A stretch of 64,000 nt of DNA from Lentzea fradiae (GTDB lineage: Bacteria; Actinomycetota; Actinomycetes; Mycobacteriales; Pseudonocardiaceae): assembly GCF_900100955.1 (NCBI RefSeq), contig NZ_FNCC01000008.1:124001-188000 (forward strand), read 5' to 3'. This document shows positions 1 through 64,000 of this stretch, in pieces (the first letter of the stretch is position 1; every line of letters starts with the position of its first letter). A program made the position numbers and the translations under genes. The notes below the pieces were generated by a model, which was not told the DNA's origin, ran no database searches, and saw nothing but the letters and a program-made list of their open reading frames with translations.

Positions 1-759
1 CAGGCGCTCGTTGGTCGTGAGGTGCAGCCGCACGCCGTCGGTGAAGCTCGATGTCGCGCGCAGGATGTTCAGCAGGTACGCGGTGGAGGCGGCGGACAGC
101 AGCTCGCCGTCGACGAGCTTCTGCAGCATCGTGTGGGTCTCGCGGGCCGTGGTGGTGCCGAGGAAGAACCGGTTCGGGTTCGCGACCGGGATGACCTGCG
201 TGTGCACGAACCCCTTGGCGCGCAGGATCTCGTTGAGCTCCAGGGCCGGCACGACGAGACCGCACAGGCGGACCGCGGTGTTGTCGGAGACCGTGAGCAG
301 GTTCGCGAGAGCGTGCCCGACGGTGACCTCGCTCGGGTACCCGCCGTCGAGCGCGAAGATGCCGTCGGTGTCCTGGATGACGATGTCGGCCGAGACCGTC
401 ACCGTCTGGTCGAGCCGGACGAGCCCGCGGTCGACCTTGTCGAGCACCGCGACGGCGACGGCGATCTTGTTCACGCTGTACGCCTCGACGATCGCGTCCG
501 CGTTCTCGTCCACGGCGGCCTTCGCCCTGCCGTCGAGGTCGGCGACGGTGATCAGCGACGACCACGTGCCGCGCGCTCTGCGGGTCTGCCGCTTGTAGAT
601 CTGGGCGACGCGTTTGCGCGACCTGTCCGCGGTCGTCGGGAATCGTTCGACCTCTGCCTCCGCGTCTTCCTGGGCCTGGGCTGTGCCCTGGGAGCCGAGC
701 ACGGCCGTCGCGGCCGCGACGGTTCCCAGCCCGAACACGGACCTGCGGTTCAAATTCAT
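1..759 (-). CDS. Class A beta-lactamase-like serine hydrolase, Tat-exported (partial)
   Basis: Read from ATG at 759 the frame stays open to base 1, so 253 residues are present and the C-terminus lies outside the window. Residues 1-30 look like a Tat signal peptide: N-R-R-S-V-F-G, then an Ala-rich hydrophobic stretch ending in A-Q-A. Penicillin-binding/beta-lactamase fold motifs are visible: S95-V-N-K98 (SxxK, nucleophile S95) and S158-D-N160 (SDN loop) at the spacing expected for class A enzymes. The omega-loop stretch reads P-A-L-E-L-N (171-176), so the general-base Glu of class A ExxLN is not obvious. It may therefore be a cell-wall hydrolase or non-hydrolytic penicillin binder rather than a true beta-lactamase. 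The KTG motif would lie beyond the window edge. Confidence 0.8.
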   Translation of the reverse strand, partial: MNLNRRSVFGLGTVAAATAVLGSQGTAQAQEDAEAEVERFPTTADRSRKRVAQIYKRQTRRARGTWSSLITVADLDGRAKAAVDENADAIVEAYSVNKIAVAVAVLDKVDRGLVRLDQTVTVSADIVIQDTDGIFALDGGYPSEVTVGHALANLLTVSDNTAVRLCGLVVPALELNEILRAKGFVHTQVIPVANPNRFFLGTTTARETHTMLQKLVDGELLSAASTAYLLNILRATSSFTDGVRLHLTTNERL

Positions 760-812
760 GCCGGGTATCAAAACAGGCGGCACTGACGTTTCCCTGACTA
801 GGGTTCCCGATC

Positions 813-1493
813 ATGGAACAGGTGTTCGTGGTGACCGGCGCATCGCGCGGAATCGGGGCGGCGACCGCCTCCCTCGCTGCTCAGGCGGGGTATCGGGTGG
901 TCAGGGCGGCGCGTTCGGTCGAAGAATCCGTCGGTGACCGAGGCTGGGACGCGAAATGTGACGTGTCCTCGTGGAACTCGGTGCAGGAACTCATGTCCCG
1001 CGTGGAATCACGTTGGGGACGAATAGATGTCGTGTTCGCCAATGCGGGCGTTTCGGTGGACACGTCCTTCACGTCCGAGGAGGGCGCGGACCCGTCCGAG
1101 TGGACGAGCATGGTCGTCACCAACGTCTGCGGTCCCGCCTTCACGGCCCGCGCCGCGATGCCCGCGCTGCGGCGGCACGGCGGCCACCTCGTGCTGACCG
1201 GGTCGGCCGCGGGCCGCGGTGTCCGGCCGGGCAACCTGTACTCGGCGACCAAGTGGGCGGTCACGGGCCTGGCCCAGGCCATCCGCGCCGAGGCGGTCGG
1301 GACGGGCGTGCGCGTCACCGTCGTCCAGCCGGGGCTCGTGGACACCGAGGCGATCCCCGCCTCCCGCGCCCACGACCCGAAGCTGGCGCCGGAGGACGTG
1401 GGCAGGGCGGTGCTCTACGCGGTCTCGCAGCCGCCCGCGGTGGACGTCAACGAGATCCTGATCAGGCCGACCGGCCAGGCGGCCCACCGCTGA
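813..1493 (+). CDS. SDR family NAD(P)-dependent oxidoreductase
   Basis: 226-residue classical short-chain dehydrogenase. The cofactor-binding T-G-A-S-R-G-I-G motif is at residues 8-15, N77-A-G in the middle, and the catalytic Ser131 and Y143-S-A-T-K147 follow in the expected order. The substrate is unknown; the basic S11-R12 pair after the first Gly suggests NADP(H) preference (inference). There is no clear Shine-Dalgarno sequence. A -10-like TAGGGT at 799-804 ends 8 bases before the ATG, so a leaderless transcript is possible. It is divergent from the exported hydrolase and convergent with the next gene, with only 9 bases between stops. Confidence 0.9.
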   Translation: MEQVFVVTGASRGIGAATASLAAQAGYRVVRAARSVEESVGDRGWDAKCDVSSWNSVQELMSRVESRWGRIDVVFANAGVSVDTSFTSEEGADPSEWTSMVVTNVCGPAFTARAAMPALRRHGGHLVLTGSAAGRGVRPGNLYSATKWAVTGLAQAIRAEAVGTGVRVTVVQPGLVDTEAIPASRAHDPKLAPEDVGRAVLYAVSQPPAVDVNEILIRPTGQAAHR

Positions 1494-1502
1494 GCGCGGG
1501 GC

Positions 1503-2309
1503 TCACCCCTCGCGGAGGAACTCCAGCAGCAGCGCGTTGACCTCGTCCGGCCGCTCCAGGTAGCCGATGTGCCCGCAGTCGGCGACCTCGGTGTAGCGGG
1601 CACCCGGGATCGCGTCCGCCACCTCGCGCGAGAGCCGGGGCGGCAGCAGGACGTCGTCGGCGAACCCGATCACCAGCGTCCGCGTGGTGATCGCCCGGTA
1701 CGCCTCCAGCCGGGACTCGAAGTCGGCGAGGTCGAGCTGCGCGCGTTCGCCCGCGCTCAGCGCCGACCCGCCGAACTCGAACAGCTGCAGCCAGTCGTTG
1801 GCGGCGGTCGGGTCGGCGAGCGTCGCCGGCGACAGGTTGCGGACCACCGACGCCACCGCGTAGAACGCGGCCGGCACCTCGGTGCCCTGGTCGTGCAGCT
1901 CGGCCACCGCCCGCGACCACGCCCGCTGCACCGGTTCGACCCGCCCGTAGGTGGCCATCAGCACAGCCGACCGCACCAGCGACGGGTGCGCCAGCGCCAG
2001 CTCCTGCGTGACGCGCGCGCCCAGCGACGTGCCGATGACGTGCGCCGGTCCGCCGCCGAGGTGGGAGATCACCGCCGCGGTGTCGGCCACCATGTCGTCG
2101 ATCGTGAAGCCCTCCGCGCACTCCGACGACGGCCTGATGCCGCGGTTGTCGAAGTACGCGACCCGGTAGCCCGCCTTGACCAGCGCCGGTACCTGGTAGG
2201 AGCGCCAGACGCGGCCGGGACTGCCGGTGCCCATCACGAGCACGACGAGGTCGCCGGAACCCTCGGTCTGGACGTTCAGCTCGATGCCGTTCAGCGGGAC
2301 GAGTGCCAT
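1503..2309 (-). CDS. Alpha/beta fold hydrolase
   Basis: 268 residues with a typical alpha/beta hydrolase layout. The oxyanion region is near M-G-T-G-S (26-30), F-D-N-R-G follows at about 53-57, and the nucleophile elbow G93-T-S95-L-G places Ser95 as nucleophile. Late Asp and His candidates occur in G-F-A-D-D and D-C-G-H-I-G-Y. There is no signal peptide, so it is cytosolic. The family covers esterases, haloperoxidase-like and lactonase-like enzymes, and the substrate cannot be read from sequence. It lies 10 bases downstream of the DUF985 gene on the same strand and is probably co-transcribed with it and the GGDEF gene. Confidence 0.85.
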   Translation of the reverse strand: MALVPLNGIELNVQTEGSGDLVVLVMGTGSPGRVWRSYQVPALVKAGYRVAYFDNRGIRPSSECAEGFTIDDMVADTAAVISHLGGGPAHVIGTSLGARVTQELALAHPSLVRSAVLMATYGRVEPVQRAWSRAVAELHDQGTEVPAAFYAVASVVRNLSPATLADPTAANDWLQLFEFGGSALSAGERAQLDLADFESRLEAYRAITTRTLVIGFADDVLLPPRLSREVADAIPGARYTEVADCGHIGYLERPDEVNALLLEFLREG

Positions 2310-2319
2310 TCCGTGGATC

Positions 2320-2751
2320 TTAGAAGCGGCACAAGGGCCTGATCATCGCCGCGTGGGACGGATAACGGGCGCACAGGTCCTCGGCGTGCCCGAACGTCAC
2401 GACGTCGTCGGTGTACGGCGGCACCACGACCGTGCCGACCAGCGACCAGTCGCCGACGGGCGCGCTGCCCTGCCACACCCCCGCCGGGACCACGACCTGC
2501 GGGTTCGACGCGCTCAGCACCGGTTCGGCGACCGAGCCGTCCGGGTGCAGCAGCAGCATCCGCAACGGCGACCCGGCGTGGAAGCTGTAGATCTCCAGGT
2601 GCTCCAGCACGTGCATGCCGGAGAAGTCGGGCCGCCGCAGCAGGTACGTGATCGCGGACGCCTCCTCCGAGCGGTGCGTCTGCGCGAAGTACCCGCCCTC
2701 GACGGGCAGCTCCCGCAGGCCGAGGTCGCTGATCAGCTGTTCAGGGGTCAC
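2320..2751 (-). CDS. DUF985 family cupin protein
   Basis: 143-residue single-domain cupin of the DUF985 type. Recognisable features are the N-terminal pattern L-P-V-E-G-G-Y-F-A-Q-T-H-R-S, a central histidine-rich strand (M-H-V-L-E-H-L-E-I-Y-S-F-H) and the late G-V-W-Q-G motif. Members are small beta-barrel proteins suspected of sugar or small-molecule binding, without an assigned reaction. The start overlaps the stop of the upstream GGDEF gene by 4 bases, which suggests translational coupling. Confidence 0.85.
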   Translation of the reverse strand: MTPEQLISDLGLRELPVEGGYFAQTHRSEEASAITYLLRRPDFSGMHVLEHLEIYSFHAGSPLRMLLLHPDGSVAEPVLSASNPQVVVPAGVWQGSAPVGDWSLVGTVVVPPYTDDVVTFGHAEDLCARYPSHAAMIRPLCRF

Positions 2752-4232
2752 GTCATCTCCGGGAGCGGGGAACCGTGCACGACGACCGCGCCGGAGCCAC
2801 GCCGCTTCGCCGCGTACATCGCGGCGTCCGCGGCACCGAGCAGGTCGTCCGCCGTCACGGCGGGGTCGTGCGAGAACCGTTGGGCCACACCGATGCTGGC
2901 GTGCACCCGGTACGCCCTGCCGTGCACCTCGTGCGGGGGTGCCAGCGCGTCGCGCAGCCGCGCGCCGAGCTCGTCCGCGTCGCCGCCGTCGACCAGCACG
3001 CCGAACTCGTCACCGCCCAGCCGGGCGACCGTGTCCTCGGCGCGGACGCTGTTCTTCAGCCGCGCGGCGACGTTGCGCAGCACGATGTCGCCTTCGGCGT
3101 GCCCGTTGTTGTCGTTGACGGCCTTGAAGCCGTCCACGTCGATGAACAGCAGGACCAACGGCCGGGTGCGGTCGCGGACGGCCAGCGCGCGCTCCAGCCG
3201 TTCGCGGAACAGGGAGCGGTTCGCGACACCGGTCAACGGGTCGTGCGTCGCCTCGTGCCGCAGCTGCTCGCGCGAGACGCGGAGCTGGTCCACCAGGCGG
3301 ACGTTGTCCATCAGCGTCAGCAGCTGCCGCACGATCACGAGGCCCACGACCGCGAACCCGACGTAGATCTCCACCGGCTTGAGCCGCCCGCCCGTCGCCG
3401 TGTTCCAGACGACGAAGAGGCTCGTGATCGCGAGAGGCAGGTACGGCACGAGCAGGTGCAGCATGTCCGCCATGCGCATCCGTCCCGGCGTGGGCTCGTG
3501 GTCACGCGCCGGCGCCAGCGCGCTGAGGAAGAACAACGCGGGACACAGCATGAACCCGATGTCCGCGCTCGTGGGGATCGCCAGGGCGCCCTGGGAGATG
3601 TAGTAGGCGAACACCCAGCCCGACCACGACTGCGCGACACCGGCCAGCGCGATGAACAGCATCGGCCACTGCCGCACGGACAGGTGCGTCCACGACAGCA
3701 CGACGATCGTCACGAGCAGCACCAGGTACGAGGCGGGGTGCACGACGACGGTGGCGAAACCGAGGCCGCCGGTGGCCCACTTGCGGGTCAGCGACTCCAG
3801 CGCCGACACCCATGTCAGCACGAACAGCGACCCGATCACGATCAGCCCGTCGAGCACGACCACGGTGCGGCTGCGGTAGTTCGGCAGCTGGTCGTCCTTG
3901 CGCCGCCGCTGCGCCTTCACCACCACCGCGGCCAGGCACAGGTACGGCACCAGCGTGAACCCGATGGGCGCGATCGTCGTCGACGGCAGCTGCACGCCGA
4001 GGATCTGCTGCCCCCAGATCCACGCGGAGAGCCCGGTCGCCAGGCTCGCCATCGCCGCCGTCATCCATCCGTCGCGGCGGCGGGCGTAGACCACCAGCGC
4101 CGCCACGGCGAACCCCAGCTGCACCAGCTTGTCGACCGCGGTGCCGACCTGCCTCGGGGCCGTGATCGCGACGAGGATCGCGAGGGCCATGAAGGTGCCG
4201 ACGCACCCCGCAACCACCCAGAACCTCTTCAC
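2748..4232 (-). CDS. Membrane-bound GGDEF diguanylate cyclase
   Basis: About 494 residues: an N-terminal half of roughly nine to ten hydrophobic segments, a short linker, then a GGDEF domain (about 330-494) beginning H-D-P-L-T-G-V-A-N-R. The signature G-G-D-E-F is intact, so c-di-GMP synthesis is likely. No EAL domain is present. A longer frame begins at 4262, but GTG at 4232 is preferred because GGGAG lies 5 bases upstream. It is the first gene of a minus-strand unit with the DUF985 and hydrolase genes, divergent from ruvC. The many-helix input domain suggests sensing of a membrane or extracytoplasmic signal, ligand unknown. Confidence 0.85.
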   Translation of the reverse strand: MKRFWVVAGCVGTFMALAILVAITAPRQVGTAVDKLVQLGFAVAALVVYARRRDGWMTAAMASLATGLSAWIWGQQILGVQLPSTTIAPIGFTLVPYLCLAAVVVKAQRRRKDDQLPNYRSRTVVVLDGLIVIGSLFVLTWVSALESLTRKWATGGLGFATVVVHPASYLVLLVTIVVLSWTHLSVRQWPMLFIALAGVAQSWSGWVFAYYISQGALAIPTSADIGFMLCPALFFLSALAPARDHEPTPGRMRMADMLHLLVPYLPLAITSLFVVWNTATGGRLKPVEIYVGFAVVGLVIVRQLLTLMDNVRLVDQLRVSREQLRHEATHDPLTGVANRSLFRERLERALAVRDRTRPLVLLFIDVDGFKAVNDNNGHAEGDIVLRNVAARLKNSVRAEDTVARLGGDEFGVLVDGGDADELGARLRDALAPPHEVHGRAYRVHASIGVAQRFSHDPAVTADDLLGAADAAMYAAKRRGSGAVVVHGSPLPEMT

Positions 4233-4311
4233 CGCGACTCCCAGTGATCGAAACCCGATCACCGTAGTGACGCCGGAGCGGAATTGTCGAACCGTGTCGG
4301 TGCGGTTCGCC

Positions 4312-4317
4312 TATAGG
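4312..4317 (+). promoter_or_regulatory. Possible -10 element of ruvC
   Basis: TATAGG lies 16 bases before the LexA box and 53 bases before the ruvC GTG. A TTGTCG at 4284-4289 is the nearest -35-like match, but the 22-base spacing is too long to be convincing. If transcription starts near 4324, the LexA box sits just downstream of the start site, a workable repression position. Confidence 0.35.
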
Positions 4318-4332
4318 TGCATTGGATAAGGT

Positions 4333-4348
4333 TCGAACTGTTGTTCGT
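4333..4348 (+). promoter_or_regulatory. LexA (SOS) box upstream of ruvC
   Basis: TCGAAC-TGTT-GTTCGT matches the actinobacterial SOS consensus TCGAAC-N4-GTTCGA at 11 of 12 defined positions. It ends 21 bases before the ruvC start at 4370. Holliday-junction genes are classic SOS members, so LexA repression of ruvCAB is a natural reading. The site also argues for the internal GTG start of ruvC, because the longer frame from 4322 would place the operator inside the coding sequence. Confidence 0.8.
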
Positions 4349-4369
4349 TCGTCGATCCGGGGAGCTGTC

Positions 4370-4936
4370 GTGCGGGTGTTCGGGGTCGACCCCGGTCTGA
4401 CCAGGTGCGGCTTCGGCGTGGTCGACGGAGGACCGGGCCGCGTCGTGCGCGCCGTCGCCGTCGACGTCCTGCGCACCCCCGTCGACGCTCCGCTGTCCGT
4501 GCGACTGCACGAGCTCTACGACGGCGTCTGCCAGTGGCTGGACCGTTATGAACCACAGGTCGTGGCGATCGAACGCGTCTTCGCCCAGCACAACGTCCGC
4601 ACCGCGATGGGCGTCGCCCAGGCGTCCGGCGTCGTCGCGCTGGCCGCCGCCCAGCGGGGCCTGCCCGTCGAGTTCCACACGCCGTCCGAGGTGAAGGCCG
4701 CCGTCACCGGGTCGGGCCGCGCGGACAAGGCGCAGGTGACCGCGATGGTGACGAAGCTGCTCGGCCTCAAGGTGGCGCCCAAGCCCGCCGACGCCGCCGA
4801 CGCGCTCGCCCTCGCCATCTGCCACCACTGGCGCGCCCCCCTGCGCTCCAGGCTGGAGGAGGCCCAGGCCAGGGCGGCCGAGCTGGCGCGCGTGCACAAG
4901 GCGAAGCTCGCCGAGGCCGCCAAGCGCGCCCACTAG
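4370..4936 (+). CDS. ruvC: Crossover junction endodeoxyribonuclease RuvC
   Basis: 188-residue RuvC resolvase, which cuts Holliday junctions within the RuvABC complex. The N-terminus [14 protein letters not shown] is the family signature, with catalytic Asp7. Further acidic residues occur in A-I-E-R-V-F and in the C-terminal [15 protein letters not shown] at 4370 is chosen because GGGGAG precedes it by about 5 bases and it matches the usual family N-terminus; an in-frame ATG at 4322 would add 16 unusual residues across the LexA box. It is followed by ruvA after 32 bases. Confidence 0.96.
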
Positions 4937-4968
4937 TCTTCCCAGCACACCACCACCGGAGGAACCAG

Positions 4969-5550
4969 GTGATCTCGTCACTGCGCGGCCAGGTGCAGCA
5001 CGTCGGCCTCGACCACGCCGTCGTCGAGGTGGGCGGCGTCGGGTTCGCCGTCCAGGCGACCCCCGGCACGCTCGCCGGTCTGCGCCGCGGCGAGGAGGCG
5101 CACCTCGCCACCACCCTGGTCGTCCGCGAGGACAGCCTCACCCTGTTCGGGTTCGCCGACGCCGAGGCCCGCGAGCTGTTCGGCCTGCTGCAGACCGTCA
5201 GCGGCATCGGCCCGCGCATCGCGCTCGCGACCCTCGCCGTGCTGGAGCCGGACAAGCTGCGGCACGCCCTCGCCGAGGGCAACATCAGCGTGCTCACCCA
5301 GGTTCCCGGCATCGGCAAGAAGGGCGCCGAGCGCCTGGTCATCGAGCTGCGCGACAAGGTCGGCCAGCTGCCAGCGACCACCACCCCCGCGCACAGCCAG
5401 ACCCGCGACCACGTCGTGGAGGCCCTGCTCGGGCTCGGCTTCCCCGCCAAGGCGGCGGAGAGCACCGTCGACAAGGTCCTCTCCGACAACCCCGACCAGT
5501 CCACCCCTGCCGTCCTGCGCCGCGCGCTCGCGACCCTGGGGCGCAAATGA
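4969..5550 (+). CDS. ruvA: Holliday junction branch migration protein RuvA
   Basis: 193-residue RuvA, which binds the four-way junction as a tetramer and loads the RuvB motor. The N-terminal OB-fold starts M-I-S-S-L-R-G, the central helix-hairpin-helix pair contains G-I-G-P-R-I-A and [10 protein letters not shown], and a C-terminal three-helix RuvB-binding domain (A-L-L-G-L-G-F-P) follows. GTG at 4969 is preceded by a strong GGAGGAA. The stop overlaps ruvB by 4 bases. Confidence 0.96.
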
Positions 5551-6560
5551 CCGACGACGAGCTGAGCCCGTACGTCGCGCCCGCCGAACGCGACATCGAG
5601 ACGAGCCTCCGCCCGGCCGACCTGCACGAGTTCGTCGGCCAGCAGCGTGTGCGCGAGCAGCTCGAACTGGTCCTGCACGGCGCCATGCGCCGCGGCACCG
5701 CACCGGACCACGTGCTGCTCAGCGGCCCTCCCGGCCTCGGCAAGACGTCCCTCGCCATGATCATCGCCAAGGAGCTCGGCGCCGCGATCCGCATCACCAG
5801 CGGACCGGCCCTGGAACGGGCGGGCGACCTCGCGGCCATGCTGTCCAACCTGGTCGAGGGCGACGTCCTGTTCATCGACGAGATCCACCGGATGGCCCGC
5901 CCCGCCGAGGAGATGCTCTACCTCGCGATGGAGGACTTCCGGGTCGACGTCGTCGTCGGCAAGGGCCCCGGCGCGACCAGCATCCCGCTCGACATCGCCC
6001 CGTTCACGCTGGTCGGAGCCACGACCAGGTCGGGAGCGCTGACGGGCCCCCTGCGCGACAGGTTCGGCTTCACCGGCCACATGGAGTTCTACAGCGCCGA
6101 CGAGCTCGACCTCATCGTGAAGCGCAGCGCCAAGATCCTCGGCGTCGACCTGCACGACGACGGCGCGCTGGAGATCGCCGGCCGCTCCAGGGGCACCCCG
6201 CGCATCGCGAACAGGCTGCTGCGCCGCGTCCGCGACTTCGCCGAGGTCAGGGCCGACGGCAGGGTCACGCGGGAGATCGCCAGGCAGGCCCTGGAGGTCT
6301 ACGACGTCGACGAGCTCGGCCTCGACCGGCTCGACCGCGCGGTGCTGTCCGCCCTGGTCAAGAGCTTCGGCGGGGGCCCGGTCGGGGTGTCCACCCTCGC
6401 GGTCGCCGTCGGTGAGGAGCCGACCACCGTCGAAGAGGTCTGCGAACCGTATTTGGTCCGGGCTGGCATGCTTGCCCGGACACCGCGCGGACGAGTGGCG
6501 ACGCCCGCCGCGTGGCACCACCTGGGGCTGGAGCCGCCCGCCGGAGATCAACTGTGGTGA
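5547..6560 (+). CDS. ruvB: Holliday junction branch migration DNA helicase RuvB
   Basis: 337-residue AAA+ ATPase that drives branch migration. Walker A G-P-P-G-L-G-K-T is at about 56-63, Walker B D-E-I-H-R follows L-F-I, sensor 1 lies in G-A-T-T-R-S-G, and the arginine-finger region G-P-L-R-D-R-F-G is present. The C-terminal winged helix binds DNA ([17 protein letters not shown]). ATGA overlap with ruvA indicates coupling. The order ruvCAB then yajC-secDF is the usual actinobacterial one. Confidence 0.97.
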
Positions 6561-6629
6561 CCTGGCACAATCGGTGAAAGCACCTGGACATATCGGACGT
6601 GCGTCGAGGCATGTCCACCTGATCGGAGA

Positions 6630-7001
6630 ATGATGGGCAACCTTTCGTCTTTGATGTTCCCGTTGCTTCTGGTTCTGCTGGCGGTGCCGCTGTTCCTCAG
6701 CGCGCGCAAGCAGAAGCGGGCGATGGCCGAGCAGCAGCAGCTGCAGAGCTCGCTCCAGCCGGGTGACAAGGTCATGACGACTTCGGGGCTCTACGGCACC
6801 GTCGCCGACGCGAGCCACGACACCACCATCGACATCGAGATCTCCGAGGGTGTCGTCACCCGGTGGCTGCGTGCCGCGATCCGCGAGAAGGTCGCGGACA
6901 CCGACGAGGCCGTCGTGGAGGACTCCGCCGACGAGACCGGCGAGCAGCCGGTGGGCGCGGCTCAGGTCGCGGAGCCCCTGGACCACAACGCCAAGAAGTA
7001 A
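6630..7001 (+). CDS. yajC: Preprotein translocase accessory subunit YajC
   Basis: 123 residues: one N-terminal membrane helix (about 6-24), a basic stretch R-K-Q-K-R, then the YajC core L-Q-P-G-D-K-V-M-T-T-S-G-L-Y-G-T-V. An acidic C-terminal tail follows (about 85-123), variable in the family. YajC is part of the SecDF-YajC holo-translocon. Two ATG codons are adjacent (6630, 6633) and either could serve; GGAGA lies just upstream. It is separated from secD by a hairpin and 129 bases, so secDF may be transcribed partly independently. Confidence 0.93.
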   Translation: MMGNLSSLMFPLLLVLLAVPLFLSARKQKRAMAEQQQLQSSLQPGDKVMTTSGLYGTVADASHDTTIDIEISEGVVTRWLRAAIREKVADTDEAVVEDSADETGEQPVGAAQVAEPLDHNAKK

Positions 7002-7018
7002 GCGGCGAGTCGTGACAC

Positions 7019-7055
7019 CCTGGAGTTGGCAACTGTGAACACCGCCAACTCCAGG
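7019..7055 (+). terminator. Perfect 12-bp hairpin between yajC and secD
   Basis: CCTGGAGTTGGC (7019-7030) and GCCAACTCCAGG (7044-7055) pair perfectly around a 13-base loop, 17 bases after the yajC stop. There is no T-run, as is common for actinobacterial hairpin terminators. It may terminate or attenuate transcription from the ruv-yajC unit ahead of secDF. Confidence 0.55.
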
Positions 7056-7130
7056 TAGTGACGCGCGGTTCACGCGGGTCGCGTTACGCTGCGCCCTCGT
7101 AAACCATCGCTACTAGGAGACGGACGGATC

Positions 7131-8918
7131 GTGGCACCTCCGGCCGGGCAAATTCGCCCCGCGAAGTATCTGGCGAGTTTTGTCCTCATCGTGGTCGCTC
7201 TTTACGCCCTGGTGTTCTTGACCGGGAACGGTTCGGCCAAACCCAAGCTCGGTATCGACCTCCAGGGCGGCACGCTCGTCACCCTGACCGCTCGTCAGGA
7301 AGACGGCGCCCAGCCGAGCGAGGAAGCGCTCAACCGCGCACGCGACCTCATCGAGGTGCGCGTCAACGGTCTCGGCGTCTCCGGTGCCGAGGTCGTGCGC
7401 GACGGCAACAACCTGGTGATCACCGTTCCCGGCGCGGACGGCGAAGGCGCGAAGGGCCTCGGCCAGACCGCCCGCCTCGCGTTCCGCAAGGTCCTCGGCC
7501 AGCCGGTCCCGGCGGGCACGCCGGCCACGGCGCCGACCTCCACCAGCCCCGCGCCGTCGAGCAGCGCGAGCACGCCGCCGTCCGCGACGGGCGAGAGCGC
7601 GAGCCCGCCGCCGTCGAGCGACGCCCCGCAGGGCCGCCCCGCGCCGAACCTCGCCGCGCAGCCGTCCAGCACGGAGCCCAGCAGCCCCGCGCCGTCGTCC
7701 TCCAGCGCGCCCACCTCCACGCCGTCCGCCCCCTCCAACGTCGACCCGAAGATCGCCGAGGAGATCCAGGCGGCCAAGGCGATGCGGCAGAGCACGGACC
7801 CGCAGGTCCTCCAGCAGGCCGCGCTCATGCTCGACTGCACGCAGCCCGACCCGCTGCGCGGCAACGACGACCTGGACAAGCCGCTCGTCACCTGCGACGA
7901 GAAGGGCGAGTTCAAGTACACGCTGGCCCCGGTGAACCCTCCCAAGGAGGACACCGAGACCAAGGCCGACGACTACTCGAACTACTCCCGCCTCACCGGT
8001 GAGGACATCAACGACGCCGTCGCGAACAACAACCCGAACGGCACCGGCTACGTCGTCAACCTCGACTTCAAGTCCGAGGGCGGCACCAAGTGGGCCGCGT
8101 TCACCTCGGCCAACGTCCAGCAGGCCGTCGCGGTCGTGCTCGACGGCGAGGTCATGTCCGCGCCCACGATCCAGTCGGCCATCACCGGCGGCTCGACCGA
8201 GATCAGCGGCAAGTTCACGCTGAAGGAAGCCCAGAACCTCGCGAACACGCTGAAGTACGGCGCGCTGCCGCTGTCCTTCGACTCCTCCGAGGCCCAGACC
8301 GTCTCGCCGACGCTGGGGCTCGCCTCGCTCAAGGCCGGTCTGATCGCGGGTGGCCTCGGCCTCGCGCTGGTCTTCGTCTACTGCCTGTTCTACTACCGGC
8401 TCCTGGGCTTCCTGACGATCCTGTCGCTGATCCTGTCCGGTGTCGTCGTCTTCGGCGTGCTGGTGCTGCTCGGCCGCTGGATCGGGTTCACCCTCGACCT
8501 CGCCGGCATCGCGGGCTTCATCATCGCGATCGGCATCACGGCCGACTCGTTCATCGTCTTCTTCGAACGTCTGAAAGACGAGGTGCGCGAGGGCCGGTCG
8601 TTCCGCTCCGCCGTGCCGCGCGCCTGGGTCCGGTCCCGCCGCACGATCCTCTCCGCCGACGCGGTCAGCTTCATCGCCGCCGCCGTGCTGTACGTGATCG
8701 CCGTCGGTCAGGTGAAGGGCTTCGCGTTCACCCTGGGCATGTCGACGGTCCTCGACCTCGTCGTCGTGTTCCTCGTGACGCACCCGCTGGTCGCCCTCGC
8801 GTCGAAGTCGAAGTTCCTCTCCAACCCGAAGTTCTCCGGTCTGGGAGGTGCCGCCCGTCAGGGAGCGGCCCACCGCGCGAGCGTCGCCGGCAAGCCCGCC
8901 GCCGTGAAGGAGGTCTGA
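7131..8918 (+). CDS. secD: Protein translocase subunit SecD
   Basis: 595 residues. The N-terminal membrane helix (about 13-31) is followed by the periplasmic P1 region beginning L-G-I-D-L-Q-G-G-T, and by a C-terminal block of five helices (about 395-570) typical of RND-type SecD (T-A-D-S-F-I-V-F-F-E-R motif). SecD with SecF uses the proton gradient to pull exported proteins through SecYEG. A Ser/Pro/Ala-rich low-complexity insert fills about residues 126-203 of the extracytoplasmic domain, which is longer than in enteric SecD. GTG at 7131 follows TAGGAGA. It is separated from secF by one base. Confidence 0.96.
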   Translation: MAPPAGQIRPAKYLASFVLIVVALYALVFLTGNGSAKPKLGIDLQGGTLVTLTARQEDGAQPSEEALNRARDLIEVRVNGLGVSGAEVVRDGNNLVITVPGADGEGAKGLGQTARLAFRKVLGQPVPAGTPATAPTSTSPAPSSSASTPPSATGESASPPPSSDAPQGRPAPNLAAQPSSTEPSSPAPSSSSAPTSTPSAPSNVDPKIAEEIQAAKAMRQSTDPQVLQQAALMLDCTQPDPLRGNDDLDKPLVTCDEKGEFKYTLAPVNPPKEDTETKADDYSNYSRLTGEDINDAVANNNPNGTGYVVNLDFKSEGGTKWAAFTSANVQQAVAVVLDGEVMSAPTIQSAITGGSTEISGKFTLKEAQNLANTLKYGALPLSFDSSEAQTVSPTLGLASLKAGLIAGGLGLALVFVYCLFYYRLLGFLTILSLILSGVVVFGVLVLLGRWIGFTLDLAGIAGFIIAIGITADSFIVFFERLKDEVREGRSFRSAVPRAWVRSRRTILSADAVSFIAAAVLYVIAVGQVKGFAFTLGMSTVLDLVVVFLVTHPLVALASKSKFLSNPKFSGLGGAARQGAAHRASVAGKPAAVKEV

Positions 8919-8919
8919 C

Positions 8920-10074
8920 ATGAGCAGCGTGTTCTCGCGCCTCTACGTCGGCAACGGCGCTTTCGACATCGTCGGCAAGCGCATCCGCTGGTACATCGTC
9001 TCGGCGATCATCCTGCTCGTCTGCATCGGCTCGATGATCTTCCAGGGCTTCAACCTCGGCATCGACTTCAAGGGCGGCACCAAGATCGCCCTGCCGTCGG
9101 TGTCCGCCTCCGGCGAGGCCATCTCGGCGGCCGCCGTCGAGGACGTGTTCGCGAAGGCCGTCCCCGGCAAGCGGCCCACCTCGGTGCAGGCCGTCGGCAC
9201 CGGCGACAGCGCGACCATCCAGCTCAAGTCGAGCACGCTGGAGCAGGCGGAGGTCACGGCGCTCAAGTCGGCCCTCGTGCAGGACCTGAACCCGCGCGGC
9301 GGTCAGGGGTCGGTCTCCGACAGCCTCGTCTCCGCGTCCTGGGGCGGTGAGATCAGTGGCAAGGCCCTGTGGGCCCTGTTCTGGTTCTTCGTCCTGGTGG
9401 CGGTCTTCCTGATCTTCTACTTCGAGTGGCAGATGGCCGTGGGCGCGCTCGTCGCCGTCTTCCACGACGTCATCATCACCGCCGGCGTGTACTCCATCGT
9501 CGGCTTCGAGGTGACGCCGGCGACGGTGATCGGTCTGCTCACGATCCTCGGCTTCTCGCTGTACGACACGGTCGTCGTGTTCGACAAGGTCAAGGAGAAC
9601 ACCATGGGCCTGCTGGGCCTGACCCGCCGCACCTACGCGGAGGCGTCGAACCTGGCCCTGAACCAGACCCTGATGCGCTCGATCAACACGTCGCTGATCG
9701 CGCTGCTGCCCGTGCTCGGCCTGCTGATCGTCGGCGTCGGCGTCCTGGGCGTCGGCACGCTGCAGGACCTGGCGCTCGTGCAGATGGTCGGCATGATCGT
9801 CGGTGCCCTCTCGTCGATCTTCATCGCCACCCCGGTGCTGGTCGACCTGAAGCTGCGCGACCCGAAGTACGTCGCCCAGGCCAAGCGCGTGGCCGCCCGC
9901 CGCGCCAAGGCCACGGGCCCGCAGGTGGCCGAGGGCGTCGAGTCGACCGACGACGAGGCCCTCACCGCGGACCTGCGCAAGGAGAAGGCCATGGCCGCCG
10001 CCGCGTCGGTGCCGCACCGCACCGCGAAGTCCGGTGACGCGCGCCGCCGTCCGACCGGGAAGCGCCACCGTTGA
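8920..10074 (+). CDS. secF: Protein translocase subunit SecF
   Basis: 384 residues with the SecF layout: a first membrane helix at about 27-45, then G-I-D-F-K-G-G-T (SecD/F signature), a periplasmic domain, and five more helices with the S-L-Y-D-T-V-V-V-F-D-K motif. The cytosolic C-terminal tail (about 315-384) is basic and ends R-R-P-T-G-K-R-H-R. It partners SecD in late-stage Sec export. The ATG is preceded by AAGGAGG. Its last four bases overlap the apt TTG start. Confidence 0.96.
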   Translation: MSSVFSRLYVGNGAFDIVGKRIRWYIVSAIILLVCIGSMIFQGFNLGIDFKGGTKIALPSVSASGEAISAAAVEDVFAKAVPGKRPTSVQAVGTGDSATIQLKSSTLEQAEVTALKSALVQDLNPRGGQGSVSDSLVSASWGGEISGKALWALFWFFVLVAVFLIFYFEWQMAVGALVAVFHDVIITAGVYSIVGFEVTPATVIGLLTILGFSLYDTVVVFDKVKENTMGLLGLTRRTYAEASNLALNQTLMRSINTSLIALLPVLGLLIVGVGVLGVGTLQDLALVQMVGMIVGALSSIFIATPVLVDLKLRDPKYVAQAKRVAARRAKATGPQVAEGVESTDDEALTADLRKEKAMAAAASVPHRTAKSGDARRRPTGKRHR

Positions 10075-10589
10075 AACTGGATCGTGCACTGGGCCTGCTG
10101 CGTGAGGTCCCGGACTTCCCCCAGCCGGGGGTCGTCTTCCGGGACTTCACGCCGGTCCTCACCGACCCCGACGCCCTGCGCGCCGTGGTCGACGCGTTGC
10201 AGGACAAGATCGACGACAGCACCCAGGTGATCGCCGCCATCGAGTCGCGCGGCTTTCTCCTGGGTGCCGCCCTGGGCTACGGGTGGCGCTACGGCGTCGT
10301 GCCGCTGCGCAAACCGGGCAAGCTGCCGGTGGTGGCGGACTCGGTCTCCTACGCCCTGGAGTACGGCGAGGCGTCCCTGGAGCTGCCCTCCGGCGCCATC
10401 CAGCCCGGCCAGCGCGTCGTGGTCGTCGACGACGTGCTGGCGACCGGCGGCACCGCCGAGGCCGCGTGCACGCTCGTCGAACGCGCGGGCGGCATCGTGA
10501 CCGGCGTGTCCGTGGTGCTGGAGATCGCCGCCCTGGGTGGCCGCTCCCGGCTCGCGGGCCACGAGGTCAACGCACTGCTGGCGGTCTGA
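10071..10589 (+). CDS. apt: Adenine phosphoribosyltransferase
   Basis: 172 residues. It converts adenine plus PRPP to AMP in purine salvage. Key features are P-D-F-P-Q-P-G-V-V-F-R-D at the N-terminus, the I-E-S-R-G-F flexible region, and the PRPP-binding V-V-V-V-D-D-V-L-A-T-G-G-T-A motif (about 120-133). TTG is taken as start: it overlaps the secF TGA and gives the usual N-terminus. Position between secF and relA is conserved in actinobacteria and links purine salvage with (p)ppGpp control. Confidence 0.95.
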   Translation: MKLDRALGLLREVPDFPQPGVVFRDFTPVLTDPDALRAVVDALQDKIDDSTQVIAAIESRGFLLGAALGYGWRYGVVPLRKPGKLPVVADSVSYALEYGEASLELPSGAIQPGQRVVVVDDVLATGGTAEAACTLVERAGGIVTGVSVVLEIAALGGRSRLAGHEVNALLAV

Positions 10590-10616
10590 CCCCCGCGCAG
10601 CCGGTCCGCCGCCACG

Positions 10617-10889
10617 TCAGCTCACCATCGGCGGCGCGGTGAACCGGCTCGCGACGACCACGGTGACCGTCCACAGGAAGCCGAAGATCGGCAGGCCCAG
10701 CAGGACCAGGCGCCACGCCTTCACGCCGTCGAGCCGCATCAGCGCCAGCGCGGAGCCCAGCCACGGCACCACCCCGATCATCGCCGCGGGCAGGACGTGG
10801 CCGTCGGTGGCGAGGTTCAGCAGGACGAGCGCGGCGTACCAGACGCCGGTGAACGCCAGGCAGTGCCAGACCGGCCGGTGTGAGTGCAT
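10617..10889 (-). CDS. Small membrane protein, function unknown
   Basis: 90 residues with three hydrophobic segments (about 10-27, 34-50 and 62-82) and no recognised domain. It begins with the His-rich M-H-S-H-R-P-V-W-H. AAGGTGG sits 4 bases before ATG. It follows another small membrane protein on the same strand after 41 bases, so the two are probably co-transcribed. Placed between apt and relA, an interruption of the usual neighbourhood. No function can be proposed. Confidence 0.6.
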   Translation of the reverse strand: MHSHRPVWHCLAFTGVWYAALVLLNLATDGHVLPAAMIGVVPWLGSALALMRLDGVKAWRLVLLGLPIFGFLWTVTVVVASRFTAPPMVS

Positions 10890-10930
10890 GACGCCACCTT
10901 CTCAGGTCACCGGCGCCCCATGATCGGCGG

Positions 10931-11230
10931 TCAGGTGCCCGGTGGGGGTGCCACGAAGGCGGCGCCGACGCTGACGAACACCAGCGTCACGAGTGAGGCG
11001 GGCGCCGTGACGACCGCGATCTCCCACAGCGCGGGTGCCTTCGCGCGCCGCAGCACCAGCCAGCTCAGCGTCGTCGCGACGACCCAGCCGACCGCGGAGC
11101 CGGCGATCGACCGCGGGTCGATGTAGTTCGGGTCGTCGAGGGCGAGGTACGCCATCGTGCCGAGCCACACGAACGTCATCGCGGTGCACCAGAGCAACGT
11201 CCTCACGGTTCGCGATTCTGTCAGTTGCAC
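10931..11230 (-). CDS. Small membrane protein, function unknown
   Basis: About 99 residues with three hydrophobic segments: a first near L-L-W-C-T-A-M-T-F-V-W-L, a second around A-G-S-A-V-G-W-V-V-A, and a third near A-V-V-T-A-P-A-S-L-V-T-L. No domain is recognised. The frame could begin at 11287, but GTG at 11230 is preferred since AGGAGA lies 6 bases upstream. It is divergent from the DUF222-HNH gene and probably paired with the following 90-residue membrane protein. Confidence 0.6.
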   Translation of the reverse strand: MQLTESRTVRTLLWCTAMTFVWLGTMAYLALDDPNYIDPRSIAGSAVGWVVATTLSWLVLRRAKAPALWEIAVVTAPASLVTLVFVSVGAAFVAPPPGT

Positions 11231-11367
11231 GCGTGTTCTCCTATTTACCGTATGCGCTCCGTGTGTTGCCGCGAGAGAGATGCGCACTAACGAACCATAC
11301 GTGTTCCGGCAATCCCATTCACTCTAACGTGTGGCCTCTGACGTGCTGTTTCGTCGTGATCTTGCGG

Positions 11368-11388
11368 TAATGTCGAACGCGTGATCGA
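11368..11388 (+). promoter_or_regulatory. LexA-like box over the start of the DUF222-HNH gene
   Basis: TCGAAC-GCGT-GATCGA at 11373-11388 matches the TCGAAC-N4-GTTCGA consensus at 11 of 12 defined positions and covers the GTG start at 11381. A -10-like TAATGT at 11368-11373 would place the transcription start at or next to that GTG, implying a leaderless mRNA with LexA sitting on the start site. No good -35 is visible. Confidence 0.6.
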
Positions 11389-12598
11389 ACAGAACTTCTC
11401 CCTTCTCGCCACCGGCGAACTGCTGAAAGCGGTCGTCGAAGACGTGGCGGAAATTCGCGTCCTGGAGAACGCGGTGATGCGGAAAATCGCGGATCTGGAG
11501 CGGCGTGGCGCCGCGCAGGAACTGGGCTACCGGACTGTGGCCCAGCTGCTGCGCCACGCCGTCCGGTGGGACCTGAAGACGGCGCGGCAGTGGGTCGCGC
11601 GGGCCGAGGTGCTGGCCCGCGAGGTCACGCCGTCCGGCGCGGTGCTGGAGCCGGAGCTCCCGGCCACGGCCGCCGCGGCGGCCGAGGGCGCGCTGTCGGG
11701 TGAGCACGTCTCGGCGGTCGCCGAGGTGATGAAGGAGCTGCCGCCCGAGGCCGAGCAGCCCGTCGTCGAGTTCGCGCGGGAGCACGAGCCGAGCGCGGTC
11801 CGCTCGTTCGGCAAGGAGCTGGCGTACCGCCTGTACCAGCGCGACCCGGAGCCGGGCGAGGCCGGGCAGCCGGAGCCGGGCAACCGCCTGCGCCTGGCGT
11901 GGAAGGGCGACCAGCTGGAGCTGTGGGCCAGGCTCGACCGGGCGACCGGCGCCAAGCTGGAGGCGCTGATCGACCCGCTGGCCAAACCCCGCCCGGCCAC
12001 CCCGGAGGAGGGTCCCGACCCGCGCACGCGGGCCGAGCGGGAGGGCGACGCCTTCGCCGACCTCGTCGACCTGGTCCTGCGCAGCGACCAGCTGCCCGAG
12101 CACGGCGGCGAGCCGGTCACCCTCACCCTGACCATGCCCTACCGCGACCTGGCCGAGCAGACCGGCTTCGCGAGGCTCGACAACCGCGAGCGCGTCCCCG
12201 CCACCCTCGTGCGCCGCCTCGCCTGCAACGCGGGCGTCATCCCGGTGGTGCTCGGCGGCCGGTCCGAGTCGATGGACATCGGCCGCAAGACCCGCACGTT
12301 CCCCGCCGCCATCCGCCGCCTGCTGGTCGCCCGCGACCAGGGCTGCAGCTTCCCCGGCTGCGACCGGCCGCCGAAGCACTGCGACGCCCACCACGTCCGG
12401 TTCTGGTCGCAGGGCGGCGAGACGTCGGTGCACAACGCCGCCCTGCTCTGCCGCCACCACCACACCCTGGTGCACCGCAGCGAATGGGAGGTGAAGCTCC
12501 GCAATGGCACCCCGACGTTCATCCCGCCGTCCTGGCTGGACCCCACCCGCACTCCGCGCACCAACACCACGCACCACGCCACCCGCACCGCCGCCTGA
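11381..12598 (+). CDS. DUF222 / HNH endonuclease domain protein (13E12-like)
   Basis: 405 residues. The N-terminal and central part (about 1-300) is DUF222, with an early pattern A-A-Q-E-L-G-Y-R-T-V-A-Q-L-L. The C-terminal HNH zinc module reads C-S-F-P-G-C-D then C-D-A-H-H-V-R-F-W, N-A-A-L-L-C-R-H-H-H and V-H. This combination is the actinobacterial 13E12-repeat type, abundant but poorly characterised; nuclease activity is assumed from the HNH motif. The tail after T-F-I-P-P-S-W is Thr/Pro/His-rich. GTG at 11381 has no clear ribosome site, consistent with a leaderless transcript and the LexA-like box over the start. Confidence 0.9.
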   Translation: MIEQNFSLLATGELLKAVVEDVAEIRVLENAVMRKIADLERRGAAQELGYRTVAQLLRHAVRWDLKTARQWVARAEVLAREVTPSGAVLEPELPATAAAAAEGALSGEHVSAVAEVMKELPPEAEQPVVEFAREHEPSAVRSFGKELAYRLYQRDPEPGEAGQPEPGNRLRLAWKGDQLELWARLDRATGAKLEALIDPLAKPRPATPEEGPDPRTRAEREGDAFADLVDLVLRSDQLPEHGGEPVTLTLTMPYRDLAEQTGFARLDNRERVPATLVRRLACNAGVIPVVLGGRSESMDIGRKTRTFPAAIRRLLVARDQGCSFPGCDRPPKHCDAHHVRFWSQGGETSVHNAALLCRHHHTLVHRSEWEVKLRNGTPTFIPPSWLDPTRTPRTNTTHHATRTAA

Positions 12599-12634
12599 GT
12601 TCACCCCGTCGAGCTGGTTCGTGGAGGAGGGCCA

Positions 12635-13516
12635 ATGCCTACCGTCGGACGAATGACTGCGATCACCTCCACCGCCTACAGCCGCGACCTGGGCGACGAG
12701 CTGCGCCGCCTCCGCGAGAAGCACACGACGCTGACCGGCGCCGCCTTCGCGGAACAGCTCGGCTGGGACCCGAGCAAGGTGTCCAACATCGAGAAGGGCA
12801 AGGCGCGCGCGAGCGAGATCGACCTGGTCCAGTACTTCATGATGTGCGGCCGCGACACTGTGGCGTTCGAGACGTTCCGCGCCCGCTACCGCCACGCGTT
12901 CGACAGCTGCGTCGCCCTCGTCCCGGAGAACCTGCGCACCCTCGCGATGGCGGAGGCGCAGGCCGAGCGCATCACCTGCTACGACGTGTTGTCGGTGCCG
13001 GGCCTCATCCAGACACCGCAGTACGCGCGCACCCTGCTGTCGAGTGGTCGCGGCACCCCGGAGCAGGTCGAGCGGGGGTTCAAGTCGCGCATGGAGCGGC
13101 AGGCGGTTCTGAGGCGACCGTTCAGGCCGCACTGCCTCTTCTACGTGCACGAGCTGGCGTTGCAGCTGCGGGTGGGGGACGAGCGGGTCATGGAGGAGCA
13201 GTACCTGCGCATGATGTTCCGCACGCACACCCTTCGGATCGTGCCGTTGTCGGCGGGCCCCGCTCCGATCAGGATGTCGGCGCGAATGCTCTTCAGCTTC
13301 GAGAAGCTCGTGCCGGTGGCGTACAGCGAAACAGACATTGCGAATGTTTTCTCACACGACGGTGCGGCTATCGCGGAATGCCGGGAGTCGTTCAAGTGGC
13401 TCGATGAGCTTGCCTTGGATGAGGGACAATCGCGGAGCTTGCTGACGAGCTACATCAGCGGACTCCGGAGGGAAGCAGATGAGCCACGGGCGGAGTTGGC
13501 GCAAGAGTTCCCATAG
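12635..13516 (+). CDS. XRE-family regulator with DUF5753-type domain
   Basis: 293 residues. The helix-turn-helix is near residues 17-62 (T-G-A-A-F-A-E-Q-L-G-W-D-P-S-K-V-S-N-I-E). The rest has the DUF5753 pattern, including Y-D-V-L-S-V-P-G-L-I-Q-T-P-Q-Y-A-R. Such regulators occur in pairs with a small DUF397 protein, as here, where the partner gene overlaps its 3' end by 38 bases. Known pairs affect development and antibiotic production in Streptomyces. GGAGGAGGG precedes ATG by 3 bases. Specific targets are unknown. Confidence 0.9.
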   Translation: MPTVGRMTAITSTAYSRDLGDELRRLREKHTTLTGAAFAEQLGWDPSKVSNIEKGKARASEIDLVQYFMMCGRDTVAFETFRARYRHAFDSCVALVPENLRTLAMAEAQAERITCYDVLSVPGLIQTPQYARTLLSSGRGTPEQVERGFKSRMERQAVLRRPFRPHCLFYVHELALQLRVGDERVMEEQYLRMMFRTHTLRIVPLSAGPAPIRMSARMLFSFEKLVPVAYSETDIANVFSHDGAAIAECRESFKWLDELALDEGQSRSLLTSYISGLRREADEPRAELAQEFP

Positions 13517-13664
13517 CGGTCCCGAGCACGACAGCGCGTGCGTGGAGGTGTCGCTCGCCGCAGCTGCTCCTGCCGCACTCGTGCGTGACTCGAAGGCGGT
13601 GCGGGGTGACGTTCTGACGTTCTCGGCTCGTGCCTGGCGGGCGTTCGTGGCGAGCGTCGCCTGA
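13479..13664 (+). CDS. DUF397 protein, partner of the XRE regulator
   Basis: 61 residues with the DUF397 signature: W-R-K-S-S-H-S-G, then D-S-A-C-V-E-V, V-R-D-S-K near the middle, and F-S-A-R-A-W-R-A-F. DUF397 proteins are small and act with the cognate DUF5753-type XRE regulator, probably modulating its activity. Start ATG overlaps the regulator by 38 bases in another frame, so co-translation is likely. GGAGGGAAGCAG lies upstream. Confidence 0.92.
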   Translation: MSHGRSWRKSSHSGPEHDSACVEVSLAAAAPAALVRDSKAVRGDVLTFSARAWRAFVASVA

Positions 13665-13753
13665 TCGGCTCAGCGTAAGTTCGCGCGGCGTTCACCGTGT
13701 GAGCTGTGCCGCTCAGCGCGCTATCACAAGTTACGGCTGCGCAAACGCGTTAT

Positions 13754-13777
13754 CCTCGGTACTCGCGAGACCCGAGG
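13754..13777 (+). promoter_or_regulatory. Hairpin over the relA ribosome-binding site
   Basis: CCTCGG (13754-13759) pairs with CCGAGG (13772-13777), and the loop itself contains the palindrome CTCGCGAG (13762-13769). The downstream arm includes part of the GAGGAG ribosome site for the TTG at 13787. The fold could reduce relA translation, but this is only inferred from pairing. Confidence 0.35.
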
Positions 13778-13786
13778 AGCGTGGGG

Positions 13787-16072
13787 TTGAGTCAAAACAC
13801 CGAACCCGCTGCGACGGTTGTTCAACCGTCGGCTACCCGGCGTGTGCGCGCCCGCCTCGCGCGGCGTATCACCGCCCAACGTGCGGCCCCGGTGAAGCAG
13901 GTCCTCGAACCTCTCGCCGCCGTGCACCGTGACCTCCATCCCAAGGCCGATCTGGCGCTTCTGCAGCACGCTTACGACGTCGCCGAGGAGAAGCACCGCC
14001 CGCAGCGCCGCAAGTCCGGCGACCCGTACATCACCCACCCGCTCGCCGTGGCGACGATCCTCGCCGAGCTGGGCATGGACACCACGACGCTGGTGGCGGC
14101 GCTGCTGCACGACACCGTCGAAGACACCGACTACTCGCTGAACCAGCTCAAGGAGGACTTCGGCGAGGAGGTCGCCCGGCTGGTCGACGGCGTGACGAAG
14201 CTCGACAAGGTGAAACTGGGGGCTGCCGCCGAGGCCGAGACCATCCGCAAGATGGTGATCGCGATGGCGAAGGACCCGCGGGTCCTCGTCATCAAGCTGG
14301 CCGACCGGCTGCACAACATGCGCACCATGCGGTTCCTGCCGCCCGAGAAGCAGGCCCGCAAGGCCCGCGAGACGCTGGAGGTGCTGGCACCGCTGGCGCA
14401 CCGGCTCGGCATGGCGACCGTCAAGTGGGAGCTGGAGGACCTCGCGTTCGCGATCCTGCAGCCGAAGAAGTACGACGAGATCGTGCGGCTGGTCGCCAAG
14501 CGCGCGCCGAGTCGCGACACGTACCTGCGCACCGTCGTGCAGGAGCTGGGCAACCAGCTGGAGGGTGCGCGGATCGTCGCGAAGGTCGAGGGGCGGCCGA
14601 AGCACTACTACTCGATCAACCAGAAGATGATCGTCCGCGGCCGGGACTTCGACGACATCCACGACCTGGTGGGTGTGCGGATCCTGGTCGACGAGGTGCG
14701 CGACTGCTACGCCGCGATGGGTGTCGTGCACGCCGCGTGGCAGCCCATGCCCGGGCGGTTCAAGGACTACATCGCGCAGCCGCGGTTCGGCGTGTACCAG
14801 TCGCTGCACACGACCGTCATCGGTCCCGACGGCAAGCCTCTCGAAGTGCAGATCCGCACGCACGAGATGCACCAGCGGGCCGAGTACGGCATCGCCGCGC
14901 ACTGGCGCTACAAGGAGACCAAGGGCACGCACAACGGCAAGTCCGTCGAGATCGACGAGATGGCGTGGATGCGCCAGCTTCTCGACTGGCAGCGGGAAGC
15001 CGCGGACCCCGGTGAGTTCCTGGAGGGCCTGCGCTGGGACCTCGCCGCGCGCGAGATCTTCGTGTTCACGCCCAAGGGGGACGTCGAGACGCTGCCGACC
15101 GGGTCCACGCCCGTCGACTTCGCCTACGCCGTGCACACCGAGGTGGGGCACCGCTGCATCGGCGCCCGCGTGAACGGCCGGCTGGTCGCGCTCGAACGCA
15201 AGCTCGAGAACGGCGAGGTCGTCGAGATCTTCACCTCCAAGGCGGAGGGTGCGGGCCCGTCCCGCGACTGGCTGAGCTTCGTCGCGTCCCCGCGGGCCAA
15301 GGCGAAGATCAAGCAGTGGTTCGCCAAGGAGCGCAAGGAAGAGGCGATCGAGCAGGGCAAGGACGCGATCACCAAGGAGGTCCGTCGCGTCGGGCTGCCC
15401 ATCCAGCGCCTGGTCAGCGTCGACTCGATGCAGGCGCTGGCGAAGGAGCTGCACTACCCGGACATGAGCGCGCTGTACGCGGCGGTCGGCGAGGGGCACA
15501 CCTCCGCCCGGCACGTCGTGCAGCGGCTCGTCGCGCAGCTCGGCGGGGTCGACCACGCCGAGGAGGAGCTGGCCGACCGCGCCACCCCGTCCACGGTCAC
15601 CCGGCGCCGCCCCACCGGCGACGCGGGCGTGATCGTCAAGGACGCGGGCGACGTGTGGGTCAAGCTCGCCCGCTGCTGCACGCCGGTCCCCGGTGACGAC
15701 ATCCTCGGCTTCGTGACGCGCGGTGGCGGCGTGTCGGTGCACCGCACCGACTGCACGAACGCGGACGAGCTGCTGAAGTCGCCGGAACGGCTCCTCGACG
15801 TCGAGTGGGCGCCGTCGGCGTCCAGCGTCTTCCTGGTCGCGATCCAGGTCGAGGCGCTCGACCGGCACCGCCTCCTCTCGGACGTCACGAAGGTGCTGGC
15901 CGACGAGCGCGTGAACATCCTGTCGGCGTCGGTGACGACGTCGCGGGACCGCGTCGCCGTCAGCCGGTTCTCGTTCGAGATGGGCGACCCGAAGCACCTG
16001 GGGCACGTGCTCAAGGCCGTGCGGAGCGTGGAGGGCGTCTACGACGTCTACCGCGTGACGTCGGCGTCGTAG
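13787..16072 (+). CDS. relA: Bifunctional (p)ppGpp synthetase/hydrolase (Rel)
   Basis: About 761 residues from TTG at 13787. Domains in order: HD hydrolase ([18 protein letters not shown]), RelA/SpoT synthetase ([10 protein letters not shown]), TGS ([11 protein letters not shown]), a zinc-finger-like C-C-T-P-V-P-G-D region and a C-terminal ACT domain. Both catalytic halves appear intact, as usual for the single actinobacterial Rel. The frame extends to an ATG at 13706, but TTG at 13787 has GAGGAG 7 bases upstream and gives M-S-Q-N-T-E-P. Stringent-response enzyme, cytosolic. Confidence 0.94.
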
Positions 16073-16090
16073 ACGCCACTGCTGTAGCGG

Positions 16091-19000
16091 CTAGCGGCGC
16101 GGAACCTGCCAGTTCTGCGCCGCGGTGCCGTTGCACCACCAGATCTGCAAGCGGGTGAAGTTGTCCGTCCACCCGTTGCGCACGTCCAGGCACTGCCCGG
16201 ACTTGACGTTCCGCAGCGAGCTGCCCTGCACGCGCCACTGCTGCGCGGGCGTGCCGTTGCAGTCCCACAGCTGCAGCGGGGTGCCGGGGTCGGTCCAGCC
16301 GTTCGTCACGTCCAGGCAGCGCCCGAGTGCCCGCACCGAGCCGTCCGCGTCGAGCTTCCAGTCCTGCGCGCCGGTGCCGTTGCAGTCGTAGAGCCAGACC
16401 GCCGTACCCGCCCACGTGCGCCCGCCGTCGATGTCGACGCACCGGTTCGCGATGCCCTGCAACCGGTCAGCGGGCCGGGGCAGCACCCACGCCTGGGCCG
16501 TGCTGCCGTCGCAGGGGGCGAGGAACAGCTGCGTTCCCGCCGTCAGGCACCGGCCGCCCGCCACCAGCGCGCCGTTGGACTCGTGGGTCCAGCGCTGACC
16601 GGCGCACTCGGCGAGCACGGCCCGGTCGCCTTGGAGGGCGAGGCACTTGCCGAGGGCGCGGAGGGTGCCGTCCGGGGCCGCCGTCCAGCGCTGCGCCCCG
16701 GTGTTGTTGCAGCTCCAGACCCCGACGGGGGTGCCGGTGGCGGAGTTGGCACTGGCCACGTCCACGCAGGGGCCGTAGAGGTTGGTCAGCTGGCCGGTGG
16801 CGCCGTTCGGGATGCGGACGGCCTGCTGCGTGACGGTGCCGCTCAGCCGCAGGTCCCGCGAGGACGCCCCGACCGAGACCGTGAAGCCGCCGGCGGGCAC
16901 CCGGAACGTCCGCTCCGCGGTGTCCCAGAGCGCGAACGCCCGCTGGTCGAGCGTCATCGTCACGCGGGTCGAGGCGCCGGGGTCGAGCACGACCTTCGCG
17001 AAGTCGCGCAGCTGCCGCGGCGGCTCACCCGCCGCGCCGGGATAGCCGAGGTACAGCTGCGGCACGGCCGACCCGCGCCGGGAGCCGGTGTTGCGGACCG
17101 TGAACGACGCCGTCACCGCGTCGGCGGACCGGGTGAGGCTCAGGCCGCTGTAGGCGAACGTCGTGTAGCCGAGGCCGTGGCCGAACGGGAACATCGGCGC
17201 CACGCCCGTCGCGTCGTACCAGCGGTACCCGACGCGCAGCCCTTCCGTGTAGGTGACGTTGCCGCCCACGCCGGGGTACTGCTCCGGTGACTGGATCGGG
17301 TTCGACCCGAGGTCGACCGGGAACGTCACCGGCAGCCGCCCGGACGGTTCGTCGAGGCCCCACAGGACGTCCACCAGGGAGTTGCCGTTCTGCTCGCCGG
17401 GGTACCAGGCTTCCAGCAGCGTCGAGACCGAGCCGAGCCACGGCATCGTCACCGGTCCGCCGGTCTCCAGCACCACGACGGTGCGCGGGTTCGCCGCCGC
17501 GACGGCCCGCACGAGCTCGTTCTGGTTGCCGGGCAGGTCGATGTCGGTGCGGTCGGCGCCCTCGGTCGTGCGGTCGCCGACGACGACCACGGCGACCTGC
17601 GCCGCCTTGGCGGCCTCCACCGCCGCCTGGATCTCCGGGTCGGCCCCGCCGGGCGCGAACCAGTCGAGGGAGAGGTTCGCGAAGCCCTCCGCCTCGCTGT
17701 AGTCGACGACGACCTGGTGCGGCACCCCGCCCTCCAGCGGCACGGACGCCCAGCGCGTCTGGGTGGCGTGGTCGCCCCAGTTGTCGATGACGTGCCGGCC
17801 GTCGATGTACAGGCTGCTGCCGTCGTCGCTGGTCAGCGCGAAGTCGTAGGTGCCGGTGACCGGGGCGGTGAGGGTGCCGACCCAGCGGGCCGACCAGTTG
17901 TCGGAGTTCACGCCCGGCGCGGGGGACCCGGTCAGCCAGTTGAAGTCGATCACGCTGTCCGTCCTGGACACCGCCGGAGCGCCCTGGAGGCCGCGGTTGT
18001 TGTAGAAGTCCGCGCGCAGGCCGGTGAGCACCCCGGCGGGCACCGTGAACGGCTCGCGGCGCGCGCCCACGTGGTAGGTCAGGCCGGTGCCGAGGCGGGC
18101 GCGCAGGGCGTCCACGGGCTTCACGGTGTGCTCCGGGTACGGCGTCACGCGGGAGCTGCCGTCGCCACCGGTGTGCGCCACGTCCGCGTAGATGCCGGAC
18201 AGCGCGACCGTCGTGGTGCTGTTCGCCAGCGGCAGCAGGCCCGTGTCGTTCTTCAGCAGCACGGTGCCCGCGGAGGCTTGCCTCCTGGCGAACGCGGCGT
18301 GCGCGGCGGGGTCGAACTGCGGCGCGGGCCGCTCGTCCAGCGCTCCGACGCGCAGCAACATCCGCAGCACGCGGCGCGTCCGTTCGTCGAGGACGGACCT
18401 GACCAGCTCGCCCGACCCCACCGCGCCGGGCAGGCCCGCGTAGAACGTGGAACCGCCGAACTCCTGGTCCAGCCCGGCGAGCGCCGACTTCACGCCCGAA
18501 TGGGTGGCCGGGTAGTCGGAGCCGACCGTGCCGCTGAAACCCCACCGGTCGTTGAGGACGTCGTTGAGCAAGGGGAAGTGTTCGCACGCGAACGACCCGC
18601 CCACCTTGTTGTAGGCGCACATCGCCGACCAGGCGCCGCCCTCGTGCACGGCCATCTCGAACGCGGGCAGGTAGATCTCGCGCAGCGTCCGGTCGTCCAC
18701 ATTGGAGCTGGCCCAGGTGCGGTCGTTCTCCTGGTTGTTGACGGCGTAGTGCTTCACCTGCGCCGCCACGCCCTGCTCCTGCACGCCCTGCACGAAGCTG
18801 GCGCCGAGCTTGCCCGCGAGGTACGGGTCCTCGCCGTAGGTCTCGAAGTTCCGGCCTGCCTGCGGCACCCGGACGATGTTGACCATCGGCGCGTACAGCA
18901 CGTGGTAGCCGCGCGCCCTGGTCTCCTTGCCCATCAGCACACCCGCCTGCCGGGCGAGGTCGCGGTCGAAGCTCGCGGCCACCGAGACGGGGGCGGGGAA

Positions 19001-19315
19001 GGCCGTCGCGGGCTGCTCGTCGCGCACCCCCGCGGGACCGTCGGTGAGGCGCAGGGCGGGGATGCCCAGCCGGGGGACACCGGCGACGTACCCCACCTCG
19101 TGGTGACCGAGCGGAGCGGAGATCCCGCGCAGAAGGGTGACCTGCTCGTCGACGGTCATCTGTTGCAGCAGACCGTTCACGCGCTGTTCGGGTGAGACCG
19201 GCGGCTGGGCGGACGCCGTCGTGTGCACCGTGGCGGTGGACACCGCGCTGGACAGGAGGATGGCGACGGCCGCGACCCTGAACGAGGACGCGCGTCGGCC
19301 ACTGTGGACGGTCAT
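16091..19315 (-). CDS. Secreted GH3 beta-glucosidase with PA14 and two ricin-type domains
   Basis: About 1074 residues from ATG 19315, with a Sec signal peptide of roughly 37 residues. Order: GH3 N-terminal barrel with nucleophile region G-S-D-Y-P-A-T-H-S-G; GH3 C-terminal domain interrupted by a PA14 domain (A-D-F-Y-N-N-R, D-D-G-S-S-L-Y-I-D-G); a fibronectin III-like domain; then two ricin B-type beta-trefoil units with repeated Q-x-W motifs (Q-R-W, Q-A-W, Q-D-W, Q-Q-W, Q-N-W). PA14 insertion is typical of beta-glucosidases acting on branched or decorated glucosides. The lectin tail should hold the enzyme on polysaccharide. It stands alone, convergent with relA and divergent from a PIG-L gene. 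Confidence 0.92.
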   Translation of the reverse strand: MTVHSGRRASSFRVAAVAILLSSAVSTATVHTTASAQPPVSPEQRVNGLLQQMTVDEQVTLLRGISAPLGHHEVGYVAGVPRLGIPALRLTDGPAGVRDEQPATAFPAPVSVAASFDRDLARQAGVLMGKETRARGYHVLYAPMVNIVRVPQAGRNFETYGEDPYLAGKLGASFVQGVQEQGVAAQVKHYAVNNQENDRTWASSNVDDRTLREIYLPAFEMAVHEGGAWSAMCAYNKVGGSFACEHFPLLNDVLNDRWGFSGTVGSDYPATHSGVKSALAGLDQEFGGSTFYAGLPGAVGSGELVRSVLDERTRRVLRMLLRVGALDERPAPQFDPAAHAAFARRQASAGTVLLKNDTGLLPLANSTTTVALSGIYADVAHTGGDGSSRVTPYPEHTVKPVDALRARLGTGLTYHVGARREPFTVPAGVLTGLRADFYNNRGLQGAPAVSRTDSVIDFNWLTGSPAPGVNSDNWSARWVGTLTAPVTGTYDFALTSDDGSSLYIDGRHVIDNWGDHATQTRWASVPLEGGVPHQVVVDYSEAEGFANLSLDWFAPGGADPEIQAAVEAAKAAQVAVVVVGDRTTEGADRTDIDLPGNQNELVRAVAAANPRTVVVLETGGPVTMPWLGSVSTLLEAWYPGEQNGNSLVDVLWGLDEPSGRLPVTFPVDLGSNPIQSPEQYPGVGGNVTYTEGLRVGYRWYDATGVAPMFPFGHGLGYTTFAYSGLSLTRSADAVTASFTVRNTGSRRGSAVPQLYLGYPGAAGEPPRQLRDFAKVVLDPGASTRVTMTLDQRAFALWDTAERTFRVPAGGFTVSVGASSRDLRLSGTVTQQAVRIPNGATGQLTNLYGPCVDVASANSATGTPVGVWSCNNTGAQRWTAAPDGTLRALGKCLALQGDRAVLAECAGQRWTHESNGALVAGGRCLTAGTQLFLAPCDGSTAQAWVLPRPADRLQGIANRCVDIDGGRTWAGTAVWLYDCNGTGAQDWKLDADGSVRALGRCLDVTNGWTDPGTPLQLWDCNGTPAQQWRVQGSSLRNVKSGQCLDVRNGWTDNFTRLQIWWCNGTAAQNWQVPRR

Positions 19316-19378
19316 TGTCCCTGCTCCCCTCGTGACGGGGGGAGAGCTGCGCGCGCGACTCGCCGTAGTTGATCTCGA

Positions 19379-19408
19379 TTGAATGTAAATGGGCCGAACG
19401 CGTAATAC
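19379..19408 (+). promoter_or_regulatory. Candidate promoter of the PIG-L gene
   Basis: TTGAAT (19379-19384) and TAATAC (19403-19408) are separated by 18 bases in the divergent region between the GH3 and PIG-L genes. The leader would be about 55 bases with AGGAGA before ATG 19471. The match is moderate; no operator is evident. Confidence 0.4.
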
Positions 19409-19470
19409 CAGCACCCGTACGACTGACTCTCACAGACAAGGAGTGCCAACCGAGACAGGAGATACCCGCA

Positions 19471-20751
19471 ATGACGCGAGTGCTGAACGTCGTCGCCCAC
19501 CACGACGACGACCTCCTCTTCCTCAGTCCCACCCTCATGAAGGACCTGCGCGACGGCAACACCGTGCGCACGATCTTCCTGGTCGCGTCCGACTACCACA
19601 CCTTCCCGACCTACATGCAGGCCAGGGAGCTGGGAGTGCGCGAGGCGTACGCGGCCGCGGCCGGGCTGACAGCCTTGCAGTGGAAACCGCACGCCTACGG
19701 GGCCGGCAACCTGCCGGCGACCCTGTGGACACTCGGCAACCGGGTCTCGATCGTGGAGAACCGGTTGCCCGACACGTCCACCGCACCGGAGAACCGGCTG
19801 TGGTTGCTGTACTCGCGCAACCAGTCGCTCACCGGCAGGCCGCTGGACTTCGCCTCCGCCGCGCAGGGTGCCGACCGCGCCACCGTCGTCGCGTTCCTGC
19901 GCGCGGCGATCGCGGACTTCCAGCCGGACGTCATCAGGACCACCGACCCGTCGGCCGACCTGCAACGGCAGCAGACTCCCTCGCTCAGCACCGAGAACTT
20001 CTACTTCCACCGCGACCACGTCGCCGCGGCACGGCTGGTGCAGACCGCGGTGCTGGACGTGTCACCGGTACCGCAGGTCGTCTACTACCGCGACTACACG
20101 ATCAGGGACGAGCCGGGGAACCAGTCCGGTGCCGACACCACGTTCAAACGAAACACCTTTCGCACCTACGCGGCGCACGACGTCGACATCTGCCCCAACG
20201 GCGGCGTGAACTGCCCGCCCTCCGGCGGCTTCTACGACGACCTGATGAACAAGCAGTACGTGGCGGACGCGACGTGGTTCTCCGACCACGCCATCCCGCT
20301 CACCGCGGACGACCCCGGCAAGCCGTGGCCCGTGATCGGCCAGCACTTCAACGTCCGCAACCGGGGCACGAACCTGGAGCTGGCCGTGAACAACGCGTCG
20401 ACGGCCGACCTGGAGCCGATCATCGGCTGGCCGCAGAGCGGCTCCGCGAACCAGCGGTGGCGCTTCGAGGCCAACCCGCAGGGCTGGGAGCTCGTCGCGA
20501 GCCACTCCGGCAAGGCGTTCGACGTGCCGGAGTCGAGCCAGAGCGGCGGCGTCCAGCTCATCCAGTTCGCCCGCACGGGTGGCGTCAACCAGACGGTGCG
20601 GCTGCGCGGCAACCCCACGGCCGGGTGGCGGCTGCTGCTCGCCCACTCCGGGCTCGCGGTGAGCGTGCAGGGCGGCGGCAACGGGGCGCCGATCGTGCAG
20701 CAGGCGTTCACCGGCGCGGCGAACCAGCTCTGGGACCTCGTCCCCGCCTGA
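19471..20751 (+). CDS. PIG-L family deacetylase with C-terminal ricin-type domain
   Basis: 426 residues. The PIG-L zinc site is visible: A-H-H-D-D-D-L-L-F (variant of AHPDDE) at about 8-16 and F-H-R-D-H-V near 175. These enzymes remove N-acetyl groups from N-acetylglucosamine-type sugars. Residues about 290-426 form a ricin-type trefoil with N-Q-R-W and N-Q-L-W motifs. ATG 19471 follows AGGAGA by 9 bases. No signal peptide is found even in the longer frame from 19369, which is odd for a lectin-bearing enzyme. It is divergent from the GH3 glycosidase and ends in a strong hairpin terminator. Confidence 0.85.
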   Translation: MTRVLNVVAHHDDDLLFLSPTLMKDLRDGNTVRTIFLVASDYHTFPTYMQARELGVREAYAAAAGLTALQWKPHAYGAGNLPATLWTLGNRVSIVENRLPDTSTAPENRLWLLYSRNQSLTGRPLDFASAAQGADRATVVAFLRAAIADFQPDVIRTTDPSADLQRQQTPSLSTENFYFHRDHVAAARLVQTAVLDVSPVPQVVYYRDYTIRDEPGNQSGADTTFKRNTFRTYAAHDVDICPNGGVNCPPSGGFYDDLMNKQYVADATWFSDHAIPLTADDPGKPWPVIGQHFNVRNRGTNLELAVNNASTADLEPIIGWPQSGSANQRWRFEANPQGWELVASHSGKAFDVPESSQSGGVQLIQFARTGGVNQTVRLRGNPTAGWRLLLAHSGLAVSVQGGGNGAPIVQQAFTGAANQLWDLVPA

Positions 20752-20760
20752 CCCCGTGAC

Positions 20761-20799
20761 GCGCAACGGCCCCCGGAGGTGCTCCGGGGGCCGTTGCGC
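20761..20799. terminator. Strong bidirectional hairpin terminator
   Basis: An 18-base perfect inverted repeat, GCGCAACGGCCCCCGGAG (20761-20778) and CTCCGGGGGCCGTTGCGC (20782-20799), with a 3-base loop. It lies between the convergent PIG-L and cyclophilin genes and can serve both. Confidence 0.85.
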
Positions 20800-20827
20800 A
20801 CAGCTGGTTCTCGCCGAGGACCGCGGT

Positions 20828-21685
20828 TCAGGCCGCGACGAGCGCCGACTTGATGTCGACCGGCGTCTTGGGCTTGCCGTCGCCCTGGCCGGGCGCCTGC
20901 GAGATCGTGCCGGTCTTCGCGACCTCGTCGATCTTCTTCAGCGACTCCTCGTCGACCGTGCCGAAGACCGAGTAGTTCGGCTGCAGGTTCGAGCCGTCGC
21001 CGTAGACGATGAAGAACTGCGAGCCGTTGGTGTCCGGGCCCGCGTTCGCCATGGCGAGCACGCCGCGGCCGTAGGTGATCTCCGGGTAGGTCTCGTCCTT
21101 GAACGTGTAGCCGGGGCCGCCCGTGCCGTTGCCACTGGGGTCGCCGCACTGCAGGACCTGGATGCCGGTCACCACGAGGCGGTGGCAGGTCGTGTTGTCG
21201 AAGTACTTCTGGTTCGCCAGGCTCACGAAGTTGTTCACCGTGCACGGCGCGAGCGCGCGGTCGAGGGTGAACTTCAGGTCGCCGATCGAGGTGCCCAGCG
21301 TCACGCCGACGGTGCCCGTGGCGGGCTGCTCGCCGTTCGCGGGCGGCGTGTTCTCCTTGGCCGCCGGCTCCTGGCCCTTGGTGTACTCGCAGTTCACCTT
21401 CTCGCCCAGCGGCTGCGGGCGCGCGGGGATCTGGTGCAGGGCGGTGGGGATGTTCTCCGCCTTGTCCACCGACTCCTCCTGCGAGGGGGTCTCCGAGGCG
21501 GCGGCGTCACCGTTGCCGAAGTCGTTGGTCGCGAGGAACCACACGCCGCCTCCGACGAGCGCGACCACGACGACCGTCGACACGACGGCGATGATGCGAC
21601 GCTTCTTGGCCCGCTGCTGGCGGTACGCCATCTGACGCTCAAGCTTGCGCTTGGCGGCCGCGCGTCGCTGCTCGTTGGTGGGCAC
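20828..21685 (-). CDS. Membrane-anchored cyclophilin-type peptidyl-prolyl isomerase
   Basis: About 285 residues. A basic cytosolic start (R-R-A-A-A-K-R-K-L-E-R-Q) leads to one membrane helix (about 31-50), then an extracytoplasmic acidic linker and a cyclophilin domain from about 125. Signatures are H-R-L-V-V-T-G-I-Q-V-L-Q-C-G-D-P-S-G-N-G-T-G-G-P-G and N-G-S-Q-F-F-I. Two cysteines, in T-C-H-R and Q-C-G-D-P, could form a disulfide. It would help fold secreted proteins. GTG at 21685 with GGAGGGAG upstream is preferred over the longer frame. Place next to hisS is common in actinobacteria. Confidence 0.92.
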   Translation of the reverse strand: MPTNEQRRAAAKRKLERQMAYRQQRAKKRRIIAVVSTVVVVALVGGGVWFLATNDFGNGDAAASETPSQEESVDKAENIPTALHQIPARPQPLGEKVNCEYTKGQEPAAKENTPPANGEQPATGTVGVTLGTSIGDLKFTLDRALAPCTVNNFVSLANQKYFDNTTCHRLVVTGIQVLQCGDPSGNGTGGPGYTFKDETYPEITYGRGVLAMANAGPDTNGSQFFIVYGDGSNLQPNYSVFGTVDEESLKKIDEVAKTGTISQAPGQGDGKPKTPVDIKSALVAA

Positions 21686-21800
21686 GTGCTCCCTCCCCAG
21701 GGACTCATGCGAAATAGGGCGGTCGGCTCGGCAGTCTAGGGCCTGGGCATATGAGCTTTGTGTGGTGGTTAGGCTGTCTGTGAACAGGGAGGTCATTTTC

Positions 21801-22514
21801 GTGCTCGTGATCGGGTTCCCCACCGGTGCGCTCCAGGCGAACTGCTTCGTCCTGGCCTCGGGCGAGGGCGAGCCCTGCGTGATCGTCGACCCTGGTCAGG
21901 ACGCGGTCGAGCCGATCGGGCAGGCCCTGCGCAAGCACCGCCTGGCGCCGGTCGCCGTCCTGCTCACGCACGGGCACTTCGACCACACCTTCTCCGTGAC
22001 GCCCGTGTGTGACGGCAACGACGTCCCCGCCTACATCCACCCGGACGACGTGGAGATGCTCTCCGACCCGCTGAAGGGCATCAGCCGGGAGTCCGCCGCG
22101 TTCTTCGGGGGCGACCTGGAGATGCGCGAGCCGTCCGAGGTGCGGTCGCTGACCGACGGCCTCGAGCTGGACCTCGCGGGGCTGCGCATCACCGTCGACC
22201 ACACGCCCGGCCATACCGGCGGGTCGGTGATGTTCCGCTCCGGCGCGCAGGAAGGCGGTCGCCTGGTGATCTCGGGTGACACGCTCTTCGCCGGTTCCAT
22301 CGGACGCACCGACCTGCCGGGCGGTGACCACACGAGCATGCTGTCGTCCCTGCGGACCAAGGTCATGCCCTTGCCCGACGACACCGTGGTGCTGCCCGGC
22401 CACGGCCCGACGACGACAATCGGCCGCGAGCGTGCGACGAACCCGTACCTGCTCCAGTTGCAGGACGCCGTTCGGACGGACGACGCACCGGCCGCCCCGC
22501 ACCGAGGACTCTGA
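21801..22514 (+). CDS. MBL-fold metallo-hydrolase (glyoxalase II-like)
   Basis: 237 residues with the metallo-beta-lactamase zinc motif T-H-G-H-F-D-H, followed by later metal ligands in [10 protein letters not shown] and G-D-T-L-F, and V-L-P-G-H-G-P near the end. Glyoxalase II-like or other thioester hydrolase is the usual annotation; the substrate is undetermined. GTG 21801 has AGGGAGG upstream; earlier in-frame codons lack homology. It lies 5 bases before hisS in a likely operon. Confidence 0.9.
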
Positions 22515-22519
22515 GAGAC

Positions 22520-23848
22520 GTGTTTTCCGCACCCAAAGGCGTTCCCGACTACATCCCGCCGACGTCCGCCGCGTTCACGCACGTGCGGTCGACGCTGTCC
22601 CGCGCCGCCGAGCTGGCGGGCTACGGCTACGTCGAGCTGCCGGTCTTCGAGGACACGGCGCTGTTCGCGCGCGGTGTCGGCGAGTCGACCGACGTCGTCA
22701 CCAAGGAGATGTACACCTTCCTCGACCGCGGTGAGCGGTCGATCACGCTGCGCCCCGAGGGCACCGCGGGCGTGATGCGGGCGGTGATCGAGCACAGCCT
22801 CGACCGCGGCCAGCTGCCGGTGAAGCTCTACTACGCGGGCCAGTTCTTCCGCGCCGAGGCGCCGCAGGCTGGCCGGTACCGCCAGTTCCACCAGGTCGGC
22901 ATCGAGGCGATCGGCGTCGACGACCCGGCGCTCGACGCCGAGGTGATCGCCGTCGGCGACGCGGGGTTCCGCGCGCTGGGGCTCACCGGGTACCGGCTGG
23001 AGCTGACGTCGCTCGGTGACGCCGCCTGCCGCCCTGCCTACCGGGAGAAGCTCCAGGCTTTCCTCGCGAAGCTGCCGCTCGACGAGCCGACCCGTCAGCG
23101 CGCCGAGCTGAACCCGCTGCGGGTGCTCGACGACAAGCGGCCGGAGGTGCGCGAGCTGGTCGCCGAGGCGCCGCTGATGGTCGACCACCTGTGCGACGCG
23201 TGCCGCGAGCACTACGAGCGGGTCAAGGGCTACCTGACCGAGCTGGGCGTGAAGTTCGTCGAGAACCCGCGCATGGTCCGCGGCCTCGACTACTACACGA
23301 AGACGACGTTCGAGTTCGTCCACGACGGGCTGGGCGCGCAGTCGGGCATCGGCGGCGGCGGCCGCTACGACGGCCTGATGGAGCAGCTGGGCGGCCAGTC
23401 GCTGTCCGGCGTCGGCTACGGGCTCGGCGTGGACCGCGCGCTGCTCGCGGCCCAGGCCGAGGGCGTGCTGCCGGAGTTCTCGCGGGTCGACGTGATCGGC
23501 GTGCCGCTGGGTGAGGCGGCGCGGGCGCGGCTCGTGGCGATCGCCGGTGAGCTGCGCGCGGCGGGCATCCGCACGGACCTCGTCTACGGCGGCCGGTCGA
23601 TGAAGGCGGGCTTCAAGGCCGCCGACAAGTCCGGTGCGCGGCTCGCGCTGGTGCTCGGCGAGCGCGACCTGGAGGCCGGGGTGCTGGGGGTCAAGACCCT
23701 CGCGACCGGCGAGCAGGTCTCCGTGCCGCTGGCGGACGTCGTCCAGGCGGTGCGGGACGGGCTGAAGCCGGTCGACCTCGCCGTGCCGGGCGGCACCGAG
23801 GGGCTGGCGTCGGACGCGGGAGCCGAGGCGGCGAGCCGTGACCTCTGA
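22520..23848 (+). CDS. hisS: Histidine--tRNA ligase
   Basis: 442-residue class II aminoacyl-tRNA synthetase. Motif 2 region [16 protein letters not shown], histidine motif [12 protein letters not shown] and motif 3 G-G-G-R-Y-D-G-L are all present, with a C-terminal anticodon-binding domain (V-Y-G-G-R-S-M-K). GTG 22520 is preceded by GAGAG. The 3' end overlaps the following membrane protein gene by 11 bases. Confidence 0.97.
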
Positions 23849-24515
23849 CGACATGCCGGCGGGCGGCGAGCTGCCGGCGGCCGGCAAGGCCAAGGGCGAG
23901 AAGCTCGGGCTGGACCTGCTCGACCGGGTGACGGTCCGCAAGCGGGCGCGCATGGTGGCGATCGGCGGCATCATGGTCGCCCTCGCCTTCGGCGCGATCG
24001 TCGGCCTGATCGGCGGGCGCTGGCCCGGTGTCATCGCGGGCGCGATCGTGGCGGTGCCCGTGGTGCTGCTGGCGCTGTCCGAGGCCCGCCGCACGGTCTG
24101 GCTGGAGGGCACGACCGTGCACGTCCGCGCGTTCGGCACCCGCAGGGTCGACCTGGCGGCGGCCGACGGCCTCGACCTGCTGGTCACCGACCTGCGCGGG
24201 GCGCGGACCGTCGGGTTGTTCGTGCGCGGTGGCAAGAAGGCGATCAACGTCGCCCTGTCGATGTACGCCGGCACGGGCGGCCGTGAGCTGGGGATCTACC
24301 AGCTGCGGCGGCTGGCCGACGCGCTGGCCGCCCGCGGCGACACGCCCGGCCTGGTGTTCTCGGAGCTGCTCGTGGCCCAGCTGCGGGCGGAGGCGCGCGG
24401 TCTCGCGGCGGCGGAACGGCCGCTGTACCGGCTGGGGTCGCTGGCCCCGGCCGGGCGGATGGCGCAGAAGCTCCACCCCGAGGCCGTGTCGAAGTTCGTG
24501 ACGTCCCTGGACTGA
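23838..24515 (+). CDS. Membrane protein of unknown function following hisS
   Basis: 225 residues. An N-terminal cytosolic stretch (1-38) is followed by two adjacent hydrophobic helices (about 40-58 and 63-82) and a soluble C-terminal part of about 140 residues with no recognised domain. GTG start overlaps hisS by 11 bases, so the two are co-translated. It ends 3 bases before the stop of the opposite-strand gene. Function cannot be proposed. Confidence 0.75.
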
Positions 24516-24518
24516 GCC

Positions 24519-25355
24519 TCAGGTCCCCCAGAGGCCGGACGGCGGGGCGGGGGAGAGCTTCGCCGTCGCGTCCGTCGTCACCGGGGCGCCGCCGATGAAC
24601 TTCGTGAGACCCGTGCCGTGCTCGACGCGTCCCGGGAACGGGTCGCCGGCCGTGGCGCGGGTCAGCTGCTGCAGCGGCAGGCCGTGGTGCGCGGCCATGA
24701 TCACGAAGTTGCCGAAGCGGCGGCCGCGGAACACGCCCGGCTCGGCGAGCACGCAGACGTGCTCGAACACCGAGCGCACCGTCGCGCACTGGGAGCGGGC
24801 GAACTGCAGGCCGTTGCCGTCGCCGATGTTCACCGCGTAGACGCCGTCCTCGGCCAGCGCCGCGGACACCTGGTGCACGTACTCCACCGACGTCAGGTGC
24901 GCGGGTGTGCGGGCGCCCGCGAAGCAGTCCGACACGATCAGGTCGAACGAGCCGGGGCGCGCGCGGGCGAGCACCTCGCGGGCGTCCCCGGTGGTGATCC
25001 GCACCCTCGGCGGGGGCGGCAGCTCGCGCCGGACGAACGCGATCAGGCCCGCGTCGATCTCGGCCACCTGTTGAGACGCACGAGGCAGGAGGTTCGCCAC
25101 GTAGCGGGCTAGCGTGAGCGCGCCACCACCCAGGTGGAGAACGCGGGAGGGCGCGGTGAGGTCGACGAGGTGACCCAGCCTCCGGACGTACTCGAACTCG
25201 AGGTAGGACGGGTCGTCCAGGTCCACATGCGACTGCGGGGTTCCGTTGACCCGCAACGTCCACGAGTTCCGCCCGCCCAGGTCGGGGACGAGCTCCGCGA
25301 TTCCCGAGTCGATCGACTCGGTGACCGCCTCGGTGTCGGGCCGCTGTCTTCCCAC
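24519..25355 (-). CDS. Spermidine synthase-like methyltransferase-fold protein
   Basis: 278 residues with a Rossmann SAM/decarboxy-SAM fold: V-L-H-L-G-G-G-A-L-T-L (motif I, about 71-81), A-E-I-D-A at the acidic end of strand 2, D-A-R-E-V-L and D-L-I-V-S-D-C-F. This resembles the spermidine synthase family. Many actinobacterial members lack proof of polyamine synthesis, so the reaction is open. It is convergent with the membrane protein gene after hisS. Confidence 0.82.
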   Translation of the reverse strand: MGRQRPDTEAVTESIDSGIAELVPDLGGRNSWTLRVNGTPQSHVDLDDPSYLEFEYVRRLGHLVDLTAPSRVLHLGGGALTLARYVANLLPRASQQVAEIDAGLIAFVRRELPPPPRVRITTGDAREVLARARPGSFDLIVSDCFAGARTPAHLTSVEYVHQVSAALAEDGVYAVNIGDGNGLQFARSQCATVRSVFEHVCVLAEPGVFRGRRFGNFVIMAAHHGLPLQQLTRATAGDPFPGRVEHGTGLTKFIGGAPVTTDATAKLSPAPPSGLWGT

Positions 25356-25403
25356 TGCTCTATTGTCCCACCGCGTGTGTCAGTTCTGAGAGAGGAACCC
25401 CCT

Positions 25404-25757
25404 GTGCAGGTAGTCGCCAACGTCATGCTCGCCCTCGTGGCGTTGATCCACGTCTACATCCTGGTGCTGGAGATGTTCCTCTGGACGACTCCGCGCGGGC
25501 AGAAGGCGTTCGGCCTCACGCCCGAGTTCGCGAAGGAGTCGGCGCCGCTCGCGGCGAACCAGGGCCTCTACAACGGCTTCCTGGCCGCGGGTCTGGTCTA
25601 CGCGCTCGTCCGCCAGGACTTCGGCGCGTCCGTGCTCTTCAGCGTGTTCGTGATCGTCGCGGGCATCTACGGCACGTTCACGGCGAGCCGGAAGATCTTC
25701 TTCGTGCAGGTGGTGCCGGGCGTCCTGACGCTGCTCTTCGTGCTGCTGGCCGGCTAG
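25404..25757 (+). CDS. DUF1304 family membrane protein
   Basis: 117 residues with four predicted membrane helices and conserved DUF1304 features: an early H-V-Y-I-L-V-L-E-M-F-L-W, K-A-F-G-L, N-Q-G-L-Y-N-G-F-L-A-A-G-L, and a late G-I-Y-G. GTG 25404 follows AGAGGAA. Function of the family is unknown. Its last 80 bases lie opposite the 3' end of the YibE/F gene. Both frames look real, but the conserved domain lies on this strand. Confidence 0.88.
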   Translation: MQVVANVMLALVALIHVYILVLEMFLWTTPRGQKAFGLTPEFAKESAPLAANQGLYNGFLAAGLVYALVRQDFGASVLFSVFVIVAGIYGTFTASRKIFFVQVVPGVLTLLFVLLAG

Positions 25758-27072
25758 GGCGTTCCCACGGCCCCTTGTCGGGGTCGTAGCCGGTGTAGAG
25801 GTCGCCTTCGAAGCGCGTGGGCCGCGGCCTGGCGGGTCTCACCGCGCGCTTCACGGTCTTCGCCGCGGGCTCGGGTTCCGGCTCGGGCTCGGGGGTCTCG
25901 GCGGGGGTGGCCTCCTGGCGGACGGCGACGAGGGCGGCCAGCGCCGTCGTCACCGGCACCGCGGCCACCAGGCCGATGCTGCCGACCAGGGTTCGCACGA
26001 TCTCCGACGCGATCTGCTGGGACGTCAGGATCTCGCCCATCGACCGCCCGGCGAGCGAGATCGCGAGCAGCAGCGGCAGCGCCGCGCCCGCGTAGGCCAT
26101 GACGAGGGTGTTCACGACGGACGACATGTGGTCGCGGCCGATGCGCGACCCGGCGGCGAACAGTTCGCGCCACGTCAGCTTCTCGTTGGCCCGCCGCAGC
26201 TCCCACACGGCGCTGGTCTGCGTCACCGTCACGTCGTCGAGCACGCCCAGCGCGCCGATCAGCGTGCCCGCGAGCAGCAGCCCGCGGGTGTCGATGTCGG
26301 TGCCGAGCACGGTGACGAGGTTGGTGGTGTCCTCGTCGAGGCCGGTGAGCTTCGCGAACGCCGAGAACATCGCGCCCAGCACGCCGATCAGCGCGAGGCT
26401 GACGAGCGTGCCCAGCACGGCGGTCGACGTGCGCGCGGTGACCCCGTGGGTCAGGTAGAGCGCCACGAACATGATCAGTCCGGCGCCGACCACCGCGACC
26501 ATCAGCGGGTCCTTGCCCGCGAGGATCGACGGCATGATGAACAGCACCAGCACCAGGAAGCTCAGCAGCAGCGCGCCGAGCGCCGCGAGGCCCTGCCAGC
26601 GGCCGAGCAGCAGCACGGCGCCCGCGAACAGCAGCGCCAGCACGACGAGCGACCAGCCGCGCTGGAAGTCCACGATCTGGTACGACTCGGCCGCCTGCGG
26701 CTGGCTGCCCGCGTAGGACAGCACGACCTCGTCGCCGACCTGGAACTTCGGCGCGCCGGGGCCGTCGATGTTCGGGATCGTGACGCTCTGCCCGCTTGCC
26801 TCGCCGTCGGTCATCCGCACGGTGACGGCGACGCACTTCTCGCCGCAGTTCGCCTGCACGCCGGTCACGACGGCCTCGACGGGCGTCTGGTGCAGCCCGA
26901 CCTCGGCGCCGGTCTTCTGCTCGTGCCCGAACGGGTAGAGCAGCGCCGCGCCGACGAGCGTGGCCAGCGCCAATGGCACCAGCAGCCACATCAGCAACGT
27001 GCGAACGCGCTGAGACGCCGGTTCGTCGTTCAGTGCGTGGCTATGCCCGTGACCGTGACCCACGCGCGACAT
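25678..27072 (-). CDS. YibE/F family membrane protein
   Basis: 464 residues. An N-terminal His-rich stretch (H-G-H-G-H-S-H) is followed by a first helix, an extracytoplasmic domain of about 110 residues with two cysteines (N-C-G-E-K-C), and a multi-helix YibE/F region (about 145-395) containing G-A-L-G-V-L-D-D-V-T-V-T-Q. The tail (395-464) is Pro/Glu then Arg/Pro-rich and non-conserved. YibE/F proteins are putative transporters of unknown substrate; the His-rich start hints at metal binding (inference). Its 5' end overlaps nadR by 32 bases. Confidence 0.85.
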   Translation of the reverse strand: MSRVGHGHGHSHALNDEPASQRVRTLLMWLLVPLALATLVGAALLYPFGHEQKTGAEVGLHQTPVEAVVTGVQANCGEKCVAVTVRMTDGEASGQSVTIPNIDGPGAPKFQVGDEVVLSYAGSQPQAAESYQIVDFQRGWSLVVLALLFAGAVLLLGRWQGLAALGALLLSFLVLVLFIMPSILAGKDPLMVAVVGAGLIMFVALYLTHGVTARTSTAVLGTLVSLALIGVLGAMFSAFAKLTGLDEDTTNLVTVLGTDIDTRGLLLAGTLIGALGVLDDVTVTQTSAVWELRRANEKLTWRELFAAGSRIGRDHMSSVVNTLVMAYAGAALPLLLAISLAGRSMGEILTSQQIASEIVRTLVGSIGLVAAVPVTTALAALVAVRQEATPAETPEPEPEPEPAAKTVKRAVRPARPRPTRFEGDLYTGYDPDKGPWERPSRPAARRAASGRPAPPARRRSSGSP

Positions 27073-28102
27073 CCTGCCGCATGAGGTGTTCGACGGCCGT
27101 CACGGCCGTGGCCAACCTGTCGTGCGTGAGCTTGAGCCACGGCACGCCGCGCCGTTCCAGCTCGCGTTCGAACAGGCCGGTCATCCACTCCCGCAGGTGC
27201 TCGCCGTCGCGCCAGCCGTCCTGTTCGAACGGAACGCCCGCGTGGTCGGTCAGCAGGTAGAGGTCCGGTTCGGTGCCCTGGAAGACCTCCGGGCGGAACC
27301 CGAGGTAGCGCTCGCCCCACACCGTCGCGGCGAACGCGTCGTTGTCCGCGACGGTCAGTGGCGCCGTCGAGGCCCGGATGCGGCGTTCCTGCTCGTGCGC
27401 AACGTCTTCGAAGTCGCCGAGCGTCCACACCAGACCGTCCACGGTGGCGTCCGGGTCGAACGCGCGTTCGGCGGTGAGCTTGTGCTCGGTGTGCTCACGG
27501 CCGTACTCGGCGATCCAGGGCGCGCCGAAGTGGTCGGCGAGCTGCTTCGACAGCGTCGTGGTGCCGGTGCTCTCGGCGCCGACGACCACGACCTTCCAGC
27601 CGAGCCCGCGTTGCGTGGCGGGGGCGAGGTGGTGCCAGTTCGCGACCGGGTCGGTGCGCACCGCCGTGCCGGAGACCGGGTGGGTGAGGCGGTCGAGGTC
27701 GACGAGCACGTGCTGCGCGCCGAGCCGCCGGGCGAGCTCCTCGCCGTACTTCTCGCTGGAGAACACGGCGTCGACCGGGGTCCGGGCCGGGTCGCCGTCG
27801 GCGATGGCGCGGCGGGCGAGGACCGCGCGCGTCAGCCGGACGTGCTTGTCCCAGATCTCGTCGGAGTCGAAGTCCATCGGGATGTCGTCGAGGTCGCCGA
27901 TGATCCGCACGCCGGGGGTGTGGGCGTGCGTCTCGGTCATCCAGCGCACGCGGTGTTCGAGCGGGAGGGTCTCGTGGGACGCCGCGAGCACGGTGACGGT
28001 CGTGCGTTCGCTGCGCGAGGCCGCGGTCTCGATGAGGTGGTGGTGCCCGTTGTGCGGTGGGTAGAACTTGCCGAGCACGAGCGCGTGTTCGAATTCCTTC
28101 AC
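27041..28102 (-). CDS. nadR: Bifunctional NMN adenylyltransferase / nicotinamide riboside kinase (NadR)
   Basis: 353 residues. N-terminal nucleotidyltransferase: G-K-F-Y-P-P-H-N-G-H-H-H (HxGH-type site, about 11-22). C-terminal kinase: P-loop-like G-A-E-S-T-G-T-T-T. Together they make NMN from nicotinamide riboside and then NAD. Unlike enteric NadR there is no N-terminal helix-turn-helix, so it is not a repressor. GTG 28102 overlaps the pnuC stop (GTGA), giving tight coupling with the transporter that supplies its substrate. Confidence 0.92.
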   Translation of the reverse strand: MKEFEHALVLGKFYPPHNGHHHLIETAASRSERTTVTVLAASHETLPLEHRVRWMTETHAHTPGVRIIGDLDDIPMDFDSDEIWDKHVRLTRAVLARRAIADGDPARTPVDAVFSSEKYGEELARRLGAQHVLVDLDRLTHPVSGTAVRTDPVANWHHLAPATQRGLGWKVVVVGAESTGTTTLSKQLADHFGAPWIAEYGREHTEHKLTAERAFDPDATVDGLVWTLGDFEDVAHEQERRIRASTAPLTVADNDAFAATVWGERYLGFRPEVFQGTEPDLYLLTDHAGVPFEQDGWRDGEHLREWMTGLFERELERRGVPWLKLTHDRLATAVTAVEHLMRQDVARGSRSRA

Positions 28103-28671
28103 GCCGGCACCTCGTCGCTCTTCAGGTCCTTGAGCCAGTTCCGCAACCCCAGCACGCACAACATCATGAACCCCACGTACAACACAGCCGTCAGGTACAA
28201 CTCCTTGTAGGCGTAGAGCGGTACGTAGATGACGTCGGCCGCGATCCACAGCCACCAGCACTCCACCTTCTTGCGCGCCTGACCCCAGGTGGCGAGCAGC
28301 GACAGGACCGTGGTGACGGCGTCCCAGAAGGGCACTGTGGACTCGGTGAACGTGATGAGGACCCAGTGCAGCAACGCGGTGCCGAGCACGCCGGCGACCG
28401 CGAGCCAGACCCACTGCGGGGTCGTCGTGCGGCTGACGTGCAGCGTGCTGTGGCTTTCGCCGCCCCGCACCCACGCCCACCAGCCGTAGACCGCGAGCAC
28501 CATGTAGACGACCTGGAGGCCGGAGTCCGCGTACAGGCCGCTGGTCCAGAACAGCACCAGGAACGCGATGTTGTTCGCGATGCCGATGGGCCAGTTCCAG
28601 GGGTTCTGCCTGGCGACCAGCCACACGCACAGTGCTCCGGTGACGAAGCCTGCTACCTCAACGGGTGACAC
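28099..28671 (-). CDS. pnuC: Nicotinamide riboside transporter PnuC
   Basis: 190 residues with seven hydrophobic segments and PnuC features: N-P-W-N-W-P-I-G-I-A-N-N, Y-G-W-W-A-W, and W-W-L-W-I-A-A-D-V-I-Y-V-P-L-Y near the end. It facilitates entry of nicotinamide riboside, which NadR phosphorylates and traps. GTG 28671 is chosen because AAGGAG lies 5 bases upstream; the longer frame would run across the LexA box. It is divergent from the radical SAM gene, with the box 21 bases from its start. Confidence 0.92.
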   Translation of the reverse strand: MSPVEVAGFVTGALCVWLVARQNPWNWPIGIANNIAFLVLFWTSGLYADSGLQVVYMVLAVYGWWAWVRGGESHSTLHVSRTTTPQWVWLAVAGVLGTALLHWVLITFTESTVPFWDAVTTVLSLLATWGQARKKVECWWLWIAADVIYVPLYAYKELYLTAVLYVGFMMLCVLGLRNWLKDLKSDEVPA

Positions 28672-28680
28672 GGGCACTCC

Positions 28681-28709
28681 TTGACCGCTGTTCGAACATG
28701 TGTTCGAAT
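28681..28709 (+). promoter_or_regulatory. Promoter of the radical SAM gene with perfect LexA box
   Basis: TTGACC (28681-28686) and TCGAAT (28704-28709) are 17 bases apart and predict a start at the GTG at 28717, so the mRNA may be leaderless. TCGAAC-ATGT-GTTCGA at 28692-28707 matches the actinobacterial SOS consensus at all 12 defined positions; flanking T and A extend it to 14. LexA bound here would cover the spacer and -10, and could also block the divergent pnuC promoter. Confidence 0.85.
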
Positions 28710-28716
28710 CGATGTC

Positions 28717-30693
28717 GTGCGATGGGACGGGCAAAAACTCGAGGCAGAGCCGCAACAGGCACTACCGGGGCTACCGGGACTGGTGCGCAGCGTACGAACA
28801 CCGGAGTTCGCGGACGTGGTGTTCCACGAGGTCCGCGCCAAGTCCGTGCTGAACGGGGTGCCGGGGTCGTCGCTGCCCTTCTCGTGGACGGTGAACCCGT
28901 ACCGCGGCTGTTCGCACGCCTGCACCTACTGTCTGGCCGGCGACACGCCGATCCTCCTGGCCAACGGTCGCACGAAACCGTTGGCGGAGCTGCGGGAGGG
29001 CGATGAGATCTACGGCACCGAGCTCACCGGCAACTACCGGCGGTACAAGCTCACCACGGTTCTCGCGCACTGGGAGACGCGCAAGGAGGCGTACCGGCTG
29101 ACGCTGGAGGACGGCACGACCGTCGTCGCGTCCGGGGACCACCGGTTCCTGACCGACCGCGGCTGGAAGCACGTGACGGGCGAGACGTCCGGCACCGGCA
29201 GGCGTCCGCACCTGACGACCGGCAACAAGCTGATGGGCACGGGGGCTTTCGTCGAGCAGCCCACCGTGACCGACGACTACCGCCGCGGCTACCTGCGCGG
29301 CGTGGTCGAGGACGAGAACGAGTTCCGCATCCCCCTGGCCGACATCGAGGCCATGGACCGCACGCAGGAGTACCTCGACTACTTCGGCGTGCGAGAAGGG
29401 AGTGGATTTCTGCACCAGGTGCGCGCGCTCGCGTCCTGGCAGATAGCCCCGAACCCGGACTGGCTCAAGGGGTTCCTCGCCGGCGCGTTCGACTACCTCG
29501 GCACCTGCTCGCGCAGCATCCTGCGGATGTCGTCGCGCAGCGCCACCGTCGTCGAGGCGATCTGCCTGGCGCTCAAGCACTTCCACTTCGACTTCGCGGT
29601 CGAGGAGCTGCGCCGCCGCCGCGGCGTGCGGGTCGTGCGGCTGCGCGGCGGGCTGCGGGAGAACCTGCGCTTCTTCCACACCGTCGACCCGGCCATCACC
29701 CGCAAGCGCGACATCGACGGCGTGGCGATCAAGTCGCAGCAGCCGCTGGGCGTCGTCTCCGTCGAGCCGCTGGGGGAGAGGACGCTCTACGACATCACGA
29801 CCGGCACGGGTGACTTCATCGCGAACGGGGTGGTGTCGCACAACTGCTTCGCCCGCAAGACGCACACCTACCTCGACCTCGACTCCGGCCGCGACTTCGA
29901 CACCCAGGTGGTCGTGAAGGTCAACGCGGGGGAGGTGCTGTCGCGCCAGCTGCGGTCGTCGAAGTGGAAGCAGGAGCACGTCGCGCTGGGCACCAACACC
30001 GACCCGTACCAGCGGGCGGAGGGGCGGTACGCCTTGATGCCAGGGATCATCGAGGCGCTCACCGCCTCCCGCACGCCCTTCTCGATCCTCACGAAGGGCA
30101 CGCTGCTGGCGCGCGACCTGCCGCTGCTGTCGGCGGCGGCCGAGGTGGTGCCGGTCGGGATCGCCGTGTCGCTCGCGTTGCTGGACCGCGACCTGCACCG
30201 GTCGCTGGAGCCCGGCACGCCGACGCCCGCCGCGCGGCTGGAGCTGGTGCGCAAGGTGCGCGAGGCCGGTCTGCCGTGCGGGGTGTTCGTGGCGCCGGTG
30301 CTCCCCGAGCTGACGGATTCGGTGGAGCAGCTGGACTTCCTGCTCGAACAGATCGCCGCCGCGGGCGCGACCGGGGTGACGGTGCTGCCGCTGCACCTGC
30401 GGCCGGGCGCCAAGGAGTGGTTCGCCGCGTGGTTGCGGCGCGAGCACCCGGACCTGGTGGAGACGTACCGGTACCTGTACGGCAACCGGTCCTATGTGGA
30501 CAAGCGGTACCGGGTCCGGCTGGCGTCGCGGGTCGCCCCGCTGGTCGAGAAGCACGGTCTCGCGCCGAGCGGGCGTTCCGCCGACGCCGTCACCGGTGTG
30601 CCCGGCGACGACGACGGCGTGTGGCCCGACGGCAGCCTGCCGGTGGGTGTGCCGGCGCCGCGCGTGGACCAGGAACAACTGACCCTGCTGTGA
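28717..30693 (+). CDS. Intein-containing Rv2578c-family radical SAM protein
   Basis: 658 residues as translated; the spliced protein would be about 353. The radical SAM cluster motif is split: C-S-H-A-C-T-Y before the intein and C-F-A-R after it, restoring C-x3-C-x2-C. The host continues with D-L-D-S-G-R-D-F-D-T-Q-V-V-V-K, G-T-N-T-D-P-Y-Q-R-A-E-G-R-Y and I-L-T-K-G-T-L, typical of the SplB-like Rv2578c family, whose reaction is not established. GTG 28717 gives the family start (V-R-W); the frame extends to 28681 but crosses the LexA box. There is no ribosome site, consistent with leaderless translation. The box suggests a DNA-damage role. Confidence 0.92.
   Translation: MRWDGQKLEAEPQQALPGLPGLVRSVRTPEFADVVFHEVRAKSVLNGVPGSSLPFSWTVNPYRGCSHACTYCLAGDTPILLANGRTKPLAELREGDEIYGTELTGNYRRYKLTTVLAHWETRKEAYRLTLEDGTTVVASGDHRFLTDRGWKHVTGETSGTGRRPHLTTGNKLMGTGAFVEQPTVTDDYRRGYLRGVVEDENEFRIPLADIEAMDRTQEYLDYFGVREGSGFLHQVRALASWQIAPNPDWLKGFLAGAFDYLGTCSRSILRMSSRSATVVEAICLALKHFHFDFAVEELRRRRGVRVVRLRGGLRENLRFFHTVDPAITRKRDIDGVAIKSQQPLGVVSVEPLGERTLYDITTGTGDFIANGVVSHNCFARKTHTYLDLDSGRDFDTQVVVKVNAGEVLSRQLRSSKWKQEHVALGTNTDPYQRAEGRYALMPGIIEALTASRTPFSILTKGTLLARDLPLLSAAAEVVPVGIAVSLALLDRDLHRSLEPGTPTPAARLELVRKVREAGLPCGVFVAPVLPELTDSVEQLDFLLEQIAAAGATGVTVLPLHLRPGAKEWFAAWLRREHPDLVETYRYLYGNRSYVDKRYRVRLASRVAPLVEKHGLAPSGRSADAVTGVPGDDDGVWPDGSLPVGVPAPRVDQEQLTLL
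28930..29844 (+). other. Intein (305 residues) with degenerate LAGLIDADG domain
   Basis: The intein spans protein residues 72-376. It starts C-L-A-G-D-T-P-I-L (block A), has a B-block S-G-D-H (His at intein 71) and ends V-V-S-H-N before Cys+1 of the host. The middle (about 115-270) is a LAGLIDADG homing endonuclease. Motif 1 reads L-R-G-V-V-E-D-E-N (122-130), keeping an acid. Motif 2 reads L-A-G-A-F-D-Y-L-G (183-191), with Leu where the catalytic acid should be. Splicing residues look intact but the endonuclease is probably inactive. Confidence 0.9.
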
Positions 30694-30699
30694 TTTCCC

Positions 30700-30737
30700 G
30701 CGAAGTGGAGCGCCCTCTTCCCCGGGGTGCCCTTCGC
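30700..30737. terminator. Weak hairpin between convergent genes
   Basis: GCGAAG (30700-30705) can pair with CTTCGC (30732-30737), with imperfect internal pairing, between the radical SAM gene and the opposite-strand SnoaL-like gene. No T-run is present. This is a tentative terminator. Confidence 0.3.
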
Positions 30738-30744
30738 GCTCTTC

Positions 30745-31089
30745 CTACGCCCAGCCGCCCTGGGCCATCGTCTGGAACTTCCACTCGCCGCCGACCTTCG
30801 TGAGCAGGTCGCCGTAGCGCACCGTGATCCCGTTGATCGTGCCGTCCGTGATCACGAAGACCAGGTTCTCGTTGATGAAGTGCGGCGTCCGCTTGGACTC
30901 CATCCGCACGTCACCGCCCAGCTGGGCCCCCATCTCCTTCAGGAACGTCTCGCGGTCCCACGACGTCGCGGACCCGTCCGTGACCGTGTTGACCGGGAAC
31001 AGGGCCATGTCGGCCATCGCCTCGACGTCCCCCGCCACCGCGAGCGCGTCCCACTTCTCGAACCACTGCATGACCTCGTCGTACGACAT
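30745..31089 (-). CDS. SnoaL/NTF2-like fold protein
   Basis: 114 residues from the ATG at 31089 of a single NTF2-like domain: an N-terminal helix (W-F-E-K-W-D-A-L-A-V-A-G-D-V-E-A-M-A-D-M), then beta strands ending K-V-G-G-E-W-K-F-Q-T-M. Such proteins include enzymes, nutrient binders and toxin-immunity partners; no active site is evident. A -10-like TACAAT ends 7 bases before this ATG, so a leaderless start there is favoured over the in-frame ATG at 31098, which falls inside the -10 region. Confidence 0.8.
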   Translation of the reverse strand: MSYDEVMQWFEKWDALAVAGDVEAMADMALFPVNTVTDGSATSWDRETFLKEMGAQLGGDVRMESKRTPHFINENLVFVITDGTINGITVRYGDLLTKVGGEWKFQTMAQGGWA

Positions 31090-31090
31090 A

Positions 31091-31105
31091 CCGTACATTG
31101 TACGG
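31091..31105 (-). promoter_or_regulatory. Palindrome over the -10 region of the SnoaL-like gene
   Basis: CCGTAC-ATT-GTACGG is a perfect 6-3-6 inverted repeat. On the minus strand it contains TACAAT (31102-31097), which fits a -10 element placing the start at ATG 31089. A regulator bound here would block the promoter. The binding protein is not known. Confidence 0.55.
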
Positions 31106-31108
31106 ACT

Positions 31109-31840
31109 TCATCGCGATCCGACCACCGCGTTGACGTCTTCGCAGGTCACGAGCTTGGCGTTGAGTCCTGCGGCGGCGAACGCGGCGAGCGCGGCCGGTG
31201 CCTGGCGCTCGCTCGTCTCGCTCAGCAGGTGACCGCCGGGCCGTAGCCAGGACACCGCCTGGGCCGCCACGCGCCGCAGCACGTCCAGGCCGTCCGCGCC
31301 GCCGTCGAGGGCGATGCGGGCCTCGTGGTCGCGTGCCTCGACGGGCATGAACCGGATGTCGTCGGTCGGCACGTACGGCACGTTGGCGACCACGACGTCG
31401 ATGGTGCCCTTGAGGTGGGACGGCAGCGCGTCGAACAGGTCGCCCTCGAACACGTTGGTGAGGTTCTGACGCGCGCACGCCACGGCCACGGGGTCGATGT
31501 CGGCGGCGTAGACCGTCGCGTCCGGCAGCCGGTGCCGCAGGACCGCGCCGACCGCGCCCGACCCGCAGCACAGGTCGACGGCGACGGCGGGCTTGAGGTC
31601 GGTGGCCAGGTCGACCAGCAGTTCGGTGCGGTGGCGGGGCACGAACACGCCCTTCGTGACCACGACCCGCTGCCCGCAGAACATCGCCCAGCCGACGACG
31701 TGTTCGAGCGGCAGGCCGCCGACCCGCTGCCGCACGAGCTCTTCCAGGTGCTCCGGGCCGGTGGCGGCCTCTTCCAGGAGCGCGGCCTCGTCCTCGGCGA
31801 ACACGCAGCCGGCGGCCCTCAGTCTGTTCACGGTGTTCAT
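31109..31840 (-). CDS. Putative protein N5-glutamine methyltransferase (HemK-like)
   Basis: 243 residues. The PrmC/HemK-like order is visible: V-P-R-H-R-T-E, SAM motif I D-L-C-C-G-S-G-A-V-G, then A-D-I-D-P-V-A and N-V-P-Y-V-P in place of the usual NPPY. This variant is characteristic of a PrmC-related subfamily whose substrate is not established. It is divergent from tetR, with a palindrome between them. A -10-like TAGCGT (31855-31850) suggests a short or absent leader. Confidence 0.82.
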   Translation of the reverse strand: MNTVNRLRAAGCVFAEDEAALLEEAATGPEHLEELVRQRVGGLPLEHVVGWAMFCGQRVVVTKGVFVPRHRTELLVDLATDLKPAVAVDLCCGSGAVGAVLRHRLPDATVYAADIDPVAVACARQNLTNVFEGDLFDALPSHLKGTIDVVVANVPYVPTDDIRFMPVEARDHEARIALDGGADGLDVLRRVAAQAVSWLRPGGHLLSETSERQAPAALAAFAAAGLNAKLVTCEDVNAVVGSR

Positions 31841-31868
31841 CGCGGAGGGACGCTACTCGGCACATTTA

Positions 31869-31883
31869 CAAGCAGGCTTGACT
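31869..31883 (+). promoter_or_regulatory. Candidate TetR operator overlapping the tetR -35
   Basis: CAAGC-AG-GCTTG (31869-31880) is a perfect inverted repeat whose right arm runs into TTGACT (31878-31883), the -35 of a promoter with a weak -10, AACACT, at 31901-31906. Transcription would then start at the tetR GTG (31914), a leaderless mRNA. The site lies between tetR and the HemK-like gene and could control both. Confidence 0.55.
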
Positions 31884-31913
31884 GTTTGTTTGTTGCGGGG
31901 AACACTCGGCGGC

Positions 31914-32495
31914 GTGGAGACGAGGCAGCGCCAGGCCGACCGCACGCGGGAGACCAAGCGGAAGCTCATGGAGGCGACCGTCGAGTGCCTGGTGGAACGC
32001 GGCTGGTCGGGCACCACGACGACCGAGGTGGCCGAGCGGGCCGGGGTGTCGCGGGGTGCGCAGCTGCACCACTTCCGCACGCGCGGGGAGCTGGTCGCGG
32101 CGGCGGTCGAGCACGTCGGCGCGGAGAGCGTCGAGGTGCTCAAGCGGCGCGCGGAGGTCGTCGAGAAGAGCACGCGTGCCGTGGTGGAGCTGATCGCGGA
32201 CTTCCACGCGAGCGACCTGTTCACCGCGGCGCTGGAGCTGTGGGTGGCCGCGCGAACCGATCCCGAGCTGCGCGAGCAGGTGCTCGAGCTGCAGGCGCGG
32301 CTGGGGCGGGAGACGTACCGGGTCGCGTTGGAGCTGCTCGGCGCCGACGACACCAAGCCCGGTGTGAAGGAAGCGGTGCAGGCGACCCTCGACCTCGTGC
32401 GCGGGCTGGCGCTCGCCAACCAGCTCGGCGATGACACCAAGCGCCGGGCGCACGTCGTGCGCTACTGGGCGCGGATGCTGGAGGAGCAGCTGTGA
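31914..32495 (+). CDS. TetR family regulator of the AtuA/carboxylase operon
   Basis: 193 residues. The N-terminal helix-turn-helix covers about 10-58 ([20 protein letters not shown]), followed by an all-helical ligand domain. As first gene of the operon, overlapping the next by 4 bases, it should control its own expression and that of the catabolic genes. An acyl-CoA ligand is a reasonable inference by analogy with AtuR/LiuR-type regulators. GTG 31914 is preferred although no ribosome site is visible; a leaderless start fits the promoter. Confidence 0.88.
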
Positions 32496-33223
32496 TCACG
32501 GAACTGCTGGCCGACCTCGACGCGGAGTCGCGCGAGCTGGACGCGCTGGTGGACGGGGCGGACTGGACGCTGCCGACACCCGCGCGGGGCTGGACGATCG
32601 GGCACCAGATCGGCCATCTCATGTGGACGGACAAGGCGGCGGTCCTCGCGATCACCGACCCCGAGGCGTTCCAGGCCCAGCCGCTCACCGCCGACATCGT
32701 CGACCGGACGGCGGAGGAGGCCGCGGCGCTGCCGGACCTGCTGGAGCAGTGGCGGGCGAGCCGCGCCGAGCTGCGGGAGCACCTCGCCGCGGCGTCCGGG
32801 AAGATCCTGTGGTTCGGGCCGCCGATGAGCCCGGCGTCGATGGCGACCGCGCGGCTCATGGAGACCTGGGCGCACGGGCAGGACGTCGCCGACGCGCTCG
32901 GCGTGGTGCGCGAGCCCACCCCGCGCATCAGGCACGTGTGCCACATCGGCGTGCGGACGATCGGGTTCGCCTTCCTGCTCAACGGTCTCGCGGTGCCGGA
33001 GGTGCCGGTGCGCGTCGAGCTGACCGGGCCCGGCGGCGAGCTGTGGACGTGGGGGCCGGAGGACGCGGAGAACCGCGTCACGGGACCGGCGCTGGACTTC
33101 GCGTGGCTGGTGACGCAGCGGCGCAACCGCAAGGAGCTCGCGGTCGAGGCCGTCGGTGACGTGGCGCAGGAGTGGCTGCCGATCGCGCAGGCGTTCGCGG
33201 GCCCTCCCGGAGGTGGCCGGTGA
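32492..33223 (+). CDS. TIGR03084-type DinB-like metal-binding protein
   Basis: 243 residues resembling the mycothiol maleylpyruvate isomerase/DinB-like four-helix bundle: [14 protein letters not shown] at about 36-49 and E-T-W-A-H-G-Q-D near 130 supply probable metal-binding histidines. TIGR03084-type proteins recur next to AtuA and acyl-CoA genes in actinobacteria. The reaction is unknown, and a mycothiol- or water-dependent step is conceivable. Both ends overlap neighbours by 4 bases. Confidence 0.8.
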
Positions 33224-34431
33224 CGGCGCTGCGGATCGGCAACGCGTCCGGGTTCTACGGCGACCGCCTGTCGGCGATGCGCGAACAGCTGGAGGGCGGC
33301 GAGCTCGACGTCCTCACCGGCGACTACCTCGCCGAGCTGACCATGCTGATCCTCGGCAGGGACCGCATGAAGGACTCGTCGCTCGGCTACGCCAAGACGT
33401 TCATGCGCCAGATGGAGGACTGTCTCGCGCTCGCGCTCGACCAGGGCGTGAAGATCGTGGTCAACGCGGGCGGGCTCAACCCGGAGGGGCTGGCGCGCAA
33501 GCTGGACGCGAAGGTCGGCTACGTCACGGGCGACGACCTGCGGTCGCGGTTCCCGGAGGCGTTGACCGCCAACGCCTACCTGGGCGCGTGGGAGATCGCG
33601 GAGTGCCTGGAGCAGGGCGCGCAGGTCGTGGTGACCGGCCGGGTCACCGACGCGAGCCTCGTCGTCGGACCGGCCGCGGCGCACTTCGGCTGGGCGCGCG
33701 ACGACTGGGACCGGCTGGCCGGCGCCACCGTCGCGGGTCACGTGCTGGAGTGCGGGACCCAGGCCACGGGCGGCAACTACTCGTTCTTCACCGAGATCGA
33801 CGTGACCCGGCCGGGGTTCCCGATCGCGGAGATCGACGAGGACGGGTCGTGCCTCATCACCAAGCACGAGGGGACGGGTGGCGCGGTCACCGTCGACACC
33901 GTCACCGCGCAGCTGCTCTACGAGATCGGCGCGCCGGAGTACCTCGGGCCGGACGTCACCACGCACTTCGACACGATCCGGCTGGACGAGCACCCGCGCG
34001 GCGTCCGGATCAGCGGCACGAAGGGAAGTCCGCCGCCGGAGACGCTCAAGGTGTGCCTGAACACGTTGGGAGGCTTCCGGAACTCCGCGACGTTCGTCCT
34101 CACCGGACTGGACGTGGAGGAGAAGGCGGAGCTGGTGAAGCGGCAGCTGGTGAACGCCATCGGCGAGGACGGCCTGACATGGACGCTCGCCCGCACCGAC
34201 CGTCCGGACGCCGAGACGGAGGAGCAAGCCAGCGCGTTGCTGCACGTCATGATCAAGACGACGGACCCCAAGCGGGCCAAGGCGTTCAGCCGGTCCGGGA
34301 TCGAGCTGGCGCTGGCCAGCTACCCCGGTTTCCACGTCACGGCGCCGCCGAGCGACGGCACGCCGTTCGGCGTGTACCGGGCGGCGTACGTGCCGCGCGA
34401 CGAGGTCCAGGCCAAGGCGGTGATGCTGTGA
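33220..34431 (+). CDS. AtuA family protein (DUF1446), N-terminal piece
   Basis: 403 residues of the acyclic terpene utilisation AtuA family (DUF1446): [11 protein letters not shown] at the start, [18 protein letters not shown] and [11 protein letters not shown]. AtuA is needed for citronellol/geraniol use in Pseudomonas but its reaction is unresolved. Many AtuA proteins are about 590 residues with a small C-terminal domain; here that domain is a separate gene just downstream. GTG 33220 follows GGAGGTGG and overlaps the previous stop. Confidence 0.88.
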
Positions 34432-34748
34432 AGCGGCCACTGGGCACGATCGCCGGTGCGCGCAGCGGCGACAAGGGCGGGGACGCGAACCTCGGCGTGT
34501 GGGTGCGCAGCGACGCCGCCTACGAGTGGCTGAACGGGTTTCTCACGGTGGAGAAGCTCAAGGAGCTGCTGCCGGAGGCGGGCGAGGTCAGCCGGTACGA
34601 GCTGCCGAACCTGCGCGCCCTCAACTTCGTCCTGCACGGGCTGCTGGGCGACGGGGTCGCGAGCAGCACGCGGTTCGACCCGCAGGCGAAGGCGTTGGGC
34701 GAGTGGTTGCGCAGCAGGGAAGCAGAGATCCCGGAGGAGCTCCTGTGA
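34428..34748 (+). CDS. AtuA C-terminal-like small protein
   Basis: 106 residues corresponding to the small domain found at the C-terminus of longer AtuA proteins: R-S-G-D-K-G-G-D-A-N-L-G-V-W-V near the start, E-V-S-R-Y-E-L-P-N-L-R-A-L-N-F in the middle. GTG 34428 overlaps the AtuA stop by 4 bases, so equal production with AtuA is expected. The two pieces probably form one functional unit (inference). Confidence 0.82.
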   Translation: MKRPLGTIAGARSGDKGGDANLGVWVRSDAAYEWLNGFLTVEKLKELLPEAGEVSRYELPNLRALNFVLHGLLGDGVASSTRFDPQAKALGEWLRSREAEIPEELL

Positions 34749-35857
34749 TCACGAAGGACCTGTACGAGCGGAAGGAGCTGCGGGAGCTCGTCCGCGACTT
34801 CACCCGCAAGGAGATCGCTCCGCACATCGCGCAGTGGGAACGCGACGGCGAGGTGCCGCGCGAGCTGCACAAGAAAGCCGCCGAGCTGGACCTGCTCGGC
34901 ATCGGGTTCGAGCACGGCGACCTGATCGACACCGTCGTGTTCACCGAGGAGGTCATCGGCAACGGCGGCTCGTCCGGGCTGATCGCGGCGCTGTGCACGC
35001 TGGGCATCGCCATCCCGCACATCTGGCGCTCCGGCAACGAGGACCTGATCGAGCGGTTCGCGAAGCCCGCCATCCGCGGCGAGAAGATCGGCAGCCTGGC
35101 CGTCACCGAGCCCGGCGCCGGGTCGGACGTCGCGGCGATCAGGACCACCGCCGTCCGCGACGGCGACCACTACGTGGTCAACGGCGAGAAGACGTTCATC
35201 ACCTCGGGCTGCCGCGCCGACTTCGTCACGACGGCCGTGCGCACCGGGGAGCCGGGCTACCAGGGCATCTCGCTGCTCGTGATCGAGGACGGGTTCACCC
35301 GCCGCAAGCTCGACAAGATGGGCTGGCACTGCAGCGACACCGCCGAGCTGCACTTCGACGACGTGCGGGTGCCGGCGCGGAACCTGGTGGGCGAGGAGAA
35401 CCAGGGCTTCGTGCAGATCATGCAGCAGTTCCAGGTCGAGCGGATCACGATGGCCGTCGAGGCGTACGCGACCGCGCAACGGGCGCTGGACCTCACCGCC
35501 GAGTGGGTGCGCTCCCGCGAGACGTTCGGCAGGCCGCTGATCTCGCGCCAGGTGATCCGGCACAAGCTCGCCGAGATGGCGCAGAAGGTCGACGTCGTGC
35601 GCACCTACGCGCGCGAGGTCGCGGCCAGGATCGACCGCGGCGACGACTGCGTCACCGAGGTCTGCTTCGCGAAGAACTCCGCCGTCGACGCCTGCTCCGA
35701 GGTCGTCGACACGGCGGTGCAGCTGCACGGCGGCATGGGCTACATGCGGGAGTCCGAAGTGGAGCGTCACTACCGGGACGCCCGCATCCTCGGCATCGGG
35801 GGCGGGGCGAGCGAAGTGATGACCGAGCTCGCGGCACGACGATTGGGGTACGCCTGA
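34745..35857 (+). CDS. Acyl-CoA dehydrogenase
   Basis: 370 residues with the ACAD fold: FAD/substrate motif G-S-L-A-V-T-E-P-G-A-G-S-D-V, F-I-T-S-G, and the C-terminal Q-L-H-G-G-M-G-Y-M-R-E-S-E-V-E-R-H-Y-R-D-A-R. It would introduce the alpha-beta double bond into the acyl-CoA before carboxylation, the place held by AtuD or LiuA in known pathways. GTG overlaps the previous stop by 4 bases. Confidence 0.93.
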   Translation: MITKDLYERKELRELVRDFTRKEIAPHIAQWERDGEVPRELHKKAAELDLLGIGFEHGDLIDTVVFTEEVIGNGGSSGLIAALCTLGIAIPHIWRSGNEDLIERFAKPAIRGEKIGSLAVTEPGAGSDVAAIRTTAVRDGDHYVVNGEKTFITSGCRADFVTTAVRTGEPGYQGISLLVIEDGFTRRKLDKMGWHCSDTAELHFDDVRVPARNLVGEENQGFVQIMQQFQVERITMAVEAYATAQRALDLTAEWVRSRETFGRPLISRQVIRHKLAEMAQKVDVVRTYAREVAARIDRGDDCVTEVCFAKNSAVDACSEVVDTAVQLHGGMGYMRESEVERHYRDARILGIGGGASEVMTELAARRLGYA

Positions 35858-37407
35858 TGGGCAACAGGCAGGCGCTGCTCGAGAAGATCGCGCAGCTGGA
35901 CGCCGAGCACGCCAAGGCATTGGCCGGAGGCGGGCCGAAGTACGTCGAACGCCACCACAAGCGCGGCAAGCTGCTCGCCCGTGAGCGGGTCGAGCTGCTG
36001 CTCGACGAGGACAGCCCGTTCCTGGAGCTGTCGACGCTCGCCGCGTGGGGCACGGACTTCCCTGTCGGGGCGTCCGTCGTCACCGGCATCGGGCGGATCG
36101 AGGGCGTCGAGTGCGTGGTCGTGGCGAACGACCCGACCGTGCGCGGTGGTTCCTCGAACCCGTACACGCTGAAGAAGTCGTTGCGGGCCAACGACATCGC
36201 GTTGCAGAACCGGCTGCCGCTGGTGAGCCTGGTCGAGTCAGGTGGCGCGGACCTGCCGACGCAGAGCGAGATCTTCATCCCGGGCGGCCGGGCGTTCCGC
36301 GACCTCACCCGGCTGAGCGCGGCCGGCATCCCGACCGTCACGACGGTGTTCGGCAACGCGACGGCCGGTGGCGCGTACGTGCCGGGCATGTCCGACTACG
36401 TGATCATGGTCAAGGACCGGTCGAAGGTCTTCCTCGGCGGTCCGCCGCTGGTGAAGATGGCGACCGGCGAGGACGCCGACGACGAGTCGCTGGGCGGCGC
36501 GATGATGCACGGCGCCACGTCCGGGCTCGCGGACTTCGTCGCGGAGGACGAGGTCGACGCGATCAGGCTGGCCCGCCGGGTGGTCGCGCGGCTCAACTGG
36601 CGCAAGCTCGGCCCGGAGCCGGCTCCCGTGGAGGAGCCGCTGTTCGACGCCGAGAGCATCCTGGACATCGTCTCCGAGGACCAGCGGGTGCCGTTCGACC
36701 CGCGCGACGTGATCGCGCGGCTGGTCGACGGGTCGAAGTTCGACGAGTTCAAGCCGTTGTACGGCAGCAGCCTCGTCACCGGGTGGGCGCGGCTACACGG
36801 CTACCCGATCGGCATCCTCGCCAACGCGCGCGGCGTGCTGTTCAGCGAGGAGTCGCAGAAGGCCACGCAGTTCATCCAGCTGGCCAACCAGAGCGACACG
36901 CCGCTGGTGTTCCTGCAGAACACCACGGGCTACATGGTCGGCGCGCAGTACGAGCAGGGCGGCATCGTCAAGCACGGCTCGATGATGATCAACGCCGTGT
37001 CGAACAGCCGGGTGCCGCACCTGACGATCACGATGGGCGCGTCCTACGGCGCGGGCAACTACGGCATGTGCGGGCGGGCCTACGACCCGCGGTTCCTGTT
37101 CACCTGGCCCAACGCCAAGTCGGCCGTGATGGGTCCCGCGCAGCTCGCGGGCGTGCTCTCGATCGTCGGGCGGCAGGCCGCCGCGGCGAAGGGGCAGGAG
37201 TACAGCGAGGAGAACGACGCCGCCATGCGCGCCATGGTCGAGGCGCAGATCGAACAGCAGTCCCTGGCGCCGTTCCTGTCCGGCAAGCTCTACGACGACG
37301 GCGTGATCGACCCGCGCGACACCAGGACCGTGCTCGCCCTCTGCCTCTCCGCTGTCCACAGCGGACCGATCAAGGGCGCCGACGGCTTCGGCGTCTTCCG
37401 GATGTGA
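35857..37407 (+). CDS. Acyl-CoA carboxylase beta subunit (carboxyltransferase)
   Basis: 516 residues with both carboxyltransferase halves. Features are V-E-S-G-G-A-D-L-P, G-N-A-T-A-G-G-A-Y-V-P-G-M-S-D-Y and, in the second half, G-A-S-Y-G-A-G-N-Y-G-M-C-G-R-A-Y. This pattern resembles methylcrotonyl-CoA or geranyl-CoA carboxylase rather than propionyl/acetyl-CoA carboxylase. The substrate should be a beta-methyl enoyl-CoA (inference). ATG overlaps the previous stop by one base. Confidence 0.92.
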   Translation: MGNRQALLEKIAQLDAEHAKALAGGGPKYVERHHKRGKLLARERVELLLDEDSPFLELSTLAAWGTDFPVGASVVTGIGRIEGVECVVVANDPTVRGGSSNPYTLKKSLRANDIALQNRLPLVSLVESGGADLPTQSEIFIPGGRAFRDLTRLSAAGIPTVTTVFGNATAGGAYVPGMSDYVIMVKDRSKVFLGGPPLVKMATGEDADDESLGGAMMHGATSGLADFVAEDEVDAIRLARRVVARLNWRKLGPEPAPVEEPLFDAESILDIVSEDQRVPFDPRDVIARLVDGSKFDEFKPLYGSSLVTGWARLHGYPIGILANARGVLFSEESQKATQFIQLANQSDTPLVFLQNTTGYMVGAQYEQGGIVKHGSMMINAVSNSRVPHLTITMGASYGAGNYGMCGRAYDPRFLFTWPNAKSAVMGPAQLAGVLSIVGRQAAAAKGQEYSEENDAAMRAMVEAQIEQQSLAPFLSGKLYDDGVIDPRDTRTVLALCLSAVHSGPIKGADGFGVFRM

Positions 37408-37414
37408 TGACCCA

Positions 37415-39247
37415 GTGATCAAGTCACTGCTGATCGCCAACCGCGGCGAGATCGCCCGGCGGATCATCCGCACCTGCCGGGCGAACGGCATCCGCGCGGT
37501 CGCGGTGTTCTCCGACCCCGACGCGGACGCCCCGCACGTGCGGGAGGCCGACCTCGCGGTCCGGCTGCCCGGCGCGTCGCCCGCCGAGACCTACCTGCGC
37601 GCCGAGCTGCTGGTGGAGGCGGCGGTCAAGGCCGGTGCCGACGCCGTGCACCCCGGCTACGGCTTCCTCAGCGAGAACGCGGGCTTCGCGCGTGCCGTCG
37701 AGGCGGCGGGGCTGACGTGGGTCGGTCCCTCGCCGGACGCCATCGAGGCGATGGGCTCCAAGGTCGCCGCGAAGAAGCGGATGGCCGCCGCGGGCGTGCC
37801 GACGCTGCCCGAGCTCGACCCCGAGACCGTCACCGAGTTCCCGGTGCTGATCAAGGCGTCCGCCGGTGGTGGCGGGCGCGGCATGCGGATCGTGCGCGAG
37901 AAGGCCGAGTTCGAACGGGAGCTGGCCAGCGCACGGCGCGAGGCCGAGTCGGCGTTCGGCGACCCGACGGTGTTCTGCGAGCCGTTGCTGGAACGTGCGC
38001 GGCACGTCGAGGTGCAGATCCTCGCCGACGCGCACGGCACGGTGTGGGCGCTCGGCGAACGCGAGTGCTCGATCCAGCGCAGGCACCAGAAGATCGTGGA
38101 GGAGTCGCCGAGCCCGGCGGTCGGTGACGAGGTCCGCGAACGGTTGTTCGCCGCCGCGATCGCCGCCGCCGAGTCCATCGGGTACGTGGGCGCGGGCACG
38201 GTCGAGTTCATGCTGAAGGGCGAGGACTTCCACTTCCTGGAAGTCAACACCCGGCTCCAGGTCGAGCACCCGGTCACCGAGCTGGTCTACGGCGTCGACC
38301 TCGTGGAGTGGCAGCTGCGGATCGCCGAGGGCGCCGCGTTGCCCGCAGAGACGCCGAAGCCGTCCGGGCACGCCATCGAGGTCCGGCTCTACGCCGAGGA
38401 CCCCGCCAACGACTGGCGTCCGGCCAGCGGCACGCTGCACCGGTTCCACGTGCCGGGCGACGTCCGGCTGGACAGCGGTGTCGAGGACGGGTCGGTCGTG
38501 TCGGTGCACTACGACCCCATGCTGGCCAAGGTGATCGCGTACGCGCCGACGCGTGCCGGTGCGGCGCGCAAGCTCGCGACGGCACTGGAGGACGCGCGGA
38601 TTCACGGCGTGATCACGAACCGGCAGCTGCTCGTGGACGTGCTGCGCGACGACGCGTTCCTGGCCGGGGACACGCACACCGGGTTCCTCGCCGAGCACGA
38701 CTTCACGCACACCGTGGACCCGCAACCGTTTGCGCTCGCCGCGGCGCTCGCGCAGGCCGCCACCCGCCGCATCGGGACCCTGCCACTGGGCTGGCGCAAC
38801 GTGCGGTCGCAGCAGCCCAAGGCCCGGTTCCTGTTCGGTGAGGAGCAGGTCGAGGTCTCCTACGACCCGAAGCAGGCCACCACCGGCACCGTCGTGCTGG
38901 ACCTCGACGGGGTGCGCACGCCGTTCCACGTCGCCGCCTACGGCGACACGGTCGAGGTCGACTCGCCGTGCGGGTCGGTGACGCTCAAGGTCGTGCCGCG
39001 TTTTCCCGAACCGGAGGCGAAGCTCGCGCCCGGCGCCACCGTCGCGCCCATGCCGGGCACCGTCGTGCGGGTCAGCGTCGCGCAGGGCGACCAGGTCGAG
39101 GCCGGGGCGGAGCTCCTCGTGCTGGAGGCCATGAAGATGGAGCACCGCGTGCTCGCCACCACCGCGGGCACCGTCACCGAGCTCCTCGTCCAGCAGGCAC
39201 AGCAGGTCAACGCCGGCGACGTGCTCGCCGTAGTGGAGGAATCGTGA
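37415..39247 (+). CDS. Acyl-CoA carboxylase alpha subunit (biotin carboxylase + BCCP)
   Basis: 610 residues. Biotin carboxylase domains occupy about 1-445 (I-A-N-R-G-E-I-A-R-R, K-A-S-A-G-G-G-G-R-G-M-R, E-V-N-T-R-L-Q-V-E-H). The C-terminal carrier domain carries the biotinyl lysine in E-A-M-K-M. It carboxylates biotin with ATP and bicarbonate and passes CO2 to the neighbouring beta subunit. GTG lies 7 bases after the beta-subunit stop. Confidence 0.95.
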   Translation: MIKSLLIANRGEIARRIIRTCRANGIRAVAVFSDPDADAPHVREADLAVRLPGASPAETYLRAELLVEAAVKAGADAVHPGYGFLSENAGFARAVEAAGLTWVGPSPDAIEAMGSKVAAKKRMAAAGVPTLPELDPETVTEFPVLIKASAGGGGRGMRIVREKAEFERELASARREAESAFGDPTVFCEPLLERARHVEVQILADAHGTVWALGERECSIQRRHQKIVEESPSPAVGDEVRERLFAAAIAAAESIGYVGAGTVEFMLKGEDFHFLEVNTRLQVEHPVTELVYGVDLVEWQLRIAEGAALPAETPKPSGHAIEVRLYAEDPANDWRPASGTLHRFHVPGDVRLDSGVEDGSVVSVHYDPMLAKVIAYAPTRAGAARKLATALEDARIHGVITNRQLLVDVLRDDAFLAGDTHTGFLAEHDFTHTVDPQPFALAAALAQAATRRIGTLPLGWRNVRSQQPKARFLFGEEQVEVSYDPKQATTGTVVLDLDGVRTPFHVAAYGDTVEVDSPCGSVTLKVVPRFPEPEAKLAPGATVAPMPGTVVRVSVAQGDQVEAGAELLVLEAMKMEHRVLATTAGTVTELLVQQAQQVNAGDVLAVVEES

Positions 39248-40383
39248 GCTTCGTCGAGTCCGAAGAGCGGATCGCGCTGCGCAAGGCCGTCGCCGAGTTC
39301 GCCGCGAAGTACGGCCCCGAGTACTTCACCGGCAAGGCCAGGGCGGGGGAGAAGACCACCGAGCTGTGGGAGGAGGCCGGCAAGCTCGGCTACCTCGGCG
39401 TCGCCGTGCCGGAGGAGTACGGCGGCGGTGGCGGCGGCATCGGCGACCTCGCCGCGGTGTGCGAGGAGATGGCGGCGGCGGGCTGCCCGTTGCTGCTCAT
39501 GGTGGTGTCCCCGGCGATCTGCGCGACGGTGATCGCGCGGTTCGGCACGGACGAGCAGAAGTCCAAGTGGCTGCCCGGTTTTGCGGACGGCACGGTGAAG
39601 ATGGCGTTCGCGATCACCGAGCCGGACGCGGGGTCCAACGCGCACAAGCTGAAGACGCACGTCCGCCGCGACGGCGACGACTGGGTCCTCAACGGCACCA
39701 AGACCTACATCTCCGGCGTCGACGAGGTCGACGCCGTGCTGGTGGTCGCCATCCAGGAGACCGGGCCGGTGCTCGTGATCGTGCCGACCGACGCCGAGGG
39801 CTTCACCTGGCACGAGATCGACATGGACATCGTCATGCCGGAGAAGCAGTTCACGCTGTTCTTCGACGACGTGCGGCTGCCGTCGGACGCGGTCGTGGGC
39901 TCGCCGGACCAGGGGCTGCTCCAGATCTTCGCCGGGCTCAACCCGGAACGGATCATGGGCGCCAGCATGGGCACAGGCACCGCGCGGCACGCCATCTCCA
40001 AAGCCGTCGCCTACGCCCAGCAGCGCACCGTGTGGGACACCCCGATCGGCGCGCACCAGGGGATCGCGCACCCGCTGGCGAAGATCCACGTCGAGGTCGA
40101 GCTGGCGCGGCTGATGACGCAGAAGGCCGCCGCGCTCTACGACTCCGGCCGCGACAAGCAGGCGGGCGAGGCCGCGAACATGGCCAAGTACGCGGCGGGC
40201 GAGGCCGTCGCGGCGGCCGTCGACCAGGCGATCCAGACCCACGGCGGCAACGGGCTGACCCGCGAGTTCGGCCTCGCGTCGATGCTCGCGGCCTCGCGGC
40301 TGTCCCGGATCGCGCCGGTCTCGCGGGAGATGGTGCTCAACTTCGTGGCGCAGAACAGCCTGAAACTGCCTCGCTCGTACTGA
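39244..40383 (+). CDS. Second acyl-CoA dehydrogenase
   Basis: 379 residues, ACAD fold with A-I-T-E-P-D-A-G-S-N, Y-I-S-G, a Gly-run E-E-Y-G-G-G-G-G-G-I near the N-terminus and Q-T-H-G-G-N-G-L-T-R-E-F near the C-terminus. It differs clearly from the first dehydrogenase in the operon, so the two likely act on different intermediates. GTG overlaps the biotin carboxylase gene by 4 bases. Confidence 0.92.
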   Translation: MSFVESEERIALRKAVAEFAAKYGPEYFTGKARAGEKTTELWEEAGKLGYLGVAVPEEYGGGGGGIGDLAAVCEEMAAAGCPLLLMVVSPAICATVIARFGTDEQKSKWLPGFADGTVKMAFAITEPDAGSNAHKLKTHVRRDGDDWVLNGTKTYISGVDEVDAVLVVAIQETGPVLVIVPTDAEGFTWHEIDMDIVMPEKQFTLFFDDVRLPSDAVVGSPDQGLLQIFAGLNPERIMGASMGTGTARHAISKAVAYAQQRTVWDTPIGAHQGIAHPLAKIHVEVELARLMTQKAAALYDSGRDKQAGEAANMAKYAAGEAVAAAVDQAIQTHGGNGLTREFGLASMLAASRLSRIAPVSREMVLNFVAQNSLKLPRSY

Positions 40384-40396
40384 GAGACTGTCGTGA

Positions 40397-41200
40397 ATGG
40401 GGACGTTCACGACTTCCGGCGGGCTCGGCCTCGCCTACCACGGCGAGGCCGGAGACCCGGTGGTCTGCCTGCCCGGCGGGCCGATGCAGGCGTCGTCCTA
40501 CCTGGGCGGACTGCCGATCGAGAACATGATCAGGCTCGACCTGCGCGGCACCGGGGACTCGGCAGGGGCCCGCGACTTCCGCGTCGACCGGCAGGTCGAG
40601 GACGTGGAGGCGCTGCGGCGGCACCTCGGCCTCGACAGGATCAGGCTGCTCGGCCACTCCGCGGGCGGCACGCTCGCCGTTCTCTACGCCACGAGGTATC
40701 CGCGGCACGTCGAGGAGCTCCTGCTCGTCACGCCGAGCCCCCGCGTGGCCGGGATCGACGTCACCGACGCCGACCGCCGCGAGATCGCGGAGCTGCGGCA
40801 CGCCGAACCGTGGTACGAGCAGGCGTACGCGGCGTTCCAGCAGATCTGGGCCGGGAACTTCAGCGCGGAGGCGTTCCAGGGGATCACGCCGTTCCTGCAC
40901 GGCCGCTGGGACGCCCAGGCCCGTGCGCTCGACGAGCACCCGCGCAACGACGAGGCCGCGAAGCAGTACTACGGCGACGGCGCGTTCGACCCGGCGCGGG
41001 TGCGCGAGCAGATCGGAAAGCTCGACGTGCCAACGCTCCTGCTCGCCGGTGAGCTGGACGTGTCACTGCCGCCGCGGCGCGCGCGGGAGTTCGCGGACCT
41101 CTTCCCCCGCGCGCGGCTCGTCGTGCAGGACGGCGCCGGGCACTACCCGTGGCTCGACGACCCGGAGGCGTTCTCGGCCGCGGTCCAGCGCATCCCGTAG
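40397..41200 (+). CDS. Alpha/beta hydrolase (proline iminopeptidase-like)
   Basis: 267 residues. The oxyanion-side motif L-P-G-G-P-M and the nucleophile elbow G-H-S-A-G-G are present, with late H in G-A-G-H-Y-P-W. Thirteen bases after the last dehydrogenase gene, so possibly the end of the operon; a thioesterase or ester hydrolase role would fit but is not proven. Its last 58 bases lie opposite the 3' end of the XRE-like regulator gene. Confidence 0.82.
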   Translation: MGTFTTSGGLGLAYHGEAGDPVVCLPGGPMQASSYLGGLPIENMIRLDLRGTGDSAGARDFRVDRQVEDVEALRRHLGLDRIRLLGHSAGGTLAVLYATRYPRHVEELLLVTPSPRVAGIDVTDADRREIAELRHAEPWYEQAYAAFQQIWAGNFSAEAFQGITPFLHGRWDAQARALDEHPRNDEAAKQYYGDGAFDPARVREQIGKLDVPTLLLAGELDVSLPPRRAREFADLFPRARLVVQDGAGHYPWLDDPEAFSAAVQRIP

Positions 41201-42039
41201 AGGCCGGGCCCGAAGTCGGTCGCGGCGGCGTGCACGCGCCCTCCCCTGCCCACCCTGGCGGGGCGCGCGCCGCCGAACATTTCCGCACCCGCCGGGCCGG
41301 ACGCGAATTGCTCGCAGGACGCGGGCTCGGTCGTGAATCTGATCTCCAGCACGTAGTCGTGCACCGGTTCGGCGAACCGCCGGAAATGCGTGTGCTCGAC
41401 CGTCGGATGTGGATAGACCAATTCGTACTCGATCGCGATCGACTGTCCGGCGCGGATCGGTTCGTCGAACATCAGCTCCGCGACGAGGACGCCGTTCGTG
41501 CGTTCCCTCGCGACCCTGCCGACCCGGCAGGACCGCACCGCGGTGAGCGCGGGCTGTGTCCCGCCCGTCTCGTGGCAGAGCACCCAGCGGTCGACGGCGC
41601 CCGCCTTCGCCCGCATGACCTGGCGGGACCGGACGCCGCGCACACCGCCGCAGGGCGCCACGTCGACCTGGTCGTGCTGGGCGGTCAGGACGAGCCCGCA
41701 ACCGTCCCACGGCGCCCGTGCCGACTCCTCCCGCCTGCGGGAACGCCCCCGCGGCCGCGGCGGGCCCAGCAGCCGGGACAGCGCGGCCTCCGGCAGTCCC
41801 AGCACGTCCTCCAGGCAGGCGAGGGCCGCGAGCGACTCCGGCCGCTCCGGTCTGCGCCTGCCCGACTGCCAGTAGCTCAGCGCCGTCACGCTGATCGGCG
41901 TGCCCCGCGTCCTGAGCCGGTGCTGCAGCCGTTCGAGGCTGAGGCCCCGCACCTGGATGGCGACCCGCAGCGCCTCCGCGAACGGACCCGTCACCAACAG
42001 GTCGGCGAGCTCCTCGCGGGCTGGGTGAATGGAGAGCAT
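41143..42039 (-). CDS. XRE-like helix-turn-helix protein with unknown C-terminal domain
   Basis: About 298 residues. The N-terminal region (about 20-85) looks like a helix-turn-helix: L-S-L-E-R-L-Q-H-R-L, S-V-T-A-L-S-Y-W-Q-S-G-R-R-R-P-E-R-P. The rest, with about five cysteines and repeated Y/F/H-rich strands (H-T-H-F-R-R-F-A-E-P-V-H-D-Y-V-L-E-I), has no recognised domain and may bind a ligand. ATG 42039 with GGAGGA upstream is preferred to the longer frame at 42063. It is divergent from the S8 protease gene and a candidate regulator for it. Confidence 0.78.
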   Translation of the reverse strand: MLSIHPAREELADLLVTGPFAEALRVAIQVRGLSLERLQHRLRTRGTPISVTALSYWQSGRRRPERPESLAALACLEDVLGLPEAALSRLLGPPRPRGRSRRREESARAPWDGCGLVLTAQHDQVDVAPCGGVRGVRSRQVMRAKAGAVDRWVLCHETGGTQPALTAVRSCRVGRVARERTNGVLVAELMFDEPIRAGQSIAIEYELVYPHPTVEHTHFRRFAEPVHDYVLEIRFTTEPASCEQFASGPAGAEMFGGARPARVGRGGRVHAAATDFGPGLYGMRWTAAENASGSSSHG

Positions 42040-42213
42040 CACTCCTCCGTTTCCCGGAGTCAAGATCGGAAGATTATCGGCGGCAAAGACAACGCGGTAC
42101 AGCCGATCGGCGGTTTCCTGCTTCCCGGGAACCCGGAAAGTTCAGATCTCGGGACTATTACGCCGCCGTGGTCCTGATCGGCTTCCTGATCACTGCGACG
42201 AACAGGACGACGA

Positions 42214-43374
42214 ATGCGCAAGACAGCAACCCTCCTCGGTGCGGCGGTCGTGGTCTCGGCTTTCGCGGTACCCGCCTCCGCGGCCGTCGGCGAGATCCGC
42301 ACCTCCGCGGGCGAGAACATCGCGGGCAGCTTCATCGTCAAGCTCAAGGACGACGCGCTCACAGCGAGCGCGCAGGGCCTCGGCGCGCGGTTCGGCGGCC
42401 AGGTCGGGCACGTCTACGACGCGGTCTTCCGCGGCTTCTCGGTGAAGATGAACGACACCCAGGCACGCAGACTCGCCGCCGACCCGTCCGTCGACTACGT
42501 CGAACGCGACCAGGTCGTCCGCGTGCAGGCGACGCAGACGAACCCGCCGTCGTGGGGTCTCGACCGGATCGACCAGCGCAACCTCCCGCTCGACCAGCGC
42601 TACACCCACAACAGCACCGGTTCCGGCGTGAACGCCTACATCATCGACACCGGCGTGCGCATCACGCACCGGGACTTCGGCGGCCGGGCGCGCAACGGGT
42701 ACGACTTCGTCGACAACGACTCCGTGGCGCAGGACGGCAACGGGCACGGCACGCACGTCGCCGGGACCGTCGCGGGCACCTCGTACGGCGTCGCCAAGCA
42801 GGCGAACATCATCGCCGTGCGCGTGCTGAACAACTCCGGCTCCGGCACGACCGCCGGAGTCGTCGCGGGCATCAACTGGGTGGCGTCCAACCACGTCAAG
42901 CCGGCCGTGGCGAACATGTCGCTCGGCGGAAGCGCCAGCTCCTCGCTCGACAGCGCCGTCCGGGGCGCGATCACCCGCGGCGTCACGTTCGCGGTCGCGG
43001 CGGGCAACTCCAACGCCAACGCGGCGAACACCTCGCCCGCGCGGGTGACCGAAGCGCTGACCGTGGGCTCCACCGAGCGCACGGACGCGCGGTCGTCGTT
43101 CTCGAACTACGGTTCGGTGGTGGACGTCTTCGCGCCGGGCCGCGACATCACCTCGGCGTGGCACACCAGTGACACGGCCACCAACACCATCTCCGGCACG
43201 TCGATGGCGAGCCCCCACGTCGCGGGCGTGGTGGCGCGCTACCTGCAGGGCGGCTTCACCGTCACGCCCGCCCAGGTGGCGACCGCGATCGTCGACAACG
43301 CCACCAACGGCAAGGTGACCAACCCCGGCGCCGGTACGACGACGAGGCTCCTGCACTGGCCGTCGACCAGCTGA
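42214..43374 (+). CDS. Secreted S8 family serine protease (subtilase) 1
   Basis: 386 residues: signal peptide (about 1-23), I9 inhibitor propeptide (about 38-105), then proteinase K-like catalytic domain. Triad regions are [12 protein letters not shown] and G-T-S-M-A-S-P-H. It is expected to self-process outside the cell. The maturation site should follow Q-A-T-Q-T-N-P-P-S-W-G-L-D-R. An intrinsic terminator follows. It is the first of three related proteases. Confidence 0.95.
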   Translation: MRKTATLLGAAVVVSAFAVPASAAVGEIRTSAGENIAGSFIVKLKDDALTASAQGLGARFGGQVGHVYDAVFRGFSVKMNDTQARRLAADPSVDYVERDQVVRVQATQTNPPSWGLDRIDQRNLPLDQRYTHNSTGSGVNAYIIDTGVRITHRDFGGRARNGYDFVDNDSVAQDGNGHGTHVAGTVAGTSYGVAKQANIIAVRVLNNSGSGTTAGVVAGINWVASNHVKPAVANMSLGGSASSSLDSAVRGAITRGVTFAVAAGNSNANAANTSPARVTEALTVGSTERTDARSSFSNYGSVVDVFAPGRDITSAWHTSDTATNTISGTSMASPHVAGVVARYLQGGFTVTPAQVATAIVDNATNGKVTNPGAGTTTRLLHWPSTS

Positions 43375-43388
43375 CACCTCCTGATGTG

Positions 43389-43421
43389 CGGCCCCGGCTC
43401 CCGCGAGCCGGGGCCGTTTTT
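43389..43421 (+). terminator. Intrinsic terminator after the first S8 protease gene
   Basis: CGGCCCCGGCTC (43389-43400) and GAGCCGGGGCCG (43405-43416) form a 12-bp stem with a 4-base loop followed by five T residues. This is the clearest rho-independent terminator in the window. Confidence 0.92.
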
Positions 43422-43447
43422 CCCTGCGACCGAGAGGAACCCCGCCC

Positions 43448-44539
43448 GTGAGGACAACCCTGCCCCTGAGAGTCCTGCCGGCAGTCGCCGCGCTCGGCGC
43501 GGCCGTCGTGGCCGCCCCGGCGTCCGCGGCCACCTCCCCGTACATCGTCGTGCTGGAGGAAGGCGCCGTCTCGTCGTTCTCCGGCACAGTGCAGCACCGG
43601 TACACCCACGCGCTCAACGGTTTCAGCGCGCGCCTGACCGCGGCCGAGGTGAAGCGGCTGAAGGCGGACCCGAACGTGTCCCACGTGGAGCGTGACGGGA
43701 TCGTGCACGCCAGCGGGACCCAGGTGAACCCGCCGTGGGGCCTGGACCGGATCGACCAGCGCTCGTTGCCGCTCGACCAGGGCTACTCGTTCACGACCAC
43801 CGGCCGCGGCGTGAACATCTACGTCATCGACACCGGGCTTCGCGTGACGCACCAGGACTTCGGCGGCCGGGCGCGCAACGGCTGGGACGCCGTCGACAAC
43901 GACAACGTGGCCCAGGACGACAACGGGCACGGCACGCACGTCGCCGGCATCGCGGCCGGAACCACCTACGGCGTGGCCAAGAACGCCACGGTGTGGGGCG
44001 TGCGGGTGCTCAACGGCTCCGGCAGCGGCACGATCTCCGGTGTCATCGCGGGCATCGACTGGGTGACGCGCAACGCCGTCAAGCCCGCGGTGGCCAACAT
44101 GTCGCTGGGCGGCGGCGCCTCCACCGCGCTGGACGACGCGGTGAAGAGGTCGATCGCCGCGGGCATCACCTACACGGTCGCGGCGGGCGGCAGCAACACC
44201 GACGCGGGGAACTCGTCGCCGCAACGGGTTTCGCAGGCGATCTGCGTGGGTGCGTTGACGCAGAACGACACCAAGGCGTCCTCGTCGAACTACGGGCCGC
44301 TGGTGGACCTCTACGCGGCGGGCGTCAACGTCCCGTCCGCCTGGAACACCGGCGACACCGCCACCGCGACGCTGAGCGGCACGTCCATGGCCGCACCGCA
44401 CGCGGCCGGTGTGGCGGCACGGTTCCTGGAGCGCAACCGCACCGCGACGCCCGCGCAGGTGGAGAGCGCGCTGGTTACCACGGGCACCCCCGGCACACCA
44501 CCCGTCAGTCGTATCCTCTACTGGCCGCCCTCGCTGTGA
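43448..44539 (+). CDS. Secreted S8 family serine protease (subtilase) 2
   Basis: 363 residues with a signal peptide (about 1-28), a shorter I9 propeptide, and the subtilase triad [12 protein letters not shown] and G-T-S-M-A-A-P-H. It lacks the N-terminal stretch present before the propeptide in its two neighbours. GTG 43448 follows GAGAGGAAC. The mature domains of all three share R-I-D-Q-R-x-L-P-L. A change of V-A-A-G-N-S to V-A-A-G-G-S is seen at the oxyanion Asn: here the canonical Asn is replaced by Gly. Confidence 0.92.
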
Positions 44540-44567
44540 ACCGTGAATTGTTGGGCTGCGCAAGACC

Positions 44568-44617
44568 GTCTTAAAAACTAAGACACCCTTGGCAGGAACC
44601 GGATCCGTCCATAGCGT
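44568..44617 (+). promoter_or_regulatory. Promoter and upstream inverted repeat of the third S8 gene
   Basis: TTGGCA (44589-44594) and TAGCGT (44612-44617) are 17 bases apart, a good actinobacterial promoter. GTCTTA-AAAAC-TAAGAC (44568-44584) is a perfect 6-5-6 inverted repeat ending 4 bases before the -35, a likely regulator site. It does not appear upstream of the other two protease genes. Confidence 0.55.
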
Positions 44618-44649
44618 CGGAAGCGCATCGTTCCCCTGCAACGAACGGA

Positions 44650-45828
44650 ATGCGCACCATGACGCGAAAGATCCGGTTCCTGGCCGGTGCCGGCGCGGCG
44701 AGCCTCGCCCTGTCGGTTCTGATGGTCCCCAACGCCTACGCCGCCGAGGGCGAGGTCCTCTCCCTGGGCGCGCCCGAGAAGATCGCGGGCAGCTTCATCG
44801 TGAAGCTCAAGGAGGGCAAGGGCAACTCGCACTCGCTCGCCTCGCGGTTCGGCGCCAAGGTGGAGCGCGACTACACCAGCTTCGGCGGCTTCAACGTGAA
44901 GCTGACGGAGAAGCAGGCCAAGCGCCTCGCCGCGGACCCGTCGGTCGAGTTCGTCGAGGCCGACCAGGTCGTGCACACGCAGGCGACGCAGACGAACCCG
45001 CCGTCGTGGGGTCTCGACCGCATCGACCAGCGCAACCTCCCGCTGAACCAGTCGTACAGCTACACGTCGACCGGCTCCGGCGTCACCGCCTACGTCATCG
45101 ACACCGGCGTGCGCATCAGCCACTCCACGTTCGGGGGCCGCGCCTCCAACGGCCGCGACTTCGTCGACAACGACAACGTCGCGCAGGACGGCAACGGCCA
45201 CGGCACGCACGTCGCCGGCACCATCGCGGGCTCGCAGTACGGCGTCGCGAAGGCCGCCAGGATCGTCGCGGTCCGCGTGCTCGACAACAACGGCTCCGGC
45301 ACCCTCGCCGGTGTCGCGGCGGGCATCGACTGGGTCGGCAACAACGCCGTCAAGCCCGCCGTCGCGAACCTGTCGCTCGGTGGCAGCGCCAACACCACCC
45401 TCGACACCGCCGTGCGCAGCGCCATCTCCAAGGGCGTGACCTTCGCGGTCGCGGCCGGCAACTCGAACGCGAACGCGTCCGGCTTCTCGCCGGCCCGCGT
45501 GAGCGAGGCGATCACCGTGGGCGCCACCACGAACACCGACGCCCGCGCGTCCTACTCGAACTACGGCTCGCTGCTCGACATCTTCGCGCCGGGCTCGAAC
45601 ATCACGTCGGCGTGGAGCACGTCCGACTCGGCCACCAACACCATCTCGGGCACCTCGATGGCCACCCCGCACGTCGCGGGTGCCGCGGCGCGCTACCTCT
45701 CGACCAACCGCTCGGCCACGCCCGCCCAGGTCGCCTCGTACCTGATCGCGCAGTCGACGGCGTCGAAGGTGACGAGCCCCGGCTCCGGCTCGCCGAACCG
45801 CCTGCTGTACCTCGCGCCCACCGCGTGA
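44650..45828 (+). CDS. Secreted S8 family serine protease (subtilase) 3
   Basis: 392 residues: signal peptide (about 1-32), I9 propeptide, catalytic domain with [22 protein letters not shown] and G-T-S-M-A-T-P-H. It is closest to the first protease: the stretch Q-A-T-Q-T-N-P-P-S-W-G-L-D-R is identical in both. ATG codons at 44650 and 44659 are both possible starts. It has its own promoter and terminator. Confidence 0.94.
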   Translation: MRTMTRKIRFLAGAGAASLALSVLMVPNAYAAEGEVLSLGAPEKIAGSFIVKLKEGKGNSHSLASRFGAKVERDYTSFGGFNVKLTEKQAKRLAADPSVEFVEADQVVHTQATQTNPPSWGLDRIDQRNLPLNQSYSYTSTGSGVTAYVIDTGVRISHSTFGGRASNGRDFVDNDNVAQDGNGHGTHVAGTIAGSQYGVAKAARIVAVRVLDNNGSGTLAGVAAGIDWVGNNAVKPAVANLSLGGSANTTLDTAVRSAISKGVTFAVAAGNSNANASGFSPARVSEAITVGATTNTDARASYSNYGSLLDIFAPGSNITSAWSTSDSATNTISGTSMATPHVAGAAARYLSTNRSATPAQVASYLIAQSTASKVTSPGSGSPNRLLYLAPTA

Positions 45829-45846
45829 GCTGATCTCGTGAAGTGG

Positions 45847-45874
45847 AAGGCCGCGTCCTCCGGGCGCGGCCTTT
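45847..45874 (+). terminator. Terminator after the third S8 protease gene
   Basis: AAGGCCGCG (45847-45855) pairs with CGCGGCCTT (45865-45873), with TCC/GGG extending the stem, followed by a short T-run. It separates the protease cluster from aspS. Confidence 0.8.
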
Positions 45875-45897
45875 CGCGCACCCGCGACTCGACCTCC

Positions 45898-45928
45898 GTG
45901 ACAATCTGTCGGTGGCTCCGGCTAGCCT
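45898..45928 (+). promoter_or_regulatory. Candidate aspS promoter
   Basis: GTGACA (45898-45903) and TAGCCT (45923-45928) are separated by 19 bases (18 if TGACAA is used). The leader would be about 35 bases with AAGGAG (45954-45959) before GTG 45968. A second TTGACG/TACAAG pair (45928-45956) would remove the ribosome site and is less likely. Confidence 0.45.
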
Positions 45929-45967
45929 TGACGGAAAAGCTGACTTCGTCTACAAGGAGCCACCACC

Positions 45968-47743
45968 GTGTTGCGCACGCACGAGGCCGGATCACTCCGG
46001 GCCGAGCACGCCGGGCAGTCCGTCACCCTGACCGGGTGGGTCGCTCGCCGGCGTGACCACGGCGGTGTCATCTTCATCGACCTGCGCGACGCGTCCGGTG
46101 TGGCCCAGGTCGTCTTCCGCGAGGGCGAGATGGCCGAGCGCGCGCACCGGCTGCGCAGCGAGTACGTCATCAAGGTCACCGGCGAGGTGAGCAAGCGTCC
46201 CGAGGGCAGCGAGAACCCCGACCTCGCGACCGGCGCCATCGAGGTCTACGTGTCCGACCTCGAGGTGCTCAACGAAGCCGCGCCGCTGCCGTTCCAGGTC
46301 GAGGCCGAGGGCGAGATCGGCGAGGAGGCGCGCCTGCGGCACCGCTACCTCGACCTGCGCCGCAGCGGCCCGGCCAAGGCCATCCGGCTGCGCAGCGAGG
46401 TCAGCCGCATCGCCCGCGAGGTGCTGCACGCCGAGAAGTTCGTCGAGGTCGAGACGCCGACCCTGACCCGCAGCACGCCCGAGGGCGCGCGCGACTTCCT
46501 GGTGCCCGCCCGCCTGCGCCCCGGCTCCTGGTACGCGCTGCCGCAGTCGCCGCAGCTGTTCAAGCAGCTGCTCATGGTCGGCGGCCTGGAGCGCTACTAC
46601 CAGATCGCCCGCTGCTACCGCGACGAGGACTTCCGCGCCGACCGGCAGCCGGAGTTCACCCAGCTCGACGTCGAGATGAGCTTCGTCGAGCAGGACGACG
46701 TCATCGCGCTCACCGAGAAGCTCCTGTCCGCCATCTGGAAGGAGCTCAAGGGCGTCGAGCTGCCGCTGCCGTTCCGCCGCATCTCCTACGCGGAGGCGAT
46801 GGCGAAGTACGGCTCGGACAAGCCGGACCTGCGCTTCGACGTCGAGCTCACCGAGCTGACCGAGTACTTCAAGGACACGACGTTCCGCGTCTTCCAGGCG
46901 CCGTACGTCGGCGCCGTCGTCATGCCCGGCGGTGCCTCGCAGCCGCGCCGCACGCTCGACGGCTGGCAGGAGTTCGCCAAGCAGCGCGGCCACAAGGGCC
47001 TCGCGTACGTGCTGGTCGGCGAGGACGGCACGCTGGGCGGCCCGGTCGCGAAGAACCTGACCGACGCCGAGCGCGACGGCCTGGCCAAGGCCGTGGGCGC
47101 CAACCCCGGCGACTGCATCTTCTTCGCGGCGGGCGAGGCGCGCGACGCCCGCGCCCTGCTCGGCGCCGCCCGCGTCGAGATCGCGCACCGCGTCGGCCTG
47201 GTCGACGAGAACGCCTGGGCGTTCGCCTGGGTCGTCGACTTCCCGATGTTCGAGGCGGTCGACAAGCTGGAGTCCGGTGACGTCGCCGTCGGCGGCGGCA
47301 AGTGGACGGCGCTGCACCACGCGTTCACCTCGCCGACCCCGGAGTGGATCGACAGGTTCGAGGAGGACCCGGGCAACGCCCTGGCCTACGCCTACGACGT
47401 GATCCTCAACGGCAACGAGCTCGGCGGTGGCTCCATCCGTATCCACCGCGCGGACGTGCAGCAGCGCGCGTTCAACGTGATGGGCATCGGCGCCGAGGAG
47501 GCGCAGGAGAAGTTCGGCTTCCTGCTCGACGCGTTCAAGTACGGTGCCCCGCCCCACGGCGGCATCGCGCTGGGCTGGGACCGCCTGTGCATGCTGCTCG
47601 CGGGCGCCGACTCGATCCGCGAGGTCATCGCGTTCCCGAAGTCCGGCGGCGGCTACGACCCGCTGACCGCGGCCCCGGCCCCGATCACCGCCCAGCAGCG
47701 CAAGGAAGCCGGCGTCGACGCCAAGCCCGACCAGAAGAGCTGA
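45968..47743 (+). CDS. aspS: Aspartate--tRNA ligase
   Basis: 591 residues of bacterial-type AspRS: N-terminal OB-fold ([19 protein letters not shown]), motif 2 region [18 protein letters not shown], a GAD insertion domain, and motif 3 [12 protein letters not shown] 45968 has AAGGAG upstream. Whether it also charges tRNA-Asn cannot be seen here. It overlaps the DUF389 gene by one base. Confidence 0.97.
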
Positions 47744-48684
47744 TGATCCGGCTTCGGGTGGTCTGTCCAGCGGATCGCACCGAGGCCGCGCTGGCGGTCC
47801 TCCGCGGCCACGCGGGAGCCACCCACCTGGTGCTCCTGCGTGGCGCGGCGATCGACCCCGAGGGCGACCTGGTCACGGCCGACGTCGCGCGCGAGGCCGT
47901 CGACGAGGTCGTCGGCGCGCTGTGCGAGCTGGGGATCGACCGCGCCGGGGGCATCACGATCGAGACGATCGACACGTCGCTGTCCGACGCGGCCGACCGG
48001 GCGCAGGAGGACGCGCCCGGCGACGGCTCTGACGCGATCGTGTGGGACGAGCTGATCGCGAAGACGGGGGAGGAGTCCCGCCCGAGCGCCACGTTCCAGG
48101 CGTTCCTCACGATCGCGTGCCTGCTCGCGGCCGTGGGCATCGCCACGAACTCCACGGTCACGCTCGTCGGGGCGATGGTCGTCGGCCCGGAGTTCGGGCC
48201 GCTCGCCGCGATCGCCGTCGGGCTCGTGGCCAGGCGCCGGGACCTGGTGCACCGGGCCGCCGTCGCGCTCGGCCTCGGGTTCCCGCTCGCCATCGCGGTC
48301 ACGGCGGCGCTCACCTGGCTGGGCGCGCGGGCCGGCCTGCTCGACCGCGAGACGCTGCTGCACGGCACCGAGTCGGAGTTCATCTACCAGTTCGGGCCGT
48401 TCTCACTGGTCGTCGCGCTGCTGGCGGGCGCGGCGGGCATGCTCTCGATCACGTCGGCGAAGTCCGCGGCGCTGGTCGGCGTGTTCATCTCGGTCATGAC
48501 GGTGCCCGCCGCCGGGTACGCGGCGCTGGCCGCTGTTCTCGGAGTGTGGGACAGGGTGGGCCCCGCGGTGGCTCAGCTCGGGATCAACTTGATCGGTATT
48601 GTCGCCGCGGCCTCGTTCGTGCTGGTGATCCGCCGCCGAGGGGCCGCGGAGGGTGTTTTCACACGTCCGCTGTCCAGGGGATGA
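47743..48684 (+). CDS. DUF389 family membrane protein
   Basis: 313 residues. A soluble N-terminal part (about 1-115) is followed by five to six membrane helices; the DUF389 pattern N-S-T-V-T-L-V-G-A-M-V-V-G-P-E-F-G-P-L is clear. Family function is unknown. ATG overlaps the aspS stop by one base, so the gene is coupled to aspS. Two hairpins follow its end. Confidence 0.9.
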   Translation: MIRLRVVCPADRTEAALAVLRGHAGATHLVLLRGAAIDPEGDLVTADVAREAVDEVVGALCELGIDRAGGITIETIDTSLSDAADRAQEDAPGDGSDAIVWDELIAKTGEESRPSATFQAFLTIACLLAAVGIATNSTVTLVGAMVVGPEFGPLAAIAVGLVARRRDLVHRAAVALGLGFPLAIAVTAALTWLGARAGLLDRETLLHGTESEFIYQFGPFSLVVALLAGAAGMLSITSAKSAALVGVFISVMTVPAAGYAALAAVLGVWDRVGPAVAQLGINLIGIVAAASFVLVIRRRGAAEGVFTRPLSRG

Positions 48685-48719
48685 TCACTGGACATCCGAT
48701 AACGGCGCGAGCCGTTATC
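48671..48719 (+). terminator. Two tandem hairpins after the DUF389 gene
   Basis: TGTCCAG/CTGGACA (48671-48677/48688-48694) overlaps the stop codon. It is followed by GATAACGGC-GCGA-GCCGTTATC (48698-48719), a perfect 9-bp stem with a GNRA-type loop. No T-run follows. Together they probably end the aspS unit; the second could also be an operator for the next gene. Confidence 0.6.
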
Positions 48720-48796
48720 AACGAGTGGTGGTGGTCGCGGCCTTGCCCGATTAGCGTCGGTTCGGCTCACGGATCTGGGGAGTAGGGTCGGAGGGG

Positions 48797-49969
48797 ATGA
48801 GCGTGGAGATCACCGCGGGCCCTCCCGACACGACATCGCCGGAGATCGACGACGCGGTCGGGGCGGCGGAGCGGGTACTGACCAGGCGACTGGGCGCACA
48901 GGTGCGCCTCGCGGACCCCGAGACCCTCGGGGGTACCGGTCGTTCCGTCGTGATCCGGGTGAGAGTGGCGTCCTCGCCGTTCTCGATGCCCCGCACGCTG
49001 GTGGTGAAGCGCTACCCGGCGGGCAGCGGCGACCGCGACCCGTGGGCGCACGAGGCCGTCAGCCACCAGCTGCTCACGGCGTTACCCGCGGAGGAACGCG
49101 CCGCCCCCGAGCTGTTCGCGCACGACGCGCCCACGCGCCTGGTCGTGCTGGAGGACCTGGGCCGGGCGCCGCGGCTGTCGGAGAAGCTGCACGCGAAGGA
49201 CGCGCGGGCCGCGGAACGGGGCCTGCTCTCCTGGGCCCACGCGATGGGCCGCCTGCACGCCACGACCGCGGGCCGCGACGCCGACTTCGACGCGTTGATG
49301 CGGCGGGCGGGCGCGCAGTGCTGCCAGGACCCGATCGCGGTCGACGTGCACGCGGCGATCGCGGGCTTACCGGGGCTGCTCGAGTCGACCCTGGGCGTCG
49401 AGACGTCCACGCAGGCCGTCGAGTTCGCGGCCGAGGCCGCCAGGGCGTTCAGCACGTCCCGCCGCCGCGCCTTCAGCCCGTCGACGTCGTGCCCGGACAA
49501 CCACCTGGTGACGTCGCGCGGTGTGCGGTTCGTCGACTTCGAGGGCGGCTGCGTGCGCGACATCGTGTTCGACGCGGCCGCGCTGCGCGTGCCGTTCCCG
49601 TCCTGCTGGTGCGGGTGGGGCCTGCCGCCGGGGATGTCCGAGGCCATGGTCGCCGCCTGGCGGGCCGAGGTCGGGTCGGTGTGGCCCGAGATGGACGACG
49701 ACGCGGTGCTCCTGCCGCGCCTGCTCGAAGCCCAGCTGCTGTGGGTGTGGCTCGCGACGTGGCGCGCGCTGTCCAAGCCGATGCCGGCCCCGGACAACTC
49801 GCCGCCGCGCAGCGTCGTGCTGGCCGGGCGCTGGGTGCGGCTGCGGTCCGACGCGGTGATCCTCGGTGAGAAGACCGTGGCGGCGCACGCGGACGCCGTG
49901 ATCGGCGCGCTGGCCGACCGCTACGGCCCCGAGGTGTTCGAGCTGCCGCTCTACCCGGCCTTCCGCTGA
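48797..49969 (+). CDS. Phosphotransferase-fold (APH/choline kinase-like) protein
   Basis: 390 residues with kinase-fold traces: R-T-L-V-V-K-R-Y (Lys of the N-lobe), V-L-E-D-L-G hinge region, S-C-P-D-N-H-L-V in place of the usual H-G-D-x-x-x-x-N catalytic loop, and V-D-F-E-G-G for the metal site. The substrate is unknown and a sugar or amino-alcohol is possible. The deviating catalytic loop leaves activity uncertain. It ends inside the 3' end of the opposite-strand histidine kinase gene (19-base overlap). Confidence 0.75.
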   Translation: MSVEITAGPPDTTSPEIDDAVGAAERVLTRRLGAQVRLADPETLGGTGRSVVIRVRVASSPFSMPRTLVVKRYPAGSGDRDPWAHEAVSHQLLTALPAEERAAPELFAHDAPTRLVVLEDLGRAPRLSEKLHAKDARAAERGLLSWAHAMGRLHATTAGRDADFDALMRRAGAQCCQDPIAVDVHAAIAGLPGLLESTLGVETSTQAVEFAAEAARAFSTSRRRAFSPSTSCPDNHLVTSRGVRFVDFEGGCVRDIVFDAAALRVPFPSCWCGWGLPPGMSEAMVAAWRAEVGSVWPEMDDDAVLLPRLLEAQLLWVWLATWRALSKPMPAPDNSPPRSVVLAGRWVRLRSDAVILGEKTVAAHADAVIGALADRYGPEVFELPLYPAFR

Positions 49970-51345
49970 CCGGCAGGGTCCCGTTCGCCGGTGCGCAGCG
50001 AGACGGTGAACGTCGTGCGCCCCGGCTCACTGGTCACCGACACGTCGCCGTGGTGCGCGCCGACGACGGCCGCGACGATCGACAGGCCCAGGCCGGTGCC
50101 GCCGGCCGACCGTGAGCGCGACGAGTCGCCGCGCGCGAAGCGTTCGAACACCTCCAGGCCCTCGGGGACGCCGGGGCCGTCGTCGGTGACGGTCAGGTCG
50201 GCGCGGTCGCCGCGGACGGTCAGCCCGGTCGTGACGGTGGTGCCCGGCGGGGTGTGCGCGCGGGCGTTGGACAGCAGGTTGCCGAGCACCTGGTGCAGCC
50301 GCTGGACGTCGCCGATGACGTGCACGGGCTCCTCCGGCAGCGCGATTCGCCAGACGTGGCCGGGGCCCGCGATCCTGGCGTCGCCGACCAGGTCGAGCAC
50401 CAGCCGGGACAGGTCGACGTCCTCCCGCTCCAGCGGGCGGCCCGCGTCGAGCCGGGCCAGCAGCAGCAGGTCCTCGACCAGCGACGTCATCCGCACCGCC
50501 TCGGACTCGACCCTGCCCATCGCGTGGGTGACCTCCGGCGGCAGGTCCTCGCCGGTCCTGCGGGTCAGCTCGGCGTAGCCCCGGATCGCGGCCAGCGGCG
50601 TGCGCAGCTCGTGCGAGGCGTCGGCGACGAACTGGCGGACCCTCGTCTCGCTGTCGTGCCGTGCCTTCAGCGCCCGGTCGACGTGGCCGAGCATCGTGTT
50701 GAACGCGAGCCCGACCTTGCCGACCTCGGTGGCCGGGTCGGTGTCCTCCTCCGGCACGCGTTCGGCGAGAGCCACCTCGCCCTCGTGCAGCGGCAGCTCG
50801 CAGACGCGGGTGGCGGTCTCGGCGACCCGGTCGAGCGGCACCAGCGCGCGCCGCACGACCACCCTGCCCGCGAGCGCGACCGCGACGGCTCCCGCGACGA
50901 TCAGCCCGGCGAGGATCCAGACCATCCGCCACACGACGTCCGTGACCGGCCGCAGCGACAGGCCCTTGATCCCCAGCCGGTCGGTGACCACGCGGAACTC
51001 GCCCGCCTCGCCCAGGTCGACGGTGCGCAGACCGGCCGGGGTGGCCGCGAGCACGCCGATCTCGGCCTCGGTGAGCGGGCGGGCCTGCTGCGACTCCGGG
51101 AGCTGGACCGTGCCGCGGATCGTGCCGTCCGGCTGGATCCGCGCGTTGATGCCGGGAGGGCCGTAGGGCGAGCCCAGCGGTGCCGGTCGCAGCGTCAGGA
51201 CCTCCCGGTCCAGGTTGTCCACCAGGAAGGTGTCCAGTGCGAGCACGGCGACGCCGCCGATCACCAGGGACAGGGCGGTGAGCAGGACGATCTGGCCGGT
51301 CACCAGCTGGGCCCGCAGCGTCCTAGGACGCAGGTCGGAGGACAT
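49951..51345 (-). CDS. Two-component sensor histidine kinase
   Basis: 464 residues: membrane helix (about 15-37), extracytoplasmic loop of about 100 residues, second helix (about 135-157), HAMP, HisKA with phosphorylated His in D-A-S-H-E-L-R-T-P-L, and HATPase_c (N-L-L-S-N-A-R, D-D-G-P-G-V-P, G-G-T-G-L-G-L-S-I-V). The signal is unknown. It follows the response regulator gene with a 23-base overlap. Confidence 0.95.
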   Translation of the reverse strand: MSSDLRPRTLRAQLVTGQIVLLTALSLVIGGVAVLALDTFLVDNLDREVLTLRPAPLGSPYGPPGINARIQPDGTIRGTVQLPESQQARPLTEAEIGVLAATPAGLRTVDLGEAGEFRVVTDRLGIKGLSLRPVTDVVWRMVWILAGLIVAGAVAVALAGRVVVRRALVPLDRVAETATRVCELPLHEGEVALAERVPEEDTDPATEVGKVGLAFNTMLGHVDRALKARHDSETRVRQFVADASHELRTPLAAIRGYAELTRRTGEDLPPEVTHAMGRVESEAVRMTSLVEDLLLLARLDAGRPLEREDVDLSRLVLDLVGDARIAGPGHVWRIALPEEPVHVIGDVQRLHQVLGNLLSNARAHTPPGTTVTTGLTVRGDRADLTVTDDGPGVPEGLEVFERFARGDSSRSRSAGGTGLGLSIVAAVVGAHHGDVSVTSEPGRTTFTVSLRTGERDPAGQRKAG

Positions 51346-52039
51346 ACCCGGCGCCTCGCATCGTGTGGATCATCGGGGAGCGCCCGGCGTCGATCTTCTT
51401 GCGCAGGTAGGAGATGTACAGCTCGACGATGTTGGCCTGACCGCCGAAGTCGTAGCTCCACACGCGGTCGAGGATCTGCGCCTTGCTCAGCACCCGCCTC
51501 GGGTTGCGCATCAGGTAGCGCAGCAGCTCGAACTCGGTCGCCGTCAGGTCGATCGGGGTGCCGCCGCGCTCGACCTCGCGCGTCTCCTCGTTGAGCGACA
51601 GGTCACCGACGACCAGCCGGGTGCCCGCGTCCGCGTCCGTCACGCCGGTGCGCCGCAGCAGTGCGCGCAGCCGCAGCACGACCTCCTCCAGCGAGAACGG
51701 CTTGGTGACGTAGTCGTCGCCGCCGACCGTGAGACCGGCGATGCGGTCCTCCACCGCGTCCTTCGCGGTGAGGAACAGCACGGGCAGGACCGGTGACTCC
51801 GCCCGCAGCCTGCGCAGCACCTCGAACCCGTCGAAGTCGGGCAGCATCACGTCGAGCACCACCACGTCGGGGCGGAACTCGCGCGCGACCCGCACCGCCG
51901 ACCGGCCGTCCGGGGCCGTGCGGACGTCCCACTTCTCCATGCGCAGCGCCATCGACATCAGCTCGGCCAGAGTGGACTCGTCGTCGACCACGAGCACCCG
52001 CACCGGCTGCCCGTCCGCCCTGCGCAGTTCCGTCTTCAT
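51323..52039 (-). CDS. OmpR/PhoB-type response regulator
   Basis: About 238 residues: receiver domain with D-D-E near the start, phosphoacceptor Asp in V-V-V-L-D-V-M-L-P-D, T-A-K and K-P-F, then a winged-helix DNA-binding domain (L-T-A-T-E-F-E-L-L-R-Y-L, G-A-G-Y-V-L-R). The frame could start at 52090; ATG 52039 (M-K-T-E-L-R) or the GTG just before it is preferred. It is divergent from the nucleotidase gene and a plausible regulator of it. Confidence 0.93.
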   Translation of the reverse strand: MKTELRRADGQPVRVLVVDDESTLAELMSMALRMEKWDVRTAPDGRSAVRVAREFRPDVVVLDVMLPDFDGFEVLRRLRAESPVLPVLFLTAKDAVEDRIAGLTVGGDDYVTKPFSLEEVVLRLRALLRRTGVTDADAGTRLVVGDLSLNEETREVERGGTPIDLTATEFELLRYLMRNPRRVLSKAQILDRVWSYDFGGQANIVELYISYLRKKIDAGRSPMIHTMRGAGYVLRPAS

Positions 52040-52153
52040 CACACGCACGGCTCCCATCCTGAACGCCGGTCCTGTGTACCAGCTGTGCACCGCGGGTCGC
52101 CGGTCAAGTGTGAGTGGTTATGGTCGGGACCAAACGCCCGACCACTACCGGAG

Positions 52154-53836
52154 GTGAGCGGCCTGCGCACGTTCACACTGACGGTGATGGGCACGACCGA
52201 CCTGCACGGCAACCTGTTCAACTGGGACTACTACCGCGACCGCGAGTTCGACGACTTCGCGCACAACGACGTGGGGCTCGCGAAGATCTCCACGCTGGTG
52301 TCGCGGGTGCGGGCGGACGTGGGCCGGCACCGGACGTTGCTGCTCGACGCGGGCGACACCATCCAGGGCACGCCGCTCGCGTACTACTACGCGCGCGTCG
52401 AACCGATCACGCGCACACGCGTGCACCCGATGGCCGCGGCGATGAACGCCATCGGCTACACGGCGGCGGCGGTGGGCAACCACGAGTTCAACTACGGGCT
52501 GCCGGTGCTGCGGATGTTCGAGCGGCAGCTGGACTTCCCGCTGCTGGCCGCCAACGCGCTGGACGCGTCCACCGGGCTGCCCGCCTTCCAGCCGTACGTG
52601 GTGAAGACGGTGTGGCGCACCGGAGGGCCGCCGCTGCGGGTGGGCGTCCTCGGGCTGACCAACCCCGGCATCGCCGTGTGGGACCGCGCGCACGTCGAGG
52701 GTGTGATGACGTTCCCCGGTCTGGTCGAGCAGGCGCTGCACTGGGTGCCGGAGATCCGGCGCAAGGCCGACCTGGTGGTCGTGGTGGCGCACTCCGGCGC
52801 CGACCTGTCGTCGTCGCTGGGCGACCAGGTGCCGTTCCCGGAGAACTGCGCGGAGCTGGTGGCCGAGACGGTGCCGGGCATCGACGCGGTCCTGGTGGGG
52901 CACGCGCACGTGGAGATCCCCGAGCGGTTCGTGGTGAACAAGGTGACGGGGCGGCGGGTGCTGCTGACCGAGCCGTTGTTCTGGGGCAAGCGGCTGTCGC
53001 TGATGGAGTTCGACCTGCGGCACGACGGCCGGTGGGAGCTGGAGGGGTCCAGGTCGTCGGTGCTGTCGACGGCGACCGCGGAGGAGGATCCGCGGATCGT
53101 GCGGCTGCTGCGGCACGACCACGAGAAGGTCGTGTCGTACGTCAACGCGCGGATCGGCACCTGCGTGGCGCCGATGTCCGCCGAACGCGCGCGGTTCGAG
53201 GACACGCCCGCGTTGCGGTTCATCAACCACGTGCAGGCGCTGGAGATCGCCAAGTCCACGTCGTTGCCGGTGCTGTCGCTGTGCGCGCCGTTCAACCGGG
53301 CGGCGGCGATCCCAGGCGGCGAGGTGTCCGTCCGCGACGTCGCCGGGCTCTACATCTTCGACAACACGCTGGTGGGCGTGCGGCTGACCGGGGCGCAGCT
53401 GCGCGACTTCCTGGAGGAGTCGGCGCGGTACTTCGCGCGCGTGTCCGGCCGGGGCCCGTTCACCGCCGCCGAGGTGTCCGCGGACGTGCCTGACTACAAC
53501 TTCGACATCGCCTACGGGCTGACCGCGCCGCTGACCTACACGATCGACATCGCGGAGCCGGAGGGCTCGCGGATCACGCGGCTCGCGTACGACGGAGAGC
53601 CGGTGGCCGACGCGGACGAGTTCGCGGTGGCCGTGAACAACTACCGGCACGCGGGCGGCGGCGACTTCCCGCACATCGCGTCCGCCCCGGTGCTGCACGA
53701 CCGGCAGCAGGAGATCCGCCAGCTGCTGATCGACTGGGTCAGGGCGGCCGGCGTGCTGGACCCGGCGGGCTTCACCGGCACCGACTGGCGCCTCGTGGCG
53801 GGCGGCGACCCCGTCATCGTCTCCACGAACGAGTGA
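52154..53836 (+). CDS. Bifunctional metallophosphatase/5'-nucleotidase-like protein
   Basis: About 560 residues. The metallophosphatase domain shows T-T-D-L-H-G-N, D-A-G-D-T-I-Q-G, V-G-N-H-E-F-N-Y-G, a central V-A-H-S-G and G-H-A-H-V-E-I. The C-terminal 5'-nucleotidase domain follows (Y-I-F-D-N-T-L, N-N-Y-R-H-A-G-G-G-D-F). Such enzymes hydrolyse cyclic nucleotides or nucleotides. No signal peptide is seen, unusual for the family. The start is uncertain: GTG 52154 overlaps the perfect GGAGGTGA, while CTG 52163 lies at a good distance from it. Confidence 0.85.
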   Translation: MSGLRTFTLTVMGTTDLHGNLFNWDYYRDREFDDFAHNDVGLAKISTLVSRVRADVGRHRTLLLDAGDTIQGTPLAYYYARVEPITRTRVHPMAAAMNAIGYTAAAVGNHEFNYGLPVLRMFERQLDFPLLAANALDASTGLPAFQPYVVKTVWRTGGPPLRVGVLGLTNPGIAVWDRAHVEGVMTFPGLVEQALHWVPEIRRKADLVVVVAHSGADLSSSLGDQVPFPENCAELVAETVPGIDAVLVGHAHVEIPERFVVNKVTGRRVLLTEPLFWGKRLSLMEFDLRHDGRWELEGSRSSVLSTATAEEDPRIVRLLRHDHEKVVSYVNARIGTCVAPMSAERARFEDTPALRFINHVQALEIAKSTSLPVLSLCAPFNRAAAIPGGEVSVRDVAGLYIFDNTLVGVRLTGAQLRDFLEESARYFARVSGRGPFTAAEVSADVPDYNFDIAYGLTAPLTYTIDIAEPEGSRITRLAYDGEPVADADEFAVAVNNYRHAGGGDFPHIASAPVLHDRQQEIRQLLIDWVRAAGVLDPAGFTGTDWRLVAGGDPVIVSTNE

Positions 53837-53953
53837 ATTCACCGCCTCTGACCTGGTGTTTCAGCTCACTTCGGTGGCACAGGCCGCAGGGAATGGGATT
53901 AGGTCAGGCCCATGCGGTCGTCGCACCGCGTGGGTCTGACTAGGAGCTGTTCG

Positions 53954-54280
53954 GTGTTCGGGTTCTTCTTCCAGATGTTCCTGCTGTGCGCGGGGGCCTT
54001 CCTCGCCGGCGTGGTGCTGACCTGGCTGACGATGCGTTCACGCGAGCCCTCCGCACCGTCAGCACCGTCCGCCGAGCCCTCCGCACCGCTGTCGCTCATG
54101 GAGGAGCAGCAGCCGGCGGAACCGCCCGCGATCAAGGCGAACTCGCGCACGATGATGTTCCACACCCCGGAGTCGCCCTACTACAAGCGCATGAAGGGCG
54201 ACGCGTTCTTCCACTCACCGGAGGACGCGCGCCGCGCCGGGTACACGATGTGGACCCCGCGCCCGCGCATGCCCGTCTAG
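53954..54280 (+). CDS. Membrane-anchored sunset-domain (ArfC-like) protein
   Basis: 108 residues: one N-terminal helix (about 1-24), a Ser/Ala/Pro-rich linker, then a short C-terminal domain reading K-A-N-S-R-T-M-M-F-H-T-P-E-S-P-Y-Y and F-F-H-S-P-E-D-A-R-R-A-G-Y. This pattern matches the actinobacterial sunset domain seen in ArfC. Function is unclear. GTG 53954 with TAGGAG upstream is preferred over ATG 53912. Confidence 0.68.
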   Translation: MFGFFFQMFLLCAGAFLAGVVLTWLTMRSREPSAPSAPSAEPSAPLSLMEEQQPAEPPAIKANSRTMMFHTPESPYYKRMKGDAFFHSPEDARRAGYTMWTPRPRMPV

Positions 54281-54321
54281 GTGTGACGCGTCACCGCGCC
54301 GCTGCCTCGTAGGCTGGGCGG

Positions 54322-54822
54322 ATGATCGCCGACCTGATCGAGCCCGGCCTGGACGTGCTGTTCTGCGGCATCAACCCCGGCCTCGTCTCCGAGGCCACCG
54401 GGCACCACTTCGCGCGGCCGGGAAACCGGTTCTGGCCCGCCCTGCATTTGTCGGGGTTCACGCCGCGGCAGTTCGCTCCGGCGGAGCAGGAGCGGCTGCT
54501 CGAACTGCGGCTCGGCATCACGAACGTCGTCGCGCGGCCCAGCGCCAGGGCCGACGAGTTGACAATTGACGAATTGCGGCAAGGTGGCGCGGTGCTCGCG
54601 GAAAAAGTCGAGAGATATTCACCCCGGGTTCTCGCGGTGCTCGGCGTGACGGTGTACCGGGCCGCGTTCGACCGGAAGAAAGCCCAGGTGGGACCGCAGG
54701 ACGAGACGGTGGGCGGGGTGCGGGTGTGGCTGCTGCCCAATCCGAGCGGGCTCAACGCGCACTACCAGCTGCCCGCTCTCGCGGCGGAGTTCGCGAAGCT
54801 CAAAGCGAGCCTCGGTAACTGA
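54322..54822 (+). CDS. mug: Mismatch-specific DNA glycosylase (Mug-type)
   Basis: 166 residues of the G:U/T-mismatch uracil glycosylase family: F-C-G-I-N-P-G-L near residue 14-21 and L-P-N-P-S-G-L-N near the end. It removes uracil or thymine from mismatches, starting base-excision repair. No ribosome site is obvious, and no LexA-like box was found upstream. Confidence 0.93.
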   Translation: MIADLIEPGLDVLFCGINPGLVSEATGHHFARPGNRFWPALHLSGFTPRQFAPAEQERLLELRLGITNVVARPSARADELTIDELRQGGAVLAEKVERYSPRVLAVLGVTVYRAAFDRKKAQVGPQDETVGGVRVWLLPNPSGLNAHYQLPALAAEFAKLKASLGN

Positions 54823-54840
54823 GCGGGAAATTCACATTAA

Positions 54841-54873
54841 CGAACACTGAAAGTGCGTCTGGACGCGTGTTCG
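54841..54873 (+). terminator. Bulged hairpin after mug
   Basis: Outer arms CGAACAC (54841-54847) and GTGTTCG (54867-54873) enclose an inner GCGTC-TG-GACGC stem (54855-54866), with a 7-base one-sided bulge. It lies 19 bases after the mug stop. It may be a terminator or an RNA element of the following regulator gene. Confidence 0.4.
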
Positions 54874-55011
54874 GTGGTCTGGTTGTATCCAGCACTGCGT
54901 CCGTTGGAGTGCTCTTTCCGGTGAGGTGGAACTCGGTGGCGCCGGGCTGCGTCAGAATTTGGCAATGCCCAGCGCAACTTGGTGAACCGTCAACACTGGT
55001 GGGGGCGCTTC

Positions 55012-57846
55012 GTGAAGGTCAGGATTCTCGGGCCGGTCGAACCCCCGGTGCCGCCGAAGCCCGCGCAGATCCTGGCGGTGCTGGCCGTCGAGTGCGGCAG
55101 GGTCGTGCCGGTCGACCGGCTCATCGACCTCGTCTGGGGTGAGCAGCCGCCGCCGCAGGCGCGCAAGTCGCTGCAGGTGCACATCTCCAGCCTGCGCAGA
55201 GCGGGGCTGCCGGTCGAGCACCGGGCCACCGGGTACGTGCTCAACGCCGACCTCGACGAGGTGGACCTGCACCTGTTCCGCAAGCTCGTGTCCCAGGCCG
55301 CCGAGGAGCCCGACCTGCGGGTCAGGGCCGCCCGGCTGACCGAGGCGCTGCGGCTGTGGCGCGGCACGCCCGCGGTGTTCGCGCAGACGCTCGACGGGCA
55401 GCGCCTGGCCGCCGCGGAGGCGCTCGTCGACGCCGAGCTGGCGCTGGGCAGGCACGCGGAGATCGTCGAGCGGCTCGGGATCTTCGTCGCCGAGTACCCG
55501 CTGGCCGAACGGCTGCGCGGCCAGCTGATGACCGCGCTCGCGCGGGCCGGGCGGCGCGCCGACGCCATGCGGGTGTTCCGGGAGACGCGCAAGGTGCTCG
55601 TCGACGAGCTGGGCGTCGAGCCGGGCGAGCAGCTCCAGCAGCTCTACCGCGACGTGCTGGAGGGGAGCAGGGACAGCCGCCGCAACTACCTGCCGCGCGA
55701 CGCGGGCGACTTCACCGGCCGCGACCGGGAGCTGGGCAGGCTGCTCGACGCCGACGGCGGCGTGTGGTGGGTCGAGGGTCCGGCGGGCGTCGGCAAGTCG
55801 GCGCTGGCCGTCCACGCCGCGCACCGGCTCGCGGACCGCTACCCCGACGGGCAGCTGTTCGTCGACCTGCACTCGCCCTCGGGCGCGCTGGACGCGTTGC
55901 TGCGGGCCATGGACGTGCCCGGTGAGCGGATTCCGGAGTCCGCCGAGGAGCGCGCGGCGCTGTGGCGGGCGACGGTCGGCGGGCGGCGCGTGGTGATCGT
56001 GCTGGACGGCGTCACGAGCGTGTCCCAGGTCAGGCCGCTGCTGCCGGGCACCCCGGGCTGCCTGACGCTGATCACGAGCCGCAGCAGGCTGTGCGGGCTC
56101 GAAGGCGTGCACCGCATCCCGCTCGACGTGCTGGACGGCGACGAGGCGGTGACGTTGCTGGGGCGCATCCTCGGCGACGACCGGGTGGCCGACGAACCGG
56201 CGGAGGCGCGCGAGGTGGCCCGGCTGTGCGGCTACCTGCCGCTCGCGGTGCGGATCACCGGCGCCCGGCTGGCGGGCCGCGCGCACTGGCCGGTGTCCAA
56301 GCTGCTCCAGCGCCTGTCCGGTGAACGCGGCAGGCTGGACGAGCTGGTCGCCGACGACCTCGCCGTGCGCTCCACCCTGGAGCTGAGCTACCGGTCGCTC
56401 GACGACGACGTCCGCCGCGCCTACCGCGTCCTCGGGTTCCTCGGGCTGCCCGAGGTGCCGAGCTTCCTGTGGGCGCACCTGCTCGACGAGGACGTGCTGG
56501 ACCGGCTCGTCGACGCGCGGCTGCTCGACGTCACGGGCAGCGCGCGGTACCGGATGCACGAGCTGGTGCGGCTGCACGCGCGTGAGCTGGCCGAGGCGGA
56601 GGACCCGCGCGAGGAACGGGAGGACGTCGTCCGCAGGGCCGTCGTCGCCGCGCTGTCCACTGTAGACGGTCTGACCGAGCACCTCTTCCTGGCCGTGCCG
56701 CGGATGCAGGACTCGCTGGGGGTCGTGCGGGCGGCGACGCGGCCCACCGACAAGGACGCCTGGTTCTCCCGCGAGGAACCGCTGCTCACCAGGCTCGTGG
56801 AACGCGCGGCGGAGCTCGGTCTCGCGCGGCACGCGTGCCAGCTCGCGGAAGCGCTGGTGTTCGCCTGGTTCGGGCTGCGGAACCGGTACGAAGCCTGGGA
56901 ACGCAGCCACACCGCGGCGCTGAAGGCGGTGTGGGAGACCGGCGACGTCCGGCTGGAGGCGGTGCTGCGGTGCAGCCTCGGGCAGATGAACTACAAGCGG
57001 GACCACCTGGTCGAGGCGAGGTCGTGGTTCGAGACCGCGCGGACGTTGTTCGTGAACATCGGCGACAAGCACGGCGAGGCCGTCGCCATGAACGGCATCG
57101 GCATGGTCTGCCGCGAGCTCGGCGAGTACCCGCCCGCGCTGGCCGCGCTCGGCCGCGCCCGTGAGCTGCTGGAGTCGGACGACCCGGAGGGCGTCGCGCA
57201 CGCGCTCTACGGAATCGGCTCCATCAAACGGGAACTGGGAGACGACGCCGCCGCGTTCGAGACGCTCGCGACCGCGGAGTCCTGCTACCGCGCGGCGCGC
57301 AGCCGGCGCGGCGAGGCGCTGGCGGCCCGCGGGACGGGGCTCGTGCACCGCGCCCGCGGCGAGCTGGACCTGGCCGAGGAGCACCTGGTGCGCGCGCACG
57401 AGATGGTCACCGGCACCGGGGACGCGCTGCTCGGCGGCTACACCGCACAGGCGCTCGCGAAGCTGTTGCTGCGCAAGGGTTTGCTCGACCCGGCGGAGAC
57501 GTTGCTGCGGCAGGCGATGGAGGGCTGCCACGACGTGGGCGACCGGTTCGGGGAGGCGCTCGTCCGCCGCACGCTGGGGGAGTGGCGGCTCGTGGCGGGC
57601 GACCACGCCGGTGCCCGCGCCGTGCTGACCGAGGCGCTCGCGGCGTGGGACGACCTCGGCCTGCCGTTGTGGCGCGCCAGGACGCTGCGGGACCTGGGAG
57701 CGGTCCACGCCTGCCGGGGGGACGTGGCAGACGCGGACCGCTGCTGGGACGAAGCCGCCGGGGTGTTCGCGCGGATGGGAACCAGGGAGTCGGGGGAAGT
57801 GGCCCAGTGGCGTGCGCGATGGCGGCCCGCCGCGATCAGCCGCTGA
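55012..57846 (+). CDS. SARP-type regulator with NB-ARC and TPR domains (AfsR-like)
   Basis: About 944 residues. N-terminal winged-helix DNA-binding domain (about 1-80), bacterial transcriptional activation domain (about 85-215, ending L-G-V-E-P-G-E-Q-L), NB-ARC ATPase (P-loop G-P-A-G-V-G-K-S, V-V-I-V-L-D-G-V), then TPR-like helical repeats to the end. The wing of the DNA-binding domain seems short: the usual loop after G-P-V-E is reduced to P-P-V-P-P-K-P-A-Q. Such proteins activate secondary metabolism or development, but no biosynthetic cluster is in this window. GTG 55012 is preferred over 54979 because it gives the family start V-K-V-R-I-L-G-P. Confidence 0.9.
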   Translation: MKVRILGPVEPPVPPKPAQILAVLAVECGRVVPVDRLIDLVWGEQPPPQARKSLQVHISSLRRAGLPVEHRATGYVLNADLDEVDLHLFRKLVSQAAEEPDLRVRAARLTEALRLWRGTPAVFAQTLDGQRLAAAEALVDAELALGRHAEIVERLGIFVAEYPLAERLRGQLMTALARAGRRADAMRVFRETRKVLVDELGVEPGEQLQQLYRDVLEGSRDSRRNYLPRDAGDFTGRDRELGRLLDADGGVWWVEGPAGVGKSALAVHAAHRLADRYPDGQLFVDLHSPSGALDALLRAMDVPGERIPESAEERAALWRATVGGRRVVIVLDGVTSVSQVRPLLPGTPGCLTLITSRSRLCGLEGVHRIPLDVLDGDEAVTLLGRILGDDRVADEPAEAREVARLCGYLPLAVRITGARLAGRAHWPVSKLLQRLSGERGRLDELVADDLAVRSTLELSYRSLDDDVRRAYRVLGFLGLPEVPSFLWAHLLDEDVLDRLVDARLLDVTGSARYRMHELVRLHARELAEAEDPREEREDVVRRAVVAALSTVDGLTEHLFLAVPRMQDSLGVVRAATRPTDKDAWFSREEPLLTRLVERAAELGLARHACQLAEALVFAWFGLRNRYEAWERSHTAALKAVWETGDVRLEAVLRCSLGQMNYKRDHLVEARSWFETARTLFVNIGDKHGEAVAMNGIGMVCRELGEYPPALAALGRARELLESDDPEGVAHALYGIGSIKRELGDDAAAFETLATAESCYRAARSRRGEALAARGTGLVHRARGELDLAEEHLVRAHEMVTGTGDALLGGYTAQALAKLLLRKGLLDPAETLLRQAMEGCHDVGDRFGEALVRRTLGEWRLVAGDHAGARAVLTEALAAWDDLGLPLWRARTLRDLGAVHACRGDVADADRCWDEAAGVFARMGTRESGEVAQWRARWRPAAISR

Positions 57847-58387
57847 TCTTCTTGTACTTCCAGGGCAGGTAGCCGCCGCTCTTGAGCGACGAGACAGACA
57901 CGGTCTCGTGGTCCATGTCGGTCGCCGTGCTGCCCTCCTCGTAGATCCACGCGGACGTCTTCGCCGAGTTGGCCCACTTCTCGAACAGCTTCACGTGGCC
58001 GTCGCGCAGGATCATGTCGCCCGGCTTGAGGTTCGCCCACGACACCCTGGTGGCGACCTCGTGCAGGTTGCGCGTGTTCCGGCTCGTCGTGAGCTTCCAC
58101 GTCATGGACACGAAACCGGAGCAGTCGGTGCGGTACTTCTTGCCCTTGCCGATGTCCCAGGCGTAGGCGGTCTGGCTGTACGGGACCTTGCGGTCCCACC
58201 AGTTCTTGGCCCGCTTGATCACCTCGGCGCGGGTGATCTTGCCGCCGTACCCGGCCGCGGCCTCGACCTGCGAGACGGCGACCTCCCGCTCGGCGGGCCC
58301 TTCCGGCGCGGCCTGGGCGGCACCGGTCAGACCTCCCAGCAGCGCCAGGGAGATCGCGGCCGCCCCGGCGGCTTGGCGGATGCGCAT
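57836..58387 (-). CDS. Secreted NlpC/P60-like protein
   Basis: 183 residues with a Sec signal peptide (about 1-26, A-Q-A site). The domain contains T-D-C-S-G-F-V-S-M (catalytic Cys) and G-H-V-K-L-F (His), as in NlpC/P60-like amidases that cut cell-wall peptides. ATG 58387 is chosen; upstream frame lacks a ribosome site. It overlaps the end of the SARP gene by 11 bases on the opposite strand. Confidence 0.82.
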   Translation of the reverse strand: MRIRQAAGAAAISLALLGGLTGAAQAAPEGPAEREVAVSQVEAAAGYGGKITRAEVIKRAKNWWDRKVPYSQTAYAWDIGKGKKYRTDCSGFVSMTWKLTTSRNTRNLHEVATRVSWANLKPGDMILRDGHVKLFEKWANSAKTSAWIYEEGSTATDMDHETVSVSSLKSGGYLPWKYKKISG

Positions 58388-58445
58388 TGCGTGGCTCCGA
58401 TCGTCGGTGACGGCCGGGACTGTCCCGTGCGGCGCCAAAGATCGG

Positions 58446-58463
58446 CCTAAGACCGGTTTAAGG
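58446..58463. promoter_or_regulatory. Near-palindrome in the NlpC/P60-TAP divergent region
   Basis: CCTAAGACCGGTTTAAGG matches its reverse complement at 14 of 18 positions and is centred on CCGG. It lies between the divergent cell-wall hydrolase and TAP-like peptidase genes. It is a weak operator candidate for both. Confidence 0.35.
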
Positions 58464-58557
58464 AGTCGTTGCGACACAAGTGGGACACGACCTGGACGGG
58501 GCGGGGACGTCCGGTGGACAGGGTGGGCGGGGTCATCGACGTCGTGAGGAGAACGGT

Positions 58558-60051
58558 GTGCCTGGTGTCCGACGAACGGTTGTGGCGGCATTGCTGCTGG
58601 CCGTTGCCGCTGCGACCGCTGTGCCCGTGGCCGCGTCCCAGTCCGGTGGTGTGCGCGAGTTCTACGAGCAACAACCGCGGTGGAGTCCGTGCGACTTCGA
58701 CGCCGAGGTGTCGTGCGCCTCGATCGAGGTGCCGCTGGACTACGGGAACCCCGGCGGGAGAAGGATCTCGGTCGCCGTCAGCCGGCAGCCCGCCACCGAT
58801 CCGGCGGCACGGCGCGGAGTGCTCTTCTCGAACCCCGGCGGCCCCGGCGGTTCCGGGCTCGTGACGGTGAACTCCGGCGGTGCCACCGTGTCCTGGCCGA
58901 AGGACAGGTTCGCGAGCACGTCGCTGAGCCGCCACTACGACCTGGTCGGCTTCGACCCGCGCGGTGTCGGCAGGTCGACGCCGCTGGCCTGCGAGGAGCC
59001 CGCGGTGGAACGGCCGCTCACGTCCCGGCCGTCCGAAGCCGACTTCGCCGCGGTGGCCGAGTGGGCGCGGCGGTCGCAGGCCGGGTGCGAGCAGGTGAGC
59101 GGCGACCTGGTGCCGCACATCAACACCAGGGACACGGCGCGGGACATGGACGTGCTGCGCGGAGTCCTGGGGGAGGAGAAGATCAGCTACGTCGGGTACT
59201 CGTACGGCACCTACCTCGGAGCCGTGTACGGCACGCTGTTCCCCGAGCATCTCGACCGCAGCGTGCTCGACTCCGCGGTGCCGGGCGACATGGACTGGCG
59301 CCGCACCCAGATGGCCGGCGCGGTCGCCGCGCGGCGCAACGTCGAGCAGTGGGCCGCGTGGACGGCGGGCCGCTACGACCTCGGCACCACCCGCGACGAG
59401 GTGCTGACCGTCGTGGCGGCCGTCTCCGGGGCACTGCCGGAGACGCCGGAGCGGTTCGGCAGCCAGCGGTCGCGGTTCGACCGGGAGGTGGGCTACCTGG
59501 CGACCCTGCGCCCCGACTGGGACGACCTCGCCGAGCTGGTCCGCGAGACCAGGGAGACGGGCACGTTCCCGAGCCCGGTTCCACCCGGCGAGCCGGTCTC
59601 CGGCGTGGTGACGGGCTACGTCCCGGTGAACCAGACCGTGCACTGCGAGACGGAGTGGCCGGCGGACCTGGACGTCTACCGGCGTGACACGGCGAGGTTC
59701 AGCGAGGAGTACCCGTACGGCGCCGGAGCCGCCACCGCGATGCCCGACCCGTGCACGTTCCGCACCGGCCCGCCCAAGGAGAGGGCGACGGAACCGCGAC
59801 GGCACGGCTACCTGGCAGGGTTGGTCGTGCAGGCGGAGGGCGACGTGCAGACCGAGTACTCCGGCGGCGTGGAGATGGCCCGCAAGCTCGGCCACCGGCT
59901 CGTCACGGTGGCCGACGACGGCGACCACGGCCAGTACGCCCGGCGCGGCAACACGTGCGTCGACGACGCCGTCACCCGCTACCTTGTGGACGGCACGCTT
60001 CCCGCCGCCGACCTGACGTGTCCCGGCAAGCCCCGGCCGGACGTTCCCTAG
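58558..60051 (+). CDS. Secreted TAP-like alpha/beta hydrolase (tripeptidyl aminopeptidase family)
   Basis: 497 residues with a signal peptide (about 1-26). The fold shows S-N-P-G-G-P-G-G-S-G (oxyanion), F-D-P-R-G-V-G-R-S, nucleophile G-Y-S-Y-G-T-Y-L-G, and a C-terminal TAP-like domain with V-Q-A-E-G-D and D-D-G-D-H-G. Such enzymes release N-terminal tripeptides or hydrolyse related amides outside the cell. GTG 58558 follows GAGGAG by 6 bases. The five- or six-cysteine content suits secretion. Confidence 0.9.
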   Translation: MPGVRRTVVAALLLAVAAATAVPVAASQSGGVREFYEQQPRWSPCDFDAEVSCASIEVPLDYGNPGGRRISVAVSRQPATDPAARRGVLFSNPGGPGGSGLVTVNSGGATVSWPKDRFASTSLSRHYDLVGFDPRGVGRSTPLACEEPAVERPLTSRPSEADFAAVAEWARRSQAGCEQVSGDLVPHINTRDTARDMDVLRGVLGEEKISYVGYSYGTYLGAVYGTLFPEHLDRSVLDSAVPGDMDWRRTQMAGAVAARRNVEQWAAWTAGRYDLGTTRDEVLTVVAAVSGALPETPERFGSQRSRFDREVGYLATLRPDWDDLAELVRETRETGTFPSPVPPGEPVSGVVTGYVPVNQTVHCETEWPADLDVYRRDTARFSEEYPYGAGAATAMPDPCTFRTGPPKERATEPRRHGYLAGLVVQAEGDVQTEYSGGVEMARKLGHRLVTVADDGDHGQYARRGNTCVDDAVTRYLVDGTLPAADLTCPGKPRPDVP

Positions 60052-60138
60052 TGGCCGGGATGTGCGGCTTGGGCGACTCTTTACCGCTCCTCACTAGCTT
60101 CGCGGGACCTTTTGCTTCGGGCCACGGGGAGAGAGCAC

Positions 60139-60609
60139 ATGATCTTTCGCACGGTCGCGACCGGGATCGCGGTGTTCGCCGCTCTGCTGATGGGAGCGTC
60201 GGTCGCCACGGCGGCTCCTGCCAAGTACACGCACGCCCAGGCCGCCGCGCAGCTCAGCGCGGCGGGCATCGGCTGGACGTCGAGCGGGGGCTGCAGCAAC
60301 CGCAACCAGTCGAACTGCACCTCGTTCGAGCAGATCAACCAGACCACGATCGCGGGAGCCAAGACGTTCAAGAGCGCGTCGGGCTGCGCGCTGACGATCA
60401 CCGGTGGCACGGAGACCGGCCACGCGTCGGGCACGTACTCGCACTGGAACGGCTACAAGCTCGACTACCGGCTGACCACCTGCGTCACGAACTACATCAA
60501 GGGCAGCTTCGCGTCCATCGGCGGCAACAAGTGGCAGTCGGCCGCGGGCAACGTCTACTACCTCGAGTCGAACCACTGGGACGTCACCTACTACAACTGC
60601 GGGTGCTGA
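60139..60609 (+). CDS. Small secreted protein with M15/LAS-type zinc peptidase motifs
   Basis: 156 residues: signal peptide (about 1-26), then a domain with six cysteines (52, 60, 83, 115, 154, 156). S101-H102-W-N-G-Y-K-L-D109 matches the SxHxxGxAxD metal motif of M15 peptidases, and E143-S-N-H146 matches their ExxH, giving ligands His102, Asp109, His146 and base Glu143. A peptidoglycan-directed peptidase is plausible, though no hydrolase activity is proved. ATG 60139 follows GGGGAGAG. A standalone gene. Confidence 0.6.
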   Translation: MIFRTVATGIAVFAALLMGASVATAAPAKYTHAQAAAQLSAAGIGWTSSGGCSNRNQSNCTSFEQINQTTIAGAKTFKSASGCALTITGGTETGHASGTYSHWNGYKLDYRLTTCVTNYIKGSFASIGGNKWQSAAGNVYYLESNHWDVTYYNCGC

Positions 60610-60652
60610 GGTCCTGTTGCCGACAGGGGGCGGGGGCCGGTAGTAGTGGGGA

Positions 60653-61402
60653 GTGACCACACTCGGCGCTGTCTACCGGCCCCAGCTCCCGCCGGAGAAA
60701 CTGCGCTCCGTCGTCCTCGCGGCCGAGGAGTCCGGTGTGGACTCGTTGTGGCTGTGGGAGGACTGCTTCCTGGAGAGCGGCATCGCCGCCGCGTCCGCCG
60801 CGCTCGCGTGGACCTCGCGGCTGAAGGTCGGCGTGGGACTGCTGCCGGTGCCGTTGCGCAACGTCGCGCTGACCGCGATGGAGGCGGCGACGCTCGACCG
60901 GCTGTTCCCCGGCCGTGTGACGATCGGGATCGGGCACGGCGTGCAGGACTGGATGGGCCAGGTCGGCGCGCGGGTGTCGTCGCCGCTGACGTTGCTGCGC
61001 GAGTACACCGGGGCGTTGAAGGCGCTGCTGGCCGGTGAGCGGGTCACCGTGGACGGCCGGTACGTGCAGCTGACCGGCGTCGCGCTCGACTGGCCGCCGT
61101 CCGCGCCGATGCCGGTCTACGTGGGCGGGCACGGCGCGAAGACGCTCGCCCTCGCCGGTGAGGCCGGGGACGGCACGATCCTCGACGCGTCGGCGGACCT
61201 CGACCTGGTCAGGGCCATCCGGGCGTCCCGCGAGCACCCGGTCGTCGTCTACGTGGAGACCGACTCGCGCGACCGCGGGTTCGTCACGGACCTGGTCTCG
61301 CGGGTGGCCGCGGCGGGCGCCACCAGCGTGATCTTGCAGCAGTCCGCGGCGAGTGAGGACCCGGAAGGGTTCGTCGAGTTCGTCGGGTCACTCACGGGGT
61401 GA
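60653..61402 (+). CDS. LLM class (F420-type) oxidoreductase
   Basis: 249 residues of the luciferase-like monooxygenase barrel: G-V-D-S-L-W-L-W-E-D, V-G-V-G-L-L-P-V-P-L-R-N, G-R-V-T-I-G-I-G-H-G-V. Actinobacterial members commonly use F420. The substrate is unknown. GTG start follows GTAGTAGTGGGGA; 50 bases before the SRPBCC gene, possibly co-transcribed. Confidence 0.85.
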   Translation: MTTLGAVYRPQLPPEKLRSVVLAAEESGVDSLWLWEDCFLESGIAAASAALAWTSRLKVGVGLLPVPLRNVALTAMEAATLDRLFPGRVTIGIGHGVQDWMGQVGARVSSPLTLLREYTGALKALLAGERVTVDGRYVQLTGVALDWPPSAPMPVYVGGHGAKTLALAGEAGDGTILDASADLDLVRAIRASREHPVVVYVETDSRDRGFVTDLVSRVAAAGATSVILQQSAASEDPEGFVEFVGSLTG

Positions 61403-61452
61403 ACGGGAGCCTGCCGCGGGTTGCGTCCTGACCCAGCGGGTACCTCTCAGGC

Positions 61453-61908
61453 GTGGCTGAGGTATCTCTGAACGTCGAAGCGCCCGTGGGCGCCGTCTGG
61501 GCCGTGCTCGCCGACGGCTGGTCCTACGCGGGCTGGGTGGTCGGCGCGTCGCACATCCGCGACGTGGACGCGGCCTGGCCGGAACCGGGCCAGCGGATCC
61601 ACCACAGCGTGGGCCCGTGGCCGCTGACCATCGAGGACACCACCGAGGTGGTGCGCTGCGAACCGAACCGGCTGCTGGAGCTGGACGCCAGGATGTGGCC
61701 CGCGGGCGCCGCGCGGATCACGCTCACCCTGACGCCGCGCTCCGAGTCGGTCACCGAGGTGGTCATGGCCGAGCGGGTGGTGCGGGGCCCGACGACGCTC
61801 ATGCCGAACGTCGTCCAGGACGCGCTGCTGGTCCCGCGCAACCGCGAGACCTTGCAGCGGCTGAGCGCACTCGCCCAGGGCCGCGCGGGCAGCGACCCCA
61901 GCAAGTGA
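61453..61908 (+). CDS. SRPBCC family protein
   Basis: 151 residues with the START/Bet v1-like pattern: N-V-E-A-P-V-G-A-V-W-A-V-L-A-D-G at the start and a long C-terminal helix (R-N-R-E-T-L-Q-R-L-S-A-L-A). These proteins bind or cyclise hydrophobic ligands. No specific ligand is visible. It is convergent with the flavoprotein gene, 7 bases apart. Confidence 0.83.
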   Translation: MAEVSLNVEAPVGAVWAVLADGWSYAGWVVGASHIRDVDAAWPEPGQRIHHSVGPWPLTIEDTTEVVRCEPNRLLELDARMWPAGAARITLTLTPRSESVTEVVMAERVVRGPTTLMPNVVQDALLVPRNRETLQRLSALAQGRAGSDPSK

Positions 61909-61915
61909 GCGGGTT

Positions 61916-63454
61916 CTAGTAGATCGCCCGGTGGGCGCCCTGGACGAGGGCCTTGTAGAGGCCGCCCGCGGCGCCCCACCTGGCGAGTGCCGCCCGTGCC
62001 GCGTTCGCGCCCGCCGCGCCGTGCACGCCGCCGCCCGGCCAGGCCGACGAGCCGGTCAGGTAGAGGCGGTCGAACGGCGTGTCCGCGCGGCCCAGGCCCG
62101 GGACCGGGCGGAAGACGAGCTGCTGGTGGATGGCGCTCGTGCCGCCGTTGACCGAGCCGATCTCGTCGGGGCCGAGCACGGAGCGGCCGATGACGCGGTC
62201 GCGGAAGCCGGGGGCGTGGTCCTCGATCACCTGCTCCAGGCGGTCGGCGCGGCGCTTGAGGCGGTCCGGGGTCCACGAGCCGCCCAGCGGCACGTGCGTG
62301 TACGCCCAGGCGGCCTCGGTGCCGGCGGGGGAGCGGGTCGGGTCGGTCGTCGTCATCTGGCCCATCAGGACGAACGGGTTGCGCGGCACCTTGCCGCACG
62401 CCAGCTCGTGGGCCGTGGTGGCGAGGCCGTTGACGTCGCCGCCGACGTGGACCGTGCCCGCCTGCGCGGCCTCGGGGTTGCTCCACGGGATCGGGCCCGA
62501 CAGCGCCCAGTCGACCTTGATCGTGTCGGAGTCCCACTGGAACCGGCGGAGGTCCTCCACGAGCTTGCCGGGCAGCGCGTCGGCGCCGATCAGGTCCAGG
62601 TAGAGCCTCGGCGCGGGCACGTCGGCCAGCACGGCGCGGCGTGCGCGCACGACCGAACCGTCCTCCAGGCGCACGCCGACGGCGACGCCGCGGGCGTGCA
62701 GGACACCGGTGACCTTCGCGTTCGTCTCGACGCGTCCGCCGAAGCGCCGCACGAGAGAGGCGGTCAGCTCGCCCGCGCCGCCGCGGGGGACCGGGTTGCC
62801 GACGTCCTGGGCCAGCATCGCCAGCAGCCAGCCGAAGCCCGCGCCACCGGCCTGGTCGGGGCCGAGGTCCGTGTGCATCGTGTTGCCCGCGAGCAGCACA
62901 CGGGCGCCCTCGCCCTCGAAGAGCTCTTCGCCCAGGCGGCGCACCGGGAGCGTCAACGTGCGTGCGAGACGGAGTGCGTCGCCGACGCCCGTGCTCTTCA
63001 GCAGTGACAACGCTCCGCGTACCGGCGGGAAGGGGCGCATCAGCGATTCGAGCACGGCGTCACGCATCGACATCCAGCGTGCGTGCTCCGCCTGCCACCG
63101 TTCGGCGTCACCGTGCGCGAACGCGTCCACGGACTTCGCCGTCACCTCGACGTCGCGAGAGAGAAGCGCCACGCGGTCGTCCGGTAAGACGTGGGCGAGC
63201 ACAGCGGGGGCGTGCTCCCACTGCACGTCGAGGTTCAGCGCGCGGATGACGGGAGAGCCGAGCCCCAGGGGGTAGAACGCGCTGTAGACGTCGTTCGTGA
63301 ACCCCGGCGCCGTGATCTCGGCCGAGGCGACGGCACCGCCAGGGGTGTCGCGCTGCTCCAGCACCAGCACGTCCCACCCGGCGTCCGCCAGGAGCGACGC
63401 GGCGACCAGGCCGTTCGGGCCGGAGCCGATGACGACAGCGTCGACCTCGTTCAC
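61916..63454 (-). CDS. Phytoene desaturase-like FAD oxidoreductase
   Basis: 512 residues. The FAD-binding G-S-G-P-N-G-L-V-A-A (about 10-19), E-Q-R-D-T-P-G-G-A-V and C-terminal Y-L-T-G-S-S-A-W-P-G-G-G-V-H-G-A-A-G-A-N-A-A are typical of the carotenoid-desaturase/isomerase-related family. No phytoene synthase lies nearby, so a carotenoid role is unproven. GTG 63454 overlaps the stop of the upstream SDR gene by 4 bases and follows GGGAGG. Confidence 0.88.
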   Translation of the reverse strand: MNEVDAVVIGSGPNGLVAASLLADAGWDVLVLEQRDTPGGAVASAEITAPGFTNDVYSAFYPLGLGSPVIRALNLDVQWEHAPAVLAHVLPDDRVALLSRDVEVTAKSVDAFAHGDAERWQAEHARWMSMRDAVLESLMRPFPPVRGALSLLKSTGVGDALRLARTLTLPVRRLGEELFEGEGARVLLAGNTMHTDLGPDQAGGAGFGWLLAMLAQDVGNPVPRGGAGELTASLVRRFGGRVETNAKVTGVLHARGVAVGVRLEDGSVVRARRAVLADVPAPRLYLDLIGADALPGKLVEDLRRFQWDSDTIKVDWALSGPIPWSNPEAAQAGTVHVGGDVNGLATTAHELACGKVPRNPFVLMGQMTTTDPTRSPAGTEAAWAYTHVPLGGSWTPDRLKRRADRLEQVIEDHAPGFRDRVIGRSVLGPDEIGSVNGGTSAIHQQLVFRPVPGLGRADTPFDRLYLTGSSAWPGGGVHGAAGANAARAALARWGAAGGLYKALVQGAHRAIY

Positions 63455-64000
63455 GCACGTCCTCCCATCGCCGTGACGACCTCGCGCAGCACGTCGCGCG
63501 CGTCGTGTTCCGGCCACCATTCCAGATCCCGCTGCGCTCGGGTGGCCCGCACGAGCGGCGCCTGGTCGGCCATCTTGACCCACTCCGGGGTCAGCGGCTG
63601 CAGGCGGAGCTTCGCCGTCGCCCCAGCGAGCTTCTCGACCAGCGAGTACGGCACGGACAACCGGCCGGCGCCGACGATGTCGGCGATCATCGGCGCGGTC
63701 AGCACCGGTTCCGCGGCGAGGTTGAACGCGCCCAAAGCCTTGCGGTGCACGATCTCCGCGATGGCGCGCGCCACGTCGTCGGAGTGCACCAGCTGCAACC
63801 GCAGGCCGTCCCACAACGGGATCGGCAGGTACGGCAACAGCTTCGGTGGCAGGAACGGGCTGAGCAGCCACCGGCGCATCTGCGGCGCGGCGGACGCCTG
63901 CCCGATGGCGCACGGCCGGATCACCGTGTGCGGCAACGGGTAGCGGCGAAGCATGTCCTCCAGCCGCACCTTGTGCGCGCTGTAGGTGTTGCCCTCGATG
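63451..64000 (-). CDS. Extended SDR / NAD-dependent epimerase-dehydratase (partial)
   Basis: The C-terminal about 182 residues are present and the N-terminal Rossmann part lies beyond base 64000. Y-S-A-H-K near the window edge is the catalytic YxxxK of extended SDRs, followed by R-P-C-A-I-G and V-H-S-D-D-V-A-R-A, standard for NAD-dependent epimerase/dehydratases. The frame runs to the window end. It is translationally coupled to the flavoprotein gene. Confidence 0.85.
   Translation of the reverse strand, partial: IEGNTYSAHKVRLEDMLRRYPLPHTVIRPCAIGQASAAPQMRRWLLSPFLPPKLLPYLPIPLWDGLRLQLVHSDDVARAIAEIVHRKALGAFNLAAEPVLTAPMIADIVGAGRLSVPYSLVEKLAGATAKLRLQPLTPEWVKMADQAPLVRATRAQRDLEWWPEHDARDVLREVVTAMGGRA

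Follow-up and report, generated by a model that had tools for sequence, protein, structure and literature searches.

A probable homing-site intein lineage at the cluster-cysteine loop of radical-SAM-type proteins, probably immobile and possibly redox-sensitive in Lentzea

Why should an intein interrupt a radical SAM protein exactly where its iron-sulfur cluster is held? In Lentzea fradiae, a gene of the Rv2578c family carries an intein immediately 5' of the third cysteine codon of the motif CSHACTYC, within the 64,000-nucleotide stretch of DNA that we analyzed (the window). Two kinds of answer may be considered. The position could be a regulatory one, with splicing gating the enzyme, as had been proposed in a reading made from the sequence alone. 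Alternatively, the cysteine loop could be the homing site of an intein lineage, whatever the consequences for the host protein. Our results favor the second answer: we consider it probable that this intein belongs to a lineage using the cluster loop as its homing site, that it is probably immobile in Lentzea, and that its junction is possibly redox sensitive.

The gene lies on the forward strand at positions 28717 to 30693, counted from a likely GTG start at 28717. The open reading frame (28681 to 30693) begins with a TTG that is unlikely to be the true start; this codon lies upstream of the LexA box described below, and the profile alignment starts at residue 13 of the TTG-start frame. Against NF038135 (radical SAM, Rv2578c family; cut-off, 430) the product reaches 508.6 bits, and by sequence it has the CxxxCxxC motif of this family once spliced; the score with NF038136 (intein-containing Rv2578c family radical SAM protein; cut-off, 700) is 844.6 bits. 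With NF038136, an intein-bearing Rv2578c family is already curated at NCBI, in agreement with the earlier statement that inteins are known in this family. The N-extein (28717 to 28929, forward strand) ends in CSHACTY, and the C-extein (29845 to 30693, forward strand) holds the radical SAM barrel (PF04055, 50.3 bits), for which Foldseek, given the whole precursor model, returned lipoyl synthase 5exi (E, 5e-5). In that AlphaFold model, loop residues 77 to 80 and 391 to 405 have a pLDDT below 50, and an intein-less control (29 sequences; mean, 64.2) is also poor there, with residues 1 to 94 and 96 to 101 under 50. The enzyme would presumably be active only after splicing.

The intein spans 28930 to 29844 on the forward strand and comprises 305 residues, from Cys1 to a terminal His-Asn; the boundaries proposed from the sequence alone proved exact. 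Its N-terminal splicing part, with a Hint fold, runs from 28930 to 29253 (Cys1, 28930 to 28932; block B His, 29140 to 29142), and its C-terminal splicing part, ending in Ser-His-Asn, runs from 29716 to 29844 (terminal Asn, 29842 to 29844). The residues Asn-Pro-Tyr-Arg-Gly-Cys-Ser-His-Ala-Cys-Thr-Tyr precede it and Cys-Phe-Ala-Arg-Lys-Thr-His follows it; in precursor numbering, the junctions read C77-SHA-C81-TY / C84 (intein Cys1) ... HN / C389-FARKTH. Cys-7 (28909 to 28911) and Cys-3 (28921 to 28923), both on the forward strand, are the first and second cluster cysteines. The third is the +1 residue (29845 to 29847), so the spliced product has C-x3-C-x2-C, and the sequence supports the proposal that this cysteine doubles as the +1 splicing nucleophile. 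In 81 of 81 intein loci, Cys-7, Cys-3, Cys1, the terminal His-Asn, and the +1 Cys never vary; block B reads SGDHRFL in 71 of these loci and is a near variant in the other 10. The intein thus has the residues of class 1 (Cys or Ser at position 1, block B His, terminal His-Asn, and Cys, Ser, or Thr at +1) together with the Hint fold. Searched alone, it scores above the cut-off with TIGR01445 and PF14890, the latter falling slightly under it on the whole protein (33.3 versus 35.8), and Foldseek matches of the precursor model include Hint inteins. Judging from the invariant catalytic residues, splicing probably follows the standard class 1 route through Cys1 and the +1 Cys.

An insertion at some other point in homologues would speak against a tie between this intein and the cluster motif, and we found none. 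The position is no coincidence: the insertion point is identical in 120 of 120 homologous proteins among the matches listed (8000 scored) and in 110 of 110 parsed intein loci (81 + 28 + 1), the latter count coming from a parser that seeks the third-Cys junction and cannot report another site; no locus failed parsing. The parsed loci, drawn from the order and the class of the host, comprise these 110 inteins and 95 intein-less copies; since they were hand-chosen among the matches listed, intein frequencies among them are no estimate for the Rv2578c family. Redundancy also bears on the counts: 25 of the first 81 intein loci are Lentzea-type near-copies, and L084 and L102, among the 110, are sequence-identical to named Lentzea loci. 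Left unparsed were L001 (the place of the window itself), L158 (the same place as L060), and L187 to L204, each of which is either a weak match or the second piece of a genome counted before. Among the 22 closest loci, 21 are 91 to 94% identical over their best segment, with 20 bearing the title Lentzea and one Nocardia sp. NRRL S-836; the remaining locus, also Lentzea, is 78% identical. Where related genomes lack the intein, the site is seamless, the gene being uninterrupted and scarless. Two loci of one genus, L016 (empty) and L030 (with a 143-residue intein), are identical at 138 of 150 nucleotides to the left of the site and 558 of 600 to the right.

The same position is occupied outside the Rv2578c family. 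A tblastn search of plasmids identified a Streptomyces plasmid frame (L208:1890-3725) encoding a DUF5131 (PF07505) protein (320.6 bits), with an intein directly before the third Cys of C-x6-C-x2-C. This intein alone (residues 57 to 391) was the seed for a protein search, of which we examined the best 120 of 373 matches. Both junctions were parsed in 111 of the best 120, with 70 DUF5131 hosts, 40 PA0069-like hosts, and 1 other radical SAM host, and in all 111 the intein lies before the third Cys, with a +1 Cys. The junction parser required Cys-3; when this requirement was relaxed, 99 proteins had Cys-3 and 12 were mis-anchored on the first host Cys. No other insertion site was seen among the nine unparsed proteins of the best 120: P0350 and P0358 failed the pattern and show the usual site in their printed start; P0244, P0278, P0305, P0314, and P0317 begin within the intein; and P0275 and P0277 look like intein remnants without junctions. 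Four PA0069-like hosts were tested against NF033668 and scored 438 to 449 bits (cut-off, 360), the remaining 36 being assigned from the residues after the junction, and the ten PA0069 and DUF5131 hosts tested fall below the NF038136 cut-off. Because the search started from a single seed intein and covered the best 120 of 373 matches, this host breadth may be biased.

We constructed a tree of 90 inteins, comprising 28 of 109 from Rv2578c proteins (only those of at least 240 residues), 28 of 40 from PA0069-like proteins, 33 of 70 from DUF5131 proteins, and the 1 from another host. According to this tree, the Rv2578c inteins form a single branch (SH-aLRT, 100), and the PA0069 inteins form a single branch (99) within the DUF5131 inteins; three host changes suffice. 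The DNA of the empty site is similar between two of the families, reading TGCGACnAC/TGCTAnGC in one (23 sites) and TGnnnnTAC/TGCTTCGC in the other (95 sites). From these sequences, we read the distribution as that of one intein lineage that would have followed the cluster motif between families. Within the class of the host, DUF5131 was matched in 21 of 246 genomes; the motif is uninterrupted in 25 of 27 DUF5131 loci, and an intein C-junction was found in 0 of 27. None of the 58 matching phage records covered 80% of the query. Viral contigs L205 and L206 carry radical SAM relatives. A further candidate, virus Rctr197k (L207), annotated as "radical SAM protein-like," was set aside, as its translation looks like a helicase with an intein. 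The literature covered, mostly outside subscription journals, included no report of Rv2578c, PA0069, or DUF5131 inteins; as far as these searches go, neither the occupation of the third Cys in further host families nor the degraded endonuclease conserved in Lentzea, to which we turn next, has been described.

The LAGLIDADG endonuclease part of the L. fradiae intein (29254 to 29715, forward strand) is degenerate and probably inactive, as judged from alignment, motifs, and Foldseek. Its first motif, LRGVVEDEN (29293 to 29319, forward strand), corresponds to LCGMVRGDG or LTGMVRGDA in intact relatives; an acid still occupies the eighth place, the ninth residue differs, and there is a deletion behind the motif. 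The second, LAGAFDYLG (29476 to 29502, forward strand), corresponds to LAGIFDAEG and has lost the eighth-place acid. Pfam detects no LAGLIDADG domain in the intein at E values up to 1, and the fold is still recognizable by Foldseek (I-DmoI; E, 8.8e-5). The decay is shared by the genus: the second motif reads LAGAFDYLG in 24 of 25 Lentzea loci and ends in FNG in one, with the acid lost in all 25, whereas in 23 of 25 the first motif retains its eighth-place acid as Glu, with its small ninth residue lost and the deletion behind it. An acid in both motifs marks the mobile LAGLIDADG homing inteins; it is kept in 25 of 25 loci (7 + 18) of relatives with inteins of 340 and 345 residues, and the acids of both motifs are gone in 9 of 9 loci of a clade with 292-residue inteins. 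Given the loss of the second-motif acid and the deletion after the first motif, the Lentzea intein probably no longer homes. We infer that its endonuclease no longer cuts, a loss that is probable rather than certain because Glu is kept in the first motif in those 23 loci. Other relatives carry inteins of 143 to 190 residues, so the endonuclease part is dispensable elsewhere.

How is such an intein inherited and maintained? It is present in 24 of 24 Lentzea genomes examined, without a stop inside the match in any of them. In genus g111 (family f34), all 12 genomes carry an intein of 152 residues that lacks the endonuclease, and these inteins form one branch with those of two genus g133 genomes (14 rows; support, 99). 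In genus g138, inteins without the endonuclease (HEN-less) are mixed, with two genomes having one and three lacking it. The extein tree of 185 loci requires at least 31 changes of intein presence. Across the 22 distinct Lentzea sequences, the splicing part has a pN/pS of 0.145 (95% interval, 0.096 to 0.202), the degraded endonuclease part one of 0.152 (0.093 to 0.224), and the C-extein one of 0.111 (0.074 to 0.158); two of the 24 sequences are duplicates, counted once here and twice in the pS comparison of intein and C-extein below. The degraded endonuclease part in Lentzea is thus under purifying selection. The corresponding values in the 292-residue clade are 0.360 for splicing, 0.345 for endonuclease, and 0.205 for C-extein, and where the motifs are intact, two clades have an endonuclease part under looser constraint than the splicing part, at 0.445 versus 0.314 (17 sequences) and 0.355 versus 0.192 (7 sequences). 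Selection this strong in Lentzea exceeds what a simple relic would call for, unless folding requires this part.

Synonymous change speaks to the mode of inheritance. Intein and C-extein pS are nearly equal in g111 (0.261 and 0.262) and in the 292-residue clade (0.364 and 0.369), as expected under vertical descent. In the 345-residue clade, which has intact motifs, intein pS exceeds C-extein pS (0.517 versus 0.370), which fits transfer. In Lentzea, intein pS is below that of the C-extein (0.228 versus 0.311), and equal rates fail there. The pS of the Lentzea endonuclease part is low (0.179, against 0.275 and 0.311).

The sequence-only reading had drawn attention to a perfect LexA box coupled with the intein. 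The box is real: TCGAACATGTGTTCGA, at 28692 to 28707 and thus outside the intein, has no mismatch to TCGAAC-N4-GTTCGA, ends 9 nucleotides upstream of the likely GTG start, and has no other exact counterpart in the window. Allowing as many as 2 mismatches raises the number of matches to 20, versus 3.18 expected in shuffles, so weaker LexA-like matches are common in it. The 8.5-Mb genome has 9 perfect boxes and no match to a reversed control pattern, and others of these adjoin lexA, an imuA' gene (Rv3395c family), DNA polymerase IV, and dnaX. The coupling, in contrast, is not supported, since the box with at most 1 mismatch is equally frequent with the intein (80/81 loci) and without it (75/76). 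In these first 157 loci, such a box, where present, is found between -184 and -264 relative to the Asn-Pro-Tyr codon. All but L054 to L057 come from the order of the host; with those four left out, the proportions are 79/80 and 72/73. As a control, 500 nucleotides of C-extein coding sequence contained a box at this threshold in 0 of 157 loci. Across all parsed loci, 103 of 110 with an intein and 83 of 95 lacking one have the box; of the 12 exceptions among intein-less loci, 8 belong to families f33 and f34, and L161 had just 111 nucleotides upstream. The box is less constant elsewhere in the class and degenerate in some of its other families. In six of seven loci inspected, it ends 8 to 9 nucleotides before the likely start codon; in the seventh, L030, the pattern chose a codon upstream of the box.

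Because the box holds the same place in intein-less relatives, it is a family trait of the gene, independent of the intein. Rv2578c of Mycobacterium tuberculosis appears on LexA regulon lists. A promoter box conserved in orthologues makes the Lentzea gene a predicted member of the LexA regulon. Streptomyces venezuelae vnz_31145, a radical SAM gene, is listed in the LexA regulon and is induced 19.97-fold by mitomycin C (PMC9380542).

The junction itself gives the gating idea a firmer footing. In 81 of 81 loci, Cys-3 and Cys1 stand in CxxC spacing, as in the redox trap of the MoaA type. MoaA is a radical SAM enzyme. In its Pyrococcus abyssi form, according to two reviews, an N-extein Cys at -3 and intein Cys1 make up the trap (PMC10663303, PMC3922620). 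The Lentzea intein shares this pair of cysteines, the likeness being one of residues; the MoaA host belongs to another family and another domain of life, and the disulfide is a prediction in Lentzea. The Ssp DnaE redox trap (PDB 3nzm, 4gig) differs in that its Cys-3 was designed in (PMC3922620), whereas Cys-3 of Lentzea is the host's cluster ligand; 3nzm aligns its C-PG-C to C-TY-C without gaps. The Mycobacterium smegmatis DnaBi1 intein, an oxidative stress sensor, likewise lies in a DNA-maintenance protein and has been proposed to halt when conditions are oxidizing (PMC6195587), but it is a class 3 intein whose disulfide is internal (Cys48-Cys118), with no involvement of the extein. The nearest known relatives, those of the NF038136 family, have the same host and insertion site, and the Lentzea members differ by the degraded endonuclease. 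Redox-sensitive splicing through Cys-3 and Cys1 is thus plausible. In this regard, gating is better founded than the sequence-only reading made it, through the geometry of the CxxC and the precedent of MoaA, and less well founded on the LexA point, which that reading had singled out as the interesting part. It had also been held that no cluster could be bound before splicing. However, the precursor retains a formal CxxxCxxC in 81 of 81 loci because intein Cys1 replaces the third Cys, so this does not follow from the sequence.

A stronger form of the redox idea holds that the intein is kept for its role: an oxidative Cys-3/Cys1 disulfide would block the N-S acyl shift, reduction would free splicing, and the SOS-induced enzyme would be active only in a reducing cell. 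We find this unlikely. The host needs Cys-3 as a cluster ligand, so an intein inserted here gains the CxxC at no cost, and the motif does not point to a switch having been selected. Relatives that have the LexA box and no intein are frequent (76 of the 157 chosen loci), the box has no association with the intein, and HEN-less inteins are absent in close relatives (L016 beside L030, and the mixed genus g138), which makes them dispensable. That Cys-7, Cys-3, and Cys1 instead hold an iron-sulfur cluster or a metal, tying up Cys1 and delaying splicing as long as the ligand is neither lost nor passed on, is very unlikely in our estimate. Cys1 occurs in most class 1 inteins anyway, which speaks against it; the formal CxxxCxxC of the Rv2578c precursors and the C-x6-C-x2-C found in 60 of 70 DUF5131 hosts (among the best 120 of 373 matches) would suit such a gate, as would the zinc inhibition reported for a mycobacterial DnaB intein (PMC7360933). 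A cluster or metal on these three cysteines in the precursor is a speculative notion.

The decay of the endonuclease might also mean that splicing has been lost and the enzyme is dead in Lentzea. This is hardly credible given invariant splicing residues, the low pN/pS of the C-extein and splicing part, and the intact frames of all 24 genomes. A broader proposal has the lineage specialized on the third cluster Cys in at least three host families, with Cys-7, Cys-3, and Cys1 acting as a provisional sensor of iron-sulfur, metal, or disulfide state, splicing proceeding only when a cluster is usable, and the intein being kept without a working endonuclease in Lentzea and g111. As a whole, it strikes us as quite improbable.

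The reading that we favor, that of a lineage homing to the cluster loop, can be stated as follows, its chemistry, splicing and homing included, being read from conserved residues. A class 1 Hint/LAGLIDADG lineage would home to DNA encoding the [4Fe-4S] cysteine loop of radical-SAM-type proteins and insert immediately before the third-Cys codon. This site would supply the invariant +1 Cys nucleophile, would offer a DNA target similar across protein families, and would protect the intein from loss because a working enzyme remains only after exact deletion. In Lentzea, the intein, which is fixed in the genus and kept in frame, would probably no longer home and would still splice to give a mature enzyme. 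Because of the CxxC made by Cys-3 and Cys1, oxidation may hold up splicing in the way reported for MoaA, a possibility to which we give slightly less than an even chance.

Whether or not splicing is gated, purifying selection acts throughout a genus on an endonuclease domain that is probably dead. If splicing is sensitive to redox state or to the cluster, a whole intein lineage would be natural switches on iron-sulfur enzymes, with ready controls at one site, namely, intein-free sister species, mini-inteins, and full inteins; even if it is not, one intein lineage would appear to cross between protein families through a cofactor motif that they share.

In the window, the LexA box (28692..28707) lies between opposite transcription directions: the intein-bearing Rv2578c-family radical SAM gene (28717..30693) runs on the plus strand, against a minus-strand pair within 27041-28755. 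One member of this divergent pair encodes a nicotinamide mononucleotide transporter (PF04973); the other is NadR-like, with an AAA_28 domain and a weak, below-cut-off cytidylyltransferase match. The Lentzea genome contains nine perfect LexA boxes (L230-L238), with SOS genes among their neighbours; one adjoins a SAV_6107-like HEPN protein and another a mycothiol-dependent isomerase-like protein. The best LexA-box matches in genomes of f33, a family of the class, carry 2-3 mismatches (L224-L227; e.g., GGGAACAGATGTTCTA); in those genomes the box has therefore degenerated or is missing.

Within the Lentzea intein, the degraded endonuclease part (29254-29715) has a synonymous divergence (pS) of 0.179, lower than that of the splicing part (0.275) or the C-extein (0.311).

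Inteins also interrupt other host families. On a Streptomyces plasmid (L208:1890-3725), a DUF5131 protein has an intein directly preceding its third Cys; the PLSDB table lists no gene for this interval. The intein-bearing frame adjoins TcmP, a three-Cys-motif partner gene. Among the best 120 of 373 proteins matched by this intein alone (P0244-P0363), PA0069-type and DUF5131 proteins carry related inteins, and P0275 and P0277 look like free-standing remnants of the DUF5131-type intein, lacking Cys1 and any recognisable exteins. No intein-specific model of their own was found in NCBIfam for the ten PA0069/DUF5131 host proteins tested. A gene of virus Rctr197k (L207:819-4088) is annotated as "radical SAM protein-like"; this label looks wrong, and by eye the sequence reads like an intein-bearing helicase.

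According to PMC12924846 (section 17), Streptomyces phage Samy integrates inside a gene of the Rv2578c family, which thus doubles as a phage attachment site. In a table row of PMC3031603, Rv2578c and Rv2579 are disrupted by deletion and insertion in an outbreak strain; judging from that entry, Rv2578c therefore seems to be dispensable in that strain.
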